64,000 nucleotides of DNA from a virus, in IMG/VR virus record IMGVR_UViG_3300029309_000005, positions 1 through 64,000 of that record, one strand, 5' to 3'. How positions within the stretch are numbered: position 1 is the stretch's first letter; each line of letters opens with the position of its first letter. Positions 1 to 64,000 of the stretch are shown here, piece after piece. The position numbers were made by a program, and so were the translations under genes. The notes beneath the pieces are model-generated. The model worked only from the letters and a program-made list of their open reading frames with translations, did no database searches and was not told the DNA's origin.

Positions 1-852
1 CGTTAGTAAATCGACAAACATCATCTCAATATCCCTTCCATTGGCATATTCAACAAGATATATTCCTTCTTTCAGATTCACCGACTCAAGCATTTTCAGT
101 GTCGAATCTTCAATTTCAATATCATTTCCTATTGCACTAAATAATCTTACATCGTCTTTCAAGATATGTAAGGACATTCTCTCGCCTTCTGGAATCTCAA
201 TGTATGATTTACCAAAAGGAACATCTTGAATGTCACAGATTGAAGGAGATGGTATCAAAATCGGCATTCCAATTGCTGGCCTTAGTATGTTATGAATCGA
301 CTCTTGCCTAGAAAGTCTATCACATACCTTTTCTAAACCAATCAAAAAAGATGCTTTTCTAACATGCCTCATCAATTCACCGTTGGCATGTGCCAGTGCT
401 TTTGTAACATCATGTCGATTGATTACTCCTTGTCTATTACTAAGACGCTCAAAAAAACATGCGAGATCCAAAGCAGTAATTCTTGAAAACAGTGGTCTGA
501 GCAAAGCAGCCCTAGTTTCATTATCTTCACAGGAATCTAAAACGGCTCTTGTTACTTCAAAGACTCTATCAACTAATGCAACGGTTTTTTTGGCTTTAGA
601 AAGGTTCGCTAACATCTGTATCGGCTGCGGATTATCTTCAACTTCTTCAGGATAAAGATCTGTTAAAAGAAAATATATCTCACGCAAATCTTCATCAGAG
701 AGTCTATGCTTTGAGGATGGTGCGTGGCAGAGATATGCGATTTTATATTGACTCAAAGGACACATTAAAAGCATATTCTTTACAATTTTAGATTTATCTT
801 TGGGTATGGCTTTGCAGACTCTCAGTGATTCACTAAGAATACGATAATTCAA
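1..852 (-). CDS. DNA-ligase-like protein with degenerate active site (partial, runs off left edge)
   Basis: An open frame of 284 codons reads from a TTG at 852 (AGGTGA ribosome site just upstream) through the window edge. The first ~185 residues resemble the helical DNA-binding domain of ATP-dependent DNA ligases, ending in LRPAIGMPILIP where ligases have the G-x-P-x-x-P-M-L-A segment. Next come KSYIEIPEGERMSLH, LFSAIGNDIE and MMFVDLL, which line up with ligase motifs I, III and IIIa. In motif I (E-x-K-x-D-G-x-R) the nucleotide-accepting lysine is isoleucine and the aspartate is glutamate, so self-adenylation looks impossible. It could be an inactivated ligase used as a nick- or clamp-binding protein. 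Family assignment is by eye and moderate; the C-terminal OB domain would lie outside the window. Confidence 0.55.
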   Translation of the reverse strand, partial: MNYRILSESLRVCKAIPKDKSKIVKNMLLMCPLSQYKIAYLCHAPSSKHRLSDEDLREIYFLLTDLYPEEVEDNPQPIQMLANLSKAKKTVALVDRVFEVTRAVLDSCEDNETRAALLRPLFSRITALDLACFFERLSNRQGVINRHDVTKALAHANGELMRHVRKASFLIGLEKVCDRLSRQESIHNILRPAIGMPILIPSPSICDIQDVPFGKSYIEIPEGERMSLHILKDDVRLFSAIGNDIEIEDSTLKMLESVNLKEGIYLVEYANGRDIEMMFVDLLT

Positions 853-856
853 ACAA

Positions 857-1258
857 TCACCTTGCCATGAAGTCTTTGAATGATTGCTCGTCTGGAACTA
901 ATGACAATATGGCTTCCTTAGCCCACTCCGTATTTATCCAGATTTCTTTTGTTTTTCTACGATCTTGATTGAATGGTTTAGTTCTTCTACCAATTACAAT
1001 ATTGGCAGCAGTTTTCATATCCTCAAAAGAACGCCTGTTGCCAGTCATGTGTGCAATTACATAAACACAGTCCACAATAAGTGATTTAGGAACCCTTGCT
1101 GCTTGTAATCTAACATCATTCCAAAGTTCGTGAACTAACTTTGATGTTTGCGTAGGCAAATCTAATTCTGCGACAAATTCTTCAATGACTTCGAGATGAT
1201 GGTTTTGCCATTTTAGCCAACTCATGCTCGCTGTTGAATAATCAATATCACTCATCAT
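857..1258 (-). CDS. Possible TFB-like (cyclin-fold) protein, 133 aa
   Basis: I do not recognise this gene with certainty. Residues ~25-90 (FVAELDLP..., VPKSLIVDCVYVIAHMTGNRRSFEDMKTAANIV) have the helix pattern of one cyclin repeat of archaeal TFB/TFIIB: a Leu-rich first helix, a 'K-S-x-x-x-x-x-x-x-Y' helix and an 'R-S-F-E-D' turn. There is no N-terminal zinc ribbon and only one repeat, so it would be a truncated TFB relative, perhaps a viral transcription regulator. ATG-ATG start; the second ATG at 1255 is equally possible. It overlaps the upstream gene by 11 nt, consistent with one polycistronic leftward message. Confidence 0.55.
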   Translation of the reverse strand: MMSDIDYSTASMSWLKWQNHHLEVIEEFVAELDLPTQTSKLVHELWNDVRLQAARVPKSLIVDCVYVIAHMTGNRRSFEDMKTAANIVIGRRTKPFNQDRRKTKEIWINTEWAKEAILSLVPDEQSFKDFMAR

Positions 1259-1538
1259 CTATCACCACGATAGTTTCAGGTTCATCTTCCCACGCATCAT
1301 CATCATGTATGACCTCAATTAGTTTTTCTAACAACACTTTCGCCTCGTCTCTGGAGAGCATAAACCCTTGTTTAGTATATCCTGTATAACCTCGAACTGA
1401 TGGCACAATCCTATTCAACCTCAAATTCAACACTCTTGAATTATACGCTTCGCTAGTCATAACATGCAACTCAAAACCAGGCGAAAATAATGTAGGCACT
1501 ACCCCATGAATAGTCGAATTGAAGTTTTTGTCAGTCAT
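1248..1538 (-). CDS. Hypothetical protein, 96 aa, weakly PC4-like
   Basis: Small protein with a predicted beta-rich N-terminal part (residues 20-60) and one helix (RDEAKVLLEKLIEVI, ~68-82), ending in a very acidic tail (EDEPETIVVIDDE). The order strands, then 'GFMLSRDE', then helix recalls PC4/YdbC-type single-strand DNA-binding proteins, but this is only an impression. Its start codon overlaps the stop of the upstream gene (TAATG), so translation is probably coupled. Confidence 0.55.
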   Translation of the reverse strand: MTDKNFNSTIHGVVPTLFSPGFELHVMTSEAYNSRVLNLRLNRIVPSVRGYTGYTKQGFMLSRDEAKVLLEKLIEVIHDDDAWEDEPETIVVIDDE

Positions 1539-2068
1539 TATTCTTCTTCCTGTTTTTCTTTCCTGCTTTCATTTAGAACAAATCCTCTATCATCAACAAC
1601 AACATACACTCCTTTTAGAATTGGTTCAACAGCATGTTCCTCTCCACAGCAAGGACATGCTAGTGTATCTTGTATCTTCACATATTGTTGTGCCGGACTC
1701 ATTTCTTCAACTCTAAATACTGCCCCACATCTGTTAGCACACATAGATACCATTCCAATCAATTCATCTGGTATATTTACCTCATCCCCTTCAGTATCTG
1801 TTGCTAAGACAACATCTTCTTTCACCTCCCATCCAATGTTATCTGCAAGAGTCATAATCCAGTGATGATTGTCAAACACTGATTGATCGAATACATTTTC
1901 TTGGGGTTTAGCGAAGTGGATTTCTTTAAGAGTCAATTGCTTTACTCCTGTTCTCACATAAGCCCCTACACCTGGTAAAACCCATCTGCCGTTACCAGTC
2001 GATAAAGAGTTCCAAAGGTAATAAGCCCATTCAACATCTCTCTCAGTCGCCTGTGGCATTTCAGTCAT
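1538..2068 (-). CDS. Zinc-ribbon protein, 176 aa, unknown function
   Basis: The N-terminal ~100 residues contain 'YLWNSLSTGNGRWVLPGVGAY' like features without a recognised family. Residues ~105-150 carry two cysteine pairs (CANRC and ACPCCGEEH), forming a probable zinc ribbon; the C-terminus is charged (SRKEKQEEE). I choose the ATG at 2068 rather than the longer frame from 2146. The longer version would overlap most of the convincing zinc-ribbon gene upstream, while ATGACTGA at 2068 overlaps that gene's stop. Confidence 0.65.
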   Translation of the reverse strand: MTEMPQATERDVEWAYYLWNSLSTGNGRWVLPGVGAYVRTGVKQLTLKEIHFAKPQENVFDQSVFDNHHWIMTLADNIGWEVKEDVVLATDTEGDEVNIPDELIGMVSMCANRCGAVFRVEEMSPAQQYVKIQDTLACPCCGEEHAVEPILKGVYVVVDDRGFVLNESRKEKQEEE

Positions 2069-2198
2069 GAAATAGCCACCTCCTGCATTGAGCGCATTGT
2101 AATATCGGTCTTGTTTTCCCAGTAAATGGATCAAACCTCTTTCCATTCTCTTTCATTTGATTACCACAATCAGGACATTTATTTTCATTCGATGCCAT
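2061..2198 (-). CDS. Small zinc-ribbon protein, 45 aa
   Basis: Short gene with a clean CPDCG ... CAQCRRW pair (residues 8-11 and 35-38), a classic small zinc ribbon. Its ATG directly follows the TAA of the gene before, and its TGA overlaps the next gene's ATG, so it fits exactly into the operon. Such tiny ribbons often act as protein or nucleic-acid adaptors; no specific role can be given. Confidence 0.65.
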   Translation of the reverse strand: MASNENKCPDCGNQMKENGKRFDPFTGKTRPILQCAQCRRWLFHD

Positions 2199-2333
2199 TT
2201 ACTCATCCTCCTGTAAAGATTTATCATATTCCTCTTTAGTCATCCCACAATTAGATTGGTAACAAAACCTAAATCCAGATTTTACATAGTTATTACAACC
2301 GCTTTTTATACATGTTGCAGAACTAATCCTCAT
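2199..2333 (-). CDS. Small Cys-rich protein, 44 aa
   Basis: The 44-residue frame contains four cysteines (ATC, SGC, FRFC, SNC at residues 8, 13, 24 and 29), a plausible zinc site, followed by an acidic tail ending QEDE. The ATG is 11 nt inside the end of the preceding gene and the TAA abuts the next ATG. A GGAG-type ribosome site for the next gene lies in its last codons. Confidence 0.6.
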   Translation of the reverse strand: MRISSATCIKSGCNNYVKSGFRFCYQSNCGMTKEEYDKSLQEDE

Positions 2334-2640
2334 TGATGACTTCCTCCATAGAGTTACGAATGTTTGTCACAAAAAACCGCATACCTTGTTCAGAATCTTG
2401 TAAAACCTTATCCCATTTCCAACCCCTAAAATCATTATTTTGTTTGAAACATAATTCTTCAACTAGATACTTTTCTAAATCACTCAAGACCTCTTTTTCA
2501 TCGGTAGTCACATGTATTCCTACCATAACCTCTCTCCAGCCAGCACCGTTAGTTTCTGATATTACAACTGAGGGTTGATTGTCAATTGTTAGAAACATAC
2601 CATCCATGTCAGTTTCTATCAATTCAATAATTGTTGACAT
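2323..2640 (-). CDS. Hypothetical protein, 105 aa
   Basis: Acidic, predicted alpha/beta protein with no recognised motif. It overlaps its upstream neighbour by 22 nt and the downstream small Cys-rich gene by 11 nt, which supports expression from the shared leftward message. Function unknown. Confidence 0.6.
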   Translation of the reverse strand: MSTIIELIETDMDGMFLTIDNQPSVVISETNGAGWREVMVGIHVTTDEKEVLSDLEKYLVEELCFKQNNDFRGWKWDKVLQDSEQGMRFFVTNIRNSMEEVINED

Positions 2641-2888
2641 CTATTTTCCTCCTTCTGAATCAAATCCTTTACTTTGATAATTCGTGAATCTATCTCAAAC
2701 AAAGCATCGTATCTTTCGATACCAGTCATATCTCCATATCTAGCACTACCTAGCAACATCCCTCGATCAGCGAACAATTCAATCAATAGATTAGTGTAAG
2801 GTTTGATGAATGCTTCATGTTCCTGTTTGATTTTCAAAATGTCCTCTGGATTAGGACTGTTTTTATTGCCGTTATTAAAAGGCCACAT
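2619..2888 (-). CDS. Hypothetical protein, 89 aa, probably helical
   Basis: Begins MWPFNNGNKNSPNPED and continues with long helices (EHEAFIKPYTNLLIELF, SRIIKVKDLIQKEENR). Similar MWPF starts are common in small phage membrane-proximal proteins, but no hydrophobic segment long enough for a membrane span is present. An AT-rich CTTTAATTGT box centred 27 nt upstream of the ATG suggests a leaderless promoter here. Confidence 0.6.
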   Translation of the reverse strand: MWPFNNGNKNSPNPEDILKIKQEHEAFIKPYTNLLIELFADRGMLLGSARYGDMTGIERYDALFEIDSRIIKVKDLIQKEENRCQQLLN

Positions 2889-2925
2889 GGCTATAATGCA
2901 CAGGGGTTAGACAATTAAAGCCTCA

Positions 2926-3198
2926 CTACGCCTTCATCATGTCCTCATCGCTTATTGTAATCTTATGATAAGACACATACCAACGCTGATATGAAATCCA
3001 ACGGGCAATAAGATTTAATCTATTTTTAGGATATTTACTACCACAATACGGACAGTATCTAAATCCAGATAATACCCAATCTAAATTGACCTCATGGCCG
3101 CATTTCCAAACTTTTGAAATTTTAGCAGAGGGTTTTCTTGGTCTTTCTTCTGGTATTTCAAGAATCGGGATTGGTGCGATGTCTTGAGATAGAACCAT
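2926..3198 (-). CDS. Zinc-ribbon protein, 90 aa
   Basis: Contains WKCGHEV ... FRYCPYCGSKYP, a probable zinc site with a C-G-H and a CPYCG knuckle (residues ~32-52), then a basic/aromatic C-terminal part (RWISYQRWYVSYHKI). The start is placed at the ATG at 3198, preceded by GGGAGTGA at good spacing; a GTG at 3219 would give seven more residues. It overlaps the end of no other gene if the ATG is used. Confidence 0.6.
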   Translation of the reverse strand: MVLSQDIAPIPILEIPEERPRKPSAKISKVWKCGHEVNLDWVLSGFRYCPYCGSKYPKNRLNLIARWISYQRWYVSYHKITISDEDMMKA

Positions 3199-3202
3199 AG
3201 TC

Positions 3203-3853
3203 TCACTCCCAATCCACACCCAAATCTATTCCTTTACTTTCATCGAATTCTACAACAGGAATTTGGAAGTTTGCATAATCCTGTCTCTTTCCATCATCTT
3301 TTGATGGATCCCAATCACACGCTTCACAAACAGAATTCTTAACCCAATTTGATTTTAAGTTAGCATGACCGCACCAATCACAACAATGAATTAATTGAGA
3401 TTGTTTCCAAAAAGAATCAGAACTTACATCGAATCCGTTATCATCATTTCGTATTCTGAAATGCTTTTCCCAATCTATGCAAAGCCAAGCCACAGGTATA
3501 GCCTCCCATCCCGCAGAATAGAATAAACTACCCATTTGCACCGCTTCATGGTGATCATAGTGAACATTTTCAAAATAATCCTGGGCATCTTTTTTATTCA
3601 TCCAGCCCCTGTCTCCTTTCATGGTTAGAAAGGCAATTGCGTTTTCCTCCTGCAAGGCAACATGTGGTAAATCCAGATAAGGCAATAAAACTATCATATC
3701 CCCCACTTTTGGAAACTTTATCCATCCATCTCTCCCAGTGGGAAAGGAACCTTTGTTGATTATGGTTGGCTTAGTGTTACATCGCATATATGTAACAAAT
3801 ACGGGTGTTAATGGTGCTTTTGGCAATCTACTAATCGTTGGGAATAAACCCAT
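3203..3853 (-). CDS. Zinc-binding protein, 216 aa, unknown function
   Basis: A single domain of ~140 residues of unknown fold is followed by a zinc ribbon CCDWCGHANL...NSVCEACDWDP (residues ~153-180). It sits in the chain of leftward Cys-rich genes, one base from its upstream neighbour. No catalytic motif is visible. Confidence 0.6.
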   Translation of the reverse strand: MGLFPTISRLPKAPLTPVFVTYMRCNTKPTIINKGSFPTGRDGWIKFPKVGDMIVLLPYLDLPHVALQEENAIAFLTMKGDRGWMNKKDAQDYFENVHYDHHEAVQMGSLFYSAGWEAIPVAWLCIDWEKHFRIRNDDNGFDVSSDSFWKQSQLIHCCDWCGHANLKSNWVKNSVCEACDWDPSKDDGKRQDYANFQIPVVEFDESKGIDLGVDWE

Positions 3854-4171
3854 TTAGAACGCCTCTTGCATAATCAAGGTCTGAAAATGGGTAGGTAGCA
3901 TCTCGACCACTGTTTTTGCTGGCCCACTCAAAACCAATAATCTTTTCCCTTCATCATCAAATGAAATTTCCCATCTCGAAGTGTTGGTAAATTCCTTCTG
4001 CCCTTCTCGATTCTCAAACCATCTTCTGGCTGGAATCATACGCATCCATGAAGGAGGCTGCCCATACACAGAATGAACCGCATTCCATACTTTATTTGCC
4101 GTTGAGCGAGACTTAGGTTTCTTGGTGTATATTGTAGTTTTAGGGCCACTGTTTTGTTTATTTCGATTCAT
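3854..4171 (-). CDS. Hypothetical basic protein, 105 aa
   Basis: Basic N-terminus (NRNKQNSGPKTTIYTKKPKSRS), then an aromatic-rich middle (WNAVHSVYGQPPSWMRM, RRWFENRE) and a small beta-rich end. The basic arm suggests nucleic-acid binding; nothing more specific can be said. It starts four bases after the stop of the large upstream gene. Confidence 0.55.
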   Translation of the reverse strand: MNRNKQNSGPKTTIYTKKPKSRSTANKVWNAVHSVYGQPPSWMRMIPARRWFENREGQKEFTNTSRWEISFDDEGKRLLVLSGPAKTVVEMLPTHFQTLIMQEAF

Positions 4172-4175
4172 AGAA

Positions 4176-5639
4176 TCACAGCCCCATAATTACGCCTAGT
4201 AAATCATCGTCACCAACATTATCATTTTCAAGACGCTCTTGCCTAATTTCTGCAAATGCTTTTTCTTCAGCAATCATTTCTTCAGCATCTTCAATAACAT
4301 CCACTGGAGTTACAGCAGGACTAGGATCTGTTTCATCAACTTCTTTGAGAATTGGCGCATCATCCATTAGAGCCTCAATTGGTATTTCATTTACCTCTTG
4401 CGGGGCTTCGACTACCACTGGGCCATCTGTTGAATCAACCACTAGATGAAAAGGCAAATCCTCTTTCGGCCCTACGGTGAAAAGAATTGGTTTGCCTCTA
4501 GCATAGCGACCTGTTGGAGAACGCTCGCAAGTAATCAGAAGTCTATGTGTCTCGCTGATAGTGAAACCTAATTCAGTCCAATTCCCAAAAAGACCATCCA
4601 AATCAACAAATTCTGCTTCTTCTTCAAATTTATCCAATGCCCTCTTGATGGTCTGCACATGGCAATCCGCAAGGTCGGCAACATCTTGAATGCTAATTAC
4701 TGCTCTGAAGTAATCTTGAGCAAGTTGATACTTTATCCATGAAGTAGGATTTTTCTTGAAGTTATGAGGATTAGCCGGTAAATCGGTTCCATCATTCTCA
4801 AACTGAGGCTGTCTTTCAATGGACTCCAGAGATGATGGGCTGACAACATCAATCTCCGGCTCTGCTTCAGGAACAGATTCATGCACAGGCTTGTCGGATT
4901 GGGGATGACTGGTATGAGAAACCTCGTCAGCCACCTCTGCATGTTCCATAGGAGTTAGAGTATCTGCATGTTGAAGCAATCTTTCACTTGGAGAGACATA
5001 TTCTTCAACAATTTCTTCAGCCTGGTCTGGTATCTGTTCTAATTCTGTAACTTCAAATGAGAAGTGTGTCTTAGCACTACCAGCAGACTTGCTCTTGAAT
5101 GTGCGCTTGAATGAATCAATCATCTCAGCGACTTCGATAGGATTGTTAGGTTCTGGCAAAATGCTCTGATCGACTTTCATCCTACCCGTTTCATCAACCT
5201 GCATAGCACGATTGATTGCCGCATTTACGCTCTCAGTGTATTTTGATACAACAGCAGTATCGCCCTCACAGACTTCTATGAGAGCATCAATATACATGCC
5301 GATAAGCCACTCTCTAGGAATGGTTGCTGGCGTAGCCTTGTCACTCATTCCTACTGGGATAGAAACCATTGATTTGTTTTCATCACTAGGAACGACAGTC
5401 AGTAATTTGTTACCAACTCTAATTTGAATGTCTGAGCGTGGGATTTCAGCCAGTGGCTTTTTACCCCAATCTCTGCGCTCATCTTTGCTTAGATGTAGGC
5501 CATTAGTTTCTTGCCATTCCTTTGAGATTACATCCCCTAGTAGTTTCAATACTGGCCCCACATCTGCTGATAGATTCAATCCCTTTGCTTGTTCAGTTAC
5601 ATCCTTTCGACTCATACTTTTCACTTCTCTCACCGTCAT
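4176..5639 (-). CDS. Large acidic HTH-containing protein, 487 aa
   Basis: The N-terminal ~190 residues may be one folded domain. Residues ~195-300 are acidic, Pro/Ser-rich and probably disordered. Then a helix-turn-helix (SIQDVADLADCHVQTIKRALDKF, ~315-337) precedes a small beta domain, and the last ~110 residues are again acidic. The HTH suggests DNA binding, perhaps replication initiation or partition, but no family is recognised. I use the ATG at 5639, not the upstream GTG at 5654, because a TATA-like box (GATATACC) is centred ~29 nt upstream, implying a leaderless start. Confidence 0.6.
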   Translation of the reverse strand: MTVREVKSMSRKDVTEQAKGLNLSADVGPVLKLLGDVISKEWQETNGLHLSKDERRDWGKKPLAEIPRSDIQIRVGNKLLTVVPSDENKSMVSIPVGMSDKATPATIPREWLIGMYIDALIEVCEGDTAVVSKYTESVNAAINRAMQVDETGRMKVDQSILPEPNNPIEVAEMIDSFKRTFKSKSAGSAKTHFSFEVTELEQIPDQAEEIVEEYVSPSERLLQHADTLTPMEHAEVADEVSHTSHPQSDKPVHESVPEAEPEIDVVSPSSLESIERQPQFENDGTDLPANPHNFKKNPTSWIKYQLAQDYFRAVISIQDVADLADCHVQTIKRALDKFEEEAEFVDLDGLFGNWTELGFTISETHRLLITCERSPTGRYARGKPILFTVGPKEDLPFHLVVDSTDGPVVVEAPQEVNEIPIEALMDDAPILKEVDETDPSPAVTPVDVIEDAEEMIAEEKAFAEIRQERLENDNVGDDDLLGVIMGL

Positions 5640-5663
5640 CGGCAAGTAATCCACAGGGGGCGG

Positions 5664-5673
5664 GGTATATCAA
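5664..5673 (-). promoter_or_regulatory. TATA-like promoter of the HTH gene
   Basis: On the minus strand TTGATATACCCC lies about 29 nt before the ATG at 5639. The same block, TGTTGATATACCC, recurs at 17645-17656 before the first gene of the operon, which supports it as a viral promoter element. Confidence 0.45.
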
Positions 5674-5681
5674 CATTATTG

Positions 5682-5939
5682 CTAGTAATGATGGAATGTG
5701 CGCTTACTTTGCTCGTCTTGAGTAATCCATTTGCCTTTGCATTCTTTACCAGTGGTATTGATACAAAACTCTCCGAAGCATCTCCTAATTTGATAGATTC
5801 GCCCGTTGTCATTGTATGCTATGAATCCCCATTTATCCGACTCCCAACAATTCACACAAGCAAACACAAGTGAAGCGTATATGTTGTTGTCTTTCGATGG
5901 TTTTGATAAAGGAACAGTCGCTGGTAATCTAGGCGACAT
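5682..5939 (-). CDS. Cys-rich protein, 85 aa
   Basis: Carries FACVNCW ... RRCFGEFCINTTGKECKG, six cysteines in ~50 residues, likely one or two zinc sites. The N-terminal 25 residues are polar and low in complexity. Overlaps the upstream winged-helix gene by 11 nt. Function unknown; another member of the zinc-ribbon set of this operon. Confidence 0.55.
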   Translation of the reverse strand: MSPRLPATVPLSKPSKDNNIYASLVFACVNCWESDKWGFIAYNDNGRIYQIRRCFGEFCINTTGKECKGKWITQDEQSKRTFHHY

Positions 5940-6279
5940 GTCGATCCAACCCAGTAACTTTCCATGTGTTAGCGGTGCGATTTAACATCTCTGGATATTG
6001 TTTTAGTATAGACTCATTCAAAGCCCATGTTGAAACTTTGTAACGATTGCCACCCATGCTAGTGATAATGGGCGCATCAAATGAATTAGCATGAATAGTT
6101 TTGATGAATAGTGGCTCTTTGCCTAACACATTATTCAATTGATTTGTTGTCACTCCAGAGCGTAGGCCATATTTTGATGTGTTATCGTTTAGAGCATCAA
6201 ATATGTCTGCGGTTGTTGAATCTCCTTTGTCTCTTAAATAGTTAATTATACGAACTCTAACTGTCTTGGTTTTCGCCAT
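5929..6279 (-). CDS. Winged-helix-like DNA-binding protein, 116 aa
   Basis: The N-terminal half (VRVRIINYLRDKGDSTTADIFDALN ... GVTTNQLNNVLGK) has the H1-turn-H2-turn-H3 pattern of a winged helix, followed by strands (PIITSMGGNRYKV). A transcriptional regulator is likely. A GTTTAAGTTA box is centred 27 nt before its ATG in the short gap after the thermosome gene, so it may have its own leaderless promoter. Confidence 0.55.
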   Translation of the reverse strand: MAKTKTVRVRIINYLRDKGDSTTADIFDALNDNTSKYGLRSGVTTNQLNNVLGKEPLFIKTIHANSFDAPIITSMGGNRYKVSTWALNESILKQYPEMLNRTANTWKVTGLDRHVA

Positions 6280-6312
6280 AATTTAGGACAGGAACCTATC
6301 TAACTTAAACTC

Positions 6313-7938
6313 TCACATCTGAGGCGGCCCAGGCTGAGTAGGATTCATTCTTATAACATCATCAATCCTCAAAACCATTATCGCTGCTTCAGTGGCAGAA
6401 GTAAGTGCTTGCTTATGTAATTCAACTGGTTCAATTACGCCCTGTATTAGCGCATCATGCGGGAATGGCTTCTCAGTTTCGACATCAACAAAGTATCTTA
6501 TGTTTCCATCTTTGCTGTTCTTTACTAAAGCAAGCATTTCATCCACAGGATCTAAACCAGCGTTTTCAGCAATCGCTTTTGGTATAGTTAGAAGTGCTTC
6601 TGCAAAAGCATCAACAGCCATCTGAACTCTACCCTCTGGCCTACAATGTTCCTTCAATTGGTTATACAGGTATGCTTGAGTCGAACCGCCACCAAATGTT
6701 AGGTTAGTATTGCGTGACATCAACCAGGCTACGCCCACAGCATCTTCTAAGGCTCTTTCAACTTCTTCTGCTACATGATTGGTAGCACCACAAGCGATAA
6801 TTGTCCTAATGTTTGAGTCCTTCTTTGTCACCATGATTAGATCATGTTCATACTTATCAGATACATAGAAAGCGCAATGGCCTATGTTATCAAAATCAAT
6901 AGGATTTGATAAACTCGAAACTACGCTTGCACCAGATATTTGACAAACTGAATCTAAGTCAGATTTTTTTACTGAGTGAACTGCGGTAATACCATATTTT
7001 TTCAGGTAGTGCAAAGCCAAATCATCAATCTTTCTTTGAGTTAGAACTACATTAGCACCTGATTGCTTAATTAGTTCAACCATATCTCTAATTGAATCTT
7101 CTTCTTGGCGTAAGAATTCCTCAACTTGAGATGGATTTGTAATTTGAACCTGTGCTTCCATGTTAGTTTTCTTAGGCTCAACAGAGCAATCCAGCAACAA
7201 TACCTTAGCCTCTGGAACTGTCCTTGTCATGGTTTGGCTTGCCAAATCTCTTTCGATTACAATACCTGGAATTTGCATAGTATCTTCCTCTTTTGTGCCA
7301 CTTGCTGAAACAAATCGAATATCCTCTATCGCATTAGCGTTTATTACGACATCTTTGGCTAAGTCTGCTAACTTGTGTTGAATACCTTCAGCAGATTTAC
7401 CAGTTAGCGATGAGAACGCAGCCAAATACGCTAACTTCTCTTTTAACTCTTGACTCAATGGTAACAACTTGTAGTGATTCTGGAACTCCTTCAGATTGAG
7501 AGCAGACAATTGATCTAACTCATCTAAACAAAACCTCTTTGCTATCCTGAAACCTTTGCAGATAGTCGTGGCATGAATAGAATTGTCTAGTAATCTCTCG
7601 GCTTCTTCGAGTAAAGCACCAGACAATACTACTGCACTCGTAGTGCCATCATAACACCGGCTTTCTTGAGTTTTTGCCACTTCAACAATCATTTTGGCTG
7701 CTGGATGTTCAATACCTATCTCTCGCAATATCGAAACTCCATCATTGGTAATTAGAGCATTTCCAGCAGGATCAATCAACATCTTATCCATGCCCAGTGG
7801 CCCTAGAGTCGTTTTGATTGCATTTCCTACCGCTTTTGCCGCTTGGATATTACTTCTTTGGGCTGCTGAACCGTTTGTTTGCTCAGTTCCTTTCTGCATG
7901 ATATATACTGGCTGTTGACCGTTACCTGCTGGCTGCAT
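6313..7938 (-). CDS. Thermosome subunit (group II chaperonin), 541 aa
   Basis: Full-length group II chaperonin. Visible signatures include [11 protein letters not shown] (residues 44-54), ITNDGVSIL (63-71), a nucleotide-loop [10 protein letters not shown] (96-105; normally GDGTT), the [10 protein letters not shown] region with the expected catalytic-side Asp, GGGSTQ (normally GGGA-x-E) and [13 protein letters not shown] near the end. It should form the double-ring ATP-driven folding chamber, alone or mixed with host subunits, presumably for viral proteins. Magroviruses of marine Euryarchaeota are known to encode thermosomes. The Gly-to-Tyr change in the nucleotide loop and Glu-to-Gln in GGGA-x-E are unusual. 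A CTTGATAAGT box lies 27 nt before the ATG, suggesting a leaderless promoter. Confidence 0.95.
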
Positions 7939-7965
7939 GGACTGTTCGTATAAGTGTGCTACTTA

Positions 7966-8130
7966 TCAAGACTCACTCATTTTGAAATCATAGCACTTTT
8001 TACAATAAGTTGCATTATATTCAAACACACCGCCAGTTAATTCTGCTGGAACCACTTCTTTCATAATTCTCCAACTTTCAGAAGTGATAGGGCATTGGCA
8101 CTCTTGGCATCTTGCTCGTAAGATAGTCAT
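7966..8130 (-). CDS. Small zinc-ribbon protein, 54 aa
   Basis: Contains ARCQECQCP near the N-terminus and TYCKKCYDF near the C-terminus, a two-knuckle zinc ribbon. The ATG overlaps the stop of the upstream gene (ATGA), so it is part of the same translationally coupled chain. Role unknown. Confidence 0.65.
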   Translation of the reverse strand: MTILRARCQECQCPITSESWRIMKEVVPAELTGGVFEYNATYCKKCYDFKMSES

Positions 8131-8360
8131 TTTTCCCAACTCGCAGTATTCCTTATGTAAAACACATATCTTTTTTCAGATTTTTGAAGTTTGCCATTTA
8201 TTTGTAAGATTTTACCTGTTCCTATCTTCTCCCATATTTGATCATCATACGGTTTTTCATGCTCATGTTCGACAAGGTGACAAATATCATATCGAACCTT
8301 TTTTCCATCATCCATTAATGCAACTTTATCTTTGTAACCCCACGCTAATCCCATATTCAT
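8127..8360 (-). CDS. Hypothetical protein, 77 aa
   Basis: Mostly predicted beta strands: WGYKDKVALMDDGKKVRYDI, then GTGKILQINGKLQKSEKRYVFYI. This could be a small OB- or Tudor-like barrel. Strong GGAGG ribosome site and ATGA overlaps with both neighbours. No function can be assigned. Confidence 0.6.
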   Translation of the reverse strand: MNMGLAWGYKDKVALMDDGKKVRYDICHLVEHEHEKPYDDQIWEKIGTGKILQINGKLQKSEKRYVFYIRNTASWEK

Positions 8361-8449
8361 TCCTCCGTTAAATCAATTATCATATTGACAAATATAGCCA
8401 TAAACACACAAAACAATAGATAGAGAGAAAACATCTGTGCGTTATTCAT
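8357..8449 (-). CDS. Single-span membrane micropeptide, 30 aa
   Basis: A 31-codon frame joined to both neighbours by 4-nt ATGA overlaps. The peptide has a short polar start (MNNAQ), a hydrophobic run of about 20 residues (FSLYLLFCVFMAIFVNMII) and an acidic end (DLTEE), so it is a good candidate for a one-pass membrane peptide. Its tail also encodes the GGAGG ribosome site of the next gene. Conservation in relatives would be the test of reality. Confidence 0.5.
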   Translation of the reverse strand: MNNAQMFSLYLLFCVFMAIFVNMIIDLTEE

Positions 8450-9015
8450 ACCTTCACCTCAATCCTCAAATTTGGCTCTCCATGCCACCATTTAGGCGCA
8501 GAGACTCCCCACTCCCATCTAGCGAACTTAGCCTTATCTCTCCTGTAAAATTCACGATATGCTGCATAATCACAAGGCCACTTTTCATAATCAACCAAAT
8601 CCAGATTCTCTCCTTTGGACTGATTGAAACATCTTGCAGATGGAGTCATAGGGATATTCGGCAGGTAATCTCCCCATTTGAAAGCCCTTAGTAAATGATT
8701 GATTTGAGACTGTGCAAAGTGTTCTTTGCCTCGCCTCCTATGAAACTCTTGACATAGGGCTTCAGCATGATAAAATAGCCATATCCAGTTAGAAACTGAT
8801 TCACCAGCCCAAATTACGGCTGGATGGTGTTTGTAGCCTCCACGATGGGGTTTTCCAGTGGATTTTGTAGGTGGCATCAATTCTGGAGGCACACCTGCTG
8901 TTAATGCAGCCTGGACTAAGATTTGCACTGATTCCGTTGCCATTTTACTCACATGCTGATCACATTGGTCGAAGGCAGATTGCCAAGGACAGGGCCATAA
9001 CCGATTGATGTTCAT
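8446..9015 (-). CDS. Phage Pyr_excise-like family protein, 189 aa
   Basis: The pattern CDQHVSKMATESVQIL, HHPAVIWAGESVSNWIWLFYHAEALCQEF, RRRGKEHF, MTPSARCF and YRRDKAKFARWEW matches a family widespread in tailed phages, often annotated as pyrimidine-dimer glycosylase-like. The conserved H-P-x-x-x-W, N-x-x-W-L and G-K-x-H elements are all present. The enzymatic annotation of that family is uncertain; a DNA-base repair or modification role is the usual suggestion. Strong AGGAGG ribosome site before the ATG. Confidence 0.6.
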   Translation of the reverse strand: MNINRLWPCPWQSAFDQCDQHVSKMATESVQILVQAALTAGVPPELMPPTKSTGKPHRGGYKHHPAVIWAGESVSNWIWLFYHAEALCQEFHRRRGKEHFAQSQINHLLRAFKWGDYLPNIPMTPSARCFNQSKGENLDLVDYEKWPCDYAAYREFYRRDKAKFARWEWGVSAPKWWHGEPNLRIEVKV

Positions 9016-9033
9016 GTAAATCCTCCTAACAGG

Positions 9034-9489
9034 TTAGGCACTAAAAGGTTTAGTGAAATTACAACCAAAGTCAATACTGGGCTTGCCATAGTTAGAACAC
9101 CCCATAAACTCGCCAAAAGAGCCTTTCTTTGGCAGCAGGATGCCCTCACATTCAGGACATGGCTCTGGAGTAGGGTCGGCCTCATAAATGCCGTCTATGC
9201 GCTGTAAAATGCTCTTTCTCCAATTTTGAGTCCTGTGAACCCTCTTGCACTTGTGAAAACCAATCTTGTGTTCATCATCGAAACAAATTACTCGAATCGC
9301 ATCTTTACCTCTGCTTCTAGCATACTTATTGCTAATCGAAGTATAGATTCTGATTTTGATTGAGCCTTTGTAATCAGATTGATACACCTTCTCAAGACAT
9401 GGATGACCAGGATCTACCTCAGTGAAATCCAGATATGTTAGAAACTCATCCATTTCATCTGCTGTAACTTCTTGAAATGTAGCAGCCAT
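9034..9489 (-). CDS. Protein with topoisomerase-type C-terminal zinc finger, 151 aa
   Basis: Residues ~108-151 read PCPECEGILLPKKG ... GCSNYGKP ... GCNFTKPF, the four-cysteine zinc finger found in repeats at the C-terminus of bacterial and archaeal type IA topoisomerases and fused to various nucleases. The N-terminal ~105 residues, with several Arg/Lys clusters, are not recognised. A single-strand or branched DNA-binding role is likely. The ATG at 9489 is preceded by AGGAGTGA; an in-frame GTG exists three codons upstream. Confidence 0.6.
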   Translation of the reverse strand: MAATFQEVTADEMDEFLTYLDFTEVDPGHPCLEKVYQSDYKGSIKIRIYTSISNKYARSRGKDAIRVICFDDEHKIGFHKCKRVHRTQNWRKSILQRIDGIYEADPTPEPCPECEGILLPKKGSFGEFMGCSNYGKPSIDFGCNFTKPFSA

Positions 9490-9494
9490 ATCAT

Positions 9495-10265
9495 TCACTC
9501 CTGAAATACCTTATACAGCCTAGAATGACCGCATCTCCACCATACTTCATGCTGATTCTCACTAAGCGGCAAGCATTCTCCTGTTATTGTGTATGAAGTG
9601 ATGGAATTGCCCTTGTTGCTACCGCTACGGGCGCAAGAAGGACATTGGCCTAATTTGAACTTCTCCAAATGAGGATATTCTTCTGCCAATCGTATTCGCC
9701 ATTCTTTGCGTTCTGTCTTAACTCTCTCCTTTTCGGCAATCGCCTTCTGCCGTTCCTGTTCAAAGAAGATTCTTGTTCGCTCTTTTTCATCTGCCAAATA
9801 AGCCTCATAATCGGCATCAGTTTCTTTGGGTTTAGGCAACAGGCTAACTATCCTAAATGTGTTGGTGACATCGAATAATCTTAGTATCTCTTGCAGATTC
9901 ATGTCATAATATGTGTTAATATTCCAATTTCGATTCCCGTTCTCTTCTGGAACAAGGTTAATGCTGTAATCGTAACACAATTCTCCCCATCCATTGCCTA
10001 ACATGCAAGCAATCCAAGCAGTTTTACCATTCTTATCTTCAAACTTGATTCCAAATTCCTCATAGTCAATAATCTGAGCAAATCCTGTATCATATGTCAT
10101 CTGTCCGTGTGGCCTCTTGCGAAGATCGACATCGCTAATGTCAAACTTATCAATGTCATCATAACCCCAACTAACCGCATTCCATCCATCCTTCTTCAGA
10201 GCCTGGATAATAACTCGTAACTCAAACTCATAGCGTTGATTGCCTAAAAAATCCTCAATTCTCAT
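9495..10265 (-). CDS. Hypothetical protein with coiled coil and zinc ribbon, 256 aa
   Basis: Residues ~1-140 form an unrecognised alpha/beta region. Residues ~150-200 are a highly charged helix (ADEKERTRIFFEQERQKAIA and onward), probably a coiled coil. The C-terminus has GQCPSCARSG ... WWRCGHSRLY, a plausible zinc site with a C-G-H knuckle like the one in the 90-aa gene at 2926-3198. The N-terminus (ELRVIIQALKKDGWNAVSW) is compatible with a nuclease-like first helix, but no catalytic set is clear. Confidence 0.6.
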   Translation of the reverse strand: MRIEDFLGNQRYEFELRVIIQALKKDGWNAVSWGYDDIDKFDISDVDLRKRPHGQMTYDTGFAQIIDYEEFGIKFEDKNGKTAWIACMLGNGWGELCYDYSINLVPEENGNRNWNINTYYDMNLQEILRLFDVTNTFRIVSLLPKPKETDADYEAYLADEKERTRIFFEQERQKAIAEKERVKTERKEWRIRLAEEYPHLEKFKLGQCPSCARSGSNKGNSITSYTITGECLPLSENQHEVWWRCGHSRLYKVFQE

Positions 10266-10710
10266 TCCATTCAGCCTCCATTTCTTTTTGGTGTTCCTCT
10301 AATTTTTCCATATATTCGCCAATCAAATCAACATTCCTTTCTAACTTTTCTTTCAGTTCTGCCGAACCTTCAGCAGACCAGTCATCAACCATGTGAATAT
10401 CACGCTCTGCGGCTTCATATCTGGAAACATACTGCATTATCATAAGATGCTTGTAAATGGCCTCAGATAAACCGATTCTCCTAACAGCAGGGGTTATCAG
10501 TGGACTCTTGCCTGTGATTGTCTGATTAATGTGCATCCAGTCCTTTCCTAACCTAATACCATCTCCAAAACTAGGCGCATGATTATCTCTGATATAACGG
10601 AGAGCAGGTGATAAAAAGGAATGAAAAATCCTACGCTTCAAAGAACTGAATCCAAAATAATTCTGCGGTGCATCCCAATCAATAGGCGGGATTTTTGGAA
10701 CTGGACTCAT
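10255..10710 (-). CDS. Hypothetical helical protein, 151 aa
   Basis: Mostly helical, with a C-terminal charged coiled-coil (AELKEKLERNVDLIGEYMEK and onward). Residues ~35-95 include basic and aromatic positions (KRRIFHSFLSPALRYIRDNH). No family recognised. It overlaps both neighbours (4 and 11 nt). Confidence 0.55.
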   Translation of the reverse strand: MSPVPKIPPIDWDAPQNYFGFSSLKRRIFHSFLSPALRYIRDNHAPSFGDGIRLGKDWMHINQTITGKSPLITPAVRRIGLSEAIYKHLMIMQYVSRYEAAERDIHMVDDWSAEGSAELKEKLERNVDLIGEYMEKLEEHQKEMEAEWNEN

Positions 10711-11129
10711 TTCACATCACCTTCGATTGTAGTCACTAGGCACTCCCCACAGGCACAGTCCAGATATACCGTAGTTACGCCTCTGAGACTATCAAATGGA
10801 GTAGCAATTGGGTTGCTGAAGTCTGAGCCTTCACAGAATGTGCATCTGACTCCTACCTGTTCGATAAACCGTAGGATTTCACTAGGTTTAGTGCGGTATA
10901 ATTCTCTTGGATCTATATCAGTCAAATCTACTTCTGCTATGACCTCTGAAACTTTCAGTCTTGAGCATTTGGGGCATAAGTCTCGACAGTGATGCTCTGA
11001 TTCTTCTAAGGGTGCATGATACCATTGGTTCGCCTGTTTCTCGTAACAGTTAGGACAAAAGCAACCACATTCTGAACATTCTACTACTTCATCAACTGGC
11101 TCATTACATTCTATACATATTCCATTCAT
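10707..11129 (-). CDS. Cys-rich zinc protein, 140 aa
   Basis: At least five cysteine pairs: GICIECNE, VECSECGCFCPNCYEK, LCPKCSR, CTFCEGS and CACGECL. This looks like tandem zinc ribbons, the N-terminal pair possibly B-box or RING-like. ATGA overlap with the neighbours. Protein-protein or RNA binding is a reasonable guess; no family match by eye. Confidence 0.6.
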   Translation of the reverse strand: MNGICIECNEPVDEVVECSECGCFCPNCYEKQANQWYHAPLEESEHHCRDLCPKCSRLKVSEVIAEVDLTDIDPRELYRTKPSEILRFIEQVGVRCTFCEGSDFSNPIATPFDSLRGVTTVYLDCACGECLVTTIEGDVK

Positions 11130-11632
11130 TCTTTCACCTCATTAAACAATGCAGCATGTTTATCACACATGCCAGGGCCATCGACTAGATTACATGCCTC
11201 ACACTTGATGAACTCAATGTCAAGATCGGTTAGGCCGTATATCTCCTTGGCCGTTCTCTTTACTGGTTCATATGCAACAATGGCATTGATTTGAACCTCA
11301 GTGTCTAAGCCTTTGCCACCATTCAAAATTAGGCATTCTAAGCATGCTTGGGCCTCTTTTTGGGTATGTTCCCTAATCAACCTACCACAGAAGCAAACTT
11401 CAGCAGCAGTAGCGAAAAGAACGCCATCTCCTTCAACCCATGTGCATGATGGATGCTCGCAGAAATCTTCTCCCCCTTCAACTCTAACTGCTGTCTTAGG
11501 GCTGTCGGCATAGTCATGTGAACCACATTCTGGATGAGGACAGGAATATCTCTCATTGTCCTTGAACATGTAGTTAGTTTCACCATTAGGGTCACAGATC
11601 TCGCAACCGTAGTCACAAACACAGCCAGTCAT
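11126..11632 (-). CDS. Cys-rich zinc protein, 168 aa
   Basis: Very cysteine-rich: CVCDYGCEICD at the N-terminus, then CPHPECGSHDY, CEHPSCTW, CFCGRLI, ACLECLI and KCEACNLVDGPGMCDKH. At least three zinc sites are expected. Paired with the similar 140-aa gene downstream by a 4-nt overlap; the two may be diverged duplicates. Function unknown. Confidence 0.6.
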   Translation of the reverse strand: MTGCVCDYGCEICDPNGETNYMFKDNERYSCPHPECGSHDYADSPKTAVRVEGGEDFCEHPSCTWVEGDGVLFATAAEVCFCGRLIREHTQKEAQACLECLILNGGKGLDTEVQINAIVAYEPVKRTAKEIYGLTDLDIEFIKCEACNLVDGPGMCDKHAALFNEVKE

Positions 11633-11808
11633 TGTGATTCCTCCCTCTCTGCAAATACACAGTGCAACGGTATTCCTGATTTGGCTGACTCCTTTTCTAA
11701 TTCTAGGACTTCTGAATTGACTCTAGCAACTTCATTTAGGATTTGCCTAGCAAGGTGTTGTAGTGTGGCTAATTCGGATGTTTTAGCAGACCATAGAGCG
11801 TCATTCAT
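11629..11808 (-). CDS. Small helical protein, 59 aa
   Basis: A short, helical, coiled-coil-like protein (TLQHLARQILNEVARVNSEV). The ATG at 11808 is preceded by GGGAGGGGAT and chosen over the GTG at 11823. ATGA-type overlap with both neighbours supports it. Confidence 0.5.
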   Translation of the reverse strand: MNDALWSAKTSELATLQHLARQILNEVARVNSEVLELEKESAKSGIPLHCVFAEREESQ

Positions 11809-13121
11809 ATTATCCCCTCCCACTGAGGATTTTTATCAGGATTATCGCCATAAAACTCTCTGACCTTCTTGCTCTGTGCCTTTGATAACTTCAGATGTCG
11901 TAGGCTGCCCCCATAAGAGGATTGTATCTGAATTACTTCTTCTGTGAACCTAGTGGTTACATAAACGAATAATCCCTTTGTGCAAGGTTCTGTTTTCCAT
12001 ACAGCATCAGAACCTTTAGAATCCAGTTGCCTCTTAGGTGTTGAAACAATGCCATTTCCATCTAGGAAATCAGCATACACTATGGTATCAAAGGTTCTTT
12101 TCCATACAGGCTTTGTGTCATAAGTCCCTACTGTTTCGCCCCTATGAGGATCCTTCATAGGCTTGCCACCAGCGAAGTGTGTGGAAGGCATCTCTCCGAT
12201 TCTAACCTTCAACTTGTGCCTGTTCTTCTCATTCCAAGCGTCACGCTGAATACGGCTCATTCGCCCTCTGTAACCTGGAATTACTGTGTAACTTCTAGTG
12301 CAGGTTTCAGCAGAGCCATGAACCCTTCTCTCCATGTCTAATTCCTCATCAGTCTTTTGTGCCATAGGGCATAGACCATGTTCGTTAGGTAGGCTGCCAC
12401 AGATGTCACAAGCGGGAACTGAGCGGCCTCCAGAAGTAGTAGTGTGAATCGCCTTCTCTGTGATAAGACAAATATCATCTTGCTGGATTGGCACACCTTT
12501 ACCGTCTGAGATGCGTTCTGCTGCTGCGTGACCGTTTGAAATCCAATCTTTTTCAGCATCTGACATAGGGCAATGAGCCGAATGACATTCTGTTGCACCA
12601 AGCATGGCCTGTGGCCTCATATCGGCATCACAATGAGGACAAAACTCAGTCTTTGGGTTGACATCTGAAAACGGATTGAAACTGTCATCCTGAACCCAGT
12701 TGTCATAGTTTGTAATTCCATACTCATCTCTATCGTTAATGAACATGGATGGAACCGAATCACGCTCAATTATGTCTGCATGTTCCATCTTCTCAATTAT
12801 ATCCCATTGTAGCCTACCAAACCACTTCTCCTTCTTTTCATCCGGTATTGTTTGAAACTGCTGCATAATCTGTGCCTTGAGTATGTCTGTGTATTTATCC
12901 ATAAACTCATCCAGATTTTCAACATACATGAACTCCGGTAGGTTGGTGTCGCTGCTCTCAGTATCAATTGCTATTTGGTATCTAATGTCCTTCTTACCGT
13001 ATTGCTTATGCCACATTTTTTCGGCATATTCTCTCACATCTTTGAGCGATTCTAGCCCTAGTGCTTTCATTGAAACCAAAGCCTCATTGTATATCCTGTT
13101 GTAGTCATCATTTCCCTGCAT
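11805..13121 (-). CDS. Large zinc-binding protein, 438 aa
   Basis: N-terminal ~150 residues are helical and acidic. The middle holds two zinc motifs, FCPHCDADM ... CHSAHCP (~165-195) and ACDICGSLPNEHGLCP (~245-262). The C-terminal ~170 residues are basic and strand-rich. It directly follows the helicase gene in the operon, so a replication or recombination role is possible, but that is context only. AGGAG ribosome site before the ATG; a TATA-like box lies 64 nt upstream. Confidence 0.6.
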   Translation of the reverse strand: MQGNDDYNRIYNEALVSMKALGLESLKDVREYAEKMWHKQYGKKDIRYQIAIDTESSDTNLPEFMYVENLDEFMDKYTDILKAQIMQQFQTIPDEKKEKWFGRLQWDIIEKMEHADIIERDSVPSMFINDRDEYGITNYDNWVQDDSFNPFSDVNPKTEFCPHCDADMRPQAMLGATECHSAHCPMSDAEKDWISNGHAAAERISDGKGVPIQQDDICLITEKAIHTTTSGGRSVPACDICGSLPNEHGLCPMAQKTDEELDMERRVHGSAETCTRSYTVIPGYRGRMSRIQRDAWNEKNRHKLKVRIGEMPSTHFAGGKPMKDPHRGETVGTYDTKPVWKRTFDTIVYADFLDGNGIVSTPKRQLDSKGSDAVWKTEPCTKGLFVYVTTRFTEEVIQIQSSYGGSLRHLKLSKAQSKKVREFYGDNPDKNPQWEGII

Positions 13122-13178
13122 TTTTCTTCATCTCCTAGTAGGTTCTCATACCCCTGTCAGTCATATCCACACCCAGTA

Positions 13179-13190
13179 GGGTATAAAAAT
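13179..13190 (-). promoter_or_regulatory. TATA-like promoter upstream of the 438-aa gene
   Basis: Minus strand ATTTTTATACCCTA lies in the 75-nt gap after the helicase gene. A start ~25 nt downstream would leave a ~37-nt leader containing the AGGAG ribosome site. The TATACCC core is shared with the boxes at 5664 and 17645. Confidence 0.4.
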
Positions 13191-13196
13191 CTGTCC

Positions 13197-15938
13197 TCAT
13201 TCATCATCACCTACATCACCATTCATTAGAACATCCCAATCAGCATTGTAGTATGCCTCTAGCCTCTTTTTGGCATCTGTGCATTGAACACCCTGTAAAT
13301 CAGCATTGATGATGATATTCTGCTTTTTAGCCCTAGTGAATGCAACATAACCCATATTGATTTCATTGATTGCAGATTCCTTAGAAGCCTCTAGTGAACG
13401 CTTATTCATGAAACAATCAATGGTCTTTGGTGCATCAGGATCCTCAGAATCATTTGTCATGGAATTGACTACAAACATGATGTCTGCCTCATCTCCCTTG
13501 TATTTGTGGATTGTAGCAATATGAACAGCGTTGCCGCCACGCTCTGAGAACAGTGTATTATTGACCCAATTCATCAGAGCCTCACTGATGTTCTTACCGC
13601 TTAGACTGTCGCCAGAATCAGACCATAGCATTACGAATGCCTCTAGCAATTCTAGGTCGCCTTGCATCTCTTGATATTCAGTTGATTGAGCCAAAGCCTG
13701 TGTATCTCCCTTGAACAGGTCGATGTATTTGGCTCTGAGTAGTGTTCTAATCTCATCAATAGAAAACAACAAAGTGCTAGACAAATTCATAACTTGACTA
13801 TATTGATTTGGCACTGACAAATCTTTCCAGCCTAATCCTAGCCTGGATTTGGCATTTACATTTCGAGTAGTGGTGTTAGATTGCGCCCTGTTAGCCAGTG
13901 CGAATGCTTGCTTGACAATACCATCTTTACCGCTAGGAGTTGATACTGGGATGCCATTCTTCAAGAATACCTTGATGAATGATGCTAATGGCCTCTTAAC
14001 TCTGCACAGCAGCCCAAAGGTCACATCTTCACCATGTAGCCTCCTAGACTCATGATATGCAGTTACAATCTCATCAGCAGTAATCTGTGCAGGTAAAGCA
14101 CCTTTAGGCCAGTCATATCCAGCCTCTAGTGGTGAACGGTGGGCTTGATAATCTGGAACATCCATATCTAATCCCCAGTGGCCTCTAGCGATGCTTACAA
14201 AGTTCTTACAAGCAACTCTAGCACTAGCAGCAACCATAGCGGTTCCTCTCCAGCAAATAGTGTTAGGATAGAATGTAGCACCTATCTTTTCAGCATTGGT
14301 CTTGAAAGCATCATTGTCAGCACCACAGAACGCATAGATAGCCTGTTTGAAGTCACCTACAATCACTTTGATTGCATTGTCCTTCACCAGCCTCCAAACC
14401 AGTTCTGCTTTGAGTATGCTGAGATCCTGAACTTCATCAATGAAAACTACATCTGCCTTTTCATGCTCTGCAATTTGCAGGTCTAAAGCATGTGGCAGAT
14501 AGATTTGGTCTGCCATGCTCAGATAGCATACTCCATTGCTAGTTACAGTTTCAACATCATCGACAGTGACATCACCTTCTAATTGATTGTCAAACTCATC
14601 ACCAAAGGTATCTGAGAGCAGTTTGATGACCTTCTTCAAGTCCTTTGGATTGATGACCGTAACTCCTAGATTTTGATTGAATTTACGCCATGAAGATACT
14701 CTTTCACCGTTGACTGAATAATTGCCCTTGAAACCAAACTGTGTGCCTATTGTTTTGTCACCTAGACGCTTCTTATGGCCTCCATTCTCAAAGGACATGA
14801 TAGTGTGACCAGAATACTCTTTGACAATACATTTGGCCTCAGTTTTGAATGATTTAGCAGAGATCGAGTTCTCCTTCTTCTCTGCTGGCGGCCACCTGCA
14901 ACCAGCAGTTTCAAGAGCAGCAAATTTAGCAGTTTCTTGAATTGCAGGGTCGGTGGTATAGATGCACTTAGATAACGGTTTAGCACTGTCTGGATAGCCT
15001 TGCCTGTTCTTATTTGGTATGATGGCTGACATAGGACTATTACTGCCACAGTATGGCCTTAATTCAGTTTTCAAGTATGCAGTTTCGATTACTACGGCCA
15101 GGATTTCAACTACCAACTGATACACAGATTGGTCGCCTAGATTTCTAGCGTTATTCTCAAACCAGCCTTGATTTACGCCCACCTTGTCAATGACTTCTAT
15201 CAGTGCTGCAATGTCATCTGAATGCACAGTAGGTGGAGTATATTGTTTGGAAATACAACTCCATGATTGACAAGGTTGTGGGGCTAGATTAGTGCCACAT
15301 GTGCAGACATCATTCTCAAATCGACCAGTATTCCTAATCGTATTACTAGGCACATATCCCTCATCCATAGCCATTGTAGCCACTTCAACTAATGGATTAA
15401 TCAGATTGTTGAATGTTGAAGATGTAGCCTTTTCCTGTGTAATCTCTTGAACCTGCTCTAGCAGCGATAATCTGTCCTCCCTAGCCAACCAGCCTGAGAG
15501 GGTAATACGAGCGATTCTAGCGTATCTATCGTTACCAAACTTAGTCAGAGCAACCCTGCTGAAACCTTCGCTTCTAGCCTTGCTAGTAATCATGCCGTGG
15601 CCTCCAGCATTGACAGTATTTGAGCCACCTAGGATCTTGACATTCAGACCAGCCTTGGTCTTGAATTCGAGTAGGATTTCCTTAGATGATTCCGATATGT
15701 GTGTATTGAACGCTGTCATCGCAGTTAGCAACTGTGGGGCTAGATGTGCAGTAATGTGACACATGCCCTGCAACAAAGATGTCTTTCCAGAACCTGCCAC
15801 AGCATCAATAGCAATGGAGAATGGTGTGCCATCCTGTGTGTAGGCATCCAATCCCTCTGCAAATGCGTCTAGCACATCCATCTGCTCATCAGACCATGTG
15901 TTCCCGTTTCTATCAACTGTTGGTATTACTGCCATCAT
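13197..15938 (-). CDS. SF1 (UvrD/Rep-like) DNA helicase, 913 aa
   Basis: Superfamily 1A helicase. Motif I is VAGSGKTS (residues 47-54), motif II VFIDEVQD, motif III VGDFKQAIYAFCGAD, motif V ATIHKYKGDEADIMFVV and motif VI GYVAFTRAKKQN. ATP-dependent 3'-5' unwinding of DNA is expected from the family. Residues ~200-240 contain a Cys cluster (CTCGTN ... CQSWSC), a zinc insertion not typical of UvrD. Residues ~290-420 form a further insertion between motifs Ia and II. Likely acts in viral replication or recombination. ATGATGG start overlaps the upstream gene. Confidence 0.9.
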   Translation of the reverse strand: MMAVIPTVDRNGNTWSDEQMDVLDAFAEGLDAYTQDGTPFSIAIDAVAGSGKTSLLQGMCHITAHLAPQLLTAMTAFNTHISESSKEILLEFKTKAGLNVKILGGSNTVNAGGHGMITSKARSEGFSRVALTKFGNDRYARIARITLSGWLAREDRLSLLEQVQEITQEKATSSTFNNLINPLVEVATMAMDEGYVPSNTIRNTGRFENDVCTCGTNLAPQPCQSWSCISKQYTPPTVHSDDIAALIEVIDKVGVNQGWFENNARNLGDQSVYQLVVEILAVVIETAYLKTELRPYCGSNSPMSAIIPNKNRQGYPDSAKPLSKCIYTTDPAIQETAKFAALETAGCRWPPAEKKENSISAKSFKTEAKCIVKEYSGHTIMSFENGGHKKRLGDKTIGTQFGFKGNYSVNGERVSSWRKFNQNLGVTVINPKDLKKVIKLLSDTFGDEFDNQLEGDVTVDDVETVTSNGVCYLSMADQIYLPHALDLQIAEHEKADVVFIDEVQDLSILKAELVWRLVKDNAIKVIVGDFKQAIYAFCGADNDAFKTNAEKIGATFYPNTICWRGTAMVAASARVACKNFVSIARGHWGLDMDVPDYQAHRSPLEAGYDWPKGALPAQITADEIVTAYHESRRLHGEDVTFGLLCRVKRPLASFIKVFLKNGIPVSTPSGKDGIVKQAFALANRAQSNTTTRNVNAKSRLGLGWKDLSVPNQYSQVMNLSSTLLFSIDEIRTLLRAKYIDLFKGDTQALAQSTEYQEMQGDLELLEAFVMLWSDSGDSLSGKNISEALMNWVNNTLFSERGGNAVHIATIHKYKGDEADIMFVVNSMTNDSEDPDAPKTIDCFMNKRSLEASKESAINEINMGYVAFTRAKKQNIIINADLQGVQCTDAKKRLEAYYNADWDVLMNGDVGDDE

Positions 15939-16324
15939 TCATCACCCCTAACTAGAAGCCATGTGCTTCTATACCTGCCACTACCATTCAGCCAATACTG
16001 AACAGTGTAATGATTGCCATTGTAGGTGTAGGAGGCAATAATCAATCCGCTACTGTGTGTTCTATTGCTACTGGCTAACTTAGTGCCAGAGGCTCTCTGA
16101 AGCGCATTCTTGATGTTCCTTTGGAGATTGCCTCTAGGGTTTGCTTTGTATCTGTAAATCTCTGGATTGATGCTGCGTAAAAACGACAAAATGATGGTTG
16201 TAACATCCACCCAACTTCCCCCTGCATGACGACCTATGCCCGTTTCCCTCATTTTGTAAATCTCAGAGCCTGGGTTGTGCCACATATCTTCAATCAGTCG
16301 CAGGTAGTTGATTCTTCCCATCAT
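15935..16324 (-). CDS. Hypothetical protein, 129 aa
   Basis: Contains a helical N-terminal half (NYLRLIEDMWHNPGSEIY, TTIILSFLRSINPEIYRY) with a basic stretch (RGNLQRNIKNALQRASG) and a beta hairpin end. The helical part could be a small DNA-binding domain. ATGA overlap with the helicase gene downstream. Confidence 0.55.
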   Translation of the reverse strand: MMGRINYLRLIEDMWHNPGSEIYKMRETGIGRHAGGSWVDVTTIILSFLRSINPEIYRYKANPRGNLQRNIKNALQRASGTKLASSNRTHSSGLIIASYTYNGNHYTVQYWLNGSGRYRSTWLLVRGDE

Positions 16325-17187
16325 TCCTCACCCCCTACGACAAATTCCTGATAGTATCTGACGGCTACAATATCCATCTCAACATAATACTTGAAAGCAG
16401 TTCCAATGGTCTTGAATTTGGCCGGTGAAAACATAGCAACAGAATCATTAGGACTAACGAATCCATGAGGCATTTCATGTGCTATCTGTTCATACTTAGC
16501 ACTCCTATTGCTGACTCCCCATCCTCCATCATTCCAGTCGATTGTGAAAGTCTCCAGATTAGGGTATGCTCTCGGATGATGGTTGGAATCATCGAAGTGG
16601 AATACCCAAACTAGGTTGCCACCTTCTCTGCTAGAAGTATTGCCATGATGTGGAGTATAACTCACAGATTCATTGTAATGTCTGCTGATAGTGCCTACAT
16701 GTCTTTCATTTGCATAAATATCCCATTCATCCTTGCTAGGATCCTCATGTGCAGTATATCCATTGTGTTCACAGGTGTATAGGGTATCAGTTTCTTCACA
16801 GTAGAATACGCCCTTTGTAGTCGGCCTCATAACCACTTCAATCTCCTTCTCTGACATGTTTGGCTTCAGACCTGCTATCTTCTTCAGATTGCGCTTTACA
16901 ATCTTCTCATGGGCTTCTTTGTATAGGTCGCCCTTGAGTTTTCGGACTGGTTCAATTGCGTCATTAAGTGAAACTCCAGACTCTCTTAATTGCTTTCTTA
17001 GGGTTTCACCAGCCTTGACGATTTTGGTGCGCTTAGACTTCAGCAATTGCCCAAATCCTGAATGTGGGCCAAAGCAATGTGTGTTTTGGAACCCAAACAT
17101 GTAGTAAATCTCATCTGAGAACACCTCAAATCTCATGTCCTTTTCTTTCATCTCTGCTGCGATAATCTCTCTGTTAGACCTGCTCAT
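16321..17187 (-). CDS. Hypothetical protein, 288 aa
   Basis: N-terminal ~120 residues are basic and helical; residues ~125-290 are strand-rich with many His and Tyr (FYCEETDTLYTCEHNGYT, HYNESVSYTPHHG, HFDDSNHHPRAYP). No catalytic signature is confidently seen. Overlaps both neighbours by 4 nt. Confidence 0.55.
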   Translation of the reverse strand: MSRSNREIIAAEMKEKDMRFEVFSDEIYYMFGFQNTHCFGPHSGFGQLLKSKRTKIVKAGETLRKQLRESGVSLNDAIEPVRKLKGDLYKEAHEKIVKRNLKKIAGLKPNMSEKEIEVVMRPTTKGVFYCEETDTLYTCEHNGYTAHEDPSKDEWDIYANERHVGTISRHYNESVSYTPHHGNTSSREGGNLVWVFHFDDSNHHPRAYPNLETFTIDWNDGGWGVSNRSAKYEQIAHEMPHGFVSPNDSVAMFSPAKFKTIGTAFKYYVEMDIVAVRYYQEFVVGGEE

Positions 17188-17603
17188 TGTTTATTCCTCC
17201 TTGCGTTTTCTTTTCCAATTCTATGTCCTGTTCTAAATCCAGATTGAAGCATCCCAATTGCTGCTTCCTTCAATTCGTTAATGTCATCTATGTAGTCAAG
17301 CAACTCAATGCTAGACTCAAAGATTGCATCTATGTCATCTGTGGTTACACCGTCTTTGAATACATGGTTCTCTTGACATACTTCGCACCATGCCAACGGG
17401 TCTGCTGCTATCGAATTGATGTGGGCTAGTGTTTCACAATTCACAACGAAACCATGTGACGCATGCCCCTCATAGCCGTAGCAGGTGGCTTGATACATCC
17501 CTGGCTCATTCAATCCATAATCAACAACAATCACCGTTCCAGTTTGGCGGTTCTTGAACTCTCTAATCTCTCTAACTTCTGGCATCTTTTCCTCAACTCT
17601 CAT
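17184..17603 (-). CDS. First gene of the leftward operon, 139 aa, hypothetical
   Basis: Probable beta-rich N-terminal region (EIREFKNRQTGTVIVVDYGL), a possible metal site (CYGYEGHASHGFVVNCE ... WCEVCQENH) and a helical, basic C-terminus (TGHRIGKENARRNKQ). I choose the ATG at 17603. The GTG at 17636 lies only 14 nt from the TATA box and so would fall upstream of the expected transcription start. The ATG start leaves a ~20-nt leader with GGGGAG. Confidence 0.55.
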   Translation of the reverse strand: MRVEEKMPEVREIREFKNRQTGTVIVVDYGLNEPGMYQATCYGYEGHASHGFVVNCETLAHINSIAADPLAWCEVCQENHVFKDGVTTDDIDAIFESSIELLDYIDDINELKEAAIGMLQSGFRTGHRIGKENARRNKQ

Positions 17604-17644
17604 CGTTACGGCAATACTCCCCGTAGTCGTAACCACACTATGCA

Positions 17645-17656
17645 GGGTATATCAAC
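17645..17656 (-). promoter_or_regulatory. Leftward operon promoter
   Basis: Minus strand TGTTGATATACCCTG, nearly the same 13 bases as the box before the gene at 5639. A start ~25 nt downstream gives a short leader with GGGGAG before the ATG at 17603. It probably drives the whole leftward operon. Confidence 0.5.
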
Positions 17657-17669
17657 ACTACGGACAACA

Positions 17670-17915
17670 TAGACACTAAAGACACATTTCGAGACAGGGG
17701 TGTTCCATATCAAAAAGAGCATACTGCAAGCATCTAACAGCACATCTTAGGACACAATAGACACTTTCGACAGTTCCCTCAATATATGCAGACAAAAGAC
17801 AGGGATTTCATAGGGGAAATATGCAGTAAATCTAGGTGAAAATATACTGTTGTTTGTCATGTATTTTGTGTCTTTTTTATTGGCATCATGTCTAATATGT
17901 CTATCGTGTCTAATG
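17670..17915. repeat. TAGACA/TGTCTA hexamer cluster with three 9-bp direct repeats
   Basis: TAGACA occurs at 17670 and 17758. Its complement TGTCTA occurs at 17889, 17898 and 17907, exactly 9 bp apart, forming three direct 9-mers of the form TGTCTAnnn. Related AGACA words occur between them. Such phased repeats usually bind an initiator or repressor protein. Confidence 0.5.
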
Positions 17916-18049
17916 TGGACTCAAAGATCGCTACTTTCAACCAGTATCAATACAACCGAAAACGACCTACTGCGAACCCCCTGCCGCTTGGGTGGGTGTT
18001 CGTTTTGTTTTGTTGAAATATGAGACAAATTGTGTATTTTGGTGTCCTA

Positions 18050-18376
18050 CCAGGCTCTCAGTGGGTCGAAATTGGGTGTCGGACTGGGTTTTAGGCTAGG
18101 ATTTGGCCCGTTTTGAGCCAGTTTGTGGGCATGAAACTAGGTGTAAGACTGAGTGGCCTACCCAGTGTGGATATATCGCCACAGAACCCAGTTTATCGCC
18201 ACAAAATGGCCGGTTTTATCGCTACAAACACCCAGTTTGCGAGCCAGATCGAACGCACTGAGCCGAGCAGCCAGTCTGACGACTGGCTGGTGTGCCATAA
18301 ACGGGTGACTGAGAGCCTGGAACGCCCAGTATTGCACCCAGTAACTGCTAAATAGGCTCGCAGTAGCCTTTTTTTT
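18050..18376 (+). ncRNA. Candidate structured RNA closed by a 13-bp helix
   Basis: CCAGGCTCTCAGT at 18050-18062 is perfectly complementary to ACTGAGAGCCTGG at 18308-18320. Inside lie a perfect 9-bp hairpin (CAGCCAGTC-TGAC-GACTGGCTG, 18268-18289) and further complementary words, for example ACTGGGTT with AACCCAGT and GGGTGT with ACACCC. The segment is much richer in G+C than its surroundings and is followed by T8 at 18369-18376. Together these suggest a non-coding RNA, strand + if the T-tract terminates it. A DNA-level role such as a cruciform or origin is the alternative. Confidence 0.4.
18174..18238 (+). repeat. Three TATCGCYACA direct repeats
   Basis: TATCGCCACA begins at 18174 and 18194, and TATCGCTACA at 18217. 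Two of the three are followed by ACCCAGTTT and the middle one by a GGCCGGTTT variant, giving ~20-23 bp units. They lie inside the candidate structured RNA. Confidence 0.5.
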
Positions 18377-18418
18377 GCCTAAAAGGGGTAGATTTGGGCA
18401 TATTTTTTTTTTTTTTTT
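18369..18418 (+). terminator. Poly-T tracts (T8 and T16)
   Basis: T8 at 18369-18376 and T16 at 18403-18418. Archaeal transcription terminates at such T-runs without needing a hairpin. They could end a rightward RNA made from the control region and insulate the promoter at 18499. Confidence 0.45.
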
Positions 18419-18498
18419 GGCTGCCGCCATAAGTGACATACGCTACACGGAAAAAAATTTGAGAAAAAGTTGTTAGGAATGTCAATTAGTTGAGATGG

Positions 18499-18508
18499 AT
18501 TTATTTTA
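18499..18508 (+). promoter_or_regulatory. Rightward TATA box
   Basis: GATTTATTTTAA is centred 26 nt before the ATG at 18530, the archaeal spacing for a leaderless transcript. This decides the start of the first rightward gene. Confidence 0.5.
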
Positions 18509-18529
18509 ATGTGTTGCATCGAGTGTAAT

Positions 18530-20038
18530 ATGCCTGAGTTTTCACCGTATGAAGATGGTGATAACATCATGCGTTTGCGTAGGTTTGCTCAAAGTGAGCC
18601 AATGAAAGTCAGAACTTCAGAAAATGACGATGATTTAACGCAAAGAGATCGCACAGAGAGTTGTTGTGATAAGTTCAAAGCGGATTTGGCTGCTGCTACA
18701 CTGACTGAGCGCATAAGTATGCTTCTCGATATGAGTTTGGGCGCAGTAAAGAGGGGTGGCAGAGGTGGCCCTGGCGAAGATGTGTATATGGGCGACTTTG
18801 GAAACTTTATGGATTGCAGAGAATTAGTTGAAGCGATAAATAATGTATTGACATATGAGACAGATGACCCTGCTGACCAAGATTCGCTAGACCAGTTAAG
18901 ACAAATAGTATTGGAATATGAGAGTTGTAAAGGTGTGCAGTTTGGAAACTTCACGCACGATATGATGCAGTTAAGTGAAAATACGTTTGAAGCGGCTTGG
19001 GATTCTATCTTTAAGATGCCGACAGATTTTGATCCGTTCCCTGATGTATCTCCAGAACAGGCTAGGGCTATTTTTGCACAGATGATGACAACCAGTGCAT
19101 TAGATAATGTAGATACGATGCCCGAAGTCAAAGTTGGTGATGCTGGTGGCGACAAGTGTTGTGCAGAGGCAAAGTCGAAGTGGATTACATACCTAACGGA
19201 ACAGTTTGATGCTGAGAACGAAATGATGGGAGATAAACAATCACACCGAGAACTTAGCGATTCAATTATAGCAAAATATGAAGCGATGGATTGTGATGAA
19301 TTCAAGATGTTTTTAGAAAATATAGCCGGAGTTAATAACAATCATCCGGTATATAGAGCGCATAACGAAAGAAAGGGATTGGGAAGGACTACCGAATCTT
19401 ATGAGGCTGCACGTATAATGGAGTCTTGGAACGCATGTGAGTTTGGCGCAGGTGAAAATGCAGAAGATATGGGGTTCTATGCAAGTGATGATTCTTTTGA
19501 AGCGACTTGGGATTCAATAAGTAAAGCCCCATTGGATATGGATTCAATCAAGCCGGTTGCTTATGTTCCAAATAATGATGATGAAAAGCGGTTTAGCATT
19601 GCAGATTTTATACACCCTAAGACTGGCAAACGCTATCCTATGGTTATGACAACGCCTTCATATTCACATGATTTTAATGTGGATATAGAATATCCACCGG
19701 ATGAACAAACTCAATTCGATGAAATGTTAGGTCACAAAATTGGTAGTAGCAATGTAAGTTATCACTTAGATCATGAACCTGATGATTTGCCATTTGCTAT
19801 GAATTATCCGATTGAAGGTGCAACCGTTAATATAAGCCCTTACATTGCAGATAATTTCAGAAACTTGGGAATGGCACAAGCGATATATGATTTGATAGAT
19901 GCTTTAGGATATAGGGTAAAGGCCAGTGACACTAGATCGGATGAAGGTGATGCGTTTTGGTCTGCTAATCAAGGCCGCACAGTTGATTCGTATGAGATGC
20001 CATTTTGGAGAAACAAAGAAACGAGGGAAAACTTATGA
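18530..20038 (+). CDS. Polyprotein-like protein with two internal packaging-type tags and a GNAT-like C-terminus, 502 aa
   Basis: There appear to be two related helical units, each opening with a Cys-Cys pair (ESCCDKFKADL and DKCCAEAKSKW) and each ending with the tag seen at the N-termini of the genes downstream: FEAAWDSIFKMP (~152-163) and FEATWDSISKAP (~324-335). After the second tag comes a ~165-residue domain. Its NLGMAQAIYDLIDALGY and SDEGDAFW resemble the acetyl-CoA-binding helix and last strand of GNAT acetyltransferases. If the tags are maturation-protease sites, this precursor would be cut into two tagged helical pieces and a GNAT. Leaderless ATG at 18530 preferred over ATG at 18509, which lies within the TATA box. 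Confidence 0.75.
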   Translation: MPEFSPYEDGDNIMRLRRFAQSEPMKVRTSENDDDLTQRDRTESCCDKFKADLAAATLTERISMLLDMSLGAVKRGGRGGPGEDVYMGDFGNFMDCRELVEAINNVLTYETDDPADQDSLDQLRQIVLEYESCKGVQFGNFTHDMMQLSENTFEAAWDSIFKMPTDFDPFPDVSPEQARAIFAQMMTTSALDNVDTMPEVKVGDAGGDKCCAEAKSKWITYLTEQFDAENEMMGDKQSHRELSDSIIAKYEAMDCDEFKMFLENIAGVNNNHPVYRAHNERKGLGRTTESYEAARIMESWNACEFGAGENAEDMGFYASDDSFEATWDSISKAPLDMDSIKPVAYVPNNDDEKRFSIADFIHPKTGKRYPMVMTTPSYSHDFNVDIEYPPDEQTQFDEMLGHKIGSSNVSYHLDHEPDDLPFAMNYPIEGATVNISPYIADNFRNLGMAQAIYDLIDALGYRVKASDTRSDEGDAFWSANQGRTVDSYEMPFWRNKETRENL

Positions 20039-20142
20039 CGAGATGTAAATTATTAGACGGATGGCTTGATATTCAATCGAAAAGGATTGATGAAAAAGAA
20101 AAGCAGACCAAGAGGTGTTCTGTCACTGGTGAGAAAAAATGA
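20035..20142 (+). CDS. Micropeptide, 35 aa
   Basis: Thirty-five residues, basic and polar, with two cysteines (TRC and RCSVTGEKK). It bridges the 100-nt gap between two larger genes with ATGA overlaps on both sides, the same junction used all along this array. No tag peptide. Confidence 0.45.
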   Translation: MTRCKLLDGWLDIQSKRIDEKEKQTKRCSVTGEKK

Positions 20143-20621
20143 ATACTTTTGATACCGCTTGGGGGTTGCTCAAAGAGTTCCGTTTTGAAGGTGGCTTCCC
20201 AGGTATCTTATTAGCAGGTGCTTACAATCCAAAAACCGATACACCTTATGTCAATCTCGCTAGTCATGTTTCTGATTTCAAAAGACCTGCGGATTGGAAT
20301 CGAGATGGCGTTTCATATCCAGTGTTTCGAGATGATGAAGAATTAATGGAGAGGGTTCTGCGTATTCTTGCACATGAAAACATGCACCAAGCCCTTCATC
20401 CACCTTATACTGATGATTTATGGAATGAGGTTTCAATGTTTGGATTGAGCAGCAAAGATGTTGATGAGGCAGAGAGGAATCGACTTCAAGCCAAGATTGA
20501 TAATGACTGGGAAAGATTTCAAGAATATGGTGCGTGGAGTGCAACACCAGGAATTGATGAAGATGAGAAGTGGCGAATGCTACGACTCTATGGAATTTAT
20601 CCGAAGGAGGGAGAGCCATGA
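20139..20621 (+). CDS. Tagged HExxH metallopeptidase-like protein, 160 aa
   Basis: Begins with the tag FDTAWGLLKEF (residues 3-13). The body carries ERVLRILAHENMHQALHPP (~68-86), an H-E-N-M-H zinc-binding motif on a helix, typical of zincin metallopeptidases; the glutamate would be the general base. A third ligand is not obvious. The predicted role is cleavage of a host or viral protein, perhaps after delivery in the virion; that is inference from the tag. It shares this motif with the tagged protein at 22068-22754. ATGA overlap with both neighbours. Confidence 0.7.
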   Translation: MNTFDTAWGLLKEFRFEGGFPGILLAGAYNPKTDTPYVNLASHVSDFKRPADWNRDGVSYPVFRDDEELMERVLRILAHENMHQALHPPYTDDLWNEVSMFGLSSKDVDEAERNRLQAKIDNDWERFQEYGAWSATPGIDEDEKWRMLRLYGIYPKEGEP

Positions 20622-21205
20622 GTTCTTTTAATGTCGCTTGGGATTCCATTACAAAAATGCCTATTGTTCCTGGTTCAGTTTCAGAAGGAGTGCCAGATCC
20701 TAGAGCCAGATACGCAAAAAGTGGTTACAAGCAATATACGGCTTCATTTGAAGATCCTGTAACTGGTGAAATACTACCAATGTTGGCAAGACATGGCCCA
20801 AGTGACCTTCAGGTTACTATCAAAGACCCTAAAGAAGAAGTTATACTCTCGACTCTTGACCTTGACAGCCAATCCGATAACGCCTACCGAATAACATATG
20901 ATGATCAAGGTAACAAAAACCGTATGGAAGATTGGGAAATTTTGCCGCCCTACTATTCGGCAGGTTATGTAGAAACCCAAGATGACCGTCAAAGAAGGGG
21001 TTATGCTACGGCATTATATGACTTAGCAGCATACTTGTTAAGTCGAGGCCATCCAAACTACGAAGAACAATGGGGAGGCCAGCCACCGCTATCTATCGTT
21101 CCATCTGGCGACCAAGAAGAAGATGGTTTTTTGTTTTGGGAAAACGCATATAAGACTGGTAAAGTAACGGATGACGATACTTGGCGAGTGAGGGATGACT
21201 TATGA
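20618..21205 (+). CDS. Tagged GNAT acetyltransferase-like protein, 195 aa
   Basis: Starts at the ATG at 20618, which overlaps the previous stop and follows GGAGGGAG; this start puts the tag FNVAWDSITKMP at residues 4-15. The C-terminal half shows GYVETQDDRQRRGYATALYDLAAYL, matching GNAT motif A (R-x-x-G-x-A pyrophosphate loop), and later EEDGFLFWENAYK, matching the last conserved helix. The N-terminal half may contribute substrate binding. It resembles the C-terminal domain of the polyprotein at 18530-20038. Acetylation of host factors is a possible role; substrate unknown. Confidence 0.7.
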   Translation: MSSFNVAWDSITKMPIVPGSVSEGVPDPRARYAKSGYKQYTASFEDPVTGEILPMLARHGPSDLQVTIKDPKEEVILSTLDLDSQSDNAYRITYDDQGNKNRMEDWEILPPYYSAGYVETQDDRQRRGYATALYDLAAYLLSRGHPNYEEQWGGQPPLSIVPSGDQEEDGFLFWENAYKTGKVTDDDTWRVRDDL

Positions 21206-22071
21206 TTAGGATTTTTGAGGTCGGCCCACGTGATGGTTTGCAGAATCTCCCCCATGTTCCATCCACAGAAGATAAAATCAAACTAATCCAATTACTGCGT
21301 GATGCAGGTCTTACTCGAATAGAAATTGCTTCATTCGTGCATCCAAAAGCAGTTCCAAACATGGCTGACGCTGAAGAAGTCTGCAAAGCGTTTGATAATA
21401 AAACTGGATTATCTGTGCTGGTTCCAAATAAGCGTGGTCTTGATCGAGCGATAGAATCTGGTATGGGCAACTTCAACATATTCTTTTCACCATCTGATAC
21501 TTTCAATGTAGCAAACTACGGTTTGAAGTTAGAACAGATATTAGAAGGATATGAAACGACTCTGCAAAATGTGTCTCCAGATATTGTTAGAGTGTATATA
21601 TCAGAGGCATTTGAAGCAAGTCAGGAGGAACTTACATTAGCGATACAACACGGTTTAAGGTTTGGAAATAGAATTGTGCTATGTGATACTAAAGGCACAG
21701 CCAAACCATTTGATATAGCAACTGGTATAGGAATCGCACAAGACTTCACACATGAAATATCATTACACCTTCATCATGGTCGCTACTTGATGAATAATGT
21801 GGCAACTGGATATGCAAACGGTGTGCGAGAGTTTGATTCGAGTATTGGCGGTCTTGGCGGTTGTCCGTTTGTTGAGAACTCTGGTGCTAATCTTGCTACT
21901 GAAGAATTAGTGAGATGGTGTAATAAGAGAGGAATAGATTGTGGAGTTAAACTATCTGATTTGAAGGCGGCACGTAAGTTAGCACATAAAATCAAAAATC
22001 CAACGCTTCGTATAGCAATAAAGAATAAGGTTAAGTCCACTAGGGATAGAATACGGGCGGGGTTATCATGA
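21202..22071 (+). CDS. HMG-CoA lyase-like TIM-barrel enzyme, 289 aa
   Basis: Strong resemblance to hydroxymethylglutaryl-CoA lyase. It has VGPRDGLQN (residues 7-15, with catalytic Arg and Asp), RIEIASFVHPKAVPNMAD, LCDTKGTAKP, a metal-binding HLH (~189) and GGLGGCPFVENSGANLATEELV (~214-235, with the flexible-loop catalytic Cys). The known reaction splits HMG-CoA into acetyl-CoA and acetoacetate; related lyases act on similar acyl-CoAs. It has no tag and is near normal family length. It lies in the tagged array with ATGA overlaps on both sides, so it is probably an auxiliary metabolic gene rather than debris. HCHD of the family is HLHH here. Confidence 0.85.
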   Translation: MIRIFEVGPRDGLQNLPHVPSTEDKIKLIQLLRDAGLTRIEIASFVHPKAVPNMADAEEVCKAFDNKTGLSVLVPNKRGLDRAIESGMGNFNIFFSPSDTFNVANYGLKLEQILEGYETTLQNVSPDIVRVYISEAFEASQEELTLAIQHGLRFGNRIVLCDTKGTAKPFDIATGIGIAQDFTHEISLHLHHGRYLMNNVATGYANGVREFDSSIGGLGGCPFVENSGANLATEELVRWCNKRGIDCGVKLSDLKAARKLAHKIKNPTLRIAIKNKVKSTRDRIRAGLS

Positions 22072-22754
22072 CGGCTTTTGACACCACTTGGGATTTGCTC
22101 AAGGATTTCTATTTTTCACCCAAGGACACGAAAATGAATGTCGTAAGACGTGATGACGGAAGCGTTCTTTCGTTTGCTGATCGGTTGGGAGAAATGCAGC
22201 CACCTATGATTGATGCCGATTATATGAGAAGGATTACAAGAGGATCTGATTTCAAACCTATTCCCTCGCCTTTTGTTGAGGGCAAGCACCAACCAGTTAT
22301 TTTGCCGAGAAATGTTGTGATGGAACATGACCCAGAAGAAGGAGGGTTTGCGCCAAGGCGAATTGATTCAATGCGAATGAGGGAAATGTATCGAGGCCAT
22401 GAAGGACTACCACACTATGTCGGAGTCAATTTATCAGCAATGCGTCAAGGCGAGGATGATTTAGATACGATATTAGAAACTTTGGCTCATGAACACGCTC
22501 ATGCAGCCATTGATGATGAGTTGATGCAGGTTTTGTATGATAGAATGGTGGAGGCTCAAAATTATGATGACGCTGAAAAAGCCTATCATCAGCACGTAGG
22601 GGCGCATGAAATCGGGGCATATAATCTCCAAAATCCAGGCGGAGAGGATGCTGCACGATCAGCCCGATTTAGCACAATACTTCATCCCAATTACAAATTA
22701 GCAAATCGGGGCAAGAGTCCACCGATGGCATACATTAGAGATAATCTAAAATAA
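22068..22754 (+). CDS. Tagged HExxH metallopeptidase-like protein, 228 aa
   Basis: Tag FDTTWDLLKDF at residues 4-14. The body contains DTILETLAHEHAHAAIDDE (~133-151), an H-E-H-A-H zinc motif, followed by HVGAHEIGAYNL ~40 residues later, which could supply the third ligand (His or Glu) as in gluzincins. This is the second metallopeptidase-like cargo of the array after the gene at 20139. No signal peptide. It ends the first segment of the array and is followed by T-tracts. Confidence 0.7.
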   Translation: MTAFDTTWDLLKDFYFSPKDTKMNVVRRDDGSVLSFADRLGEMQPPMIDADYMRRITRGSDFKPIPSPFVEGKHQPVILPRNVVMEHDPEEGGFAPRRIDSMRMREMYRGHEGLPHYVGVNLSAMRQGEDDLDTILETLAHEHAHAAIDDELMQVLYDRMVEAQNYDDAEKAYHQHVGAHEIGAYNLQNPGGEDAARSARFSTILHPNYKLANRGKSPPMAYIRDNLK

Positions 22755-22826
22755 TTTTTTTTGTGTAGTTTCAAAACTGGCTTAAAATAATGCCACATAG
22801 CCAAAAAGTGGCCTAATTTTTTTTTT
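22755..22826 (+). terminator. Two T-tracts flanking a short inverted repeat
   Basis: T8 at 22755-22762 immediately follows the stop of the previous gene. A second run, T10 at 22817-22826, follows a small inverted repeat (GCCAC at 22792, GTGGC at 22808). They probably terminate the transcript from 18530. Confidence 0.5.
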
Positions 22827-22837
22827 CGATGGAATGG

Positions 22838-22847
22838 CTTTATTTCA
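22838..22847 (+). promoter_or_regulatory. TATA box for second array segment
   Basis: GGCTTTATTTCAG is centred ~27 nt upstream of the ATG at 22869 and resembles the box at 18499; no ribosome site precedes the ATG, consistent with a leaderless transcript. Confidence 0.5.
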
Positions 22848-22868
22848 GATAGCCACCTGCACATTAAT

Positions 22869-23438
22869 ATGGCATCGACATTTAACTCCGCTTGGAGTGT
22901 GATTAAGATGCCAGCCAAAGGATGGGAATGCCCTGAATGTAAGATGCCAATGATGGTCGAGGACACCAAAGGAAATCATCTTACTTGTATGAATTGTGGT
23001 GCAGTTGCTTTACAGCCTATTCGCAGAAGGAGAACAAGAGGAACGGGTGAAGCCTATGCTAGAACAAACCAAGCGTATGATGATTACAAACAATCCCAAC
23101 TTGACAATCGACCTAATGAGATAAAAGCATTAGAAGATGTGGGTGTAAATGTAGTCGATAAGCCAAAGAGATTGACTGAATATAATCCCGAACACATGTT
23201 TAATCCACTAGCAATGGCACTAAACGAGTTAGGTTTTGAATCGGTTCAAGAATTACTGCAAGAGTATGTAAAGTTGAAAGCCGTAACTAAAAACCAAGAT
23301 TTGCGAGATTTAGGACTATCTGACGAAGCAGATGAACTCGATCAGCAATGGATAGAATATATTTCAAACGCACATAATCAATTTGGTAGCCCATTTATGT
23401 CAGCAAAACGGGGGAGGCGATGGGATGACCCTGTTTGA
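22869..23438 (+). CDS. Tagged zinc-ribbon protein, 189 aa
   Basis: Tag FNSAWSVIKMP (residues 5-15) is followed directly by a zinc ribbon CPECKMPM ... LTCMNCGAV (~20-45), a basic linker (RRRRTRGTGEAY) and a helical C-terminal half. The ribbon resembles those of archaeal transcription proteins. First gene after a promoter, translated leaderless; overlaps the next gene by 14 nt. Confidence 0.65.
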   Translation: MASTFNSAWSVIKMPAKGWECPECKMPMMVEDTKGNHLTCMNCGAVALQPIRRRRTRGTGEAYARTNQAYDDYKQSQLDNRPNEIKALEDVGVNVVDKPKRLTEYNPEHMFNPLAMALNELGFESVQELLQEYVKLKAVTKNQDLRDLGLSDEADELDQQWIEYISNAHNQFGSPFMSAKRGRRWDDPV

Positions 23439-24189
23439 TATTGCCTGGGCTTTGCTCAAAGAAGAAGGACAACGCAGGGATGTAAAGCCCCACGCATTAT
23501 CAGGACTTGCTGATCGTAAAACTATGTCTTTTGGAGAGGGTATTGATGATGCTAGGGCATTTTATCAACTACCATTAAGCACAATTACGAGTTACGGGAG
23601 TGACGCTAAACAAAGAATAGGGCCGAACCCTTCTAAACCCAATAATGAAAACGACTGGCAACAGGTCGGCCATATTCCTTTTATTGAGGGTTATGAGGCT
23701 GAAGGATATGGTGCTTATGAATCTGAAAGTAATGCTTTGAAAGACCTAATGAATGCTGCTGTGCCGCCCTCATTTGCTCAAGATGGTTTCTATCATCCTT
23801 ACTTACACGCTTTGGATTATGACACAAACGAATGGGTTACTCATTTAGGCGAAGATGCACCGCCCACTGGCGATTATGAGCGAATCTTCAGAGCAAAGGT
23901 AATTCAAGATGGTGGGCCACTTAGCCCTCATAATCCCATTTATCCAGATTGGGTTTGGACTAAAATTGAGAGAGAGCAAGATGAGGATGGCAAACATCAT
24001 TTGACATTATACACCGCAAAATACCCTTACAGTTTAGATGAATTATATGAAAATTTACGAGAAAACCCTGAACCTTACTTTGAGTCCGGTGCGATACAAG
24101 TTGATGACAACATACAAACAGGAGAGCCAATGAGTATCGCTTGGCAGTTGTTGAAGATGCGTATTCCTAATTTGCCAGAGGGGATTTAG
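23425..24189 (+). CDS. Tagged protein of unknown function with a second tag at its C-terminus, 254 aa
   Basis: Tag FDIAWALLKEE at residues 4-14, using the ATG at 23425 after GGGAGGCGATGGG. The body is rich in Tyr, Pro and acidic residues (DYDTNEWVTHLGEDAPPTGD, YPDWVWTKIEREQDEDGK) and is not recognised. The last 20 residues contain a second tag, MSIAWQLLKMRIP, preceded in the DNA by GGAG and an ATG at 24130. So the gene may be a fusion with a following cassette that lost its cargo, or the tail may also be read as a 19-residue peptide. Confidence 0.65.
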   Translation: MTLFDIAWALLKEEGQRRDVKPHALSGLADRKTMSFGEGIDDARAFYQLPLSTITSYGSDAKQRIGPNPSKPNNENDWQQVGHIPFIEGYEAEGYGAYESESNALKDLMNAAVPPSFAQDGFYHPYLHALDYDTNEWVTHLGEDAPPTGDYERIFRAKVIQDGGPLSPHNPIYPDWVWTKIEREQDEDGKHHLTLYTAKYPYSLDELYENLRENPEPYFESGAIQVDDNIQTGEPMSIAWQLLKMRIPNLPEGI

Positions 24190-24381
24190 ATGATGTATCT
24201 TTGCCCAATGTGTCAATCCACTGAATTTGATACTGACACTATCATTATGCAAGGTAAGTGGAGTCGTCTAATCAATTACTCGAATAAGAAATATGATGCT
24301 GTTAGTTGTAAAAATTGTGGCTATACCATGCTTTTCAAACAGGATGCTAAGTTCAGCATAATGGAGGCGTTGATAGGATGA
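24190..24381 (+). CDS. Small zinc-ribbon protein, 63 aa
   Basis: Two knuckles, LCPMCQS and SCKNCGYTML, about 30 residues apart, the pattern of a small nucleic-acid zinc ribbon. No tag. ATG directly follows the previous TAG, and its stop overlaps the next gene's ATG. Confidence 0.6.
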   Translation: MMYLCPMCQSTEFDTDTIIMQGKWSRLINYSNKKYDAVSCKNCGYTMLFKQDAKFSIMEALIG

Positions 24382-24806
24382 CAGCCTTCGACACCGCTTG
24401 GGGCTTGCTCAAAATGCCGTTTTTTGAAGATTTACCTCAAGTAACACAAGACGACATTACATACCTTATGCTGGAACGCAACCCACACATAGACGAACAA
24501 TACAAAAGGATTCACCCAAATTACCTCAAAAGGGATATGTTCGGAATGTTTTTGCCCGAAATCGAGCAGATGGAGATAAGTCGCTTGACGAATCAAAGAC
24601 CTGTTGAAAACACAAATGCAAAAACCATTGAACGCTACATCGAAATGCTCAATCAAGGAAGCCCTTCACCTCCGATCATTGTTTCGGGAAATCAATTTGT
24701 TGATGGAGGACACCGTTTGCATTCTCATAAACAGGTTGGATTGAAGAAGATACCAGCCATAAACATTGGAGATTTGTTGGAAAAACCATTGGGGGTTGCT
24801 GAATGA
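24378..24806 (+). CDS. Tagged ParB-like nuclease/CTPase-fold protein, 142 aa
   Basis: Tag FDTAWGLLKMP at residues 4-14. Residues ~60-135 fit the ParB/sulfiredoxin fold: EISRLTNQRPVENTNAKTI, then SPPIIVSGNQFVDGGHRLHSH (the G-H-R box), then QVGLKKIPAINI. Phage ParB-like proteins can bind or cut DNA or act as nucleotide-dependent enzymes; P1 and related phages carry such domains in anti-restriction proteins. Which applies here is unknown. Confidence 0.65.
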   Translation: MTAFDTAWGLLKMPFFEDLPQVTQDDITYLMLERNPHIDEQYKRIHPNYLKRDMFGMFLPEIEQMEISRLTNQRPVENTNAKTIERYIEMLNQGSPSPPIIVSGNQFVDGGHRLHSHKQVGLKKIPAINIGDLLEKPLGVAE

Positions 24807-25255
24807 CCGCCTTCGACACCGCTTGGGATTTGATGAAAGCCCCTTTTCATGGAACTACAACTGGCGTTCTTAAAAAAATAAGAAAACGAGGACTTCAACC
24901 AAAAAGGCCAGACGCTTTCACCAGCCCGTCTGTGTTTTTTTCACAAAGCCCTGAACAGGCGATAGCATTTGCCAATATCCGTTCCGACTTGACGAGAGGT
25001 AAGTATGGTGGCGATCCCGTTCTCCTTCATTTTCCTCTTTCAGCCGTTAAGAATCCGAATCAAGGTCTATTCCGACCAACACCCGAAGATGGAGATAATC
25101 AATGGACTAAACACCCCATTCCTGCAAGTGCAATAACAGAATACTACGGGCCGCCAAAACCCAAAGACAAAGAAAAATGGGATGAATGGCAAGACGCTAT
25201 CAATTCATGGAAAAAAGAAATGATGGAACGGTATGAACAGGGGGAGTTTGATTGA
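24803..25255 (+). CDS. Tagged ADP-ribosyltransferase-like protein, 150 aa
   Basis: Tag FDTAWDLMKAP (4-14) runs directly into FHGTTTGVLKKIRKRGLQP, the N-terminal strand-helix of ADP-ribosyltransferase-fold proteins (His-Gly-Thr, then I-x-x-x-G-L-x-P). SPSVFFSQSPEQAIAFA follows, corresponding to the second conserved strand and helix. A third catalytic residue is not clear. Known virion-injected relatives by analogy include T4 Alt. A toxin-like or RNA-repair (KptA-like) activity is possible. It shares this architecture with the tagged gene at 25515. Confidence 0.6.
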   Translation: MTAFDTAWDLMKAPFHGTTTGVLKKIRKRGLQPKRPDAFTSPSVFFSQSPEQAIAFANIRSDLTRGKYGGDPVLLHFPLSAVKNPNQGLFRPTPEDGDNQWTKHPIPASAITEYYGPPKPKDKEKWDEWQDAINSWKKEMMERYEQGEFD

Positions 25256-25518
25256 CTGTCTTTGACATCGCTTGGGATTTAATGAAATCTATACCTATGG
25301 ATATTATGAATGACCCTTTGGTGTATGTTGCCCCCGATAACAGCCACCGTTTCGTTAGACAAGACCGTGATTTTCGTTCTTGGTTGTATGAAAATGGCTA
25401 TCCAGCCGATGATGATTTCCTTCAATTAGATTTCATGCAACAGATACAAGTTTTGTTTCATTACAGGGTTCAGCAAGGTGCTTCAAAGGAACAGTCGTTT
25501 ATGGAGGACAATGTATGA
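25252..25518 (+). CDS. Tagged small protein, 88 aa
   Basis: TTG start that overlaps the previous TGA (TTGA) and gives the tag FDIAWDLMKSIP at residues 4-15. The remaining ~70 residues (DNSHRFVRQDRDFRSWLYEN, LQLDFMQQIQVLFHYRVQQG) look like a small helical domain of unknown function. Confidence 0.6.
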   Translation: MTVFDIAWDLMKSIPMDIMNDPLVYVAPDNSHRFVRQDRDFRSWLYENGYPADDDFLQLDFMQQIQVLFHYRVQQGASKEQSFMEDNV

Positions 25519-26144
25519 CCGCCTTCGATCAGGCTTGGGGCTTGCTCAAAGCACCTTATCACGGAACTACGTCAGATCGTGTTGAAAGCATAATGCGTGA
25601 GGGATTGAAGCCGAGCGATTGGAAGTCAGGGAATCGTTTTGTTGGTGGCAAGGGTCAATATGAAGAAGGAAAGCCTGTGGTTTTTGCTACATCGTTTCCA
25701 AAATTGGCGTTGAAATATGCAAAGATGGGGGCAAATAGAGCCTCAAGGCGGAGGGCGCAAGATGAAGGCAGAATTACAGGGAACTGGACTACCGCAACAT
25801 CGGACAAAACCTTTGACTCAAAATCGGGTCGCCCTGTGATTATTGAGATTGATCCGTCTTTTCCGCTTAGGCACAACAAAGAATGGAATGCCTACAAATC
25901 AAATGTCGTCATTCCGCCTCAATTTTTGCGACTTGCTTTTGAAAGCGAGATAGCCCCAACTGAACCAATCACTTATGGTCGCATGGAGGCTATCGTTGAT
26001 GGAGAATATGAGCGCATGGATCCTCAACTGCCAAGAAGTGAAGTTAAACGAAGGTTGGCCTCATACGATGACGATCCAGATGAAACGGGATATTCGCCAG
26101 AATTGAGTCTTGAAGAAATTGAAAGGCGGGTGATGCGTGAATGA
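25515..26144 (+). CDS. Tagged ADP-ribosyltransferase-like protein, 209 aa
   Basis: Tag FDQAWGLLKAP (4-14), immediately followed by YHGTTSDRVESIMREGLKPSD, the same His-Gly-Thr ... G-L-x-P opening as in the gene at 24803. Then come GKPVVFATSFPKLALKYAKMG and, after an insert, RPVIIEIDPSFPL. The pattern fits the ADP-ribosyltransferase superfamily, with the 'F-A-T-S-F-P-K-L-A' strand-helix in second position. The catalytic acid cannot be named confidently. The protein ends in a charged helix (SLEEIERRVMRE). Confidence 0.65.
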   Translation: MTAFDQAWGLLKAPYHGTTSDRVESIMREGLKPSDWKSGNRFVGGKGQYEEGKPVVFATSFPKLALKYAKMGANRASRRRAQDEGRITGNWTTATSDKTFDSKSGRPVIIEIDPSFPLRHNKEWNAYKSNVVIPPQFLRLAFESEIAPTEPITYGRMEAIVDGEYERMDPQLPRSEVKRRLASYDDDPDETGYSPELSLEEIERRVMRE

Positions 26145-26479
26145 CCGCCTTCGACACCGCTTGGTCTTTGTTGAAAGAAGGCTTGCCGTATTACGGGAAT
26201 TGTGTTAATGGTTTTGACGATGTGGAAGTTTTGCATTATATCATTGATAATTCAATTGAAACAACCTATGATGATTTAGCAAACAATGTATCGGCAAGTG
26301 ATTTAGCCGCATTAGAACAGGGGTTGGGATATGGCGAACATTTGCATATTGCAGACGATTATGCGGCTTCCTTTCATAAATTACCTTCTTTACCCCTCTT
26401 TTACATAGACCAAAGCGGGATTGAAAGGGTGTTTGCTGAACCAAGCACAATTGAACGGATAGAGAGGTTGGTTGAATGA
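26141..26479 (+). CDS. Tagged protein, 112 aa, unknown function
   Basis: Tag FDTAWSLLKEG (4-14). The body is acidic and helical (DVEVLHYIIDNSIETTYDDLA, SASDLAALEQGLGYGEHLHIADDYAASFHKL) with no recognised family. Its tag is one of four encoded by exactly the same 24 bases. Confidence 0.6.
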   Translation: MTAFDTAWSLLKEGLPYYGNCVNGFDDVEVLHYIIDNSIETTYDDLANNVSASDLAALEQGLGYGEHLHIADDYAASFHKLPSLPLFYIDQSGIERVFAEPSTIERIERLVE

Positions 26480-26895
26480 ACGCCTTCGACATCGCTTGGG
26501 CTATTGTAAAAATGCAAACAGGCCATAGACGCTTTTTTTCAAAAAAGGAGATTCAAGAAATTGCCGAGATGAACAGGCATTTGGCTTTGATGATTGATGA
26601 TGGTTCACTTGACCCAGATCCAAGCGTGAATTATCCCTCTCAATGCAGGGAGTGTTTTAGTGAAATCAATAACATTGTTGAGGGTATTCCAAATCATTGT
26701 AGTCGTTGTATTCATCCCTTTGTGGATAAGCGAATAAATGATGCGATGGGAATAGCAGGTCTATTTGGAGATGGTAAGCCATTTGATTTACAAGACGCAT
26801 TGCGGCAAGACAAAAATGAAATCAATCCTTTTGATGGTTCGGCAAGTGAAGTTGATTTTAGAATGTATGAAGATAGGATGCGTGGTTTAGAATGA
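26476..26895 (+). CDS. Tagged zinc-binding protein, 139 aa
   Basis: Tag FDIAWAIVKMQ (4-14), then a basic helical segment (RRFFSKKEIQEIAEMNRHL) and a zinc pair CRECFSEI ... NHCSRCIHPF (~56-78). Similar Cys pairs occur in phage structural and regulatory proteins. Function unknown. Confidence 0.6.
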   Translation: MNAFDIAWAIVKMQTGHRRFFSKKEIQEIAEMNRHLALMIDDGSLDPDPSVNYPSQCRECFSEINNIVEGIPNHCSRCIHPFVDKRINDAMGIAGLFGDGKPFDLQDALRQDKNEINPFDGSASEVDFRMYEDRMRGLE

Positions 26896-27626
26896 CCGCC
26901 TTCGACACCGCTTGGCAATTGATGAAAGCACCCATTGATGTTTATTCGGATCGTGGCCGAATAAGGGAGATTACTGATGATGAGATGTTGTATAGCGGTG
27001 GGGATTTTAGAGATGACCCACGCTATTATTCAAATGACCTTGATGTTGCTTTGCATTATGCTTTGTATGGTTCAGCCATTCCCTACGCTGATTTTAGAGG
27101 GCGAAGAAATACAGAAGGAAAATCCTCTCCACCAATGCGAAGAACAATACCGAGCATCAGAATCATTGACCCAAGCGATTTTGAAGAATACGAATACGCA
27201 ATGCAAGAAGATCCATATAGCCCTGGTATTGGTGTTATGGATGATGAGAATATGGGTGAACGTTTGTCGCATGATCGAGTTATTGAATTGCTTCAAGAAT
27301 ACATTGATGAAAGACGATATGAGGGGGTTATGGGCGGAACAACAGGCGAATTATTCACCCCTGAACAAAGAGGGCAACACGCAAAAGACGCTCTTAATCG
27401 TTTGAGGGCTTACAGGGATAATGAATCACTTGAGAGGTTTAACCCCAAACCACCAACCTATGAGATGGATGCCGATGTGTTTAGAACTGCCGAATACGAT
27501 GATTTCATGGAGGCACTTTCTTATGACGATAGCATGGTTGAAATGCTTGGCGAATGGGAGGATTTAGAGGATTGGCAACGAAAAGCAGCCAAAGAAGCGG
27601 GATATTCGGAGGATGATTGGATATGA
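26892..27626 (+). CDS. Tagged acidic protein, 244 aa, unknown function
   Basis: Tag FDTAWQLMKAP (4-14). The body begins IDVYSDRGRIREITDDEMLYSGG and is rich in Asp, Glu and Tyr. A middle part (SPPMRRTIPSIRIIDPSDFEEYEY) and a helical part (GQHAKDALNRLRAYRDNESL) are not recognised. An ADP-ribosyltransferase-like fold ('D-V-A-L-H-Y-A-L-Y-G') is conceivable but weak. Confidence 0.6.
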   Translation: MTAFDTAWQLMKAPIDVYSDRGRIREITDDEMLYSGGDFRDDPRYYSNDLDVALHYALYGSAIPYADFRGRRNTEGKSSPPMRRTIPSIRIIDPSDFEEYEYAMQEDPYSPGIGVMDDENMGERLSHDRVIELLQEYIDERRYEGVMGGTTGELFTPEQRGQHAKDALNRLRAYRDNESLERFNPKPPTYEMDADVFRTAEYDDFMEALSYDDSMVEMLGEWEDLEDWQRKAAKEAGYSEDDWI

Positions 27627-28369
27627 CCGCCTTCGACACCGCTTGGAATCTTGTCAAAGAATATACTCCAAATTGGAGAGATGTTGCTAGTAATTTGCCA
27701 GAACTTTCTATGAGTGAGCGTCAAAAGTTGTTAAGCGAGGATTCTATAATGGATGATATGATGGGGCAAGGTGGCTCATTAAGCACCTTTATTCATCCAA
27801 GTGATAGAAGATTTGTTGTTAAATTACCCCACATGCAACACTCTAAAGACAATTTAGCAAGCAGGTTTGGTGATTATGATGGAGATGGTTACTACATGAC
27901 TGAATTGTTAGAAAGTCTTGGTTTCCCCGTAGTATCTGAATTTAATGTAGATGATGAGTATATTATTCAGCCAATTCTCGAAACTCATGCTTATGGTGGG
28001 TTTGGTGAACTAGGGCGGCCAACTTTAGGAATTGCAGATATTCCAATGAATCATATATTTGGCGATAGAGTAAGTGCTAATTGGGGTCGTGATCAGACAG
28101 GGAATTGGCGTTTGTTTGATACTGATATGGGTATGCCTCCACCGTATGATTGGTGGCCTTCTTCATCAGCGAATCCAGGTCAAGCCTATCAAGAAAATCT
28201 TGACAAGTTCAACATTCAATTGCCAGCCTCTAGTGTTCTCGATATTTTGGATGAAATACCAAACGACATGGATGGTTTGAGGGCTGTAATGGAATCCATT
28301 GAACCATATTCGGACAATCCGCAATATGTAACGGTTGATAAAAAACCTGTGTGGAGAACAGGGTATTGA
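27623..28369 (+). CDS. Tagged protein-kinase-like protein, 248 aa
   Basis: The ATG at 27623 overlaps the previous stop and gives the tag FDTAWNLVKEY (4-14). Residues ~55-170 look like a reduced kinase fold: RRFVVKLPH (candidate ATP-binding Lys), MTELLESLGFPVVSEF (Glu helix), YIIQPILETH (hinge), then IADIPMNHIFG ... NWGRDQTGNWRLFDTDMG. The D-x-x-x-N and D-T-D could be the catalytic and metal-binding residues. Kinase-like effectors are common among injected phage proteins; activity is not certain because the glycine loop is not evident. Confidence 0.6.
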   Translation: MTAFDTAWNLVKEYTPNWRDVASNLPELSMSERQKLLSEDSIMDDMMGQGGSLSTFIHPSDRRFVVKLPHMQHSKDNLASRFGDYDGDGYYMTELLESLGFPVVSEFNVDDEYIIQPILETHAYGGFGELGRPTLGIADIPMNHIFGDRVSANWGRDQTGNWRLFDTDMGMPPPYDWWPSSSANPGQAYQENLDKFNIQLPASSVLDILDEIPNDMDGLRAVMESIEPYSDNPQYVTVDKKPVWRTGY

Positions 28370-28409
28370 CTACTGGATGAAGATAGGTGGCGAAGCAAAC
28401 AAGGTATTT

Positions 28410-28431
28410 ATCGAATGCCCAAATATTCGAT
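28410..28431 (+). other. 7-bp inverted repeat after the tagged array
   Basis: ATCGAAT-GCCCAAAT-ATTCGAT is a perfect stem of 7 bp with an 8-nt loop, 40 nt downstream of the last tagged array gene. It may help end or process the array transcript. The rest of 28370-28572 contains no credible gene. Confidence 0.35.
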
Positions 28432-28537
28432 ATGTTTTGTGAAAGTTAAAGCCTAAAATTGACAGGAGGTTGTTTGCTCGCCAGTTATTGCTTTATTCCT
28501 TATCTTATTAAAGACTCTCCAACCACTTGTTAGTTTA

Positions 28538-28551
28538 GATAAGTTCTTATC
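28538..28551 (+). promoter_or_regulatory. Palindrome overlapping a TATA-like box
   Basis: GATAAG-TT-CTTATC is a 6+6 inverted repeat overlapping TTCTTAT, which lies ~27 nt before the ATG at 28573. The arrangement suggests a repressible leaderless promoter for the methyltransferase. Confidence 0.4.
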
Positions 28552-28572
28552 TGGTAACTGTTTCCAACAATC

Positions 28573-29886
28573 ATGAGCGAGGCTTTATTCAATGAAGCAT
28601 TTTCGCTTATGCTGGCAAAAATGTTACCTTCTTATGATATAGAAGATATGAGGGCTAATTTTGAGTCAAGATTTCCTAGATACCCTATGAGAGATGATGT
28701 AGGGCTAATTGCTGAATATGCTGGAATGGGCGGTTTTGATGAAGGATTCGCAAGTATGGGCATACCAACCATTGCATCAGTAGATGCTTGGAATGCTGCT
28801 AATCAAGTAAGAGCAGCAAATCAAGAAGGAGAGGTTATTCAAGGGTATATTGGAACTGAACAGGGGCAACTTCATCCTGACGATTTAGTAGAAAGATATG
28901 CAGATCTATCTCAAGGCAGACCTATTCATTACCACGCCTCCCCTCCATGTCAAGCCTTTACACTGGCTCAAAGGAGAACAGGGCCAGCAGGAAAAACAGA
29001 GGAAGAAATTTATGAAAGCAAATTGGCTGCCTTTCCTATGATTGGAAATGCCCTTTACACGGCTGAACAGATGATAAAGCATCCCGACATTAATCTTAAT
29101 TCATGGTCACTTGAAGAAGCACCAGCCGTTGCACAGTTTATCAAAGAAAATCCGCATTTGTTAGATAAATATGTTAGCAAACCATTCCAACATCGGGTCA
29201 TGAATCTTTTGAAAAATCAACCCAAATTGGATGCAATTGATTTTGGAGTTCCAACAACAAGAGGTAGAACATTCATAGGCGAAGGATTTACTGCTGAACC
29301 AACACATTACAAGTATGGCACAAAACCAATAGCGGGCAGAGAAGAAGGCCCGTCAATACTTGATTTTTTGCCACATTTAGCAGATGAAGAACGGGCAAAC
29401 CAAGCAAACAAATTGGCATTTCTAAATCAGATAGTCTCAGAAGGTAAAATTAGTCCAGAAGTTAGAGATTATCTTATGAGTCAAGGTTTTGTTTCGCAAT
29501 CAGGAGGCATTAATCCAGGCAAAGGTAAAGGAAAGGGCTGGATGAATGTAAAAGCAAACCATCCTAGTCAAGAGGGAGGCCCTGGAACTGCATTCATACA
29601 TAGAAAGCCTTTAGATTCAACATTCACAGGCATAACGCATAATCTACCATCTCATATGTATAATCGTTATTTGACACCGGAAGAAGTGATGATGGTTCAA
29701 GGATTTAGACCGGATTATGATATTTCATCTGCTTTGTCAGCACCTACTTACAAAGCATCATCTGGAAAACCAATTAAAGCAATAAATCAGATGATTGGCA
29801 ATGTAGTTTCACCTGCTGTTTCAAGAGCAATAGGGCGTGGCGCATTTGGTTCAAACGCACAAAAGACACTTTTTGACCAGTTTTGA
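28573..29886 (+). CDS. DNA cytosine-C5 methyltransferase-like protein with tag-like N-terminus, 437 aa
   Basis: C5-cytosine methyltransferase motifs: I AEYAGMGGFDEGF (48-60), IV SPPCQAFT with the catalytic Cys126, VIII IDFGVPTTRGRTF, IX/X GFRPDY and QMIGNVVSPAVSRAIGR. The usual motif VI E-N-V appears as LEEAPAV, and there is an insert of ~100 residues before the last motifs (the target-recognition region). It would methylate cytosine in DNA using S-adenosylmethionine. The first 22 residues (FNEAFSLMLAKMLP) look like a loosened form of the packaging tag, so the enzyme may be carried in virions. Own promoter. Confidence 0.85.
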   Translation: MSEALFNEAFSLMLAKMLPSYDIEDMRANFESRFPRYPMRDDVGLIAEYAGMGGFDEGFASMGIPTIASVDAWNAANQVRAANQEGEVIQGYIGTEQGQLHPDDLVERYADLSQGRPIHYHASPPCQAFTLAQRRTGPAGKTEEEIYESKLAAFPMIGNALYTAEQMIKHPDINLNSWSLEEAPAVAQFIKENPHLLDKYVSKPFQHRVMNLLKNQPKLDAIDFGVPTTRGRTFIGEGFTAEPTHYKYGTKPIAGREEGPSILDFLPHLADEERANQANKLAFLNQIVSEGKISPEVRDYLMSQGFVSQSGGINPGKGKGKGWMNVKANHPSQEGGPGTAFIHRKPLDSTFTGITHNLPSHMYNRYLTPEEVMMVQGFRPDYDISSALSAPTYKASSGKPIKAINQMIGNVVSPAVSRAIGRGAFGSNAQKTLFDQF

Positions 29887-29897
29887 AGGGTCAAATT

Positions 29898-29907
29898 GAT
29901 ATTTGAA
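29898..29907 (+). promoter_or_regulatory. TATA-like box
   Basis: TTGATATTTGAAA is centred ~24 nt before the ATG at 29925, with no ribosome site; probable leaderless promoter. Confidence 0.4.
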
Positions 29908-29924
29908 ATAAGTATGCCGGTTAT

Positions 29925-30224
29925 ATGGCTGGTAGCGAATGCTTTGAACAAGTATGGTCAGCCATAGTAAAATCTATGACAGATCCTAATCGTGAAAGAG
30001 AGTTAGAAGATGTTATTGATGAGAACATGGCTCAATACGAAAAGACTAAAAAAACCCGTAAAGACATGCGACAAAAACCGATTAATCCTACTGAAAATAA
30101 AACCATGCAAAGAATGATTGCGAGAGCAAAGGGGAATGAGCCTCAGAGAAAACAATCTCCAAGAACACCTGTTAAATTAAGTGAAACTCTTGAGAGGTTG
30201 CATAACAAAGTGCGTAAGGATTGA
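29925..30224 (+). CDS. Tagged small basic protein, 99 aa
   Basis: The N-terminus FEQVWSAIVKSM (residues 6-17) matches the tag with W and K at the right spacing. The rest is highly charged and basic (YEKTKKTRKDMRQKP, IARAKGNEPQRKQSPRTPVK), probably disordered and DNA-associated. A packaged DNA-binding internal protein is a plausible guess. Confidence 0.6.
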   Translation: MAGSECFEQVWSAIVKSMTDPNRERELEDVIDENMAQYEKTKKTRKDMRQKPINPTENKTMQRMIARAKGNEPQRKQSPRTPVKLSETLERLHNKVRKD

Positions 30225-30233
30225 GGTAATGAT

Positions 30234-31520
30234 ATGACTGAGGATATTGTTACAAATCTAATAAAGACCCTTGAAATAAGGGATGACTTTAGCATTCAGA
30301 AGATGCCGCATCCCTCTGCTGGAAAGTTCGGAAGAAGGAGGGCTTTACCTACTGCATTTAGGCTTCAAGGTGTAAAAAATAATCCAATGTATTCAAACAT
30401 CATGGCTGCTTTAAGAGATACCCTTGGAGATCGTGAAATGATTGAGACATTTGGGGGGGGTGGAGGTTTGTCATTAGGATTTAAGCCGTCAAGAGCCATC
30501 ATCAATGACATAAATCCAGATATTGGCAATTTAATGCGTAGAATCATCCGTGAACCGTTTCAAATAAATCCTAGTGATTACAATGTTGCAGAAGGGGAAT
30601 CAATTATAATGCCACATCCTACTTTGGGGGATATTGATATTGGAACAATGACTCCTGAATTGATGAGTCAATTTGGTGAAGGAAAAGAAGCATTTGTGCC
30701 AGCACATTATTACAATCTCCGTAATCAATATAACGCACTTAGAGAAAAAGCCGCAAATCAAACTGCAACACAGGAAGATTATGATAGAATGGCCGAATTA
30801 TTTTACATGTTACAACTGACTGGATTCAATAGTTTAGTTCGTTATGGTCGAACTAAGGAATTACCATCACTTGAAAACCCTTATTCAACACCTCCAGGGC
30901 TTTCACGTGACAAAAAATATTTGCCAGAAAACCCACAGATGGCAGGGGCATTTTTCGATAGATTGATGGAGGCAGGGCTTTATAATCCTGAAAAGAACAG
31001 ATACAAAGGCCGAATACAACCTGGTGGCAATACTTTCAGACCTACACCCATTAGAGGCGGTATAGGGCCGCATGATTTTTCGCCTTGGCATGAGGCAATG
31101 AAAGATTGGGATTGGAGAACAGGTGACGCATTCCAATTTTATGACGACATCAAAGACCAAATGAAAGCCGATAAAAACCTCATTACTTTCGATCCGCCCT
31201 ACTTTGGAGAAGAAGGCGCACACGGATTCTTTAACGAGCAAGAGCAAGATAAATTGCTTCAACAAATTATTGACGCAAAGGAACGTGGTGTGCCAACAGT
31301 TGTTTTTAATTCAATGAGTCCTTCAATTGTAAATCCGTTACGAGATGCAGGTTTTGACATTCGTGAATTAAATCGTCAAGATATGTCAGGTTCAAAGGCT
31401 TCAACAAGAGGAACAGTCGGTGAACTTATGGCTATGGCAAATGTTCCTCAAGATTCTTTTAATGAAGCATTAAGACGAATGCAGCAAGGTAATAATAGAA
31501 ATCAACAAAGGCTGTTCTAA
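30234..31520 (+). CDS. DNA adenine-N6 methyltransferase-like protein (Dam class), 428 aa
   Basis: Dam-type methyltransferase. MIETFGGGGGLSLGF (~69-83, SAM-binding motif I with FxGxG), AIINDINPDIGNL, and the catalytic ITFDPPYFGEEG (~317-328). A ~200-residue insertion, richer in Pro and Tyr, separates the two, much larger than in bacterial Dam. The C-terminus (RRMQQGNNRNQQRLF) is basic. N-terminal residues 1-26 (LIKTLEIRDDFSIQKMP) may be a degenerate tag. It should methylate adenine in viral or host DNA. Converges tail-to-tail with the next gene, overlapping by 4 nt. Confidence 0.85.
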   Translation: MTEDIVTNLIKTLEIRDDFSIQKMPHPSAGKFGRRRALPTAFRLQGVKNNPMYSNIMAALRDTLGDREMIETFGGGGGLSLGFKPSRAIINDINPDIGNLMRRIIREPFQINPSDYNVAEGESIIMPHPTLGDIDIGTMTPELMSQFGEGKEAFVPAHYYNLRNQYNALREKAANQTATQEDYDRMAELFYMLQLTGFNSLVRYGRTKELPSLENPYSTPPGLSRDKKYLPENPQMAGAFFDRLMEAGLYNPEKNRYKGRIQPGGNTFRPTPIRGGIGPHDFSPWHEAMKDWDWRTGDAFQFYDDIKDQMKADKNLITFDPPYFGEEGAHGFFNEQEQDKLLQQIIDAKERGVPTVVFNSMSPSIVNPLRDAGFDIRELNRQDMSGSKASTRGTVGELMAMANVPQDSFNEALRRMQQGNNRNQQRLF

Positions 31521-32029
31521 GGCACAGGTTGTTGCATACTAGGATGAGTCATTGGTGAATGTGATATGCTACCTGCACCGGATGAACCTTGACACTGGCG
31601 TAAATCTGCAATTACCTTATTCACAAAATATTCAAACGGTATATCCATCGAATACTGTAAAGATTGAGCATATTGTTGAATCCATTGTATATCTGTGCTG
31701 AAAACTCTATCGTATGAAGTTAGATTGTGCTGATATGTTTGTGCGCCTTGCCAGTTTGCTTCTTCATTTAGTGCTTGCTCTGCACTACCAAAAATGCCAG
31801 ACCATGATTGTTGATTGTTGTTTATGTTATTGTAAGCGTATATTGGATTGCCTAAATGACAGAGCAAACCAATTGCTGCGTCTTGACAAAAGTTTGGAGA
31901 TTTGCCATCATTTTCTGCATATCTTGTAGTCCATGAGGAAATGCTCTGTGGATCATGTGCCATCCCAGTTAGTGCGATGTTATATGAACGGAGGGTATGA
32001 ACTGCTTCAATTAAGTTAGGTTGGCTCAT
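31517..32029 (-). CDS. Lone leftward gene, 170 aa, hypothetical
   Basis: The only minus-strand gene in the rightward half. Helical, rich in Gln, Asn and Ser, with a Ser/Pro/Gln tail (GAGSISHSPMTHPSMQQPVP). No motif recognised; two Cys (FCQD and LLCH, ~47 and ~57). It is preceded by GAGGTAAGGTGG as a possible ribosome site. Its orientation suggests separate regulation or recent insertion. Confidence 0.6.
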   Translation of the reverse strand: MSQPNLIEAVHTLRSYNIALTGMAHDPQSISSWTTRYAENDGKSPNFCQDAAIGLLCHLGNPIYAYNNINNNQQSWSGIFGSAEQALNEEANWQGAQTYQHNLTSYDRVFSTDIQWIQQYAQSLQYSMDIPFEYFVNKVIADLRQCQGSSGAGSISHSPMTHPSMQQPVP

Positions 32030-32078
32030 AATAAAGCCACCTTACCTCTTGTATTTGATGTTGTTTATACTGTCATAG

Positions 32079-32088
32079 TTCATATACT
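32079..32088 (+). promoter_or_regulatory. TATA box before the ribbon-helix-helix gene
   Basis: TTCATATACTT is centred 27 nt before the ATG at 32111; a GGAGGTG ribosome site is also present, so both leaderless and SD-led translation are possible. Confidence 0.45.
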
Positions 32089-32110
32089 TGTTATACATGG
32101 GAGGTGCTAG

Positions 32111-32257
32111 ATGGGCAAACACGTTTCTGTTGTAATGAAAGATAGTCTATTTGCTAAAATGGAGAATGAAAGAGGGCGTGAGTCTAAATCTTCATTTGTA
32201 AATCATGCACTTGCATTTTACTTCAAAAACAAAGACAAGGTGAACACTGATGAATAA
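32111..32257 (+). CDS. Ribbon-helix-helix (CopG/Arc-like) regulator, 48 aa
   Basis: Short protein with the RHH layout: strand KHVSVVMKD, helix SLFAKMENERG, turn RESKS, helix SFVNHALAFYFKN. Such dimers bind operator DNA with their paired strands. It heads the transcript of the following membrane/GTPase genes and could autoregulate it. Overlaps the next gene by 8 nt. Confidence 0.7.
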   Translation: MGKHVSVVMKDSLFAKMENERGRESKSSFVNHALAFYFKNKDKVNTDE

Positions 32258-32687
32258 ACCTGATGAAAAGGAAAGAGGCTTTTATCCTCCCCCTTATATG
32301 GCCGAAGATACAAATAGAATAGACATAAATCTCATAGCAATGTTGCTATGGCAAGCACTTTTGACTGGTATTTCAGTTGCAGTATCTCATATGGGATGGT
32401 ATCTGCCTAACGCTGGTGCTGGAGAAATGGGATTACAATATGGTTTGATTGCATTTGGCTTCCTTTGCACTTCAATGGTGTTGTTTCATGTGGGTGGCAT
32501 TCGTGATTCTTTGGCTATGCGAGCAGAATTCTCTAGGGAAAATCAAATTGATAAATGGTATAGGCAGCAACAAAGATTACAACAGCGAAGGGCAACAAAA
32601 GAGCAGTATTGGCGAAATAACGGCCAGCAAAACCCTTATGGGAAACAACAGTTCGGTTTGCCTAATGATAGCAAAGATGAAGATTGA
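32250..32687 (+). CDS. Two-span membrane protein, 145 aa
   Basis: Two hydrophobic segments (LIAMLLWQALLTGISVAVSH, ~28-47; YGLIAFGFLCTSMVLFHVGG, ~64-83) separated by a short Gly-rich loop, with a Gln/Arg-rich C-terminal coil (KWYRQQQRLQQRRATKEQYW). Probably a membrane anchor next to the GTPase three genes on; holin-like function is an alternative. Confidence 0.65.
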   Translation: MNKPDEKERGFYPPPYMAEDTNRIDINLIAMLLWQALLTGISVAVSHMGWYLPNAGAGEMGLQYGLIAFGFLCTSMVLFHVGGIRDSLAMRAEFSRENQIDKWYRQQQRLQQRRATKEQYWRNNGQQNPYGKQQFGLPNDSKDED

Positions 32688-32708
32688 TTTCACTTTGGGG
32701 TGAACTAG

Positions 32709-32933
32709 ATGTGGCCGTTCTCAACTGCACAAGAGCGACAAACGGAAGCAATGTCGCAAATATTAGCAGAAAACGCATATGAAAGAAAAATGGAGAGGGT
32801 TGCTGGATGGGTAAGAACAATTACTGCACTAATTGGAGGAATCGCTTTGACATTTGGAATTTTATTTGGACTAGAAATCTTAGGAATATCACCTTCAGAT
32901 GTATGGACTTTTATAACAAGCATAGGAAACTGA
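32709..32933 (+). CDS. Single-span membrane protein, 74 aa
   Basis: Begins MWPFSTAQERQTEAM, a charged helix, then one hydrophobic span (TITALIGGIALTFGILFGLEI, ~37-57). Start preceded by GGGGTGAAC. Part of the cluster of small membrane proteins around the GTPase. Confidence 0.6.
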   Translation: MWPFSTAQERQTEAMSQILAENAYERKMERVAGWVRTITALIGGIALTFGILFGLEILGISPSDVWTFITSIGN

Positions 32934-32946
32934 AGGGGGTAACTCT

Positions 32947-33678
32947 TTGTCTGCCTTGATTGCAGGGCATATGCTAATGGCATCAGCGTCTGCACTTTAC
33001 TCACTTTACAGAATATTACGGCCTTTTCGAGTAGGCATTTATGGCCCATCAATGGTTGGTAAAACAACTTTAGATCAGTATCTCACTGTGCCAGGAGATA
33101 TTGATCCTATACCTTTTCATTTGAGAACTGCACATCCTAAAAGTAAAACAGCAACTGGTTATAAAAATCCCTCTGAAACCAGAAAACAGGTTCGTTTAGT
33201 CAAGGTCAAAAAGCCAATTACTACAACAGATATTGCAGGAGATGTGATGTTTCGTAATCTTTGGATAGATGATATGTTTGGTAGAAATGTTGAATTGGTA
33301 ATGTTCATGGTTGATCATAGGGCAATGACATCACGACAGTTTGCTATGGATGCTTCTGCTAGTTTGTCATATTTGGTTGATAACATAGTAAAAAAAGACA
33401 TCAGCAAAAAAATCTCCAGAAAGGCAAAGAAAAATTCTAAAAAATATGTTCCACGCTTATTTTGTTTGATGATAAATAAAATGGATATATGGTGGGATGA
33501 ACGTGCTGAAGCGTTGTGGTCTTTAGGTTTGCAGAAAGAGCATCCTATCGTTGCACCATTTAGAGATTCGTTAAAACGGTTGAGAAAAGCAGGTATTCGT
33601 GCAGAAGTAATGGCAATGTCATCTCAACATGGAATTAATGTTGAAAAGAGTTTAATTGCATTATTGGATTCTTTGTAG
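32947..33678 (+). CDS. Ras/Arf-like small GTPase with hydrophobic N-terminus, 243 aa
   Basis: GTP-binding motifs are clear: G1 YGPSMVGKTT (32-41), G3 TTTDIAGD (~95-102, D-x-x-G), and G4 MINKMDIWW (~175-183, N-K-x-D). The N-terminal ~25 residues are hydrophobic (ALIAGHMLMASASALYSL) and could associate with the membrane; a basic patch (KKISRKAKKNSKK) lies before G4. TTG start with AGGGGGT at good spacing. Cytosolic GTPase at the membrane, perhaps steering virion assembly or host-membrane remodelling together with its membrane neighbours. Such GTPases are rare in tailed viruses. Confidence 0.75.
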   Translation: MSALIAGHMLMASASALYSLYRILRPFRVGIYGPSMVGKTTLDQYLTVPGDIDPIPFHLRTAHPKSKTATGYKNPSETRKQVRLVKVKKPITTTDIAGDVMFRNLWIDDMFGRNVELVMFMVDHRAMTSRQFAMDASASLSYLVDNIVKKDISKKISRKAKKNSKKYVPRLFCLMINKMDIWWDERAEALWSLGLQKEHPIVAPFRDSLKRLRKAGIRAEVMAMSSQHGINVEKSLIALLDSL

Positions 33679-33688
33679 GATAACGCTT

Positions 33689-34675
33689 ATGGGGGTGTTA
33701 GGCATGGCAGGGTTAATGGCGTGGAATCCCCAAGTTCTAAATCCGATGTCATATTTGCCATATCAAAGAGGTCTAAAATTACAAGGACTTGATGATGAGC
33801 AATTAAAGTTGGTATCACAGCAAACTGGCATTTCATATGAGTTATTGAAATCTCAACAACGTGCGGAGATGGCAAGTGCTGGTTCAACTGGAGATATAGG
33901 TGAAGAACAACTTATGCCTACTGTTGAAATACAGTTGAAATCTAATCCTAAAAATCCTAAGAAGGCTAGAAAGCAAAATATCAAGATGCTGAGAAAGGCT
34001 TTGAGGCCACCAAATTATAATTTAGGATTTTTCAAAATATACCGCTACAATGCAGCGCATGAATGTGCTTGCTGCGGAGTCGATATTCGCAGATTTTTAG
34101 AGGGCGATAACGCTTATGCACATATTGTTGACGAAAGCACCGGACTTTCCTTAGCAGATATTTATTGGTTCGATGAAGAAACTGGAAACGCTAGAAAGCC
34201 ATTGGCAAGGACTCATGGCGATCACGGTGATGAAATGAACAGTTCTCTATGTCCTGCACATCTTCACATTTATCATACTCTAAAATCTTTAATTCAAGAG
34301 CATGAAATGGCAGAAGAAGGATTTAGTCGCATTGCTTCAAAAGGAACTAAATTTACCAAAATACCTGGAATGAGTGCTTTGATGAAAGGTAACTCTCCTA
34401 AAAATAGAAGCACAGCAGAATCATTGTTAAAGTATGAGCCATTTTTTGCTATGGTTCACAAAGATGCACAACATAGCAAAGGTGTTCAATTAACACAATT
34501 GCCAAATCCTGTAACTGGAGTAGTAGATATTGTGCAAGTCACTTTTGATTTGAGAGCATTACAAGCAGAATCACAAATGGCACAAAGAAATGCTATGGCA
34601 AACGGCATTTCTATGCAAACTGCTATGAACGCACAGGCTTTGCCACAACAAGAGGCTACAATTCAACAACAGTAG
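33689..34675 (+). CDS. Hypothetical zinc-binding protein, 328 aa
   Basis: Contains HECACCGVDIRRFLEG (~127-142) with further Cys/His (THGDHGD, SLCPAHLHIYH, ~175-198). This looks like a metal site, possibly HNH-like in its spacing (C-x-x-C ... H ... H), though no clear catalytic His-Asn-His is seen. The C-terminus is Gln/Ala/Met-rich. ATG at 33689 chosen. Confidence 0.6.
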   Translation: MGVLGMAGLMAWNPQVLNPMSYLPYQRGLKLQGLDDEQLKLVSQQTGISYELLKSQQRAEMASAGSTGDIGEEQLMPTVEIQLKSNPKNPKKARKQNIKMLRKALRPPNYNLGFFKIYRYNAAHECACCGVDIRRFLEGDNAYAHIVDESTGLSLADIYWFDEETGNARKPLARTHGDHGDEMNSSLCPAHLHIYHTLKSLIQEHEMAEEGFSRIASKGTKFTKIPGMSALMKGNSPKNRSTAESLLKYEPFFAMVHKDAQHSKGVQLTQLPNPVTGVVDIVQVTFDLRALQAESQMAQRNAMANGISMQTAMNAQALPQQEATIQQQ

Positions 34676-34683
34676 GTGATAAT

Positions 34684-35289
34684 ATGGGCTGGTTTAGCAA
34701 AAATGACAATACAAGCACACAATTTGGCTCTCCAACGCAAAATCTGAGTCAAACAAACGGAATGAGCATGGATAATGGCATTTTGGGTATGCAAGCAGCC
34801 CAAAACCCAATGATGCAACAAATGGCAAACGATCCAATTACTGCTACTGCCCGTTTGCTTGAATTAAATGACCCAGTTGCTCAATTTATTGTTTCACAAA
34901 ATATAGGTTTGCTTATGGATTTGGTTGGAGAGGTAGTTCGATTATCTATCAAAGAATTCTTTACCAGTATCACCTTTACACAAGCGGAAGATGGTAAAAT
35001 TACACTTGACCAATCATCATTACCAGCGTCAATAAATACACTGTCTCCTGAAAATCTAGGTTTGACAATGACAAAACTACAATCTTCTGCACAACAAACT
35101 CTTGCTAACAATGCAAACCAAAGGCAGATGTTTTTACAAGCACATAATATGGGGATGTCAATGAATCCTCAAACGCAACCAGGGTTCTTTGGTGCGTTGC
35201 TAGGTAATGTGCTTGGAAATCAAGTCCAGCAACAGGGCGGCTTTGGTCAAACTGCTGCAAAAGTAGGAATGGGGGCTGCGGTCTTATGA
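34684..35289 (+). CDS. Hypothetical Gln/Met/Asn-rich protein, 201 aa
   Basis: Low-complexity N-terminus (TQFGSPTQNLSQTNGMSMDN), a middle folded part (ARLLELNDPVAQFIVSQNIGLLMDLVGEVVRLSIKEFF, ~58-94) and a Gly/Gln-rich end. Perhaps a virion or membrane-associated structural protein; the next gene is a membrane protein overlapping by 4 nt. Confidence 0.55.
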   Translation: MGWFSKNDNTSTQFGSPTQNLSQTNGMSMDNGILGMQAAQNPMMQQMANDPITATARLLELNDPVAQFIVSQNIGLLMDLVGEVVRLSIKEFFTSITFTQAEDGKITLDQSSLPASINTLSPENLGLTMTKLQSSAQQTLANNANQRQMFLQAHNMGMSMNPQTQPGFFGALLGNVLGNQVQQQGGFGQTAAKVGMGAAVL

Positions 35290-35531
35290 ATGCCAGAGAT
35301 AAACAACCAGAGCAAGCAAATATCTACAATGCCACAGGCATGATTATGAGTCCAAACAAAATGTTAGTTGAAAGTGCTACAATGATTTTTATTATTTCAT
35401 TTATGCTTGCCATGTTTGTTATGCTTGTTTGGAGAGGTTCTTCACTTTCATCAACACAAGTTCTGATGGGTGCTTTTGGATTAATTTTTACCTTTGGGAT
35501 AGCAGTTAGACAATTTGCCTCTTTTCGGTAG
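35286..35531 (+). CDS. Two-span membrane protein, 81 aa
   Basis: Two hydrophobic segments (ATMIFIISFMLAMFVMLVW, ~30-48; VLMGAFGLIFTFGIAVRQF, ~59-77) after a polar N-terminus. Size and layout fit a class II holin, but the context gives no endolysin. ATGA overlap upstream. Confidence 0.6.
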   Translation: MNARDKQPEQANIYNATGMIMSPNKMLVESATMIFIISFMLAMFVMLVWRGSSLSSTQVLMGAFGLIFTFGIAVRQFASFR

Positions 35532-35542
35532 CCTCATCGGGA

Positions 35543-35770
35543 ATGAGGCGGTTTAATCCTCTACCGTATAGTCCTTTGCTGACTAAATTTGATCAAGACG
35601 GTGATGGTGATTTTGATTTTGATGATATTAAGATAATATTAGGCAAAAAGAAAGAGCAAAAAGAAACTTGTATTGCGATTACAAAATCTGGTAAAAGGTG
35701 TAAGCGGCAAGGTAATTTAGATGAAAATAACTTGTGTTATACCCATAGAAACTATGACAAAGCCAATTAA
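35543..35770 (+). CDS. EF-hand plus zinc-knuckle small protein, 75 aa
   Basis: An EF-hand/dockerin-type calcium loop, KFDQDGDGDFDFDDIKIIL (~15-33), is followed by CIAITKSGKRCKRQG ... CYTHRN (~43-70), the C-x-x-x-T-x-S-G-x-x-C-x-x ... C-x-x-H zinc pattern found in many phage proteins. Calcium-dependent protein docking is possible. Confidence 0.6.
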   Translation: MRRFNPLPYSPLLTKFDQDGDGDFDFDDIKIILGKKKEQKETCIAITKSGKRCKRQGNLDENNLCYTHRNYDKAN

Positions 35771-35792
35771 GTCAAGAAGGATGCGGTAATTT

Positions 35793-36500
35793 ATGGCTGG
35801 TCGGCAGACACGCAAAAACTGTCCGTTTTGCCAGCACCCTGAAAGAGATTTACTCGAACAAAAAATCCTAGAAGGTTCATTAGATGTTCAAGACTGTGAT
35901 AGGCAACATCAATGGGCTGAAGGAACAACTCACAGACACATGCGGAGGCATTCTGGAGAATATTACAATAACAGTAATTCTTCATGCCCTATATGCACAG
36001 ATCCAAATCGTGCAGATATTGAAGCAGCCATTTTAGAAGGTAGAGCAGGTATAGATGATTTCGCTGTTGAGTTAGGTATTGCTAGTAGCACAGTGTCAAA
36101 TCACATGGAAAAACATACAAAACCAATCATTCAACAACATGTAGATATTCAAGCCTTACCTAATGCTATGAAAACAGTTCATGAGTCGTTAAGTCGTGTT
36201 GAAACTAATATGAACCGTTTAGATAAATTATTAGGGAGAGTTCTCGATCATGTTGAAAATCAATTTGATGATGAACAAGAGGTTGTTGAAATGCGTGATG
36301 TTGAAACTGCATTGAAGGTTCATCGTGAAGTTCGAGATACTTTAGTTGAGTTAGCAAAATGGATGGAGAAGGCAGAAACCATTGAAGATAAACAATCGGT
36401 TTCTATTCTAAACGTATTACAACAATTTTATTCTGAAAAATCACCCCAAGAATGGGCTGAATTAAAAAAGCGTCTTGTTGCATCGGGGGTGATGAGTTGA
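35793..36500 (+). CDS. Probable terminase small subunit, 235 aa
   Basis: Two tandem zinc/HTH repeats of the form C-P-x-C ... R-x-x-(I/L)-E ... IL-E-G ... H-x-x-x-H: CPFCQHPERDLLEQKILEG ... HRHMRRH and CPICTDPNRADIEAAILEG ... VSNHMEKH. A long coiled coil follows (SRVETNMNRLDKLLGRVLDH). Such repeats occur in small terminase subunits that bind the packaging site on viral DNA. The large subunit lies 6 kb downstream, which is unusually far. Alternative: another DNA-binding regulator. Confidence 0.5.
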   Translation: MAGRQTRKNCPFCQHPERDLLEQKILEGSLDVQDCDRQHQWAEGTTHRHMRRHSGEYYNNSNSSCPICTDPNRADIEAAILEGRAGIDDFAVELGIASSTVSNHMEKHTKPIIQQHVDIQALPNAMKTVHESLSRVETNMNRLDKLLGRVLDHVENQFDDEQEVVEMRDVETALKVHREVRDTLVELAKWMEKAETIEDKQSVSILNVLQQFYSEKSPQEWAELKKRLVASGVMS

Positions 36501-36937
36501 GAACAGTTCATCAGTTGATGCTCAAAGATTTGCCTACTCATCATAGTATTTTATCTAATAACAAAGCAAAAGATTTGTGGAGTATAGATGATTTGTTAGC
36601 ATACACTAATTCTGTTGATGTAGTTGTAAAGCGTTGGGCTGAAGCGGTTGAAGAACATTTAGAATATCCCGAAAGCATAGTTGCAGACATACTAGGTTCG
36701 CTAATAGTTACAAGACTTTTGATTAGTGATTTGAAGATATTAAAACATAAACCAAATGCTGAGTGTATATCTTTGTTAGATGGCACACAGATAATTACTG
36801 ACTTAAAACAAAAAATGTTGCCAATGTCAAAATCTTATGCACGTGTTCCTTCGTTAGCACAATGGTATATGACTTTAGCAAGTGAAATTGATACAGCGTA
36901 TCGCTCAATTCGTAGGAGGTTAAAAGATGGTAGTTAG
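36497..36937 (+). CDS. Helical protein, 146 aa, unknown function
   Basis: All-helical (WSIDDLLAYTNSVDVVVKRWAEAVEEHL ... SIVADILGSLIVTRLLISDLKIL), with a basic end (IRRRLKDGS). TTG start overlapping the previous stop. Possibly a partner of the preceding DNA-binding protein. Confidence 0.55.
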   Translation: MRTVHQLMLKDLPTHHSILSNNKAKDLWSIDDLLAYTNSVDVVVKRWAEAVEEHLEYPESIVADILGSLIVTRLLISDLKILKHKPNAECISLLDGTQIITDLKQKMLPMSKSYARVPSLAQWYMTLASEIDTAYRSIRRRLKDGS

Positions 36938-38477
36938 CAATCCTAGAGAACCCCTTATTTGGACTCCACGAACTCAAGAAATGATGGGAGGTTTCAATCC
37001 ACGTGAAGTTTTAGACCATGACATTAACCCTAATGAGGATAGTGATGGTCTTTCACATCATGGTCGTGAAACTCCAGAGGATGGTCGTAGTCGTGATCAA
37101 GCAGACCCTAAAAAGCGAAGGGAGAGAGCGTTAAGTGAATTGGCTGCAAAAATACCTCACGTTAGTATCAAACCACAGAAGATTGATGATGTATTAGGAA
37201 GATCACCACAGTTTGAACAGGAACAGACTATGCTTGAAGCAGGTATTGGACTTGATTTGAACAGAAATGGAATTGGTTTATCGAATGGAATGAATGCTGG
37301 TTCTGTTAGAACAGAGGGGCCGAATGTCAGATACGGTATGAGTAATACTCTAGTTCCAGCGATGTTAGGTAAAGCAGAAGAAGGAGGCTCGCCTGAACTT
37401 CCTACATGTAAAAACTGTGGTTATAAAATGGGAATCGCTAGATATGCAAGAGGAAAGGAATTATGCGTTGTGTGCGATCCAGAAATTCAAGACAAAGTTG
37501 AGGCAAAGGTTAGGAGAAATTTAGTTCCTAAACCTGTGCGTGAAATAGATTTTAACCCCGACCCAAATGAGCAATACGACCCAAGGTTTGGTGACACATC
37601 TAAATATCCAGAATTTACTGCAAGTGAGGACTCATTTACTTACGCTTGGGATAGCGTTCTAAAAGCAAAAAGGCGTTACAAAGGTCGTAGGATGTATGAT
37701 GAGGAAGAATCCGATGAGGATGAGCGTAAATCAAAGGCCAAACGAAAGAGGTCAAAAAGACGCAAAGGTAAGACTCAGAAGAAGGGCGCACGTGGGGGTC
37801 GTCAAATAAAGTCAGCATCTAAAAGGAGGGCGAGTAGTGTTGCTTTAGATGTTGATCGTGGTTCAAAAAGACAAGCATTCCACCCTAATATCCATAGTGA
37901 AGCAGTTAGAAGAATAGGGTCTGGTCGAAATGAAGCGATACCTTTGCGGTTACGTGACCCCGTTGCATGGGAACGCAAAAAAGCAAATGAGAGAATGAGA
38001 AGGCAAGTTGGTTCAGTTCCGAGGGCTTTAAGATTATCACATCACGCAGACACTAGAGGCATGGGAACAAAAGGCCGTTCAATACTTGGAGGCACTATTG
38101 GAACCGGCACTAGAATGCCCTCAGTGAGTAGAATGGGAACATCAACATCTAAATTTTCAAGAGGTGCAGTTGGTGATCCTTTAGGCATTAACGACCCGTT
38201 AGTTGCTAAAATGAATCTCCTTTCCAAATCAAAACCTAACATTTCAAGGTCTGAGTTTATGGCTATGAAGCGTAAGATTGAGAAATTACTTCAACGGCTT
38301 AACAAATTGACAAAGGCTACCCCTGAATTAGATAATGCAGGAAAAGTAGGTGCGGTTGTTAGCGGTCATGAATCGTCTGCACCAACTGGTGCAACAAAAA
38401 CAAATGAGGAAGAAAAAGCATTCCGTTTTGTTGATATGGCTTTAGCACAGGAGATGGGTCTTATAGGCAAGAAGTGA
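36927..38477 (+). CDS. Basic virion-type protein with zinc ribbon and internal tag, 516 aa
   Basis: Acidic/polar N-terminal ~150 residues; zinc ribbon PTCKNCGYKM ... LCVVCDPE (~160-185); an internal packaging-type tag SFTYAWDSVLKAKRR (~234-248); then a strongly basic segment with an acidic interruption (KSKAKRKRSKRRKGKTQKK, ~270-290); and a basic C-terminal half with one coiled coil (KRKIEKLLQRLNKL). Cleavage at the tag would free a DNA-condensing basic fragment, as seen for internal head proteins of some phages. That role is inference. Confidence 0.65.
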   Translation: MVVSNPREPLIWTPRTQEMMGGFNPREVLDHDINPNEDSDGLSHHGRETPEDGRSRDQADPKKRRERALSELAAKIPHVSIKPQKIDDVLGRSPQFEQEQTMLEAGIGLDLNRNGIGLSNGMNAGSVRTEGPNVRYGMSNTLVPAMLGKAEEGGSPELPTCKNCGYKMGIARYARGKELCVVCDPEIQDKVEAKVRRNLVPKPVREIDFNPDPNEQYDPRFGDTSKYPEFTASEDSFTYAWDSVLKAKRRYKGRRMYDEEESDEDERKSKAKRKRSKRRKGKTQKKGARGGRQIKSASKRRASSVALDVDRGSKRQAFHPNIHSEAVRRIGSGRNEAIPLRLRDPVAWERKKANERMRRQVGSVPRALRLSHHADTRGMGTKGRSILGGTIGTGTRMPSVSRMGTSTSKFSRGAVGDPLGINDPLVAKMNLLSKSKPNISRSEFMAMKRKIEKLLQRLNKLTKATPELDNAGKVGAVVSGHESSAPTGATKTNEEEKAFRFVDMALAQEMGLIGKK

Positions 38478-40330
38478 TTGTCATGCCGTTGATTGTTTTA
38501 GAAAACTATCTGATTCGTAAAGGGCATGGTGTTTTCAATATACATGACTACATCAATGCTTTTCTAGGTAGTAATAATGTTGAAGAAGGTTATGCGTCTT
38601 TAATTAACTCGCATCACGATCTCAACCATGATAGTTTTGCAGGTGTTGAAGCAGACGCTGTTAAACTTGCATTTGATTTACATTTAGGAGGGCTGACAGA
38701 TCAAGATAGAGATATTCTAAATGCTGGAGAGGCAGCAAATCCTACTCTGTGGCATCAAACTTTTCAAAAAGCGGTCAATGCAGGTGCAGAGGAAATCAAT
38801 AATTCTATCAAAAGACAGAACATGATTAATGCTGAAAGATCTGCACAAAGCGGAATTCCAACAAGGCAAATACCGTTGGCTTTTGAAAAAGATATGGGAA
38901 ATTATGTTGCAGTAGCCGCTTGGAGAACTCCAGTTTTAGGTAGAAAAGGCGAAGGAGATTTCAACAGTCAAGGTGCTTTGATTACTCAATATGTCAGTAA
39001 ATTGAATGGTAAGCCGGAAGCATATGCAAGGCCATATCATAACGGCTTAACAGCATTGAGGCGTGAAAGAGCAGAGCAGATGGGTATTGATTTGAAAGGA
39101 GTTCCAAAAGCATCCGATGAAATTAAACCTGGGCTATTACACGGAGATACAATCTATATTCGAGATAATAATTTAAGGTCTAAGTTTGCTTTGACTGTTC
39201 AAGGAATAAAACAAAGATACCCAAATGCTAATCCTGAAATGCTTCAAGGTATGGCTTTACAAGCATTGAGAAATCTACCGGAGTTTAACCAGTTTGCGGG
39301 TAATTCTCATAGCGATGGGTTACAAATAGGAAACTTCTCAGATGCGGCAATGGAGGCTAGAGCCACTGATGAAAGATTCAATCAAGCAGATTCTTATGGT
39401 AATTTAATGAACTTTATTCACCCCAATATGAGAAACCATGCTATCAACAACACAACTGGGCATTCGTATTATCACAATGAGAATCCAAGCAAAAAAATGC
39501 TTTCAATGTATGAGGAACACTACGGGTGGGATGAAGAAACATCAAGGCGAGTTCATGAAAATGCTTATTCTGGAAAATATGACGGTGTGGGAATGAATCG
39601 TGCTGAAAAATTGATGGCTGCAAAGCGAGATGAATTGATGGCTGGCGGAAAGCCCCCTGAGTGGGCTGGAGAGGCAATTATGCCTAGAGACTCAGCGATA
39701 ACATCCCCAGTCGAGCCAGCAGAGCCTTTGGCTCAGGATAGTCCAACTCCTGCACCGTTAGCAGCCCCTCCCCCTCCTACTACTCCTATTCAAGAGGCTG
39801 TATCATTACCCCCTCCTGTTCCTGTTCGTGCAGATCCACCGCCACCTCCGCCCAACCCAAGTGTAACAGGTGCGATTCCGGTTCCGGTTGCAGAAAAACC
39901 GCCTCCGCCCCCTATGCAGACCCTAAACACTTATCCCTCAAATGTTCCTCCCTCTCAAAATACGGGGCGAGGCTTTTTGGATAACCTAATGACTAGACTT
40001 GGTTATGCGTATGAAACATTATTCCCTAGTTATCGCAAATCTGAAGATGCTGAAGCATCAGATGTATTGAAGGAAATGCTTGAAAATGTTCAGTTAGAAC
40101 TCGCTAAGTCAGCACTCCCTTACTCTCCACTATATCAACCAAATAGTGTTAGAAAATCATCATCCATTGCTTCGATAAATGATGTATCAATGGTCGCTCA
40201 AAGAATGAATAGACCAAACTCTGATATAATTTCCATATTCCATAGCCGAGGCGATTGGGAGAGTATAGCGAAATCTTTTGGATTGACACATCAAGACGTG
40301 CAGTATGTGAAGGTGATTTTTAATGAGTGA
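38474..40330 (+). CDS. Large virion-type protein with proline-rich linker, 618 aa
   Basis: Residues 1-410 form a probable folded, mostly helical region of unknown family. Residues ~415-500 are Pro/Ala-rich and disordered (PLAAPPPPTTPIQEA, RADPPPPPPNPS). The last ~110 residues contain ELAKSALPYSPLYQ and a small HTH-like end (NSDIISIFHSRGDWESIAKSFGL). The GTG start overlaps the previous stop; an ATG lies nine bases on. Position before terminase suggests a head or internal protein. Confidence 0.6.
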   Translation: MIVMPLIVLENYLIRKGHGVFNIHDYINAFLGSNNVEEGYASLINSHHDLNHDSFAGVEADAVKLAFDLHLGGLTDQDRDILNAGEAANPTLWHQTFQKAVNAGAEEINNSIKRQNMINAERSAQSGIPTRQIPLAFEKDMGNYVAVAAWRTPVLGRKGEGDFNSQGALITQYVSKLNGKPEAYARPYHNGLTALRRERAEQMGIDLKGVPKASDEIKPGLLHGDTIYIRDNNLRSKFALTVQGIKQRYPNANPEMLQGMALQALRNLPEFNQFAGNSHSDGLQIGNFSDAAMEARATDERFNQADSYGNLMNFIHPNMRNHAINNTTGHSYYHNENPSKKMLSMYEEHYGWDEETSRRVHENAYSGKYDGVGMNRAEKLMAAKRDELMAGGKPPEWAGEAIMPRDSAITSPVEPAEPLAQDSPTPAPLAAPPPPTTPIQEAVSLPPPVPVRADPPPPPPNPSVTGAIPVPVAEKPPPPPMQTLNTYPSNVPPSQNTGRGFLDNLMTRLGYAYETLFPSYRKSEDAEASDVLKEMLENVQLELAKSALPYSPLYQPNSVRKSSSIASINDVSMVAQRMNRPNSDIISIFHSRGDWESIAKSFGLTHQDVQYVKVIFNE

Positions 40331-41276
40331 TGATTTAGTATTGAGAGCAAGATTAGTTCAGCAAGGATATTCGGATGATGATATTGTCAAAGTCTTAGGT
40401 ATGTCACAACTTCCAGGTGGCGGTATAACATCATACATTCCAGGTGTTGGGGGAATGTTGCATCGGAAGAAAACTGGAATGTCAAAGGATGAATACAACA
40501 AACAAGTTGAAGCAGAAAAGGCTAGAAAGCAACAAATTGCGAGAAACAGAACAACTGATGCAATTCAATCGAAAGGTGGCATTAACGTATTGAGTTCAGA
40601 AGCACCGGCAATGGGGGGAACAGCAAATATAGGGGCTGGCAAGCAAACATTTACAGAAATCGGACAACAACAGGTCGAGGCAAATGCACCAGCAGCACCA
40701 ACACCGGCAGCACCAGCAGCAGCACCAGCAGCAGCACCAGCACCGGCAGCACCAGCACCGGCAGCACCAGCACCGGCAGCACCAGCACCGGCAGCACCAG
40801 AACCAGCAGCAGCAGCACCAGCACCAGCAACTATGGATGAGAAAGTGCAACAAACAAATCAACAAATGAATCAACAAATGCCACAAGCAGCAACAGTAAA
40901 CCCTCAAATTCAATCAATGGCTCAACAATTCCAAGCAGGACAGGATATGCAAACTCTCCAACAAGGAAAAGGTGCAAATCAACAAACTTATCTTCAAAAT
41001 CGTTCTGGTGCAGGAAAATTGGCAGATGCTCTAACTTTTGGTTTGACTAGAAATATTGGTAGCACAGGTGGAACAGCAAGACGTAGGGCAAACGAACAAT
41101 CAGCACAGCAAACTAAAAATTACCAATCAGCACAGAATCGTATGAATCAAAGAGCAATGGGGATGGCCCCTGTAATGACTTCTTTAGATTCTAAATTATC
41201 TGCTTATGCTGATATGCTTTCTATCAAAAAAGGTGTTCAAGAGCAAAACACTACTGTTAATCTAAGAAGGAGATGA
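40323..41276 (+). CDS. Low-complexity Ala/Pro/Gln-rich protein, 317 aa
   Basis: A short N-terminal helix pair (LRARLVQQGYSDDDIVKVLGM, UBA-like) is followed by a Pro/Ala tandem-repeat region (~121-170) and a Gln/Asn-rich tail with basic patches (GGTARRRANEQSAQQTKN). Probably extended; the role is unknown. Overlaps the preceding gene by 8 nt. Confidence 0.6.
   Translation: MSDDLVLRARLVQQGYSDDDIVKVLGMSQLPGGGITSYIPGVGGMLHRKKTGMSKDEYNKQVEAEKARKQQIARNRTTDAIQSKGGINVLSSEAPAMGGTANIGAGKQTFTEIGQQQVEANAPAAPTPAAPAAAPAAAPAPAAPAPAAPAPAAPAPAAPEPAAAAPAPATMDEKVQQTNQQMNQQMPQAATVNPQIQSMAQQFQAGQDMQTLQQGKGANQQTYLQNRSGAGKLADALTFGLTRNIGSTGGTARRRANEQSAQQTKNYQSAQNRMNQRAMGMAPVMTSLDSKLSAYADMLSIKKGVQEQNTTVNLRRR
40684..40830 (+). 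repeat. In-frame Pro-Ala tandem repeat
   Basis: GCACCAGCACCGGCA-type 15-bp units repeat about four times within a longer run of GCA/CCA/CCG codons, encoding (PAAPA)n. Its G+C content is far above that of the surrounding gene. Confidence 0.8.
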
Positions 41277-41280
41277 TAAC

Positions 41281-42579
41281 TTGTCTGAGCGTAATGCAGC
41301 AATTGATTTTATTTACAATAAAGCATTTCGAGATGGCCGTAGGCAAAAGGCCCAACAAAGATTTCAGAGGGGAAATGAGCGTTTAGCCTCCACGCTTGCA
41401 CCTATGGGGGCAAATGTAAGGACATTCATTCCTGAAGTTGCTTCTGCGCCTCCAAGCACCAATCCATCGGATTCACCTAATAACTTTGCTGATGACGTTA
41501 CTACGGAGGATGATGAATCGACCCTTTTTGATGAAAGCCGAGCGTTAGCGGAACCGAAACAGGTTCCTATGTTACCAGCCCCTGGCGAATCATCACATGT
41601 TAGTAATCAACCAGTGGAGGAAACTGCTTCCTCTCCCCCAAATTACGATGATCCATTGAATGATATAATTGATTCTAATATGATAGATCCTGCTGGATTT
41701 GGGCAAGGCCCACCGCCCCCTCCAAAACTTAATGATGATACAACAAGCCAAGATTCATCTGGCGTGATGGATAAAAAAGAATATAATGCGAAATTAAATG
41801 CAAAATACGATGAATTAGTAGAAAATGTGAAACAAAAAATGCGGAATAAAATAATCGGTCTAAGAGAAGGCACACAGATGTTAGCAGACTTGATGGACTC
41901 ACGCAAAGCCAATATTCTAGCACCTACATTACCTGATATAAAGGATTTGCCAGTAGGCAGAGAAATACCGCCTCCAATGGAACTGCCACCAGTAAAGAAT
42001 GTTGGTGAAAGGACTCCATCAGGAGAACCTGTCAAGCCGGTAGAAGAACCTGCTGAACCTGCTGAACCTGCTGAACCTGCTGAACCTGCTGAACCTGCTG
42101 AACCTGTTGAACCTGTTGATGAATCGTTTGAAACAGCGTATGAGGAAATGACTAAACCGGAAGAAACACCAAAACCAAAAACACCAAAACCAGATCCAAA
42201 GGTTGCTAAAGTAGCATCAAAAGCAATCAAACCTAAAACTGAATCTGATACAGAAGTTCCTTATTCCGAATACAGTAAGGCTATACAAGGGGCTATGAGA
42301 GGAAATGAAAAATCATTAGAATGGATAAAAAAACATCCAGATGCAGTTAAACAATATTCTGGTAATGACGGATTGCCTAAAAGAATCTTAGACTATCTTG
42401 GACTCAAAGGTGCAATGGCTATGCGTGATAATACAGCAAAGAAAAAGAAAAAAACGATTACATCTCCCAAAAAGAAGGCTACATCAAAGGGCAAAAAAAA
42501 GTTAGAGGCTGCTGCTAAAAAACTTGATAATGATGCAGAAGCAGCAATGAGTGGCAAAGCACCTAATAAGAAAGAGTAG
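41281..42579 (+). CDS. Low-complexity virion-type protein, 432 aa
   Basis: TTG start just after AGGAGATGATAAC. Residues 1-25 (IDFIYNKAFRDGRR) vaguely recall the tag. The middle is acidic and Pro-rich with an (EPA)n tract (~258-280), and the C-terminal ~100 residues are Lys-rich (TAKKKKKTITSPKKKATSKG). Directly precedes terL. Scaffold or DNA-associated internal protein are possibilities. Confidence 0.6.
   Translation: MSERNAAIDFIYNKAFRDGRRQKAQQRFQRGNERLASTLAPMGANVRTFIPEVASAPPSTNPSDSPNNFADDVTTEDDESTLFDESRALAEPKQVPMLPAPGESSHVSNQPVEETASSPPNYDDPLNDIIDSNMIDPAGFGQGPPPPPKLNDDTTSQDSSGVMDKKEYNAKLNAKYDELVENVKQKMRNKIIGLREGTQMLADLMDSRKANILAPTLPDIKDLPVGREIPPPMELPPVKNVGERTPSGEPVKPVEEPAEPAEPAEPAEPAEPAEPVEPVDESFETAYEEMTKPEETPKPKTPKPDPKVAKVASKAIKPKTESDTEVPYSEYSKAIQGAMRGNEKSLEWIKKHPDAVKQYSGNDGLPKRILDYLGLKGAMAMRDNTAKKKKKTITSPKKKATSKGKKKLEAAAKKLDNDAEAAMSGKAPNKKE
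42046..42117 (+). repeat. In-frame 9-bp (GAACCTGCT) tandem repeat
   Basis: Six consecutive GAACCTGCT units followed by two GAACCTGTT units encode Glu-Pro-Ala/Val repeats in the gene at 41281-42579. Such tracts vary in length by slippage. Confidence 0.8.
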
Positions 42580-42588
42580 GTGTAAATT

Positions 42589-44025
42589 ATGTCAGACGCT
42601 TTACAAAAATTGGCAGCCAATGTTGATTTTGAAATGGGGCGTAGAGATTTCAAATACTTTTTTGAAGAAATATGTGGCAAATTCGATGAAAAGAATCCTT
42701 GGATTTTGACAAAATTTCATCAAGAATGGTTTGATTTATCTGAAAACAACAACAAGACTTGTATCGTAGCCAGTCGTGATCACGGCAAATCTGTATTCTA
42801 TCGTGTGTATCTACTATGGAAAATGGCATATAATCCTGGCACAGAAGTCTTATTTTTCTCTCATAGTCAGCACCAGTCAATTGAACACATGGCTAAGATG
42901 AATGAATTGATTGAATCAATACCTGCATTGCAGCATCTTAAACCAAAAAGAGGTTGGGCAAAGCAGAAGTTCAAGTTCACAAATAAGTCATCAATATCTG
43001 CTATGTCTGTTGGTAAAGCGGTTCGTGGCGCACACCCTCAAATTGTAGTGCTTGACGATATTCTATCTAGCGAAGCGCAAACACAGTTAAAGCATATTTC
43101 ATCTTGGTTCTATACTGCATTATTGCCAGTTCTTCACCATACAGCACAATTATGTATTGTTGGAACACCATTTTCATATACTGATTTGTATTCAGAATTA
43201 AAAAAACTAAAATCGTATGCTGTTAGAGAATACCCTGCAATTAATGAGCAAACAGGAGAACCATTATTCCCTGAACGCTGGTCTTTGGATGCACTGAATA
43301 ATAGAAGAAATGATATGACATCCATAGCATTTACTAGGGAATATTTGTGTAAGCCGATTGCTAGTGAAGCAAGTTTGTTTCCAGAAGAAGTTCTTGAAAA
43401 AGTTAAAGATGAACACTTGTCATTATCTTATTATCCTCATGACGGTGAATCATACAATTACTACATAGGATGGGATCCTGCAATTTCAGCAGACCGGAGA
43501 GCAGATTATACCTGTATGATGGTGATTGCAGTTGATGAAAATAAAAACAAACATGTTATTCATACACATCATGAAAAAGGAATGGACTTTTCATCACAAA
43601 TAGATAAAATCATAGAATTGAATGCTAGATTTAATCCAGTAATTATTGAATTAGAGACAAATAACTTTGCTGTGGCATTCAATCAAGTTCTAAATGAGAT
43701 TAGCGATCTTCCAATAAAACCATTCAATATGAGCCGAATGAAGAAAGAGGCTTTAATTCATACCCTCCAACTGCAATTTGAACAGGGCAAACTAACTTTA
43801 CCTTACAAAGATGAAGGAGGCACAAGAAGATTGATGAATACTCTATTAACCGAACTCTCTACGTTCACTATGCTGGATAACGGTAGAATGGAGAGTCTAG
43901 GCGGTCACGATGACATGGTTATGGCTCTTGCTCTAAGTGTTCAAGCAACAAAGGAGTATCGTGATAACATCGTTATACTAGATGCTGACATATGGCAGAA
44001 TAGACTAGGGTGGGCAAATGTCTGA
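42589..44025 (+). CDS. terL: Terminase large subunit, 478 aa
   Basis: ATPase domain: Walker A VASRDHGKSVFY (60-71), LFFSHSQHQS, Walker B IVVLDDILSSE (~147-157) and coupling motif CIVGTPFSY. Nuclease domain: YIGWDPAISADRRADYTCMMV (~287-307, first metal-binding Asp), VIIELETNNFAVAF (~352-365) and GHDDMVMALALS (~443-454). It powers DNA translocation into the prohead and cuts the concatemer, docked on the portal. Full length with all expected motifs. Confidence 0.93.
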   Translation: MSDALQKLAANVDFEMGRRDFKYFFEEICGKFDEKNPWILTKFHQEWFDLSENNNKTCIVASRDHGKSVFYRVYLLWKMAYNPGTEVLFFSHSQHQSIEHMAKMNELIESIPALQHLKPKRGWAKQKFKFTNKSSISAMSVGKAVRGAHPQIVVLDDILSSEAQTQLKHISSWFYTALLPVLHHTAQLCIVGTPFSYTDLYSELKKLKSYAVREYPAINEQTGEPLFPERWSLDALNNRRNDMTSIAFTREYLCKPIASEASLFPEEVLEKVKDEHLSLSYYPHDGESYNYYIGWDPAISADRRADYTCMMVIAVDENKNKHVIHTHHEKGMDFSSQIDKIIELNARFNPVIIELETNNFAVAFNQVLNEISDLPIKPFNMSRMKKEALIHTLQLQFEQGKLTLPYKDEGGTRRLMNTLLTELSTFTMLDNGRMESLGGHDDMVMALALSVQATKEYRDNIVILDADIWQNRLGWANV

Positions 44026-45253
44026 AAGAATAGAGGGAGTTTTAGGTGTTGAGTCGCCCACTGATGTTATACTCAAAATTTTGGATGAACAACTCATTGA
44101 TGCGGAATTGAAAAACAATGCTCAAGAAAGAAAACTTCTCGAAACTCAGAAAAAAGTTGCTGCAAAAAAAGGCAAATCGACAGGCGAATCACGTGAAGGT
44201 GCTAGTATAGATGGATTAGATGCAGACAATCGAGGTGGAGGTGATGTTCAACCAGGAACTGCCGTTCAAACTCAAACATCCCCCATTCCAGTTACAAAGA
44301 CATGGTTTGTTGATAATTTTGGGATGCAAGGATCTGAAATGGTTGATTTATTTATGAAATCTGACAAAAGTGAAATTGTTTCAATTATAGAACCGTTGAT
44401 TATTCAAGAAAGAATTGCTTTATTGAAATCATTTCCTTCAGTTTCTCCCGATCTTGTTACTAAAATCCCATTTACTGATTTTGATTGGCAGATGTTACAA
44501 AAAAATGTATCATCATTGGAAATACCATTTAGAAGATTTGTGAAAAGTTGGAGTGATGGAAATGATTCTGCGTATGATGTTTGGCACAATCGCATTACAA
44601 AGGAACAAAGATTAAGTTTGCCAGAAAGAAAAATATTACAAAAAGCACATGATGTTTTAGAATCTCATGGTAGCATGAATACTCAATCGTTACAGTCGCA
44701 TGGCGTTAATGGTAGCACTACTAAAATTGCCATGTTAATAAAATCACATGGATTTTTGTATGATATTAAGCCACAGGGTAGCGGCTCAAAAAATACAGAC
44801 AAAGGTTTGTTTTATGGGTTACAAAAGATGGATGTTTTCATAAAAGATGCTGGTGCTTTGATTGGCGGGTTATATGAGATGGGAGGGGAAATTGAAATCA
44901 GTTCACGTGGCATTCCAAGATTGGTTCTACCTTTTAGTTCTAACATTCGCAAAGAATATGCCAATGCACTGAATAATGAATTGGGTGTGCGAGGAATTAT
45001 AGCCGAAGGCAGGGGGCTAGTGATTGAAGGGGAGATTTCAGTCGCTAAATCAATTGAGTCTGCTTTACCATTTTTGCATGATAAGAAAGGAGAGATTGTT
45101 ATACTAAAGAAGTCACTAAAAGATGATACTGATGCTTTGCGGTGTTTAACATACTCACAATCTAAGCCTCAGAAACAAGTGTCTTTACTGAAAATGTGGA
45201 ACATGTCATTAGAATCATTTGAAACTATGAAACGAGGTGTGATTGATGGCTGA
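44018..45253 (+). CDS. HTH plus LAGLIDADG-like domain protein between terL and portal, 411 aa
   Basis: Residues 1-95 are a charged, probably disordered N-terminus. Residues ~95-200 are helical. Residues ~205-260 look like a helix-turn-helix (RKILQKAHDVLESHGSMNTQ ... TTKIAMLIKSHGF). Residues ~275-375 resemble one LAGLIDADG repeat: ALIGGLYEMGGEIEISS ... LNNELGVRGIIAEGRGLVIEG ... SIESALPFL. The catalytic acid of the LAGLIDADG motif is glycine (M-G-G), so it should not cut DNA; WhiA regulators have a comparable inactive fold. Overlaps terL by 8 nt and the portal gene by 8 nt. Confidence 0.6.
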   Translation: MSERIEGVLGVESPTDVILKILDEQLIDAELKNNAQERKLLETQKKVAAKKGKSTGESREGASIDGLDADNRGGGDVQPGTAVQTQTSPIPVTKTWFVDNFGMQGSEMVDLFMKSDKSEIVSIIEPLIIQERIALLKSFPSVSPDLVTKIPFTDFDWQMLQKNVSSLEIPFRRFVKSWSDGNDSAYDVWHNRITKEQRLSLPERKILQKAHDVLESHGSMNTQSLQSHGVNGSTTKIAMLIKSHGFLYDIKPQGSGSKNTDKGLFYGLQKMDVFIKDAGALIGGLYEMGGEIEISSRGIPRLVLPFSSNIRKEYANALNNELGVRGIIAEGRGLVIEGEISVAKSIESALPFLHDKKGEIVILKKSLKDDTDALRCLTYSQSKPQKQVSLLKMWNMSLESFETMKRGVIDG

Positions 45254-47054
45254 TAAAGAGCGATTAGAACGGCTCTTTTCTGCCATAGGTATAGACATGG
45301 AGAGGCATACTACTCCAATGCCAACTATGCCTTTGTTCCAGTCTGGAATACAAGAGCCTCCACTTTTACAAGGTATCACAATACCTGCCTTGTATGCTTG
45401 CACATTTGAGTGCGTAGTTTTGCGTTCTATTCTAAATCATTTAGCAGTTGAAACATTTCGTAAAGGGTATGGATGGAAACCAAAGTTTGTTGTAAAGTGT
45501 GTTGATTGTAATGAAGTATATCATCAAGAAGTTGATGCCTGTAAAAAGTGTGGCGGTGAAGTTCGTAAGGCAGACAAAGGCGAATTAGAATATGCTGAAA
45601 CTTTACTCGAAAGCAAAAATGGAATGATGCAAAACTTTGTTGAAATTATGAAAGAAATTGAAATGGACTTAAACATTGTTGATGATGCTTACATTGTTTT
45701 GACAAAAGAATACTTCGTTGATCCTGATAGCAAGAAGGTTATGTTTTATCGAATAAAAGAAATATCACGTGCAGACCCTATCTTTATGCGTATGCTTGCT
45801 GATAAAAGAGGGGTTCGTGGAGGTAGTCAATACACAAGTTTAGTTGATAGAACCTTCAGAACCAGTGACCCAAAAGATAAGTGTCCTACAACTGGTATGC
45901 CAGTAGTGCCAATACATTACATGAACCTAGCAGGTGTTGGTAAAGGTCAAGTATATACTGAAGGCGAAGTAATACACCTAAGTAAGTGGTCGCCATCTAA
46001 ACTGTATGGTCGTAGCCCAGTTGCTACGATGTGGAGGCAAGTGAACACTTTAATTGCTATGGATAACTATGTTTATTCTGCATATCAAAAGAAGCGTATG
46101 CCTAGAGGTGTAATGGTGATTAAATCATCCAATATGGAAACTGTTGAAAGAACTGCTAGAAATATACAGGAACACCTTGAGCGTGACCCATCTTACATTC
46201 CTACAATTGGTGTTGAAACTGAATCTGGTAGAGGCGGTCTTGAATATGTCCGTATGATGGACACACTAGAAGAATTACAATATATTCCAATCAAAGACGA
46301 TATTAGACAAAGAATTGCTGCATTCTTTGGCGTGTCAAATGTGTTTATGAATGATGTATCTGGAGGCGGTTTGAATAATGAAGGTATGCAGATTGTAGTT
46401 AGCAATCGTGCGGTTGCTTATGCTCAGTCTATTTACAATCGTATTTTATTCCCTCAACTTGTCGAAGCGTTTGAAATCAAAGAATGGGAATTGGTTTTGA
46501 ACCCGCATGAAGAAGAAGATGAAATCATGCAACTCAGGAGAGATGAAATGGCAATACGCAATATGATGCAGATGAAACAAGCAGGTTATGACGCATCATT
46601 GAGAGATGGTATTGATGATAAGATTCTGCACTTTGATTTCAAAGAACCTGATCCGCAGAAAGTGGCTGCTGCTGAAGCAGCACAGGCGGCTGCTGCTCAA
46701 CAACAGGGAGGTCAAGCCCCTGTTCAAAAAACGAATGAAATTGATGATGACCCAAGTATGATGTTCAAACGAACTACATTTGATTCAAGTCGGGGGTCTG
46801 TGCCTATTAATGCTTCATTGATAACTACTGTTGGCACTGATTTGCCACCGCTAAGAACTCAAAGTCAAAACACTAGAAGAAGCGGTGGCTCAAGTCCAGG
46901 TATGATTGATCGAGTCGAAGGTGCGCCTACTGGTGCAGATGTAAAAACCGATAAACGCAATTTGAAATCACCCGCAGAAAAAGCAATTGATGAAAATATA
47001 CGTCAAAAGGAAAAACGCAATGGTTTAGGCGAATCAAGGGGTAACAGTCAATAA
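45246..47054 (+). CDS. Portal protein with zinc-ribbon insertion, 602 aa
   Basis: Tailed-virus portal features: YACTFECVVLRSILNHLAVETFRKGYGW at the N-terminus, GEVIHLSKWSPSKLYGRSPVATMWRQVNTL, then IKDDIRQRIAAFFGVSNVFM (the clip/stem region of SPP1-type portals) and SNRAVAYAQSIYNRILFPQL. A zinc ribbon CVDCNEV ... CKKCGGEV (Cys 85, 88, 99, 102) is inserted near the N-terminus. It forms the dodecameric DNA channel and binds terminase. The C-terminal ~130 residues are low in complexity, including DPSMMFKRTTFD. ATG at 45246 follows GAGGTG. Confidence 0.88.
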   Translation: MADKERLERLFSAIGIDMERHTTPMPTMPLFQSGIQEPPLLQGITIPALYACTFECVVLRSILNHLAVETFRKGYGWKPKFVVKCVDCNEVYHQEVDACKKCGGEVRKADKGELEYAETLLESKNGMMQNFVEIMKEIEMDLNIVDDAYIVLTKEYFVDPDSKKVMFYRIKEISRADPIFMRMLADKRGVRGGSQYTSLVDRTFRTSDPKDKCPTTGMPVVPIHYMNLAGVGKGQVYTEGEVIHLSKWSPSKLYGRSPVATMWRQVNTLIAMDNYVYSAYQKKRMPRGVMVIKSSNMETVERTARNIQEHLERDPSYIPTIGVETESGRGGLEYVRMMDTLEELQYIPIKDDIRQRIAAFFGVSNVFMNDVSGGGLNNEGMQIVVSNRAVAYAQSIYNRILFPQLVEAFEIKEWELVLNPHEEEDEIMQLRRDEMAIRNMMQMKQAGYDASLRDGIDDKILHFDFKEPDPQKVAAAEAAQAAAAQQQGGQAPVQKTNEIDDDPSMMFKRTTFDSSRGSVPINASLITTVGTDLPPLRTQSQNTRRSGGSSPGMIDRVEGAPTGADVKTDKRNLKSPAEKAIDENIRQKEKRNGLGESRGNSQ

Positions 47055-47084
47055 ATAGGAGATTATGCGAAAGGGTGAGCGAAG

Positions 47085-47432
47085 ATGTCTGAGCAATTTG
47101 AAATTATAGCGAAAATGGATCCGATGGCTAGAAGGGCATTGGCAGCAGTTGAGGCAATTGCTAAAGGCATTGCTGAAAATAATACCGACTCAATCTCTGC
47201 AAATATCATGGCGGCAGAGAACGCATTATCAATGTTAAAGTCTGATTTAGCACTTCACGACCAACTGCAAAAGGCACTAGCAAAGAGTCAACCAGCAGAG
47301 AAGTTTTTGGGTGTGATACCACAATATGATAACACCGCTTCAGATTACAATGGCACTGAAAACGCTGTTGCTATGGGTGTAAGCAGACATGGCCGTGACA
47401 CTGGATTCTTTACACCGCATAGGATTGTGTGA
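47085..47432 (+). CDS. Small head-region protein, 115 aa
   Basis: Helical N-terminal ~70 residues (RALAAVEAIAKGIAENNTDS, AENALSMLKSDLALHDQLQKAL), then a flexible end. Lies directly after the portal in a run of three overlapping small genes; possibly scaffold- or internal-type. Function unknown. Confidence 0.6.
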   Translation: MSEQFEIIAKMDPMARRALAAVEAIAKGIAENNTDSISANIMAAENALSMLKSDLALHDQLQKALAKSQPAEKFLGVIPQYDNTASDYNGTENAVAMGVSRHGRDTGFFTPHRIV

Positions 47433-47860
47433 TTACAATGTATTCAAGTAGCGGGTGGAGAGATAATCGCCCTAGGGCGCATATTTACAATATGTTCCAA
47501 AAACAAGATCCTGTTACATCAGTCTCAACAGCACCTGCGGCTCAATTAATTAATGCCATAGATGATGGTATTCAATCATTAGCAAGGCAATGCGATGAAA
47601 TGAATCAACTTATGTCGCAAGCACGTTCAACCAATGTCGCTTCTGAACCAACAATTGCACTTCAAAAGAATGTTGATGCACTTAGGCAGAAGGTTTTGTC
47701 ATTGACTCAAGACATTTCAATGATTCGAGAAGCACATGCTTCAATTGCACAAATGCAGCCCCTTGCACCAGTTCAGCCTAACGATCCAATGATGGCTTCG
47801 CAAGATCAACAACCGCCAATGAACCCAATGGGTGGTGGCATGGGAGGTATGGGAGTATGA
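47429..47860 (+). CDS. Coiled-coil head-region protein, 143 aa
   Basis: Coiled coil in the middle (SLARQCDEMNQLMSQA, QKNVDALRQKVLSLTQDISMI) and a Pro/Met/Gly-rich tail (MNPMGGGMGGMGV). Start is GTG overlapping the previous TGA, or ATG three codons on. Unknown function. Confidence 0.55.
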   Translation: MITMYSSSGWRDNRPRAHIYNMFQKQDPVTSVSTAPAAQLINAIDDGIQSLARQCDEMNQLMSQARSTNVASEPTIALQKNVDALRQKVLSLTQDISMIREAHASIAQMQPLAPVQPNDPMMASQDQQPPMNPMGGGMGGMGV

Positions 47861-48177
47861 GTGAGGCCCAGGAACAGGAACATATTGATATTCTCAAAGA
47901 ATTGGTTTCAGAAGTTCGTGTTCTAAACCAGCGTGTTCAAGCACTTGAGGCTGAGAATAATACTTTGGCAAAAGCAATGAGCGACCCTGAAATGCTTATG
48001 AGGAAACAAGGATGGAAAAAGTTCACCACTCCCCATGCAGAAGAAACATTTGACCCATTAAATCGTGAAATTCCAGTCGATAACACACCATTCTCAGGGA
48101 GTGGCGACTTATTCCTAAAATCAAGGGATGAAAGACTCAAAGAGTGGGAAGCAGCAGAAAAACAGGTGAGAGTATAA
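47857..48177 (+). CDS. Small coiled-coil protein, 106 aa
   Basis: N-terminal coiled coil (EHIDILKELVSEVRVLNQRV and onward, ~8-40), followed by a polar region (FDPLNREIPVDNTPFSGSG). ATGA overlap with both neighbours. Unknown function, head-gene context. Confidence 0.55.
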   Translation: MSEAQEQEHIDILKELVSEVRVLNQRVQALEAENNTLAKAMSDPEMLMRKQGWKKFTTPHAEETFDPLNREIPVDNTPFSGSGDLFLKSRDERLKEWEAAEKQVRV

Positions 48178-49235
48178 TGAGCGCACAATGGTTTAATCCG
48201 CTTGAACAAACTCCAGAAGGACTTCTTTTGAAAGATGTTAGAGTATTATTGAAAGAAGTAAAGAACAAAAAGAAGGCTGATCTTGACAATGATGGGAAAC
48301 TATCTAGTTATGAAAAAAAGCGTGGAAAAGCAATTGAACAATCTATGGCAAGGCAAGGCTACAAATCAAATCGTGGTCAAACTCCACCAAAAAAATTACC
48401 AAGACCAAAAGGTAACAAAAACAAAATTGATAAAACAACTGAAATACTTATTGAAATGGGTATTATCAAAAATACAAATTGTAGTGAATGTAAAGAGGCA
48501 ATGAATAAAAACATGGAATGCCATAGATGCGCTGGCGTAAGAAAAGCCTCTATGGATGAGAAAGATGAGTATTGTCGAAAGAACTTTGGGCGTGAATACT
48601 CTAAATGCACACCAAAACAACAAGCGCAATGTGATAGGCATTGCGGAAAAGTGTCAAAGGCTGAGAATCATGAGAGTAAAATTAGGGCTTGCCTCAAGGA
48701 AAAAGGAGGGGCTGCTAGTCTTGATGATTGTGCCAAAGTGTGTGGTATTTCTGACAAAGAATGTAAAAAAATCATTAGCAACATGGATGGTGTAAAAATA
48801 TCACCACATGGAGATGTTGTGTTAATGGATGGTCTGCAAAAAAGCGAAATCAAAAAATACAGCCAAGAATCTAGTGTTGAAAATCTAAAACCTATTTTTG
48901 AAAATGTCGATGGTGGAAAACCTGTAAGAGCGCATGGTTTTACAACAAATGGAACATACCCTGCAACTAACGATGGCCCTAAAAAGTCAATAATAAGTGA
49001 AAATGCAAAGATTCCATCTGTTGCTCAAAAAGGATATACTGTGAAAAGTAGTAGTTTGCATATGCACTACAATGATGCTGGAGGCAATAGAAAAAATCCT
49101 CCAAATATTGATACTATTGAGCAGAGACTTGCATCACTAACAAAACATGCAGGTCGAAACAATCTTGGTATTATTGGTGAGATTGAAGGGTTGCTCAAGC
49201 AAGTTAGAGAGCGCACAGAGAATCCTTCCAATTGA
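48177..49235 (+). CDS. EF-hand and Cys-rich protein, 352 aa
   Basis: Calcium-binding EF-hand KADLDNDGKLSSYEKKRGK (~28-46), a basic linker, then a Cys-rich region (NCSECKEAMNKNMECHRCAG; YCRKNFG ... KCTPKQQAQCDRHCGK; CAKVCGISDKECK, ~100-205). The C-terminal ~130 residues are polar and end in a helix. The start is the ATG at 48177 overlapping the previous TAA. Possibly a metal-stabilised virion protein. Confidence 0.6.
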   Translation: MSAQWFNPLEQTPEGLLLKDVRVLLKEVKNKKKADLDNDGKLSSYEKKRGKAIEQSMARQGYKSNRGQTPPKKLPRPKGNKNKIDKTTEILIEMGIIKNTNCSECKEAMNKNMECHRCAGVRKASMDEKDEYCRKNFGREYSKCTPKQQAQCDRHCGKVSKAENHESKIRACLKEKGGAASLDDCAKVCGISDKECKKIISNMDGVKISPHGDVVLMDGLQKSEIKKYSQESSVENLKPIFENVDGGKPVRAHGFTTNGTYPATNDGPKKSIISENAKIPSVAQKGYTVKSSSLHMHYNDAGGNRKNPPNIDTIEQRLASLTKHAGRNNLGIIGEIEGLLKQVRERTENPSN

Positions 49236-49246
49236 GGGGGGATTTT

Positions 49247-52200
49247 GTGACTAGCGACTTAGATAGATTGCGAACTGATGCAATAGTATCTATTCTAAGA
49301 GGTTCAGATTACAATATTGAAAAGTATATGGATCAAGTTCCTGAGCAAATATCAGGCTCTCCAGAAGATATGGTTACAATGCTTGGGGCTATGGAACCTA
49401 GATTGCCCGAATATAGGATGCAAGACTTGTCAAAGCCTCTGCCTGTATCTCAAATGAAAATTCCAAACTACGAAGATTTTGTTGCAGGTCATACTAAAAT
49501 ATCAAACAGTCCTATCAAAGACTGGCCCCTTGCTTCAGCAGACAACCAATTTGGAGAGCATCATGTTTTTGGAATGGCTTCAAACAGTTGTCCTCTATTG
49601 CATGGTGCTGCACATGGCGACCCTGCATACGCAGAACACTTGGCACATGTGATGCCAATGCTAAAACAAATTGCAGCACGTGAAAAGCAGTTAAATTATG
49701 ATAAAAGGATCTATGGCGACCCAAAAGAAAGTCAATATGATTTAATGGTTAGAGATCGTAATCGTTACAGAACATATACAGATGAAGAATATTCTCAAGG
49801 AAAAATAGAGGAATGGAAAAAGAATCTAGGTCTGCTACCGTATCTTTTTGGTTTAGAATATCAAACGGATGAACAGCGTGAAAACTTTGTTGACTTGATT
49901 AGACAATTGGCAACCACTGAGGGGATGATTTCTCCAGATGGTAAATTCATAAGAAATAAAATGCAAGAAAAAGCAGGTATATCTTGGGGTAGGGCATTGC
50001 GTAATTTTAGAGCAAGATTCATTCCTTTAATTCAATGGTGGAAAAGAGCCAGCGATAGACATGGCCCTGTATCTCCCGTTCAAAATATGATGGATTTAGA
50101 AACTCTTGTTAAATCTGATACTAATGATGCAGGGCCGCATTATGCTAGTCCGTTTGTGCTAGTTCCTCCATCTGAAATAACAAACTCTCATACATATCAA
50201 TGGTGGGATATTTACCAGCCCTGGGGCGGTGTTGGTCGTGATTTGAATTCATTGCATGATGTAATGAAACAATCTTATCCGAAGATTTTTGATGGAGGAT
50301 GGTTAGATAATACTTTGATGTTAGCCTCTAATTCTATTTTAGATACCTATAATACAGATGGTGGTAGTCATTTTCCACATTTGATTAACCATCCACAATC
50401 AAGTGGAACTCCTGAATATAGTTCTCTAAAATCGACATTTGACGATGTGTTTGAAAGAAAAAGAGCAAACTTTAGTCATGCTTCTAATCTTCATTTCCTA
50501 CATCCTAGTGAAATAACAGGACAGGGCGGTAGGATGTTAATACCTTCAGACCAAATGATATTGAGTCGCTTAGGCAGATCCTTAGCAAGTCAAACTGATA
50601 TGGGTGCGCCAAGAATTGGAATGTTTAGAGAGGAACACCCAACAAGTAATCCTACATATTGGGATAGTCACAATGCTTTGTTTGCTGCAAATGATATGCA
50701 CATTGGCAAGGTAATGAATAATATGGCTCAACAAGTAATGAAACAGTTTGGGTCAGGAATATTAAATCCTCAAGACCCAAATAATATCGAAGCGGCTACT
50801 CTTGCACGTGGTAATTTACAACAAATAGCAAGTGCGGCTGACTTTGTATTAAAACGAATGAACATGGGTGAAGAATACAAAGCATTAGCCCCTACTTTAG
50901 AAAACGGCATGATGAATATGCAAATAAAACCGATTGGCCCTATAAGCCCAAACTCATTTGCTACAACCCCCCCTACATACCTCACAGGGAATACACATTT
51001 ATGGGGCCACGAAATGCCAACAAACTTAGCATGGAAAGAGGATCGTAAAAGCGGGGGTGTTAAGTTTTCACAAATCGCAGAACCATTCAATATAATGCAA
51101 AGGACTGTGCATGAAAATAAAATCAAAGCCATATTACCTTCATTACTAGATACTAATATTATGCCAAAGCAGAATGATATAATGGCCTTATCTGCATTAG
51201 ATAGTAGAGGTCTTTCACCTATTGCTACTGGTAGTCTATTGAAGTCTGATGAGTATGAGCCAACGGGTGTATTCAAAACAAAAATTATACCTGCATATAC
51301 CATTCACAAATTAGATGATATGGATAAATTAAAAGGGTTTTCTGGTGAATGGGTGGTTCAAAAAATGCCAAAAGGCAAAAGAATGTTTATTGAAAAGAAA
51401 GAAAATCATTTGAAGAATGGTAAATTGCCATCCGAAGTAAAGAAGGATCTTCGTAAAATAAATGGGGATTTTACATTTGATGCTTATTTAGATGGAGATA
51501 CTTTGTCAGTAGTTGATTTGTTAGTTCACAAAGGAACGGATATGCACCTTGAGCCTTTAGAAGATAGAGTCAATGCTCTTAGAACTCTATATGATTCAAC
51601 TGAAAATGTTCATTTTCCAATGCCAACTAATTGTGTTTCAACTGATCAAGAGGGTTTGAGTAAGGCAATTACGGCATTCGATGAGTCTGAACTACTGATT
51701 CGAGATTCTAAATCTACATTTATGAAAGAGAAAGAAGTGCATCCCAAATGGATTAGATATGCAAAAGATTCTATCGCTAAGGCTTTCTATCCACCAATGC
51801 CCGAACTAATAGTTTATCCAAACAAAATTAAATTGTGTTATCCTTCTGTGTTTGAACCTGTGGTTGTGAAAGGCTCATTTGATGGCATTGGTTTTGATAT
51901 TGCAGGATATGAAGGTAATCAAGCAATGCTTTCAAAGGCTGTTCGAGATATACCCCTTTGGAGTCCGGTAGCCATTAGTTTATTGAAAGAGGGTGCAGCG
52001 ACAGGTAGTGGTGGTGCATTTACATCAACCAGCACTGGCGGTTTCAATCCGATTCATTCAAAACCTAATAGAAAAAATAGACCACGAAAACTAAAGATAG
52101 TGAAAGAAACAATAGTTCGTGCGCCATCTGTAATTGGTGAAGATGAGGAAGGAGATAGTGTCGCAGATACTATGAAATATGCAAGGAAAGCAATTACAAT

Positions 52201-52678
52201 AGATGACCAGGCAAAAACAACAAAACAACTTTTAGAAAAAGTCAAAGGTCTAAATGAAAAAATGCTAGAAATGTATGCTGGCGAATACGGTTTGGAGAGA
52301 ACTAAAGATGGAAAAAAGTGGACTATTAATGAGGCAATAGATGACGACATCATTGAAAGAATGTTTCCACGTATGAACCGTATCTCTCCAGACGGAGGTG
52401 CTTGGGCGGGTATGCAAGCAGACATTACTGCACCAAGAGGGCCAACAGAATTGATTGAAGATAGTGGAACTACATTTTACGATCCAAAACAAAATGAAGA
52501 AGTTGAGGAAATACCAATGAAACATCTCAAAGTCAAAGATGATATGACTGGAGATGAAGCAGTTATTGACATCAAAGATGGAAAAGCAACACTTCGTATG
52601 CCATTAAAAACACAGCAGGAGTTGGCAGATGAGCAAGAAGTTGAGGCTGATGATAGATCAGAACCACAAGAAATCTGA
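49247..52678 (+). CDS. Very large head-region protein with a degenerate ligase-like domain, 1143 aa
   Basis: GTG start after GAGGGGGGAT. Residues ~1-640 are not recognised. Residues ~685-870 resemble the nucleotidyltransferase core of ATP-dependent DNA ligases: WVVQKMPKGKRMFIEKK (motif I position), GDFTFDAYLDGDTLSVVDLLVHKGTDM (III-IIIa), LEPLEDRVNALRTLY, SELLIRDSKSTFM (IV) and HPKWIRYAK (V). The reactive lysine is displaced or lost and the motif IV lysine is arginine, so ligation is unlikely. The last ~200 residues are acidic/coiled. It sits between portal and protease. LLKS (GSLLKSDEYEP) resembles the putative maturation site. Confidence 0.7.
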   Translation: MTSDLDRLRTDAIVSILRGSDYNIEKYMDQVPEQISGSPEDMVTMLGAMEPRLPEYRMQDLSKPLPVSQMKIPNYEDFVAGHTKISNSPIKDWPLASADNQFGEHHVFGMASNSCPLLHGAAHGDPAYAEHLAHVMPMLKQIAAREKQLNYDKRIYGDPKESQYDLMVRDRNRYRTYTDEEYSQGKIEEWKKNLGLLPYLFGLEYQTDEQRENFVDLIRQLATTEGMISPDGKFIRNKMQEKAGISWGRALRNFRARFIPLIQWWKRASDRHGPVSPVQNMMDLETLVKSDTNDAGPHYASPFVLVPPSEITNSHTYQWWDIYQPWGGVGRDLNSLHDVMKQSYPKIFDGGWLDNTLMLASNSILDTYNTDGGSHFPHLINHPQSSGTPEYSSLKSTFDDVFERKRANFSHASNLHFLHPSEITGQGGRMLIPSDQMILSRLGRSLASQTDMGAPRIGMFREEHPTSNPTYWDSHNALFAANDMHIGKVMNNMAQQVMKQFGSGILNPQDPNNIEAATLARGNLQQIASAADFVLKRMNMGEEYKALAPTLENGMMNMQIKPIGPISPNSFATTPPTYLTGNTHLWGHEMPTNLAWKEDRKSGGVKFSQIAEPFNIMQRTVHENKIKAILPSLLDTNIMPKQNDIMALSALDSRGLSPIATGSLLKSDEYEPTGVFKTKIIPAYTIHKLDDMDKLKGFSGEWVVQKMPKGKRMFIEKKENHLKNGKLPSEVKKDLRKINGDFTFDAYLDGDTLSVVDLLVHKGTDMHLEPLEDRVNALRTLYDSTENVHFPMPTNCVSTDQEGLSKAITAFDESELLIRDSKSTFMKEKEVHPKWIRYAKDSIAKAFYPPMPELIVYPNKIKLCYPSVFEPVVVKGSFDGIGFDIAGYEGNQAMLSKAVRDIPLWSPVAISLLKEGAATGSGGAFTSTSTGGFNPIHSKPNRKNRPRKLKIVKETIVRAPSVIGEDEEGDSVADTMKYARKAITIDDQAKTTKQLLEKVKGLNEKMLEMYAGEYGLERTKDGKKWTINEAIDDDIIERMFPRMNRISPDGGAWAGMQADITAPRGPTELIEDSGTTFYDPKQNEEVEEIPMKHLKVKDDMTGDEAVIDIKDGKATLRMPLKTQQELADEQEVEADDRSEPQEI

Positions 52679-52690
52679 AACCTACCCCTT

Positions 52691-52698
52691 CATATAGG
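52691..52698 (+). promoter_or_regulatory. TATA box of the protease/capsid unit
   Basis: TTCATATAGG is centred 27 nt before the ATG at 52722 with no ribosome site, indicating a leaderless late promoter for protease and capsid genes. Confidence 0.55.
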
Positions 52699-52721
52699 AT
52701 TACACTAACTCGACTGATTCA

Positions 52722-54119
52722 ATGGCGAACAGTCTCACCATCGAAACAGCATCTTGGAGTGCTGATGGTTCTGACTTTTTGCTAAAGTCTGCTGGTAGCC
52801 AAGGTGAACTATATGTTGCTGGCTACGCATCAGTTGATATGGTGGATAAGCAGGGAGATAGAATCCCAACATCTGCGCTAAAAAAGGCATTTTCACAATT
52901 TATGGATAACAAGGCTTTCAGAAATGTTCAGTTAGCACATTCTGGAATACAGGTTGGAGAAGTGGTTGCAGACCACACTGATTCTGAAGGCCGTGTTTGG
53001 AAATCTGAAGTCGATAATCACGGACTGTTCGTAGTCTGTAAGATTCGTAACGACATACAAAAAGCACGTGAAGTGCAAAAACAAATTCGCAATGGAGATT
53101 TGCGAGCATTTTCGATTGGCGGCCAAGCCTTATTCCGTGTAAGTAAAACTACACCAGAACTTGGTAGTCATCGTGAAATAACCGATCTTGAGTTACATGA
53201 GATTACACTGTGCAAGAAAGGTATTAACCCTGAATCGGGTTATACAATACTAAAAATGGAAGGCGATAACGTGAGCAATACCGAAGTATTAGAAGAAATA
53301 AAGGCTGGACTTAGCGAAGTTCTAAAAGAATTGAGTGAGAAGGCTGATGACAAAGAAATGAAAGAAATGAAAGAAATGAAGGAGATGAAACCCTCAAGTC
53401 ATGGTGACAAAATGTATGCAGAAGATGATAAGATGTATGCAGAGGATGATAAGATGATGGGCAAATCTGAAGAAGCCGCCCTTGATTACATCACTACACT
53501 TGAGAAGTTTGCACACGATTCCGGTGTGGACTTGAACGGACTTCGTGACCACTTTGGACTTGAAAAAGCGTATATGCTAGAGCAAGGTCAAGGCGGCTAT
53601 TCCCACAGGGGTCAAGGCGATGAAATAGGATCTGGCGAAGATGCAACCGAGCCAGCCTACCCAACTCTCCCAAGTCCTGGTGGCAACCAATATGTCATCA
53701 AAGCACCAAATGTAGGAGGTATGAATATGAACGCACCAAAAGGAAACCAGAATGTTATCAAACAATTGACCCCTGAAACACTAGAAAAGGGTTACAGAAC
53801 ATATGCAGCACTTAGAGATGAAGAAGCAGTAAAAGCACTTGTAGAGAAGGAGTGGCAAGACCGCTACCATCAAGAAACTGCACACGCTCTTGAAGTTAGA
53901 AAGCAATCCGATGTTGGGCTACAACTAGATTCCCTACGTGAAGAAATTGCCATGCTAAAATCTGAAAACGCATCTCTACAAAAGAGTGACGTTACACCAA
54001 CTACACCATCCACCTCCATTCGTGTGCCAACTCATGAAGAATTCGCACAAATGGGTAGTGACTTGGAAGGCTGGAGAGCAGCAGAGATGCTTGCTCAGAG
54101 AGCATTAAGAGGTGAGTGA
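52722..54119 (+). CDS. Prohead serine protease fused to a scaffold-like region, 465 aa
   Basis: Residues 25-190 match HK97-type prohead proteases (S78): YVAGYASVDMVDKQGDRIP, NVQLAHSGIQVGEV with candidate catalytic His73, and GDLRAFSIGGQALF with Ser131. LHEITLCKKGINPESGYTIL follows. Residues ~195-465 are acidic and coiled-coil, with KEM and MYAEDDK tandem repeats, the composition of an internal scaffold that is destroyed on maturation. The N-terminus ASWSADGSDFLLKSA echoes the packaging tag and the capsid-protein N-terminus, suggesting self-cleavage after LLK. Leaderless promoter. Confidence 0.88.
   Translation: MANSLTIETASWSADGSDFLLKSAGSQGELYVAGYASVDMVDKQGDRIPTSALKKAFSQFMDNKAFRNVQLAHSGIQVGEVVADHTDSEGRVWKSEVDNHGLFVVCKIRNDIQKAREVQKQIRNGDLRAFSIGGQALFRVSKTTPELGSHREITDLELHEITLCKKGINPESGYTILKMEGDNVSNTEVLEEIKAGLSEVLKELSEKADDKEMKEMKEMKEMKPSSHGDKMYAEDDKMYAEDDKMMGKSEEAALDYITTLEKFAHDSGVDLNGLRDHFGLEKAYMLEQGQGGYSHRGQGDEIGSGEDATEPAYPTLPSPGGNQYVIKAPNVGGMNMNAPKGNQNVIKQLTPETLEKGYRTYAALRDEEAVKALVEKEWQDRYHQETAHALEVRKQSDVGLQLDSLREEIAMLKSENASLQKSDVTPTTPSTSIRVPTHEEFAQMGSDLEGWRAAEMLAQRALRGE
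53358..53457 (+). repeat. Tandem repeats within the scaffold region
   Basis: AAAGAAATG-type 9-bp units (encoding K-E-M, four copies) are followed by two to three copies of a 21-bp unit encoding M-Y-A-E-D-D-K. Confidence 0.7.
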
Positions 54120-54120
54120 A

Positions 54121-55269
54121 ATGACACAAGGATATATTCGCACAATTGAAGATATGGAACGCTTGTATTACGGTGCAGGTGCAGGAACAAACGCATGGGC
54201 ATACAGTGGAACAGACTTATTGAAGGCTGACAATCCCCTAATGTCCTCTACTGCTGGAACATACCAAGCCATTTTTGGTCGTAAAGTATGGTCACAGTTA
54301 AATCAAGAATTCAACGCATTTAGCATTCTGCCAAAGAAGCCTTGGGAGAAATCTGGATGGCGTGTTGTAACTGGTAAGCCAACTGATGCAGTAGGATTGC
54401 CAGAAAACGGTGCGCTACCGGATTCCACCAAGCCAACATTTGAAGAAGTTGCTACAAAGCCAAAGACAGTCGCAAGCAAATTCGACCTATCTGAAACTGC
54501 AATGTTCCTTGCTGACAAGGATGACGGTCTAGGTGACGCAAGAGCAGTTATCAAGATGGAAATGTCGAAATCTCACGCAGAATCAATTAACAAAATGTTG
54601 CTTCGTGATGTAGATACAGTCGCTGGAAACAACTTTGAATCCATTGATCGTGCTGTTTCATCATCCTTTACTGAGCCAGCATCTTTCGCTGATATTTCAG
54701 CACTATCAGACCACAACCAGTATTCTATCACCCGTAACTCAACTGGTGCTAACTCTTGGTTCGATGCAAACGTAGATGCTGGAACTGGAGGAACAGAGCG
54801 ACCATTGACACTGAATGTGCTTGATGGAATGTTTAGACAAGTTTGGGAACGTGGTGGTCAGCCAAAGGTTATTCTAACTGGCTATGACACTATTGAGAAG
54901 ATTCAACAACTATTGCAGCCTCAACAAAGATTTACTGAGATGCAAAGAGTTACACCATCAGTCAACGGAGTGCAAGGTATTCCTGGTATGGAGGGCGGAT
55001 TCGTAGTAGCAACCTACAACGGTGTGCCAATTATACCTGCTAAAGATGTTCATGCACCATCTGGTGGACTTTCAAGAATTTACATGCTAGACACAGATTA
55101 CATGTATTTCTGCACAGCAAAACCAACTCTTTACCATGAAAGCGGAATTGAGACTGGCGATCCATTCGGTATCAACAGATTGGGTCAGGTTGGTCTATTC
55201 CACACAATGGGTGAACTATGGCAACTGTTCTATGGCGCACATGGAAAGATTCGTGACCTAAGTGCATGA
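54121..55269 (+). CDS. Major capsid protein, HK97 fold, 382 aa
   Basis: Size, position after the prohead protease and sequence features (TAGTYQAIFGRKVWSQLNQEF, KPWEKSGWRVVTG, KFDLSETAMFL, then KVILTGYDTIEKIQQLL and RIYMLDTDYMYFCTAKPTLYHESG) fit HK97-fold capsid proteins of archaeal tailed viruses. It forms the icosahedral shell. The N-terminal TNAWAYSGTDLLKADNP (23-39) resembles the tag and the protease N-terminus, and LLK-A may be the maturation cleavage site. ATG at 54121 follows GAGGTGAGTGA. Confidence 0.88.
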   Translation: MTQGYIRTIEDMERLYYGAGAGTNAWAYSGTDLLKADNPLMSSTAGTYQAIFGRKVWSQLNQEFNAFSILPKKPWEKSGWRVVTGKPTDAVGLPENGALPDSTKPTFEEVATKPKTVASKFDLSETAMFLADKDDGLGDARAVIKMEMSKSHAESINKMLLRDVDTVAGNNFESIDRAVSSSFTEPASFADISALSDHNQYSITRNSTGANSWFDANVDAGTGGTERPLTLNVLDGMFRQVWERGGQPKVILTGYDTIEKIQQLLQPQQRFTEMQRVTPSVNGVQGIPGMEGGFVVATYNGVPIIPAKDVHAPSGGLSRIYMLDTDYMYFCTAKPTLYHESGIETGDPFGINRLGQVGLFHTMGELWQLFYGAHGKIRDLSA

Positions 55270-55303
55270 TGGAGATATTAGAAAATAATTGGAGATGAAG
55301 ATA

Positions 55304-55708
55304 ATGGCAAACGCAAATATCACAGGAAATGGAGAAGTAATACTAGACATACCTTTGGCTGGTGTCGGTGGGGCAACCATCGTCAACAACTCAGGAACAC
55401 TAATTTCTAGTGGAGACACTGATTGGCTACAAACACCTATCGGTAGCAACGCTGGTAACACACCAGTCAGTCTTGGAATTGTTGAAGTAACTGTTACAGC
55501 AACCAACACAGCAACCACTTACGACCTAGCACTAGCAACCAACGCTGTTAGTGGAACTGAACTCGTAGCGGTTCTTGACGGTCACAACATCACAACAGCA
55601 GCAGGTCGAATGGCTCAAGGAGATCATACAACGACCCTAATCAAATTCGCTGCTGATGCAGGTGTAGTTGCTGCTGACAAATTCCGAATTACATTCTTGT
55701 ATCGTTGA
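55304..55708 (+). CDS. Probable capsid decoration protein, 134 aa
   Basis: All-beta, Ala/Thr/Val-rich (EVTVTATNTATTYDLALATN, LIKFAADAGVVAADKFRITFLYR), directly after the capsid gene, the usual place for a cement or decoration protein that binds the shell. ATG at 55304 is preceded by GGAGATGA. Family assignment is by context and composition. Confidence 0.6.
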   Translation: MANANITGNGEVILDIPLAGVGGATIVNNSGTLISSGDTDWLQTPIGSNAGNTPVSLGIVEVTVTATNTATTYDLALATNAVSGTELVAVLDGHNITTAAGRMAQGDHTTTLIKFAADAGVVAADKFRITFLYR

Positions 55709-55718
55709 GGTGTCCTTT

Positions 55719-56090
55719 ATGGGCATTTTAGTCCAATACGTGGGCGCACGTGCATACACAGAGTTTCCTCTAAATGGAGTCAGAACTGGCTTTTCTAGGG
55801 GTATGATTCGTGAGTTACCTGAAGATTTCGTAGATGCGATGATTAGACCAGGTATCGAGAATGGATCTAAAATGTGGAAAATTGTTGATGAGGTAAAGCC
55901 TGATCAAACTGAAGCAATGAAGTCTGTAATTGAGCCTACTGTTGAAGAACCAGTTGAAGAAACATCTAATGAAGATGTTGATTATTCATCTTTAACTAGA
56001 GCAAAACTAATGTCACTTTGTAAAGAACGTGGAATTGCAGTAAAAAATACTAGCAAGAAAGCGGAATTGATTGAGTTGTTGTCTGCATAA
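55719..56090 (+). CDS. SAP-domain head protein, 123 aa
   Basis: The N-terminal ~70 residues (VQYVGARAYTEFPLNGVRTG) form a small beta domain. After an acidic linker, the C-terminal LTRAKLMSLCKERGIAVKNT-SKKAELIELL fits a SAP/HeH helix-extended-loop-helix DNA-binding motif. A second SAP protein follows the tail-tube gene. ATG at 55719 after TTGAGGTG. Confidence 0.65.
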   Translation: MGILVQYVGARAYTEFPLNGVRTGFSRGMIRELPEDFVDAMIRPGIENGSKMWKIVDEVKPDQTEAMKSVIEPTVEEPVEETSNEDVDYSSLTRAKLMSLCKERGIAVKNTSKKAELIELLSA

Positions 56091-56103
56091 GTAGGGGTTA
56101 AAT

Positions 56104-56616
56104 ATGGGCCTAGATGCAATAGATGACGGTGACTTTTACCTAAGCCGTTGCCGTGTTAATCGCCATGTCGTTACAATGAATGCTGGAGAGGTAGGTCAAG
56201 TTCGTTTGAATGGTAAAGTATCAAAAGTAATCATTGATGCAACCCAATCCGCATACAGTTCTGGTTCTGGCACTAATTTAGGTCGATTTCAATTAAAAAT
56301 GGATGTTGATGATGGAGATGGGGCGCAACTTCAATACTTTGATCAGATAACTGGATTGAATTATTCCGGTGGAGGTTCAAATCAAATAACCTATCTCGAA
56401 GTATCGCAAGGTGCAAATCAAGGAACAGCCAATAGTAAGAATGGGATGCACTTTTCAGTATCAGCCCCTACTACTGGTAGTAGTGGTGGAGGAACTTTCA
56501 ATGAACCGGCATCATGGAACGGTTTGGTTTGCGGATTAGTAAGCATTGTATGTGATACCGCATCAGGAACTTTGAACTCAGCAAACACAATACGGGTAAT
56601 TATCTATTTAGAATGA
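56104..56616 (+). CDS. Beta-rich structural protein, 170 aa
   Basis: Predicted beta sandwich rich in Gly, Ser and Asn (SGSGTNLGRFQLKMDVDDGDG, APTTGSSGGGTFNEP). Probably a head-surface or decoration protein by context. Ends in strands (NTIRVIIYLE). Confidence 0.6.
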   Translation: MGLDAIDDGDFYLSRCRVNRHVVTMNAGEVGQVRLNGKVSKVIIDATQSAYSSGSGTNLGRFQLKMDVDDGDGAQLQYFDQITGLNYSGGGSNQITYLEVSQGANQGTANSKNGMHFSVSAPTTGSSGGGTFNEPASWNGLVCGLVSIVCDTASGTLNSANTIRVIIYLE

Positions 56617-56634
56617 GGCTTTACTCTAGCAAGG

Positions 56635-56644
56635 AATATAAACA
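56635..56644 (+). promoter_or_regulatory. TATA box
   Basis: GGAATATAAACAA is centred 27 nt before the ATG at 56666; a GAGGGA ribosome site is also present. Confidence 0.45.
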
Positions 56645-56665
56645 ATAACACAATGAGGGAAGAAT

Positions 56666-57040
56666 ATGGCACTGACTGTAACACAGAAGGGAAGAAAGAA
56701 CGTAATAGGTTCAAGACAAATGGTAACTTTAGATATTACTTTTGGCAACAATTATCCTACTGGCGGAGAAAACCTAGATTTAGAGGAATATGTAGGCACT
56801 ATCGACCTAGTAATGACTGAAACTGCAAGTAATGGAATAAATGCTTTTTACGATAGAACCAATAAGAAGTTGAAGGCTTTTGGAACTATTGCCCCGTCTG
56901 TTGTTGATGCAGACCCTGGTTCCAATGCTACCAACTTGGAAGGCGAATTAAGTGTAACTTCTGGTTACGGTGAAATTGAAAATGGGTCTAACCTATCGTC
57001 AGTTACAGTATCTCTAGTAGTGTATGGCACACGATCATGA
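56666..57040 (+). CDS. Beta-rich structural protein, 124 aa
   Basis: Predicted beta fold (QMVTLDITFGNNYPTGGENLD, VGTIDLVMTETAS, SVTVSLVVYGTRS). Small neck or decoration-like protein by context, with its own possible promoter. Confidence 0.6.
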   Translation: MALTVTQKGRKNVIGSRQMVTLDITFGNNYPTGGENLDLEEYVGTIDLVMTETASNGINAFYDRTNKKLKAFGTIAPSVVDADPGSNATNLEGELSVTSGYGEIENGSNLSSVTVSLVVYGTRS

Positions 57041-57055
57041 TGGGGGTTTTTTCCC

Positions 57056-57370
57056 ATGCCACGACTAGAACTGGGCGAAATTGACCTTGATACATCAATT
57101 GAGATAAAAAAGCGCAGAAATAGTCGAATGTTTGAGATAATGACATCTCAAGGTTCTATTGGTGAAGATCAATCTCCATTTAGTAGAGAGAATATGGAGA
57201 GAGCGCAAACACGTTTTGTCAAAGTAACTAAGGAACAGGCTCAAGATATTCAGAATATAGGTTCAGGAACTAGATGCACTTCATGTGGGTTACTACATTT
57301 TTGTTGGACTCCTAATTGTGCTGTTTGTGGAGAACCAATGTATTTTAATTTAGGAGGCCATCATCAATGA
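57056..57370 (+). CDS. Zinc-ribbon protein, 104 aa
   Basis: Charged N-terminal region (EIDLDTSIEIKKRRNSRMFEI) then CTSCGLLHFCW ... NCAVCGEPMYF (~78-98), a four-Cys zinc ribbon. Sits between capsid and connector genes; role unknown. Confidence 0.6.
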   Translation: MPRLELGEIDLDTSIEIKKRRNSRMFEIMTSQGSIGEDQSPFSRENMERAQTRFVKVTKEQAQDIQNIGSGTRCTSCGLLHFCWTPNCAVCGEPMYFNLGGHHQ

Positions 57371-57558
57371 GCGAACCTGTGTTTCAAACATCGTTTCAAT
57401 TGATGAAGTTTGGTGATTGCCCAGTTTGTCTTGGCGATGCACTTAGATGCCCAACACCTCAAGTTCCAATGTCGGCTTGCCGAATGCGGAGGGGGGCAAT
57501 CCGTCATATGCTCAAAAGAATGATGAAGCCTGTGGATGTTCGGCCCCCAAGAATGTAA
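57367..57558 (+). CDS. Small protein with tag-like N-terminus and Cys cluster, 63 aa
   Basis: VFQTSFQLMKFGDCPVC at residues 5-21 matches the tag pattern F-x-x-(A/S)-(W/F)-x-L-(L/M)-K, followed by Cys residues (CPVCLGDALRC, SAC) and a basic end (RRGAIRHMLKRMMKPVDVRP). It lies in the head-tail connector region, away from the main tagged array. Confidence 0.55.
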   Translation: MSEPVFQTSFQLMKFGDCPVCLGDALRCPTPQVPMSACRMRRGAIRHMLKRMMKPVDVRPPRM

Positions 57559-57569
57559 GGGGAAACGAT

Positions 57570-59153
57570 ATGCCGGAGATATTTAATCCAGGCCACAGGC
57601 CAAACTCACCGTTATTTCCTGATGAGTTAGTCTATTGCTCAGTAGATGATGTTGCTAACTTTTTACAATTACCACTACCCGATCCAGTAGCATTGTCTGG
57701 AAATTCTTCTATTGTCGGTAGTAATTTGAAGTTACCAGTATCTGGTGCTAATTATAGAAGATGGAAAATTGAAACAGATGTGTCAATAACAGTATATGAT
57801 GATGCTGATGCTCTAGGTAAAACCTACACTGTCACTGGTGTCGAAAGCGCAGGTAGTGGTGGCAATGTCAATATAATCGTGACAAAAATAGGTGCTGAAT
57901 CATTTACAACTGCTAATAATGCAAAGATACAAGTCAACAGTGCAATCACAAACAGTAATGAAAGAGGTTTGAAAAAAACACAAGTTGAGGCTTTAATTCG
58001 AGAAAAGCAAGATTATATTGATAGTGTATGTCGTATGTCTTGGCGACCAACTTTAGTGTCAGACGAGTATCAGAACTTTACAACATTCAAGCCTTATCGA
58101 AGGAGATACTATACAGATTATGTTGGTGCTATCTATTTGCGTAATAGGTCAATCCAACGCATTCTAAGATTATCTGTGTGGCAAGGTGATAAATATAGAG
58201 AGTTGGGGTCATCTATCGTAAAACTTACTGTAACTGCAACATCAATTGGTGCGTCTGATAAACTGTTTTTATGTCCAGGTGTGCCGCATGTAGCCACATT
58301 AACTAGAGGCAAAACTTCGACTACATGGGATGGCGATTTTGGCAACAAAACAACCGCACAAAATATTGCTAGTCTAATCAATAAAGATAAAGCAACAAGT
58401 AGAGGCGACATAGCAATAGGAACATTACAAGAAAATGGAAAGCAACTAAATGTTGATAATGAGTTTTTAGCAACTGCAAACAGTGATGAAGGAGATGGAA
58501 TCATTATTATCTCATCAATGCGGTCAACAGAAGAAGGGGAGGATTGCACTATTGCTACTACTAATCCTGATGCCTTTGCATTTTCACTAATGTCAGATCC
58601 TCAGAGTAAAATTACTAATGTTGCTGGTTCAAACTTTACAGTCACTGATGCCAGCACTTTTACCTTGCGTCATGGCTTAGTCTTTTACACGTTAGGGGGC
58701 GTTACCTATGTTGCTAGATGTAGTCGTAATGGAAATACCTTTACTGTTCAAGAGGAATTAGTTGCTGGTTTTACAAGTAATTTGGCACTAGATATTGATA
58801 TAAAGCAGTTGAAATTGAAAACTGATGTTATTGATGAGGCTAGACAAAAGGATTGGTGGTCTATGGAGGATAACGGTGCAATTATGTTTAACAACCAATA
58901 TCCCTTTTATGAAAATCACGCAATCAAAGTATCATATATTTATGGTGAAAGATACTTGGAAAAGGTAATCAAAGAGGCATGTATCAAATTAGTCTGCATG
59001 GATATTTACTTAACCGATGATTATACCGTTCTATTTCCTGAAGGAACATCAAACATTGATTTGAATGCTAAAGTTCAAAAATTAGATGAAGAAGTAAAGA
59101 GAATGTTGATACCGTATCAAGAGACAATAATAGTTGCTGGCATGGGTGGTTGA
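57570..59153 (+). CDS. Head-tail adaptor-like protein, enlarged, 527 aa
   Basis: The N-terminal VYCSVDDVANFLQLP and helix EALIREKQDYIDSVCRM..., and the C-terminal VIKEACIKLVCMDIYLTDD ... DEEVKRMLIPYQE, look like the two halves of a gp6-type head-tail adaptor. Large beta-rich inserts (~30-140 and ~230-410) split them, making it about three times the usual size. It would form the ring beneath the portal. The ATG at 57570 with AAGGGG ahead is preferred to an upstream frame that overlaps the previous gene. Confidence 0.6.
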   Translation: MPEIFNPGHRPNSPLFPDELVYCSVDDVANFLQLPLPDPVALSGNSSIVGSNLKLPVSGANYRRWKIETDVSITVYDDADALGKTYTVTGVESAGSGGNVNIIVTKIGAESFTTANNAKIQVNSAITNSNERGLKKTQVEALIREKQDYIDSVCRMSWRPTLVSDEYQNFTTFKPYRRRYYTDYVGAIYLRNRSIQRILRLSVWQGDKYRELGSSIVKLTVTATSIGASDKLFLCPGVPHVATLTRGKTSTTWDGDFGNKTTAQNIASLINKDKATSRGDIAIGTLQENGKQLNVDNEFLATANSDEGDGIIIISSMRSTEEGEDCTIATTNPDAFAFSLMSDPQSKITNVAGSNFTVTDASTFTLRHGLVFYTLGGVTYVARCSRNGNTFTVQEELVAGFTSNLALDIDIKQLKLKTDVIDEARQKDWWSMEDNGAIMFNNQYPFYENHAIKVSYIYGERYLEKVIKEACIKLVCMDIYLTDDYTVLFPEGTSNIDLNAKVQKLDEEVKRMLIPYQETIIVAGMGG

Positions 59154-59417
59154 ATGTTGTTTATTTTTATGGAAAGTTATTGTAAAGAGTTAGCAAAGGC
59201 TTACAAGGATATTGCTAAATCAACTAAGGCTGCAATCACTGGTGAACCTAATTATCAAAAAAATCTAAAGAAAAGGGAAAAAGAACTTGCTGAACAGGAT
59301 GAAATAGAAATAACTGATGAGGAATTGGAGTTATACGTCAAAGCACAGCCTAGCCCTTATCGAATGAAAACTGAAGAAAAACTTGGTAAATTGAAAAAGG
59401 TGATGCTTAATGGCTAA
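59154..59417 (+). CDS. Small charged protein of the neck region, 87 aa
   Basis: Helical and highly charged (EKELAEQDEIEITDEELELYV). Position between adaptor and tail-terminator-like genes suggests a connector or assembly factor; no family recognised. ATG follows the previous stop; a second ATG lies five codons on. Confidence 0.55.
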   Translation: MLFIFMESYCKELAKAYKDIAKSTKAAITGEPNYQKNLKKREKELAEQDEIEITDEELELYVKAQPSPYRMKTEEKLGKLKKVMLNG

Positions 59418-59847
59418 AGATGCAATAGTAGCCATCAGAGACTTATTAGATTCCGATTGGAATTTATCTCCTAAACCTTCAATTGAAGATATTACAGTGT
59501 TAGATCGGGGAGAAGGTAAGCGTGGTAGATTACAAGACCATGACATCATCCGTATCTTTGAAACAGCACACAATGAAGCCCAACCTGAATTACTCTTTGA
59601 TTTTGTAAATATAAATGTAAATCTAACAATTGACATTAGAACTGTTAAAGGTAGAGAAAGATTATCTGAACTGCGAGATGAGGTGCGGAGAATCATTCAT
59701 AAACATAGAAAAGGCAATAATAACGACTTTGACAGGGTTATATTCAAGACCAGAACCGATTTGTCTGATCGTAGTAAGAGGTTCTTTAGATACACTATGC
59801 AAGCGGAAGTAGTGACATTTGCTGATGCTTTAGAAACAATTACATGA
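59410..59847 (+). CDS. Tail terminator/completion-like protein, 145 aa
   Basis: Alpha/beta layout with a central FVNINVNLTIDIRTVKGRERLSELRDEVRRII (~60-92) and an end of RYTMQAEVVTF. This is close to the ~140-residue tail-completion proteins that cap the tail tube in siphoviruses and myoviruses. Assigned mainly by size, fold pattern and its place just before the tail tube gene. Confidence 0.6.
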   Translation: MAKDAIVAIRDLLDSDWNLSPKPSIEDITVLDRGEGKRGRLQDHDIIRIFETAHNEAQPELLFDFVNINVNLTIDIRTVKGRERLSELRDEVRRIIHKHRKGNNNDFDRVIFKTRTDLSDRSKRFFRYTMQAEVVTFADALETIT

Positions 59848-59857
59848 GGAATGAAAG

Positions 59858-62029
59858 ATGGTTGGAACGATATTCAAGGGTGACGTAGCCGAAGTATCTT
59901 GGGGTAAGGAAACAGGCTTGATGATACAAGGAACAGGTTCAGCGAGTGGTTTTGCTCATACTTCAGTTTCAGGAAATACCAGCCTTATCACTGTTGGAAC
60001 TGCTGCTTATTGGCATACTGGGTCTGGCACTGATGTTGAGATTCCAGACAACGCACTTGTAGGGTGCATTATGAGAATTACAGGCGGTGTTAATTTTACA
60101 GGAGATGATTATACTTCTACTCGAAGGGTGTATTATGTGATTGGAAATGATACATCTAATGGAACTATTACTGTTCAGCCAAAGTTGGTAACAGGCACAG
60201 GAACAAATGCTAGTGCAAGCACTATCCTAACACTAGATTCACTAAGATGTCCTACCTTTGAATCTGCAATGACGGATGCTGCACAACAAGTAAAGACAGA
60301 TCAATTCTTTGGACTTCTTGATAACTTTTCTCTACCTGAGCCAGCAATTGATGTTAGAAGGCAACATATCATAGGAATGGGTCGAGATGTAAATGTTTTA
60401 ACATCTGGAAGGGAGACACTAGCGGGTGGCTCATTTACATTAAATGCCCATAGTTTTAGATGGATGAAATATGTCCTTGGAGGGCATGTAGCAAAGAGTG
60501 ATGGCGAGTTTGTAACCGTAGCAGCAGGGCCAGCACCAACCGATAGTGAATTGCCTTTGAATATCAAAGCGGCTACTGCCACATATCAGATTCAACAATA
60601 TCAAACAGGAGATGCAGATACATTAACCGCAGTTTCAACAAGCGCATTGACTGGACTAAGCAATGTTGCTGTTGGCGATCACGCTTTGTTAGGCGATAAA
60701 GCAGGTGCAGATACAGGAACAGACATCACACTAGCAAATATTAGTTCATCACACGTTGCTACTGATGCAAGCAATGGTGGTATTTTCAAGACATTGCACA
60801 CTACAACTGGTGAAGTATTGTTTGGTTCTTTCACAGGCATTACAACAAATGTATTGAACGGATGTGCAAACATTGATGATTTGGCTGTGGCACAAGCACA
60901 AACCAATGGTGCAACAGTATATCTCCTTGCCCCTCTTGCTGACCCAATCGCTCGCAGAGATGTTAGGGTCGATTTAGGCTCTACTATTGCTGGTAAGTTT
61001 GCTGTTGGAGATTACATTCAAATTATTGACAAAGATACTCATACAATTCCAGGTCAAGATGCAACACTACCCACTGTGTTCAAGAATGAAATTAGAAGGG
61101 TCATTGCGGTGGATGGGGATTATGTCTATATTGAAGAACCGTTCTTTTATTCACATGCAGTAGGCTCTGCTGGTGTTGAAAGATTACAGTATTCTTCTGA
61201 TAACTCAAGAGGTAGTCCTAACATTGATGCTACTACTAAAGAATTACAATTTGGTGTTGAGCATACTTTGTTTGGAGACACTACTTTACCTACATTCATG
61301 ATTGAGCAATCATTCAGAAGGGATAATGCAACGCCAGGTGCAGAACAATTGTTAAGACTTTACAATGGCTGCAAAGTTAATTCCTTGGCATTCAACGCTA
61401 ATACTGAAGGTGAAGTTAAGTTACAAGTGGATTATGAAGGTGGCAGACATTACACTGATACTAACCGTGTATTCACTCCACATCGCATGTTTGAAAATAC
61501 TGCAAATACAGCAGTAAATAGAAAAGCAAGTGGTATTGCGATTAATGGTGAAAAACCGTATTTATTCCAAGATTTATCCTTTGAAGTATTTGGGCGACCC
61601 GTTCTAAGAGCAACCCAAATAGAAGTAGGAATAAGCAATAGCAATCAAGCAAGACACTTCATTAGAGGGTATGAAGGAAATACTGTTGATGGTGATCAAG
61701 TGCAATTAGGCGCAGTTCAAATGCCTCTTGACATTACAGAGGCAAAGCGTGAATACACATTTAGTTTCAGTGCTATGATTGAAGATGATCAACTGTGGAA
61801 CCAAATTAGAACTCGAAAGCATCATCAAAACACAAATGACATCACTCTAACTATGAAAAAGCGTGGTAGTAGCAGCACACGTGAGAGCGCAACTGTAACA
61901 ATTGAAGATTATACTATTGTTAGCGCAGATCATCAAATGCCCGATGATAAAGGTGCAGTTATAGTGCAGGTTGAATTAGCGGTTCGACATCTAAAAGTTA
62001 CAGAAAACTCTCCGTATTTCTTACTTTGA
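59858..62029 (+). CDS. Major tail tube protein, large form, 723 aa
   Basis: Beta-rich, with FSLPEPAIDVRRQHIIGMGRDV in the first third and KVNSLAFNANTEGEVKLQVDYEGG, YLFQDLSFEVFGRPVLRAT, then DITLTMKKRGSSSTRESATVTIEDYTI in the last third, as in tail-tube proteins of archaeal tailed viruses. Residues ~210-420 (TGLSNVAVGDHALLG ... DYIQIIDKDTHTIPGQD) look like an inserted beta domain that could project from the tube. Tail tube rings of this type form the DNA conduit. At 723 residues it is far larger than usual. Confidence 0.7.
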   Translation: MVGTIFKGDVAEVSWGKETGLMIQGTGSASGFAHTSVSGNTSLITVGTAAYWHTGSGTDVEIPDNALVGCIMRITGGVNFTGDDYTSTRRVYYVIGNDTSNGTITVQPKLVTGTGTNASASTILTLDSLRCPTFESAMTDAAQQVKTDQFFGLLDNFSLPEPAIDVRRQHIIGMGRDVNVLTSGRETLAGGSFTLNAHSFRWMKYVLGGHVAKSDGEFVTVAAGPAPTDSELPLNIKAATATYQIQQYQTGDADTLTAVSTSALTGLSNVAVGDHALLGDKAGADTGTDITLANISSSHVATDASNGGIFKTLHTTTGEVLFGSFTGITTNVLNGCANIDDLAVAQAQTNGATVYLLAPLADPIARRDVRVDLGSTIAGKFAVGDYIQIIDKDTHTIPGQDATLPTVFKNEIRRVIAVDGDYVYIEEPFFYSHAVGSAGVERLQYSSDNSRGSPNIDATTKELQFGVEHTLFGDTTLPTFMIEQSFRRDNATPGAEQLLRLYNGCKVNSLAFNANTEGEVKLQVDYEGGRHYTDTNRVFTPHRMFENTANTAVNRKASGIAINGEKPYLFQDLSFEVFGRPVLRATQIEVGISNSNQARHFIRGYEGNTVDGDQVQLGAVQMPLDITEAKREYTFSFSAMIEDDQLWNQIRTRKHHQNTNDITLTMKKRGSSSTRESATVTIEDYTIVSADHQMPDDKGAVIVQVELAVRHLKVTENSPYFLL

Positions 62030-62038
62030 TAATGAGGC

Positions 62039-62048
62039 TTTAATATAA
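62039..62048 (+). promoter_or_regulatory. TATA box
   Basis: GCTTTAATATAAAAAA is centred 27 nt before the ATG at 62070, pointing to a leaderless start there rather than the GTG at 62061. Confidence 0.5.
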
Positions 62049-62069
62049 AAAAAAACATGGGTGATAACA

Positions 62070-62429
62070 ATGCGATTAATAGGAACTGTAAATGTTGATG
62101 GTAAAAGAGTGGCTTTAGATTGGAAAGTAAATGGTATATCTGTGCAAGCGGGGCCAGGACTTTCAGCAGATGATGTTAAAGTAATTACTAACTTACCAGC
62201 ATTAGAAGAAGCACCTTTGGGTGGAACTGCACCGATTAAGCCAATTGAAACTAACAGTTGGGATGCCCTAACTGTTACTGAACTTCGTGTTGAATTGACA
62301 AAGCGTGATTTGCCACCTAATGGCAAAAAAGCAGACTTAATTGCACGATTAATCGAAGCAGATTCTGATACAGAAGAAGTTGTTGTAGAAGAAGTAGGAG
62401 AGGATGAGAGTGCCGACTCTGCCGAATAA
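62070..62429 (+). CDS. SAP-domain protein, 119 aa
   Basis: Small N-terminal beta domain (MRLIGTVNVDGKRVALDWKV), then WDALTVTELRVELTKRDLPPNGKKADLIARLIEAD (~65-99), a good SAP motif, and an acidic tail. SAP motifs bind DNA or act as protein adaptors; this is the second in the structural region. Overlaps the next gene by 26 nt. Confidence 0.65.
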   Translation: MRLIGTVNVDGKRVALDWKVNGISVQAGPGLSADDVKVITNLPALEEAPLGGTAPIKPIETNSWDALTVTELRVELTKRDLPPNGKKADLIARLIEADSDTEEVVVEEVGEDESADSAE

Positions 62430-62775
62430 TAATCCATTCGTTTTAAGCAATAGCCCAAAAAGACATGAACTAGAAACACCAGTTGGAACGCTGGTTGTTT
62501 ATGTCAAACCGTTGTCATGGGTAGCACAGCAAGAAGCGATGTCACAATTTGTTTCATTCAAGCCGGATTCAAATGGTGAAGTGTCACCAAACATTGATTT
62601 AGGTGGCTATTGGAAATATGTTTTAACTCAGTGTATCACTAAGACTGAACCTGCTATGTCAAAAGATGATTTGCTTAACTTAACTCCAGAAGTCGGTGCT
62701 GTTGTTAGAACAGTATTGCCCGATCTAAATGACATCATCGGACAGTTTGCTGGTGGTGAAAGCCCTTTGGGTTAA
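62404..62775 (+). CDS. Tail assembly chaperone (gpG-like), 123 aa
   Basis: Located between tail tube and tape measure, the invariant place of tail assembly chaperones. LETPVGTLVVYVKPLSWVAQQEAMSQFVSF is typical of the N-terminal domain of these proteins. It should bind the tape-measure protein and recruit tube subunits. Its last codons contain a slippery CCCTTTG that allows a -1 shift into the next frame. Confidence 0.7.
   Translation: MRVPTLPNNNPFVLSNSPKRHELETPVGTLVVYVKPLSWVAQQEAMSQFVSFKPDSNGEVSPNIDLGGYWKYVLTQCITKTEPAMSKDDLLNLTPEVGAVVRTVLPDLNDIIGQFAGGESPLG
62763..62769 (+). promoter_or_regulatory. Probable -1 ribosomal frameshift site C-CCT-TTG
   Basis: The heptamer fits X-XXY-YYZ in the frame of the gene at 62404 (agC CCT TTG). 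After a -1 shift the frame continues open through the ATG at 62787 to 63140, fusing both chaperones as in the lambda G/GT arrangement. Only two codons separate it from the zero-frame stop. Confidence 0.55.
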
Positions 62776-62786
62776 GTTATGAGGAT

Positions 62787-63140
62787 ATGGTAGCATTCTT
62801 GGATGAAGATTTGCCCGAAGATGAAAAGCCAAAACTGAATCCTCAACAAGCCCTTATTTTATCCTATCAAGCAATGACATTTGGTTTAGGAACGCATTTT
62901 CATTGCCCTCCCCATTTTTGGGATAACATGCCAGCAGATCGGGTTATGTTAGATTATATGATTATGAGAGCCGCAAATGACAAAAAAGCCGAAATGATTG
63001 AGCGTATGAAAAAAGATGCCGAAAGACAAATGAAGAAGGGTCAAGGCAATAAAGGCAGACCTATACGCACAACAAGTGATGGAGAAACACTACATGATTT
63101 TTTTGAACTTCATAATCAAAAATTAATGGGGGATGACTGA
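62787..63140 (+). CDS. Tail assembly chaperone second part (T-like), 117 aa
   Basis: The frame is open upstream to the slippery site, so it is probably made mainly as a G-T-type fusion (about 245 residues in total), not from its own ATG, although GAGG precedes that ATG. Contains LNPQQALILSYQAMTFGLG and a basic charged end (MKKDAERQMKKGQGNKGRP) suited to binding the tape-measure protein. Confidence 0.65.
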   Translation: MVAFLDEDLPEDEKPKLNPQQALILSYQAMTFGLGTHFHCPPHFWDNMPADRVMLDYMIMRAANDKKAEMIERMKKDAERQMKKGQGNKGRPIRTTSDGETLHDFFELHNQKLMGDD

Positions 63141-64000
63141 TGAGTGAACTTGACAAATTCATCGCATCCCAGGCTAAATTAAACACTCTCGCTAAACAGC
63201 AAGGCACAAGCATAAACCTATTGAATCTGAAATATAAGGTTCTCAATAAAACTCTAGGGCCATTTTACAAGTTGTATGTTGATATTCAAAATGCTGTTGA
63301 TACTACGAATGACTTATTTGAGAAATTTACTAAAACTACTGAGGAATTGGGAGAGGTTACTGAAGAAGCACTGACCCCATTTCAGTTATTTCTAAAAACA
63401 TTTAGACAAATCAATACTTTGATGTTTTTTGTGTTAGGTGCTTTTACGTTAATTGGTGCAGCCATTTATTTATTGACTCAACAATTTGGAGGGGGGGAGG
63501 CTGCCGCTTCTACCTTTGGAATGGTAATTGATGCAGGTAAGGCTATTTTAGAGGCTTTTATGGGGGTTGTAAGCGCAATAGGTGAAGCATTAGGCGCAAT
63601 AGATTTTGAGGCTACAACTGGAATATTCATTATAATTTTAGAAACTATATTTGGCTTATTAGGAAATATATTGACAATTTACTTTACACTAATTGCAGCA
63701 ATCTTAAACGGTATTGCTGACATAGTTACTCGAATGAATGAAGAAGGTATGCTTCAAAGAGTAGTTGATGCTTTTGGAGTATTCTTTGGCCTTGTTGGTA
63801 TGGCTTTAGGAATAATCAAAGACGCATTTGATGATGTTGGATTTAACATGGATTCCTTAATATCTGGAATAAATATGGTAGTATCAGGATTTGTTGACTT
63901 CTTATTTAATAGTGGCATTATCGACTTTGCAGTTAAAGTGATTGAATATGTAGCAGTAATTGGTGGAGTTATTGCTGTTTTATTCGCAAGTTTTATCTCA
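63140..64000 (+). CDS. Tape measure protein, N-terminal part (runs off right edge)
   Basis: Starts at an ATG overlapping the previous TGA (ATGA) and is open for 287 codons to the window end. The first ~90 residues are helical (QAKLNTLAKQQGTSINLLNL), followed by several hydrophobic helices (INTLMFFVLGAFTLIGAAIYLL, IFIIILETIFGLLGNILTIYF, VVDAFGVFFGLVGMALGII), typical of the membrane-active regions of tape-measure proteins. It sets tail length and may help DNA cross the host membrane. Confidence 0.8.
   Translation, partial: MSELDKFIASQAKLNTLAKQQGTSINLLNLKYKVLNKTLGPFYKLYVDIQNAVDTTNDLFEKFTKTTEELGEVTEEALTPFQLFLKTFRQINTLMFFVLGAFTLIGAAIYLLTQQFGGGEAAASTFGMVIDAGKAILEAFMGVVSAIGEALGAIDFEATTGIFIIILETIFGLLGNILTIYFTLIAAILNGIADIVTRMNEEGMLQRVVDAFGVFFGLVGMALGIIKDAFDDVGFNMDSLISGINMVVSGFVDFLFNSGIIDFAVKVIEYVAVIGGVIAVLFASFIS

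Follow-up and report, generated by a model that had tools for sequence, protein, structure and literature searches.

A conserved non-coding control region of a magrovirus with features of a cos-like genome end

In phage lambda, the cos site (cosN plus cosB) combines a defined genome end and partial dyad symmetry with repeats that are placed immediately inside one end, and in phi29 the gene for the packaging RNA (pRNA) is located close to the genome end. In archaea, transcription termination depends on U-tracts, and a hairpin is not strictly needed (PMC8716108). Magroviruses have genomes of 90-110 kb in which the replication and morphogenesis modules are oppositely directed (PMC12999244), and these uncultured viruses are reportedly ubiquitous in surface ocean waters (PMC10160649). 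A literature search of limited coverage returned no description of magrovirus genome ends or control regions. Here, we analyzed a ~870-bp conserved non-coding control region (17637-18508) that separates two oppositely transcribed gene modules, and whose core is a GC-rich repeat domain at 18050-18376.

The window, i.e. the whole 64,000-nt stretch of DNA that was analyzed, corresponds to bases 1-64000 of a virus record that is 96,627 bp long. Genes that were recognized in it include:

6313-7938, - strand: archaeal-type thermosome
13197-15938, - strand: UvrD-like helicase
42589-44025, + strand: large terminase
45243-47054, + strand: portal protein

The thermosome gene scores above the curated cut-off. 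The terminase has 80 kept relatives among viral contigs, and its sole confirmed relative in the genome assemblies searched is a contig from a Poseidoniales single-cell genome (78% identity), which is masked at one end and proved uninformative. Because the genome size and the opposed gene directions are those of magroviruses, and because the terminase relative and the thermosome associate the virus with Poseidoniales, the window is from a magrovirus (order Magrovirales), a tailed virus of marine Poseidoniales (Marine Group II) archaea. DNA polymerase B had no match among the proteins scanned, which were a subset of the virus's proteins. The helicase has its family matches in two separated parts (about 42-61 and 473-879), making an inserted segment possible, and the homologue of this frame in one relative (G022) is 3539 aa long. 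An HMGL-like (PF00682) enzyme gene at 21202-22071, with 73-77% identity in related magroviruses, may be an auxiliary metabolic gene. An N-terminal tag like M(T/N)AFDTAWxLLK(MP), which may serve sorting, virion targeting or processing, is common to thirteen predicted proteins and recurs in the relatives L088 and L089; the tagged genes start at 20139, 22068, 22869, 23383, 24378, 24803, 25252, 25515, 26141, 26476 and 27617 in the window, and at record positions 81199 and 81381 outside it.

A homologous intergenic region was found in 12 other viral contigs, representing about 11 distinct viruses (G005, L228, L196, L230, G018, L226, G040, G045, G025, G022, G027 and G035). When the conserved box and the TGTC array described below were used for pattern scans, most matches were unrelated and were removed by inspection or BLAST, and nucleotide searches of named phage records with the window's region and that of one relative gave zero matches. 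As single-sequence queries, the left helicase and the rightward gene recovered no confirmed viral relatives; the same type of search with the terminase and the HMGL-like protein did recover viral relatives. The order of parts, as read from a seven-virus alignment, is common to these viruses. The leftward gene is followed by GACA arrays with a 9-bp period, an AT-rich core, a TGTC array, the sequence CCT/GCCG (the slash marks the apparent end) and a GACA...TGTCC dyad; next come the GC-rich repeat domain and a hairpin, then a T10-16 tract, a conserved box, TTTAT and the rightward gene. In the window, the features are positioned as follows:

17663-17684, + strand: GACA array, three copies with a 9-bp period, located by pattern search and kept in relatives
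17751-17772, + strand: second GACA array, three copies with a 9-bp period, kept in relatives
17889-17910, + strand: TGTC array, three copies with a 9-bp period, inverted relative to the GACA arrays
17983-17984, no strand: apparent genome end (CCT/GCCG), based on coincident contig ends, GC-skew and dyad symmetry
18024-18047, + strand: conserved GACA...TGTCC dyad, from the seven-virus alignment
18050-18376, + strand: GC-rich repeat domain
18050-18062, + strand: 5' arm of a 13-bp inverted repeat, not kept in relatives
18174-18226, + strand: three TATCGCYACA repeats; ATCGCCACAGA-like repeats also occur in close relatives
18268-18289, + strand: hairpin H1, 9-bp stem and TGAC loop, position and stem length kept with compensatory changes
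18308-18320, + strand: 3' arm of the 13-bp inverted repeat
18355-18376, + strand: short stem GGCT/AGCC followed by T8, terminator-like in sequence
18403-18418, + strand: T16 tract, probable terminator, T10-16 in all relatives
18442-18479, + strand: conserved box GCTACACGGAAAAAAATTTGAGAAAAAGTTGTTAGGAA, from the alignment
18500-18507, + strand: candidate TATA box of the rightward operon, TTTATTTT, with TTTAT kept there in seven viruses

Within the TGTC array lies TGTCTATCGTGTC, one of the region's most conserved words, and the conserved box reads GCTACACGGAAAAA...AAAAAGTTGTT in the window. The dyad at 18024-18047 might act as an operator or as the promoter for a rightward transcript. The region contains no tRNA or tmRNA, and a hidden small protein was ruled out, as no reading frame is common to all relatives.

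Four of the homologous contigs (G005, G018, G025 and G027) stop on the same homologous base, which corresponds to position 17983 of the window. As G025 and G027 are identical at this site, at least three lineages support the end. Within the region, contigs end at the homologue of 17983 and nowhere else; no contig stopping at the left-hand side of the cut was recovered. Not all contigs stop at this base, as the ends of G003, G009, G014, G016, G022, G033, G034, G035, G044 and G046, and of several HMGL-group loci, lie in other sequence. Moreover, eight of the 12 homologous contigs, as well as the window itself, run through 17983, as would be the case if the sequenced DNA included concatemers or terminal repeats. 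The cumulative GC-skew of the 96.6-kb record reaches its minimum at 17985, where the gene direction also switches, and the dyad score at the 17983 site is 45 versus a background of 25.4 (sd 5.1), the best of 40 centres tested; L226 reads ACCCTGCGGGCAGGGT at the end site. A fixed, terminase-made DNA end would account for the contig ends, the skew minimum and the dyad, while the coincidence of the contig ends may have arisen in assembly. Should 17983 be a fixed end, the domain would lie 68-394 bp inside it, magrovirus genomes would gain a start coordinate, their packaging mode would become testable from existing viromes, and attention would be directed to the repeats and hairpin that would be needed by the packaging machinery.

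The hairpin is the one structural element of the domain that is conserved. The sequence-only reading had described a 9-bp tetraloop hairpin, which is indeed present at 18268-18289 as CAGCCAGTC-TGAC-GACTGGCTG. A perfect 8-9-bp hairpin with a short loop occurs 104-148 nt 5' of the T10-16 tract in each relative compared (G035 has a 7-bp hairpin about 130 nt before its T-tract), and G018, L226, G025 and G022 contain a second hairpin 29-36 nt before the tract. In nine aligned sequences, seven of them distinct, 63 of 63 hairpin cells are paired, and the covariation score is 0.762, as compared to at most 0.09 for slid versions of the hairpin. When G040 and G045, which are one base off register in the alignment, are added, 91% of the cells are paired. 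The compensatory changes whose absence would have spoken against a structured element were found, as hairpin pairs have changed on both sides in 7 of 9 cases, with 14 double changes in total and no G·U cell. The combination of free sequence and strict pairing argues for recognition of structure, and given the lack of G·U pairs, this structure may act as DNA (a cruciform or single-stranded hairpin) instead of RNA. For the 3' part, consensus folds on the two strands have similar energies, and the alignments do not tell the RNA strand. A hairpin whose sequence changes freely while its pairing is kept offers a promising route to its binding partner.

The GC-richness and short repeats noted earlier in the domain were also borne out, with one qualification. 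Its G+C content is 44-54% per 100 bp versus 40% for the window, and the TATCGCYACA repeats at 18174, 18194 and 18217 occur nowhere else on that strand in the window. The complementary CCCAGT/ACTGGG words, described as many, are present but lie mostly in one orientation (CCCAGT five times and ACTGGG once in 18001-18400). As close relatives carry ACTGGG-type words almost only as direct repeats, whereas those in the window are mostly inverted, the complementarity is peculiar to the window's virus and helps explain its strong fold. The repeats are strongly strand-biased in close relatives and differ between lineages.

The domain does end in T8 (18369-18376), and a longer T16 tract lies beyond it. 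Only four runs of eight or more T are present on the + strand of the 96.6-kb record, at 18369, 18403, 22755 and 22817; the latter two lie after the stop codon of the gene ending at 22754, with CGATGGAATGGCTTTATTTC and the next gene beyond them. In G005, a similar T8/T10 pair is followed by a TTTAT motif (L225 10223 and 10283). The T-tracts have the sequence of archaeal U-tract terminators, and because such tracts terminate transcription without a strict need for a hairpin, they suggest rightward transcription from upstream. As no plausible rightward gene, and no reading frame common to relatives, lies upstream of them, a rightward non-coding transcript is plausible, and the domain is probably transcribed into a short non-coding RNA that stops at the T-tracts. 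Elsewhere in the rightward module, 22755-22862 forms a second terminator-promoter junction (stop codon, T8, short stem, T10 and TTTATTTC), which suggests a separate transcription unit; here, TTTATTTC, which is similar to the candidate TATA box, precedes the gene after 22839.

We favor, at about an even chance of its being correct, the reading that the region is a cos-like genome end in which the GC-rich domain at 18050-18376 serves packaging recognition and probably gives rise to a short rightward non-coding RNA. Conservation of the region, the covarying hairpin, the coincident contig ends, the GC-skew switch and the T-tracts are observed, whereas a physical end, a role in packaging and a transcript are inferred. 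In the proposed mechanism, the packaging enzyme (terminase) would cut concatemeric DNA at about 17983, and the packaging machinery would recognize the short repeats of the domain and its fixed-length hairpin just inside the end. Rightward transcription of the domain would produce a ~300-400 nt non-coding RNA that stops at T8/T16, and this stop would insulate the promoter of the rightward operon, which lies beyond. A replication origin might be present in the same region and would be compatible with a genome end. Alternatively, the function of the hairpin and repeats may lie in transcription or replication. A packaging or replication role, as proposed in the sequence-only reading, gains weight because the locus abuts the apparent genome end, but the closed large RNA behind that proposal is unsupported.

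A tentative alternative, which we regard as possible, is that the domain is primarily a non-coding RNA gene that starts near 18030-18060, ends at T8/T16 and acts through H1 and the repeated words, for instance on the late operon, the nearby genome end being incidental. The T-tracts lacking an upstream rightward gene, the covarying hairpin and the absence of a common reading frame all agree with such a gene, whereas it is opposed by the zero Rfam matches, by the folds of G005, L228, L196 and G018, which are no better than shuffles, and by a hairpin that has no G·U pair and whose RNA strand is not told by the alignments. A replication origin as the primary function is unlikely. The inverted GACA/TGTC arrays around the AT-rich core (17663-17910) are possible initiator or regulator binding sites, and in this reading an initiator would bind them and the skew switch would mark bidirectional replication from the region. 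Triple arrays of this kind are found in the 96.6-kb record only in this intergenic region, most relatives keep them, and the skew minimum at 17985 fits an origin. However, an origin would not be expected to yield exact contig ends, and the skew switch may reflect the coding strand only, as the gene direction changes at this position too. It is improbable that the locus encodes a packaging RNA beside the genome end, i.e. an analogue of the phi29 pRNA in a terminase-based virus, in which an 18050-18400 rightward transcript would help to recognize or cut the end via H1.

It is very improbable that the domain folds into a single large RNA with the 13-bp stem closing it, as was first suggested from the sequence, and as a shared feature this RNA was rejected. 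The perfect inverted repeat (18050-18062 with 18308-18320) is real and beyond chance, as none of 200 dinucleotide shuffles attained it (their longest inverted repeat averages 7.6 bp), and the window's RNA fold is better than that of shuffles, equally so on both strands (z of -3.3 on + and -3.2 on -). However, the longest inverted repeats in other main-group viruses are within chance (P 0.08-0.24), and the alignment reveals that G005 and L196 lack the 5' arm and that L228 and L230 retain at best a part of it, whereas ACTGAGAGCCT of the 3' arm is kept as sequence in close relatives, even those without the 5' arm. By this comparison, the closing stem is specific to the window's virus. With 40 shuffles each, the fold z values on the + strand are -4.2 for the window, -0.9 for G005, -0.8 for L228, -1.0 for L196, -2.3 for L230, -1.0 for G018, -2.0 for L226, -3.1 for G040, -1.5 for G045, -2.6 for G025 and -3.0 for G022. 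Folding potential is thus uneven, being moderate in some lineages and no better than shuffles in the three closest relatives. Only local hairpins are kept, as opposed to a multi-helix fold with covariation throughout, and no Rfam family (including GOLLD and ROOL) was matched at gathering score by the window or its relatives. Finally, an ordinary divergent promoter region with repeats and a hairpin by chance has scarcely any probability, as already held by the sequence-only reading: repeats that vary by lineage and promoters on both flanks would suit it, but this non-coding region is conserved across magroviruses, its covarying hairpin is fixed in length and position in all relatives, its terminator-like T-tract and box are conserved, and contig ends coincide in it.

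Among the known systems, the large ornate phage RNAs in Rfam, such as GOLLD and ROOL, resemble the locus as long non-coding stretches in a viral genome, but the magrovirus region matches no Rfam family and its global fold is not conserved. Archaeal U-tract terminators (PMC8716108) are similar to T8 and T16, which precede a promoter in an arrangement that recurs after the stop codon at 22754; those in the control region differ in that no protein-coding gene lies upstream on that strand. The phi29 pRNA gene is loosely similar, as a candidate non-coding RNA lies close to the apparent genome end, but the magrovirus is terminase-based, and its putative transcript has neither an Rfam match nor a conserved multi-helix fold. 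As compared to a lambda-type cos, for which direct terminal repeats are a possible substitute at the magrovirus end, the region is distinguished by its covarying hairpin, its terminator-like T-tracts and its occurrence in an archaeal virus, and the cut and protein binding are putative here. The two are alike in having a defined end, apparent in the magrovirus, with partial dyad symmetry, and repeats inside that end, as in cosB.
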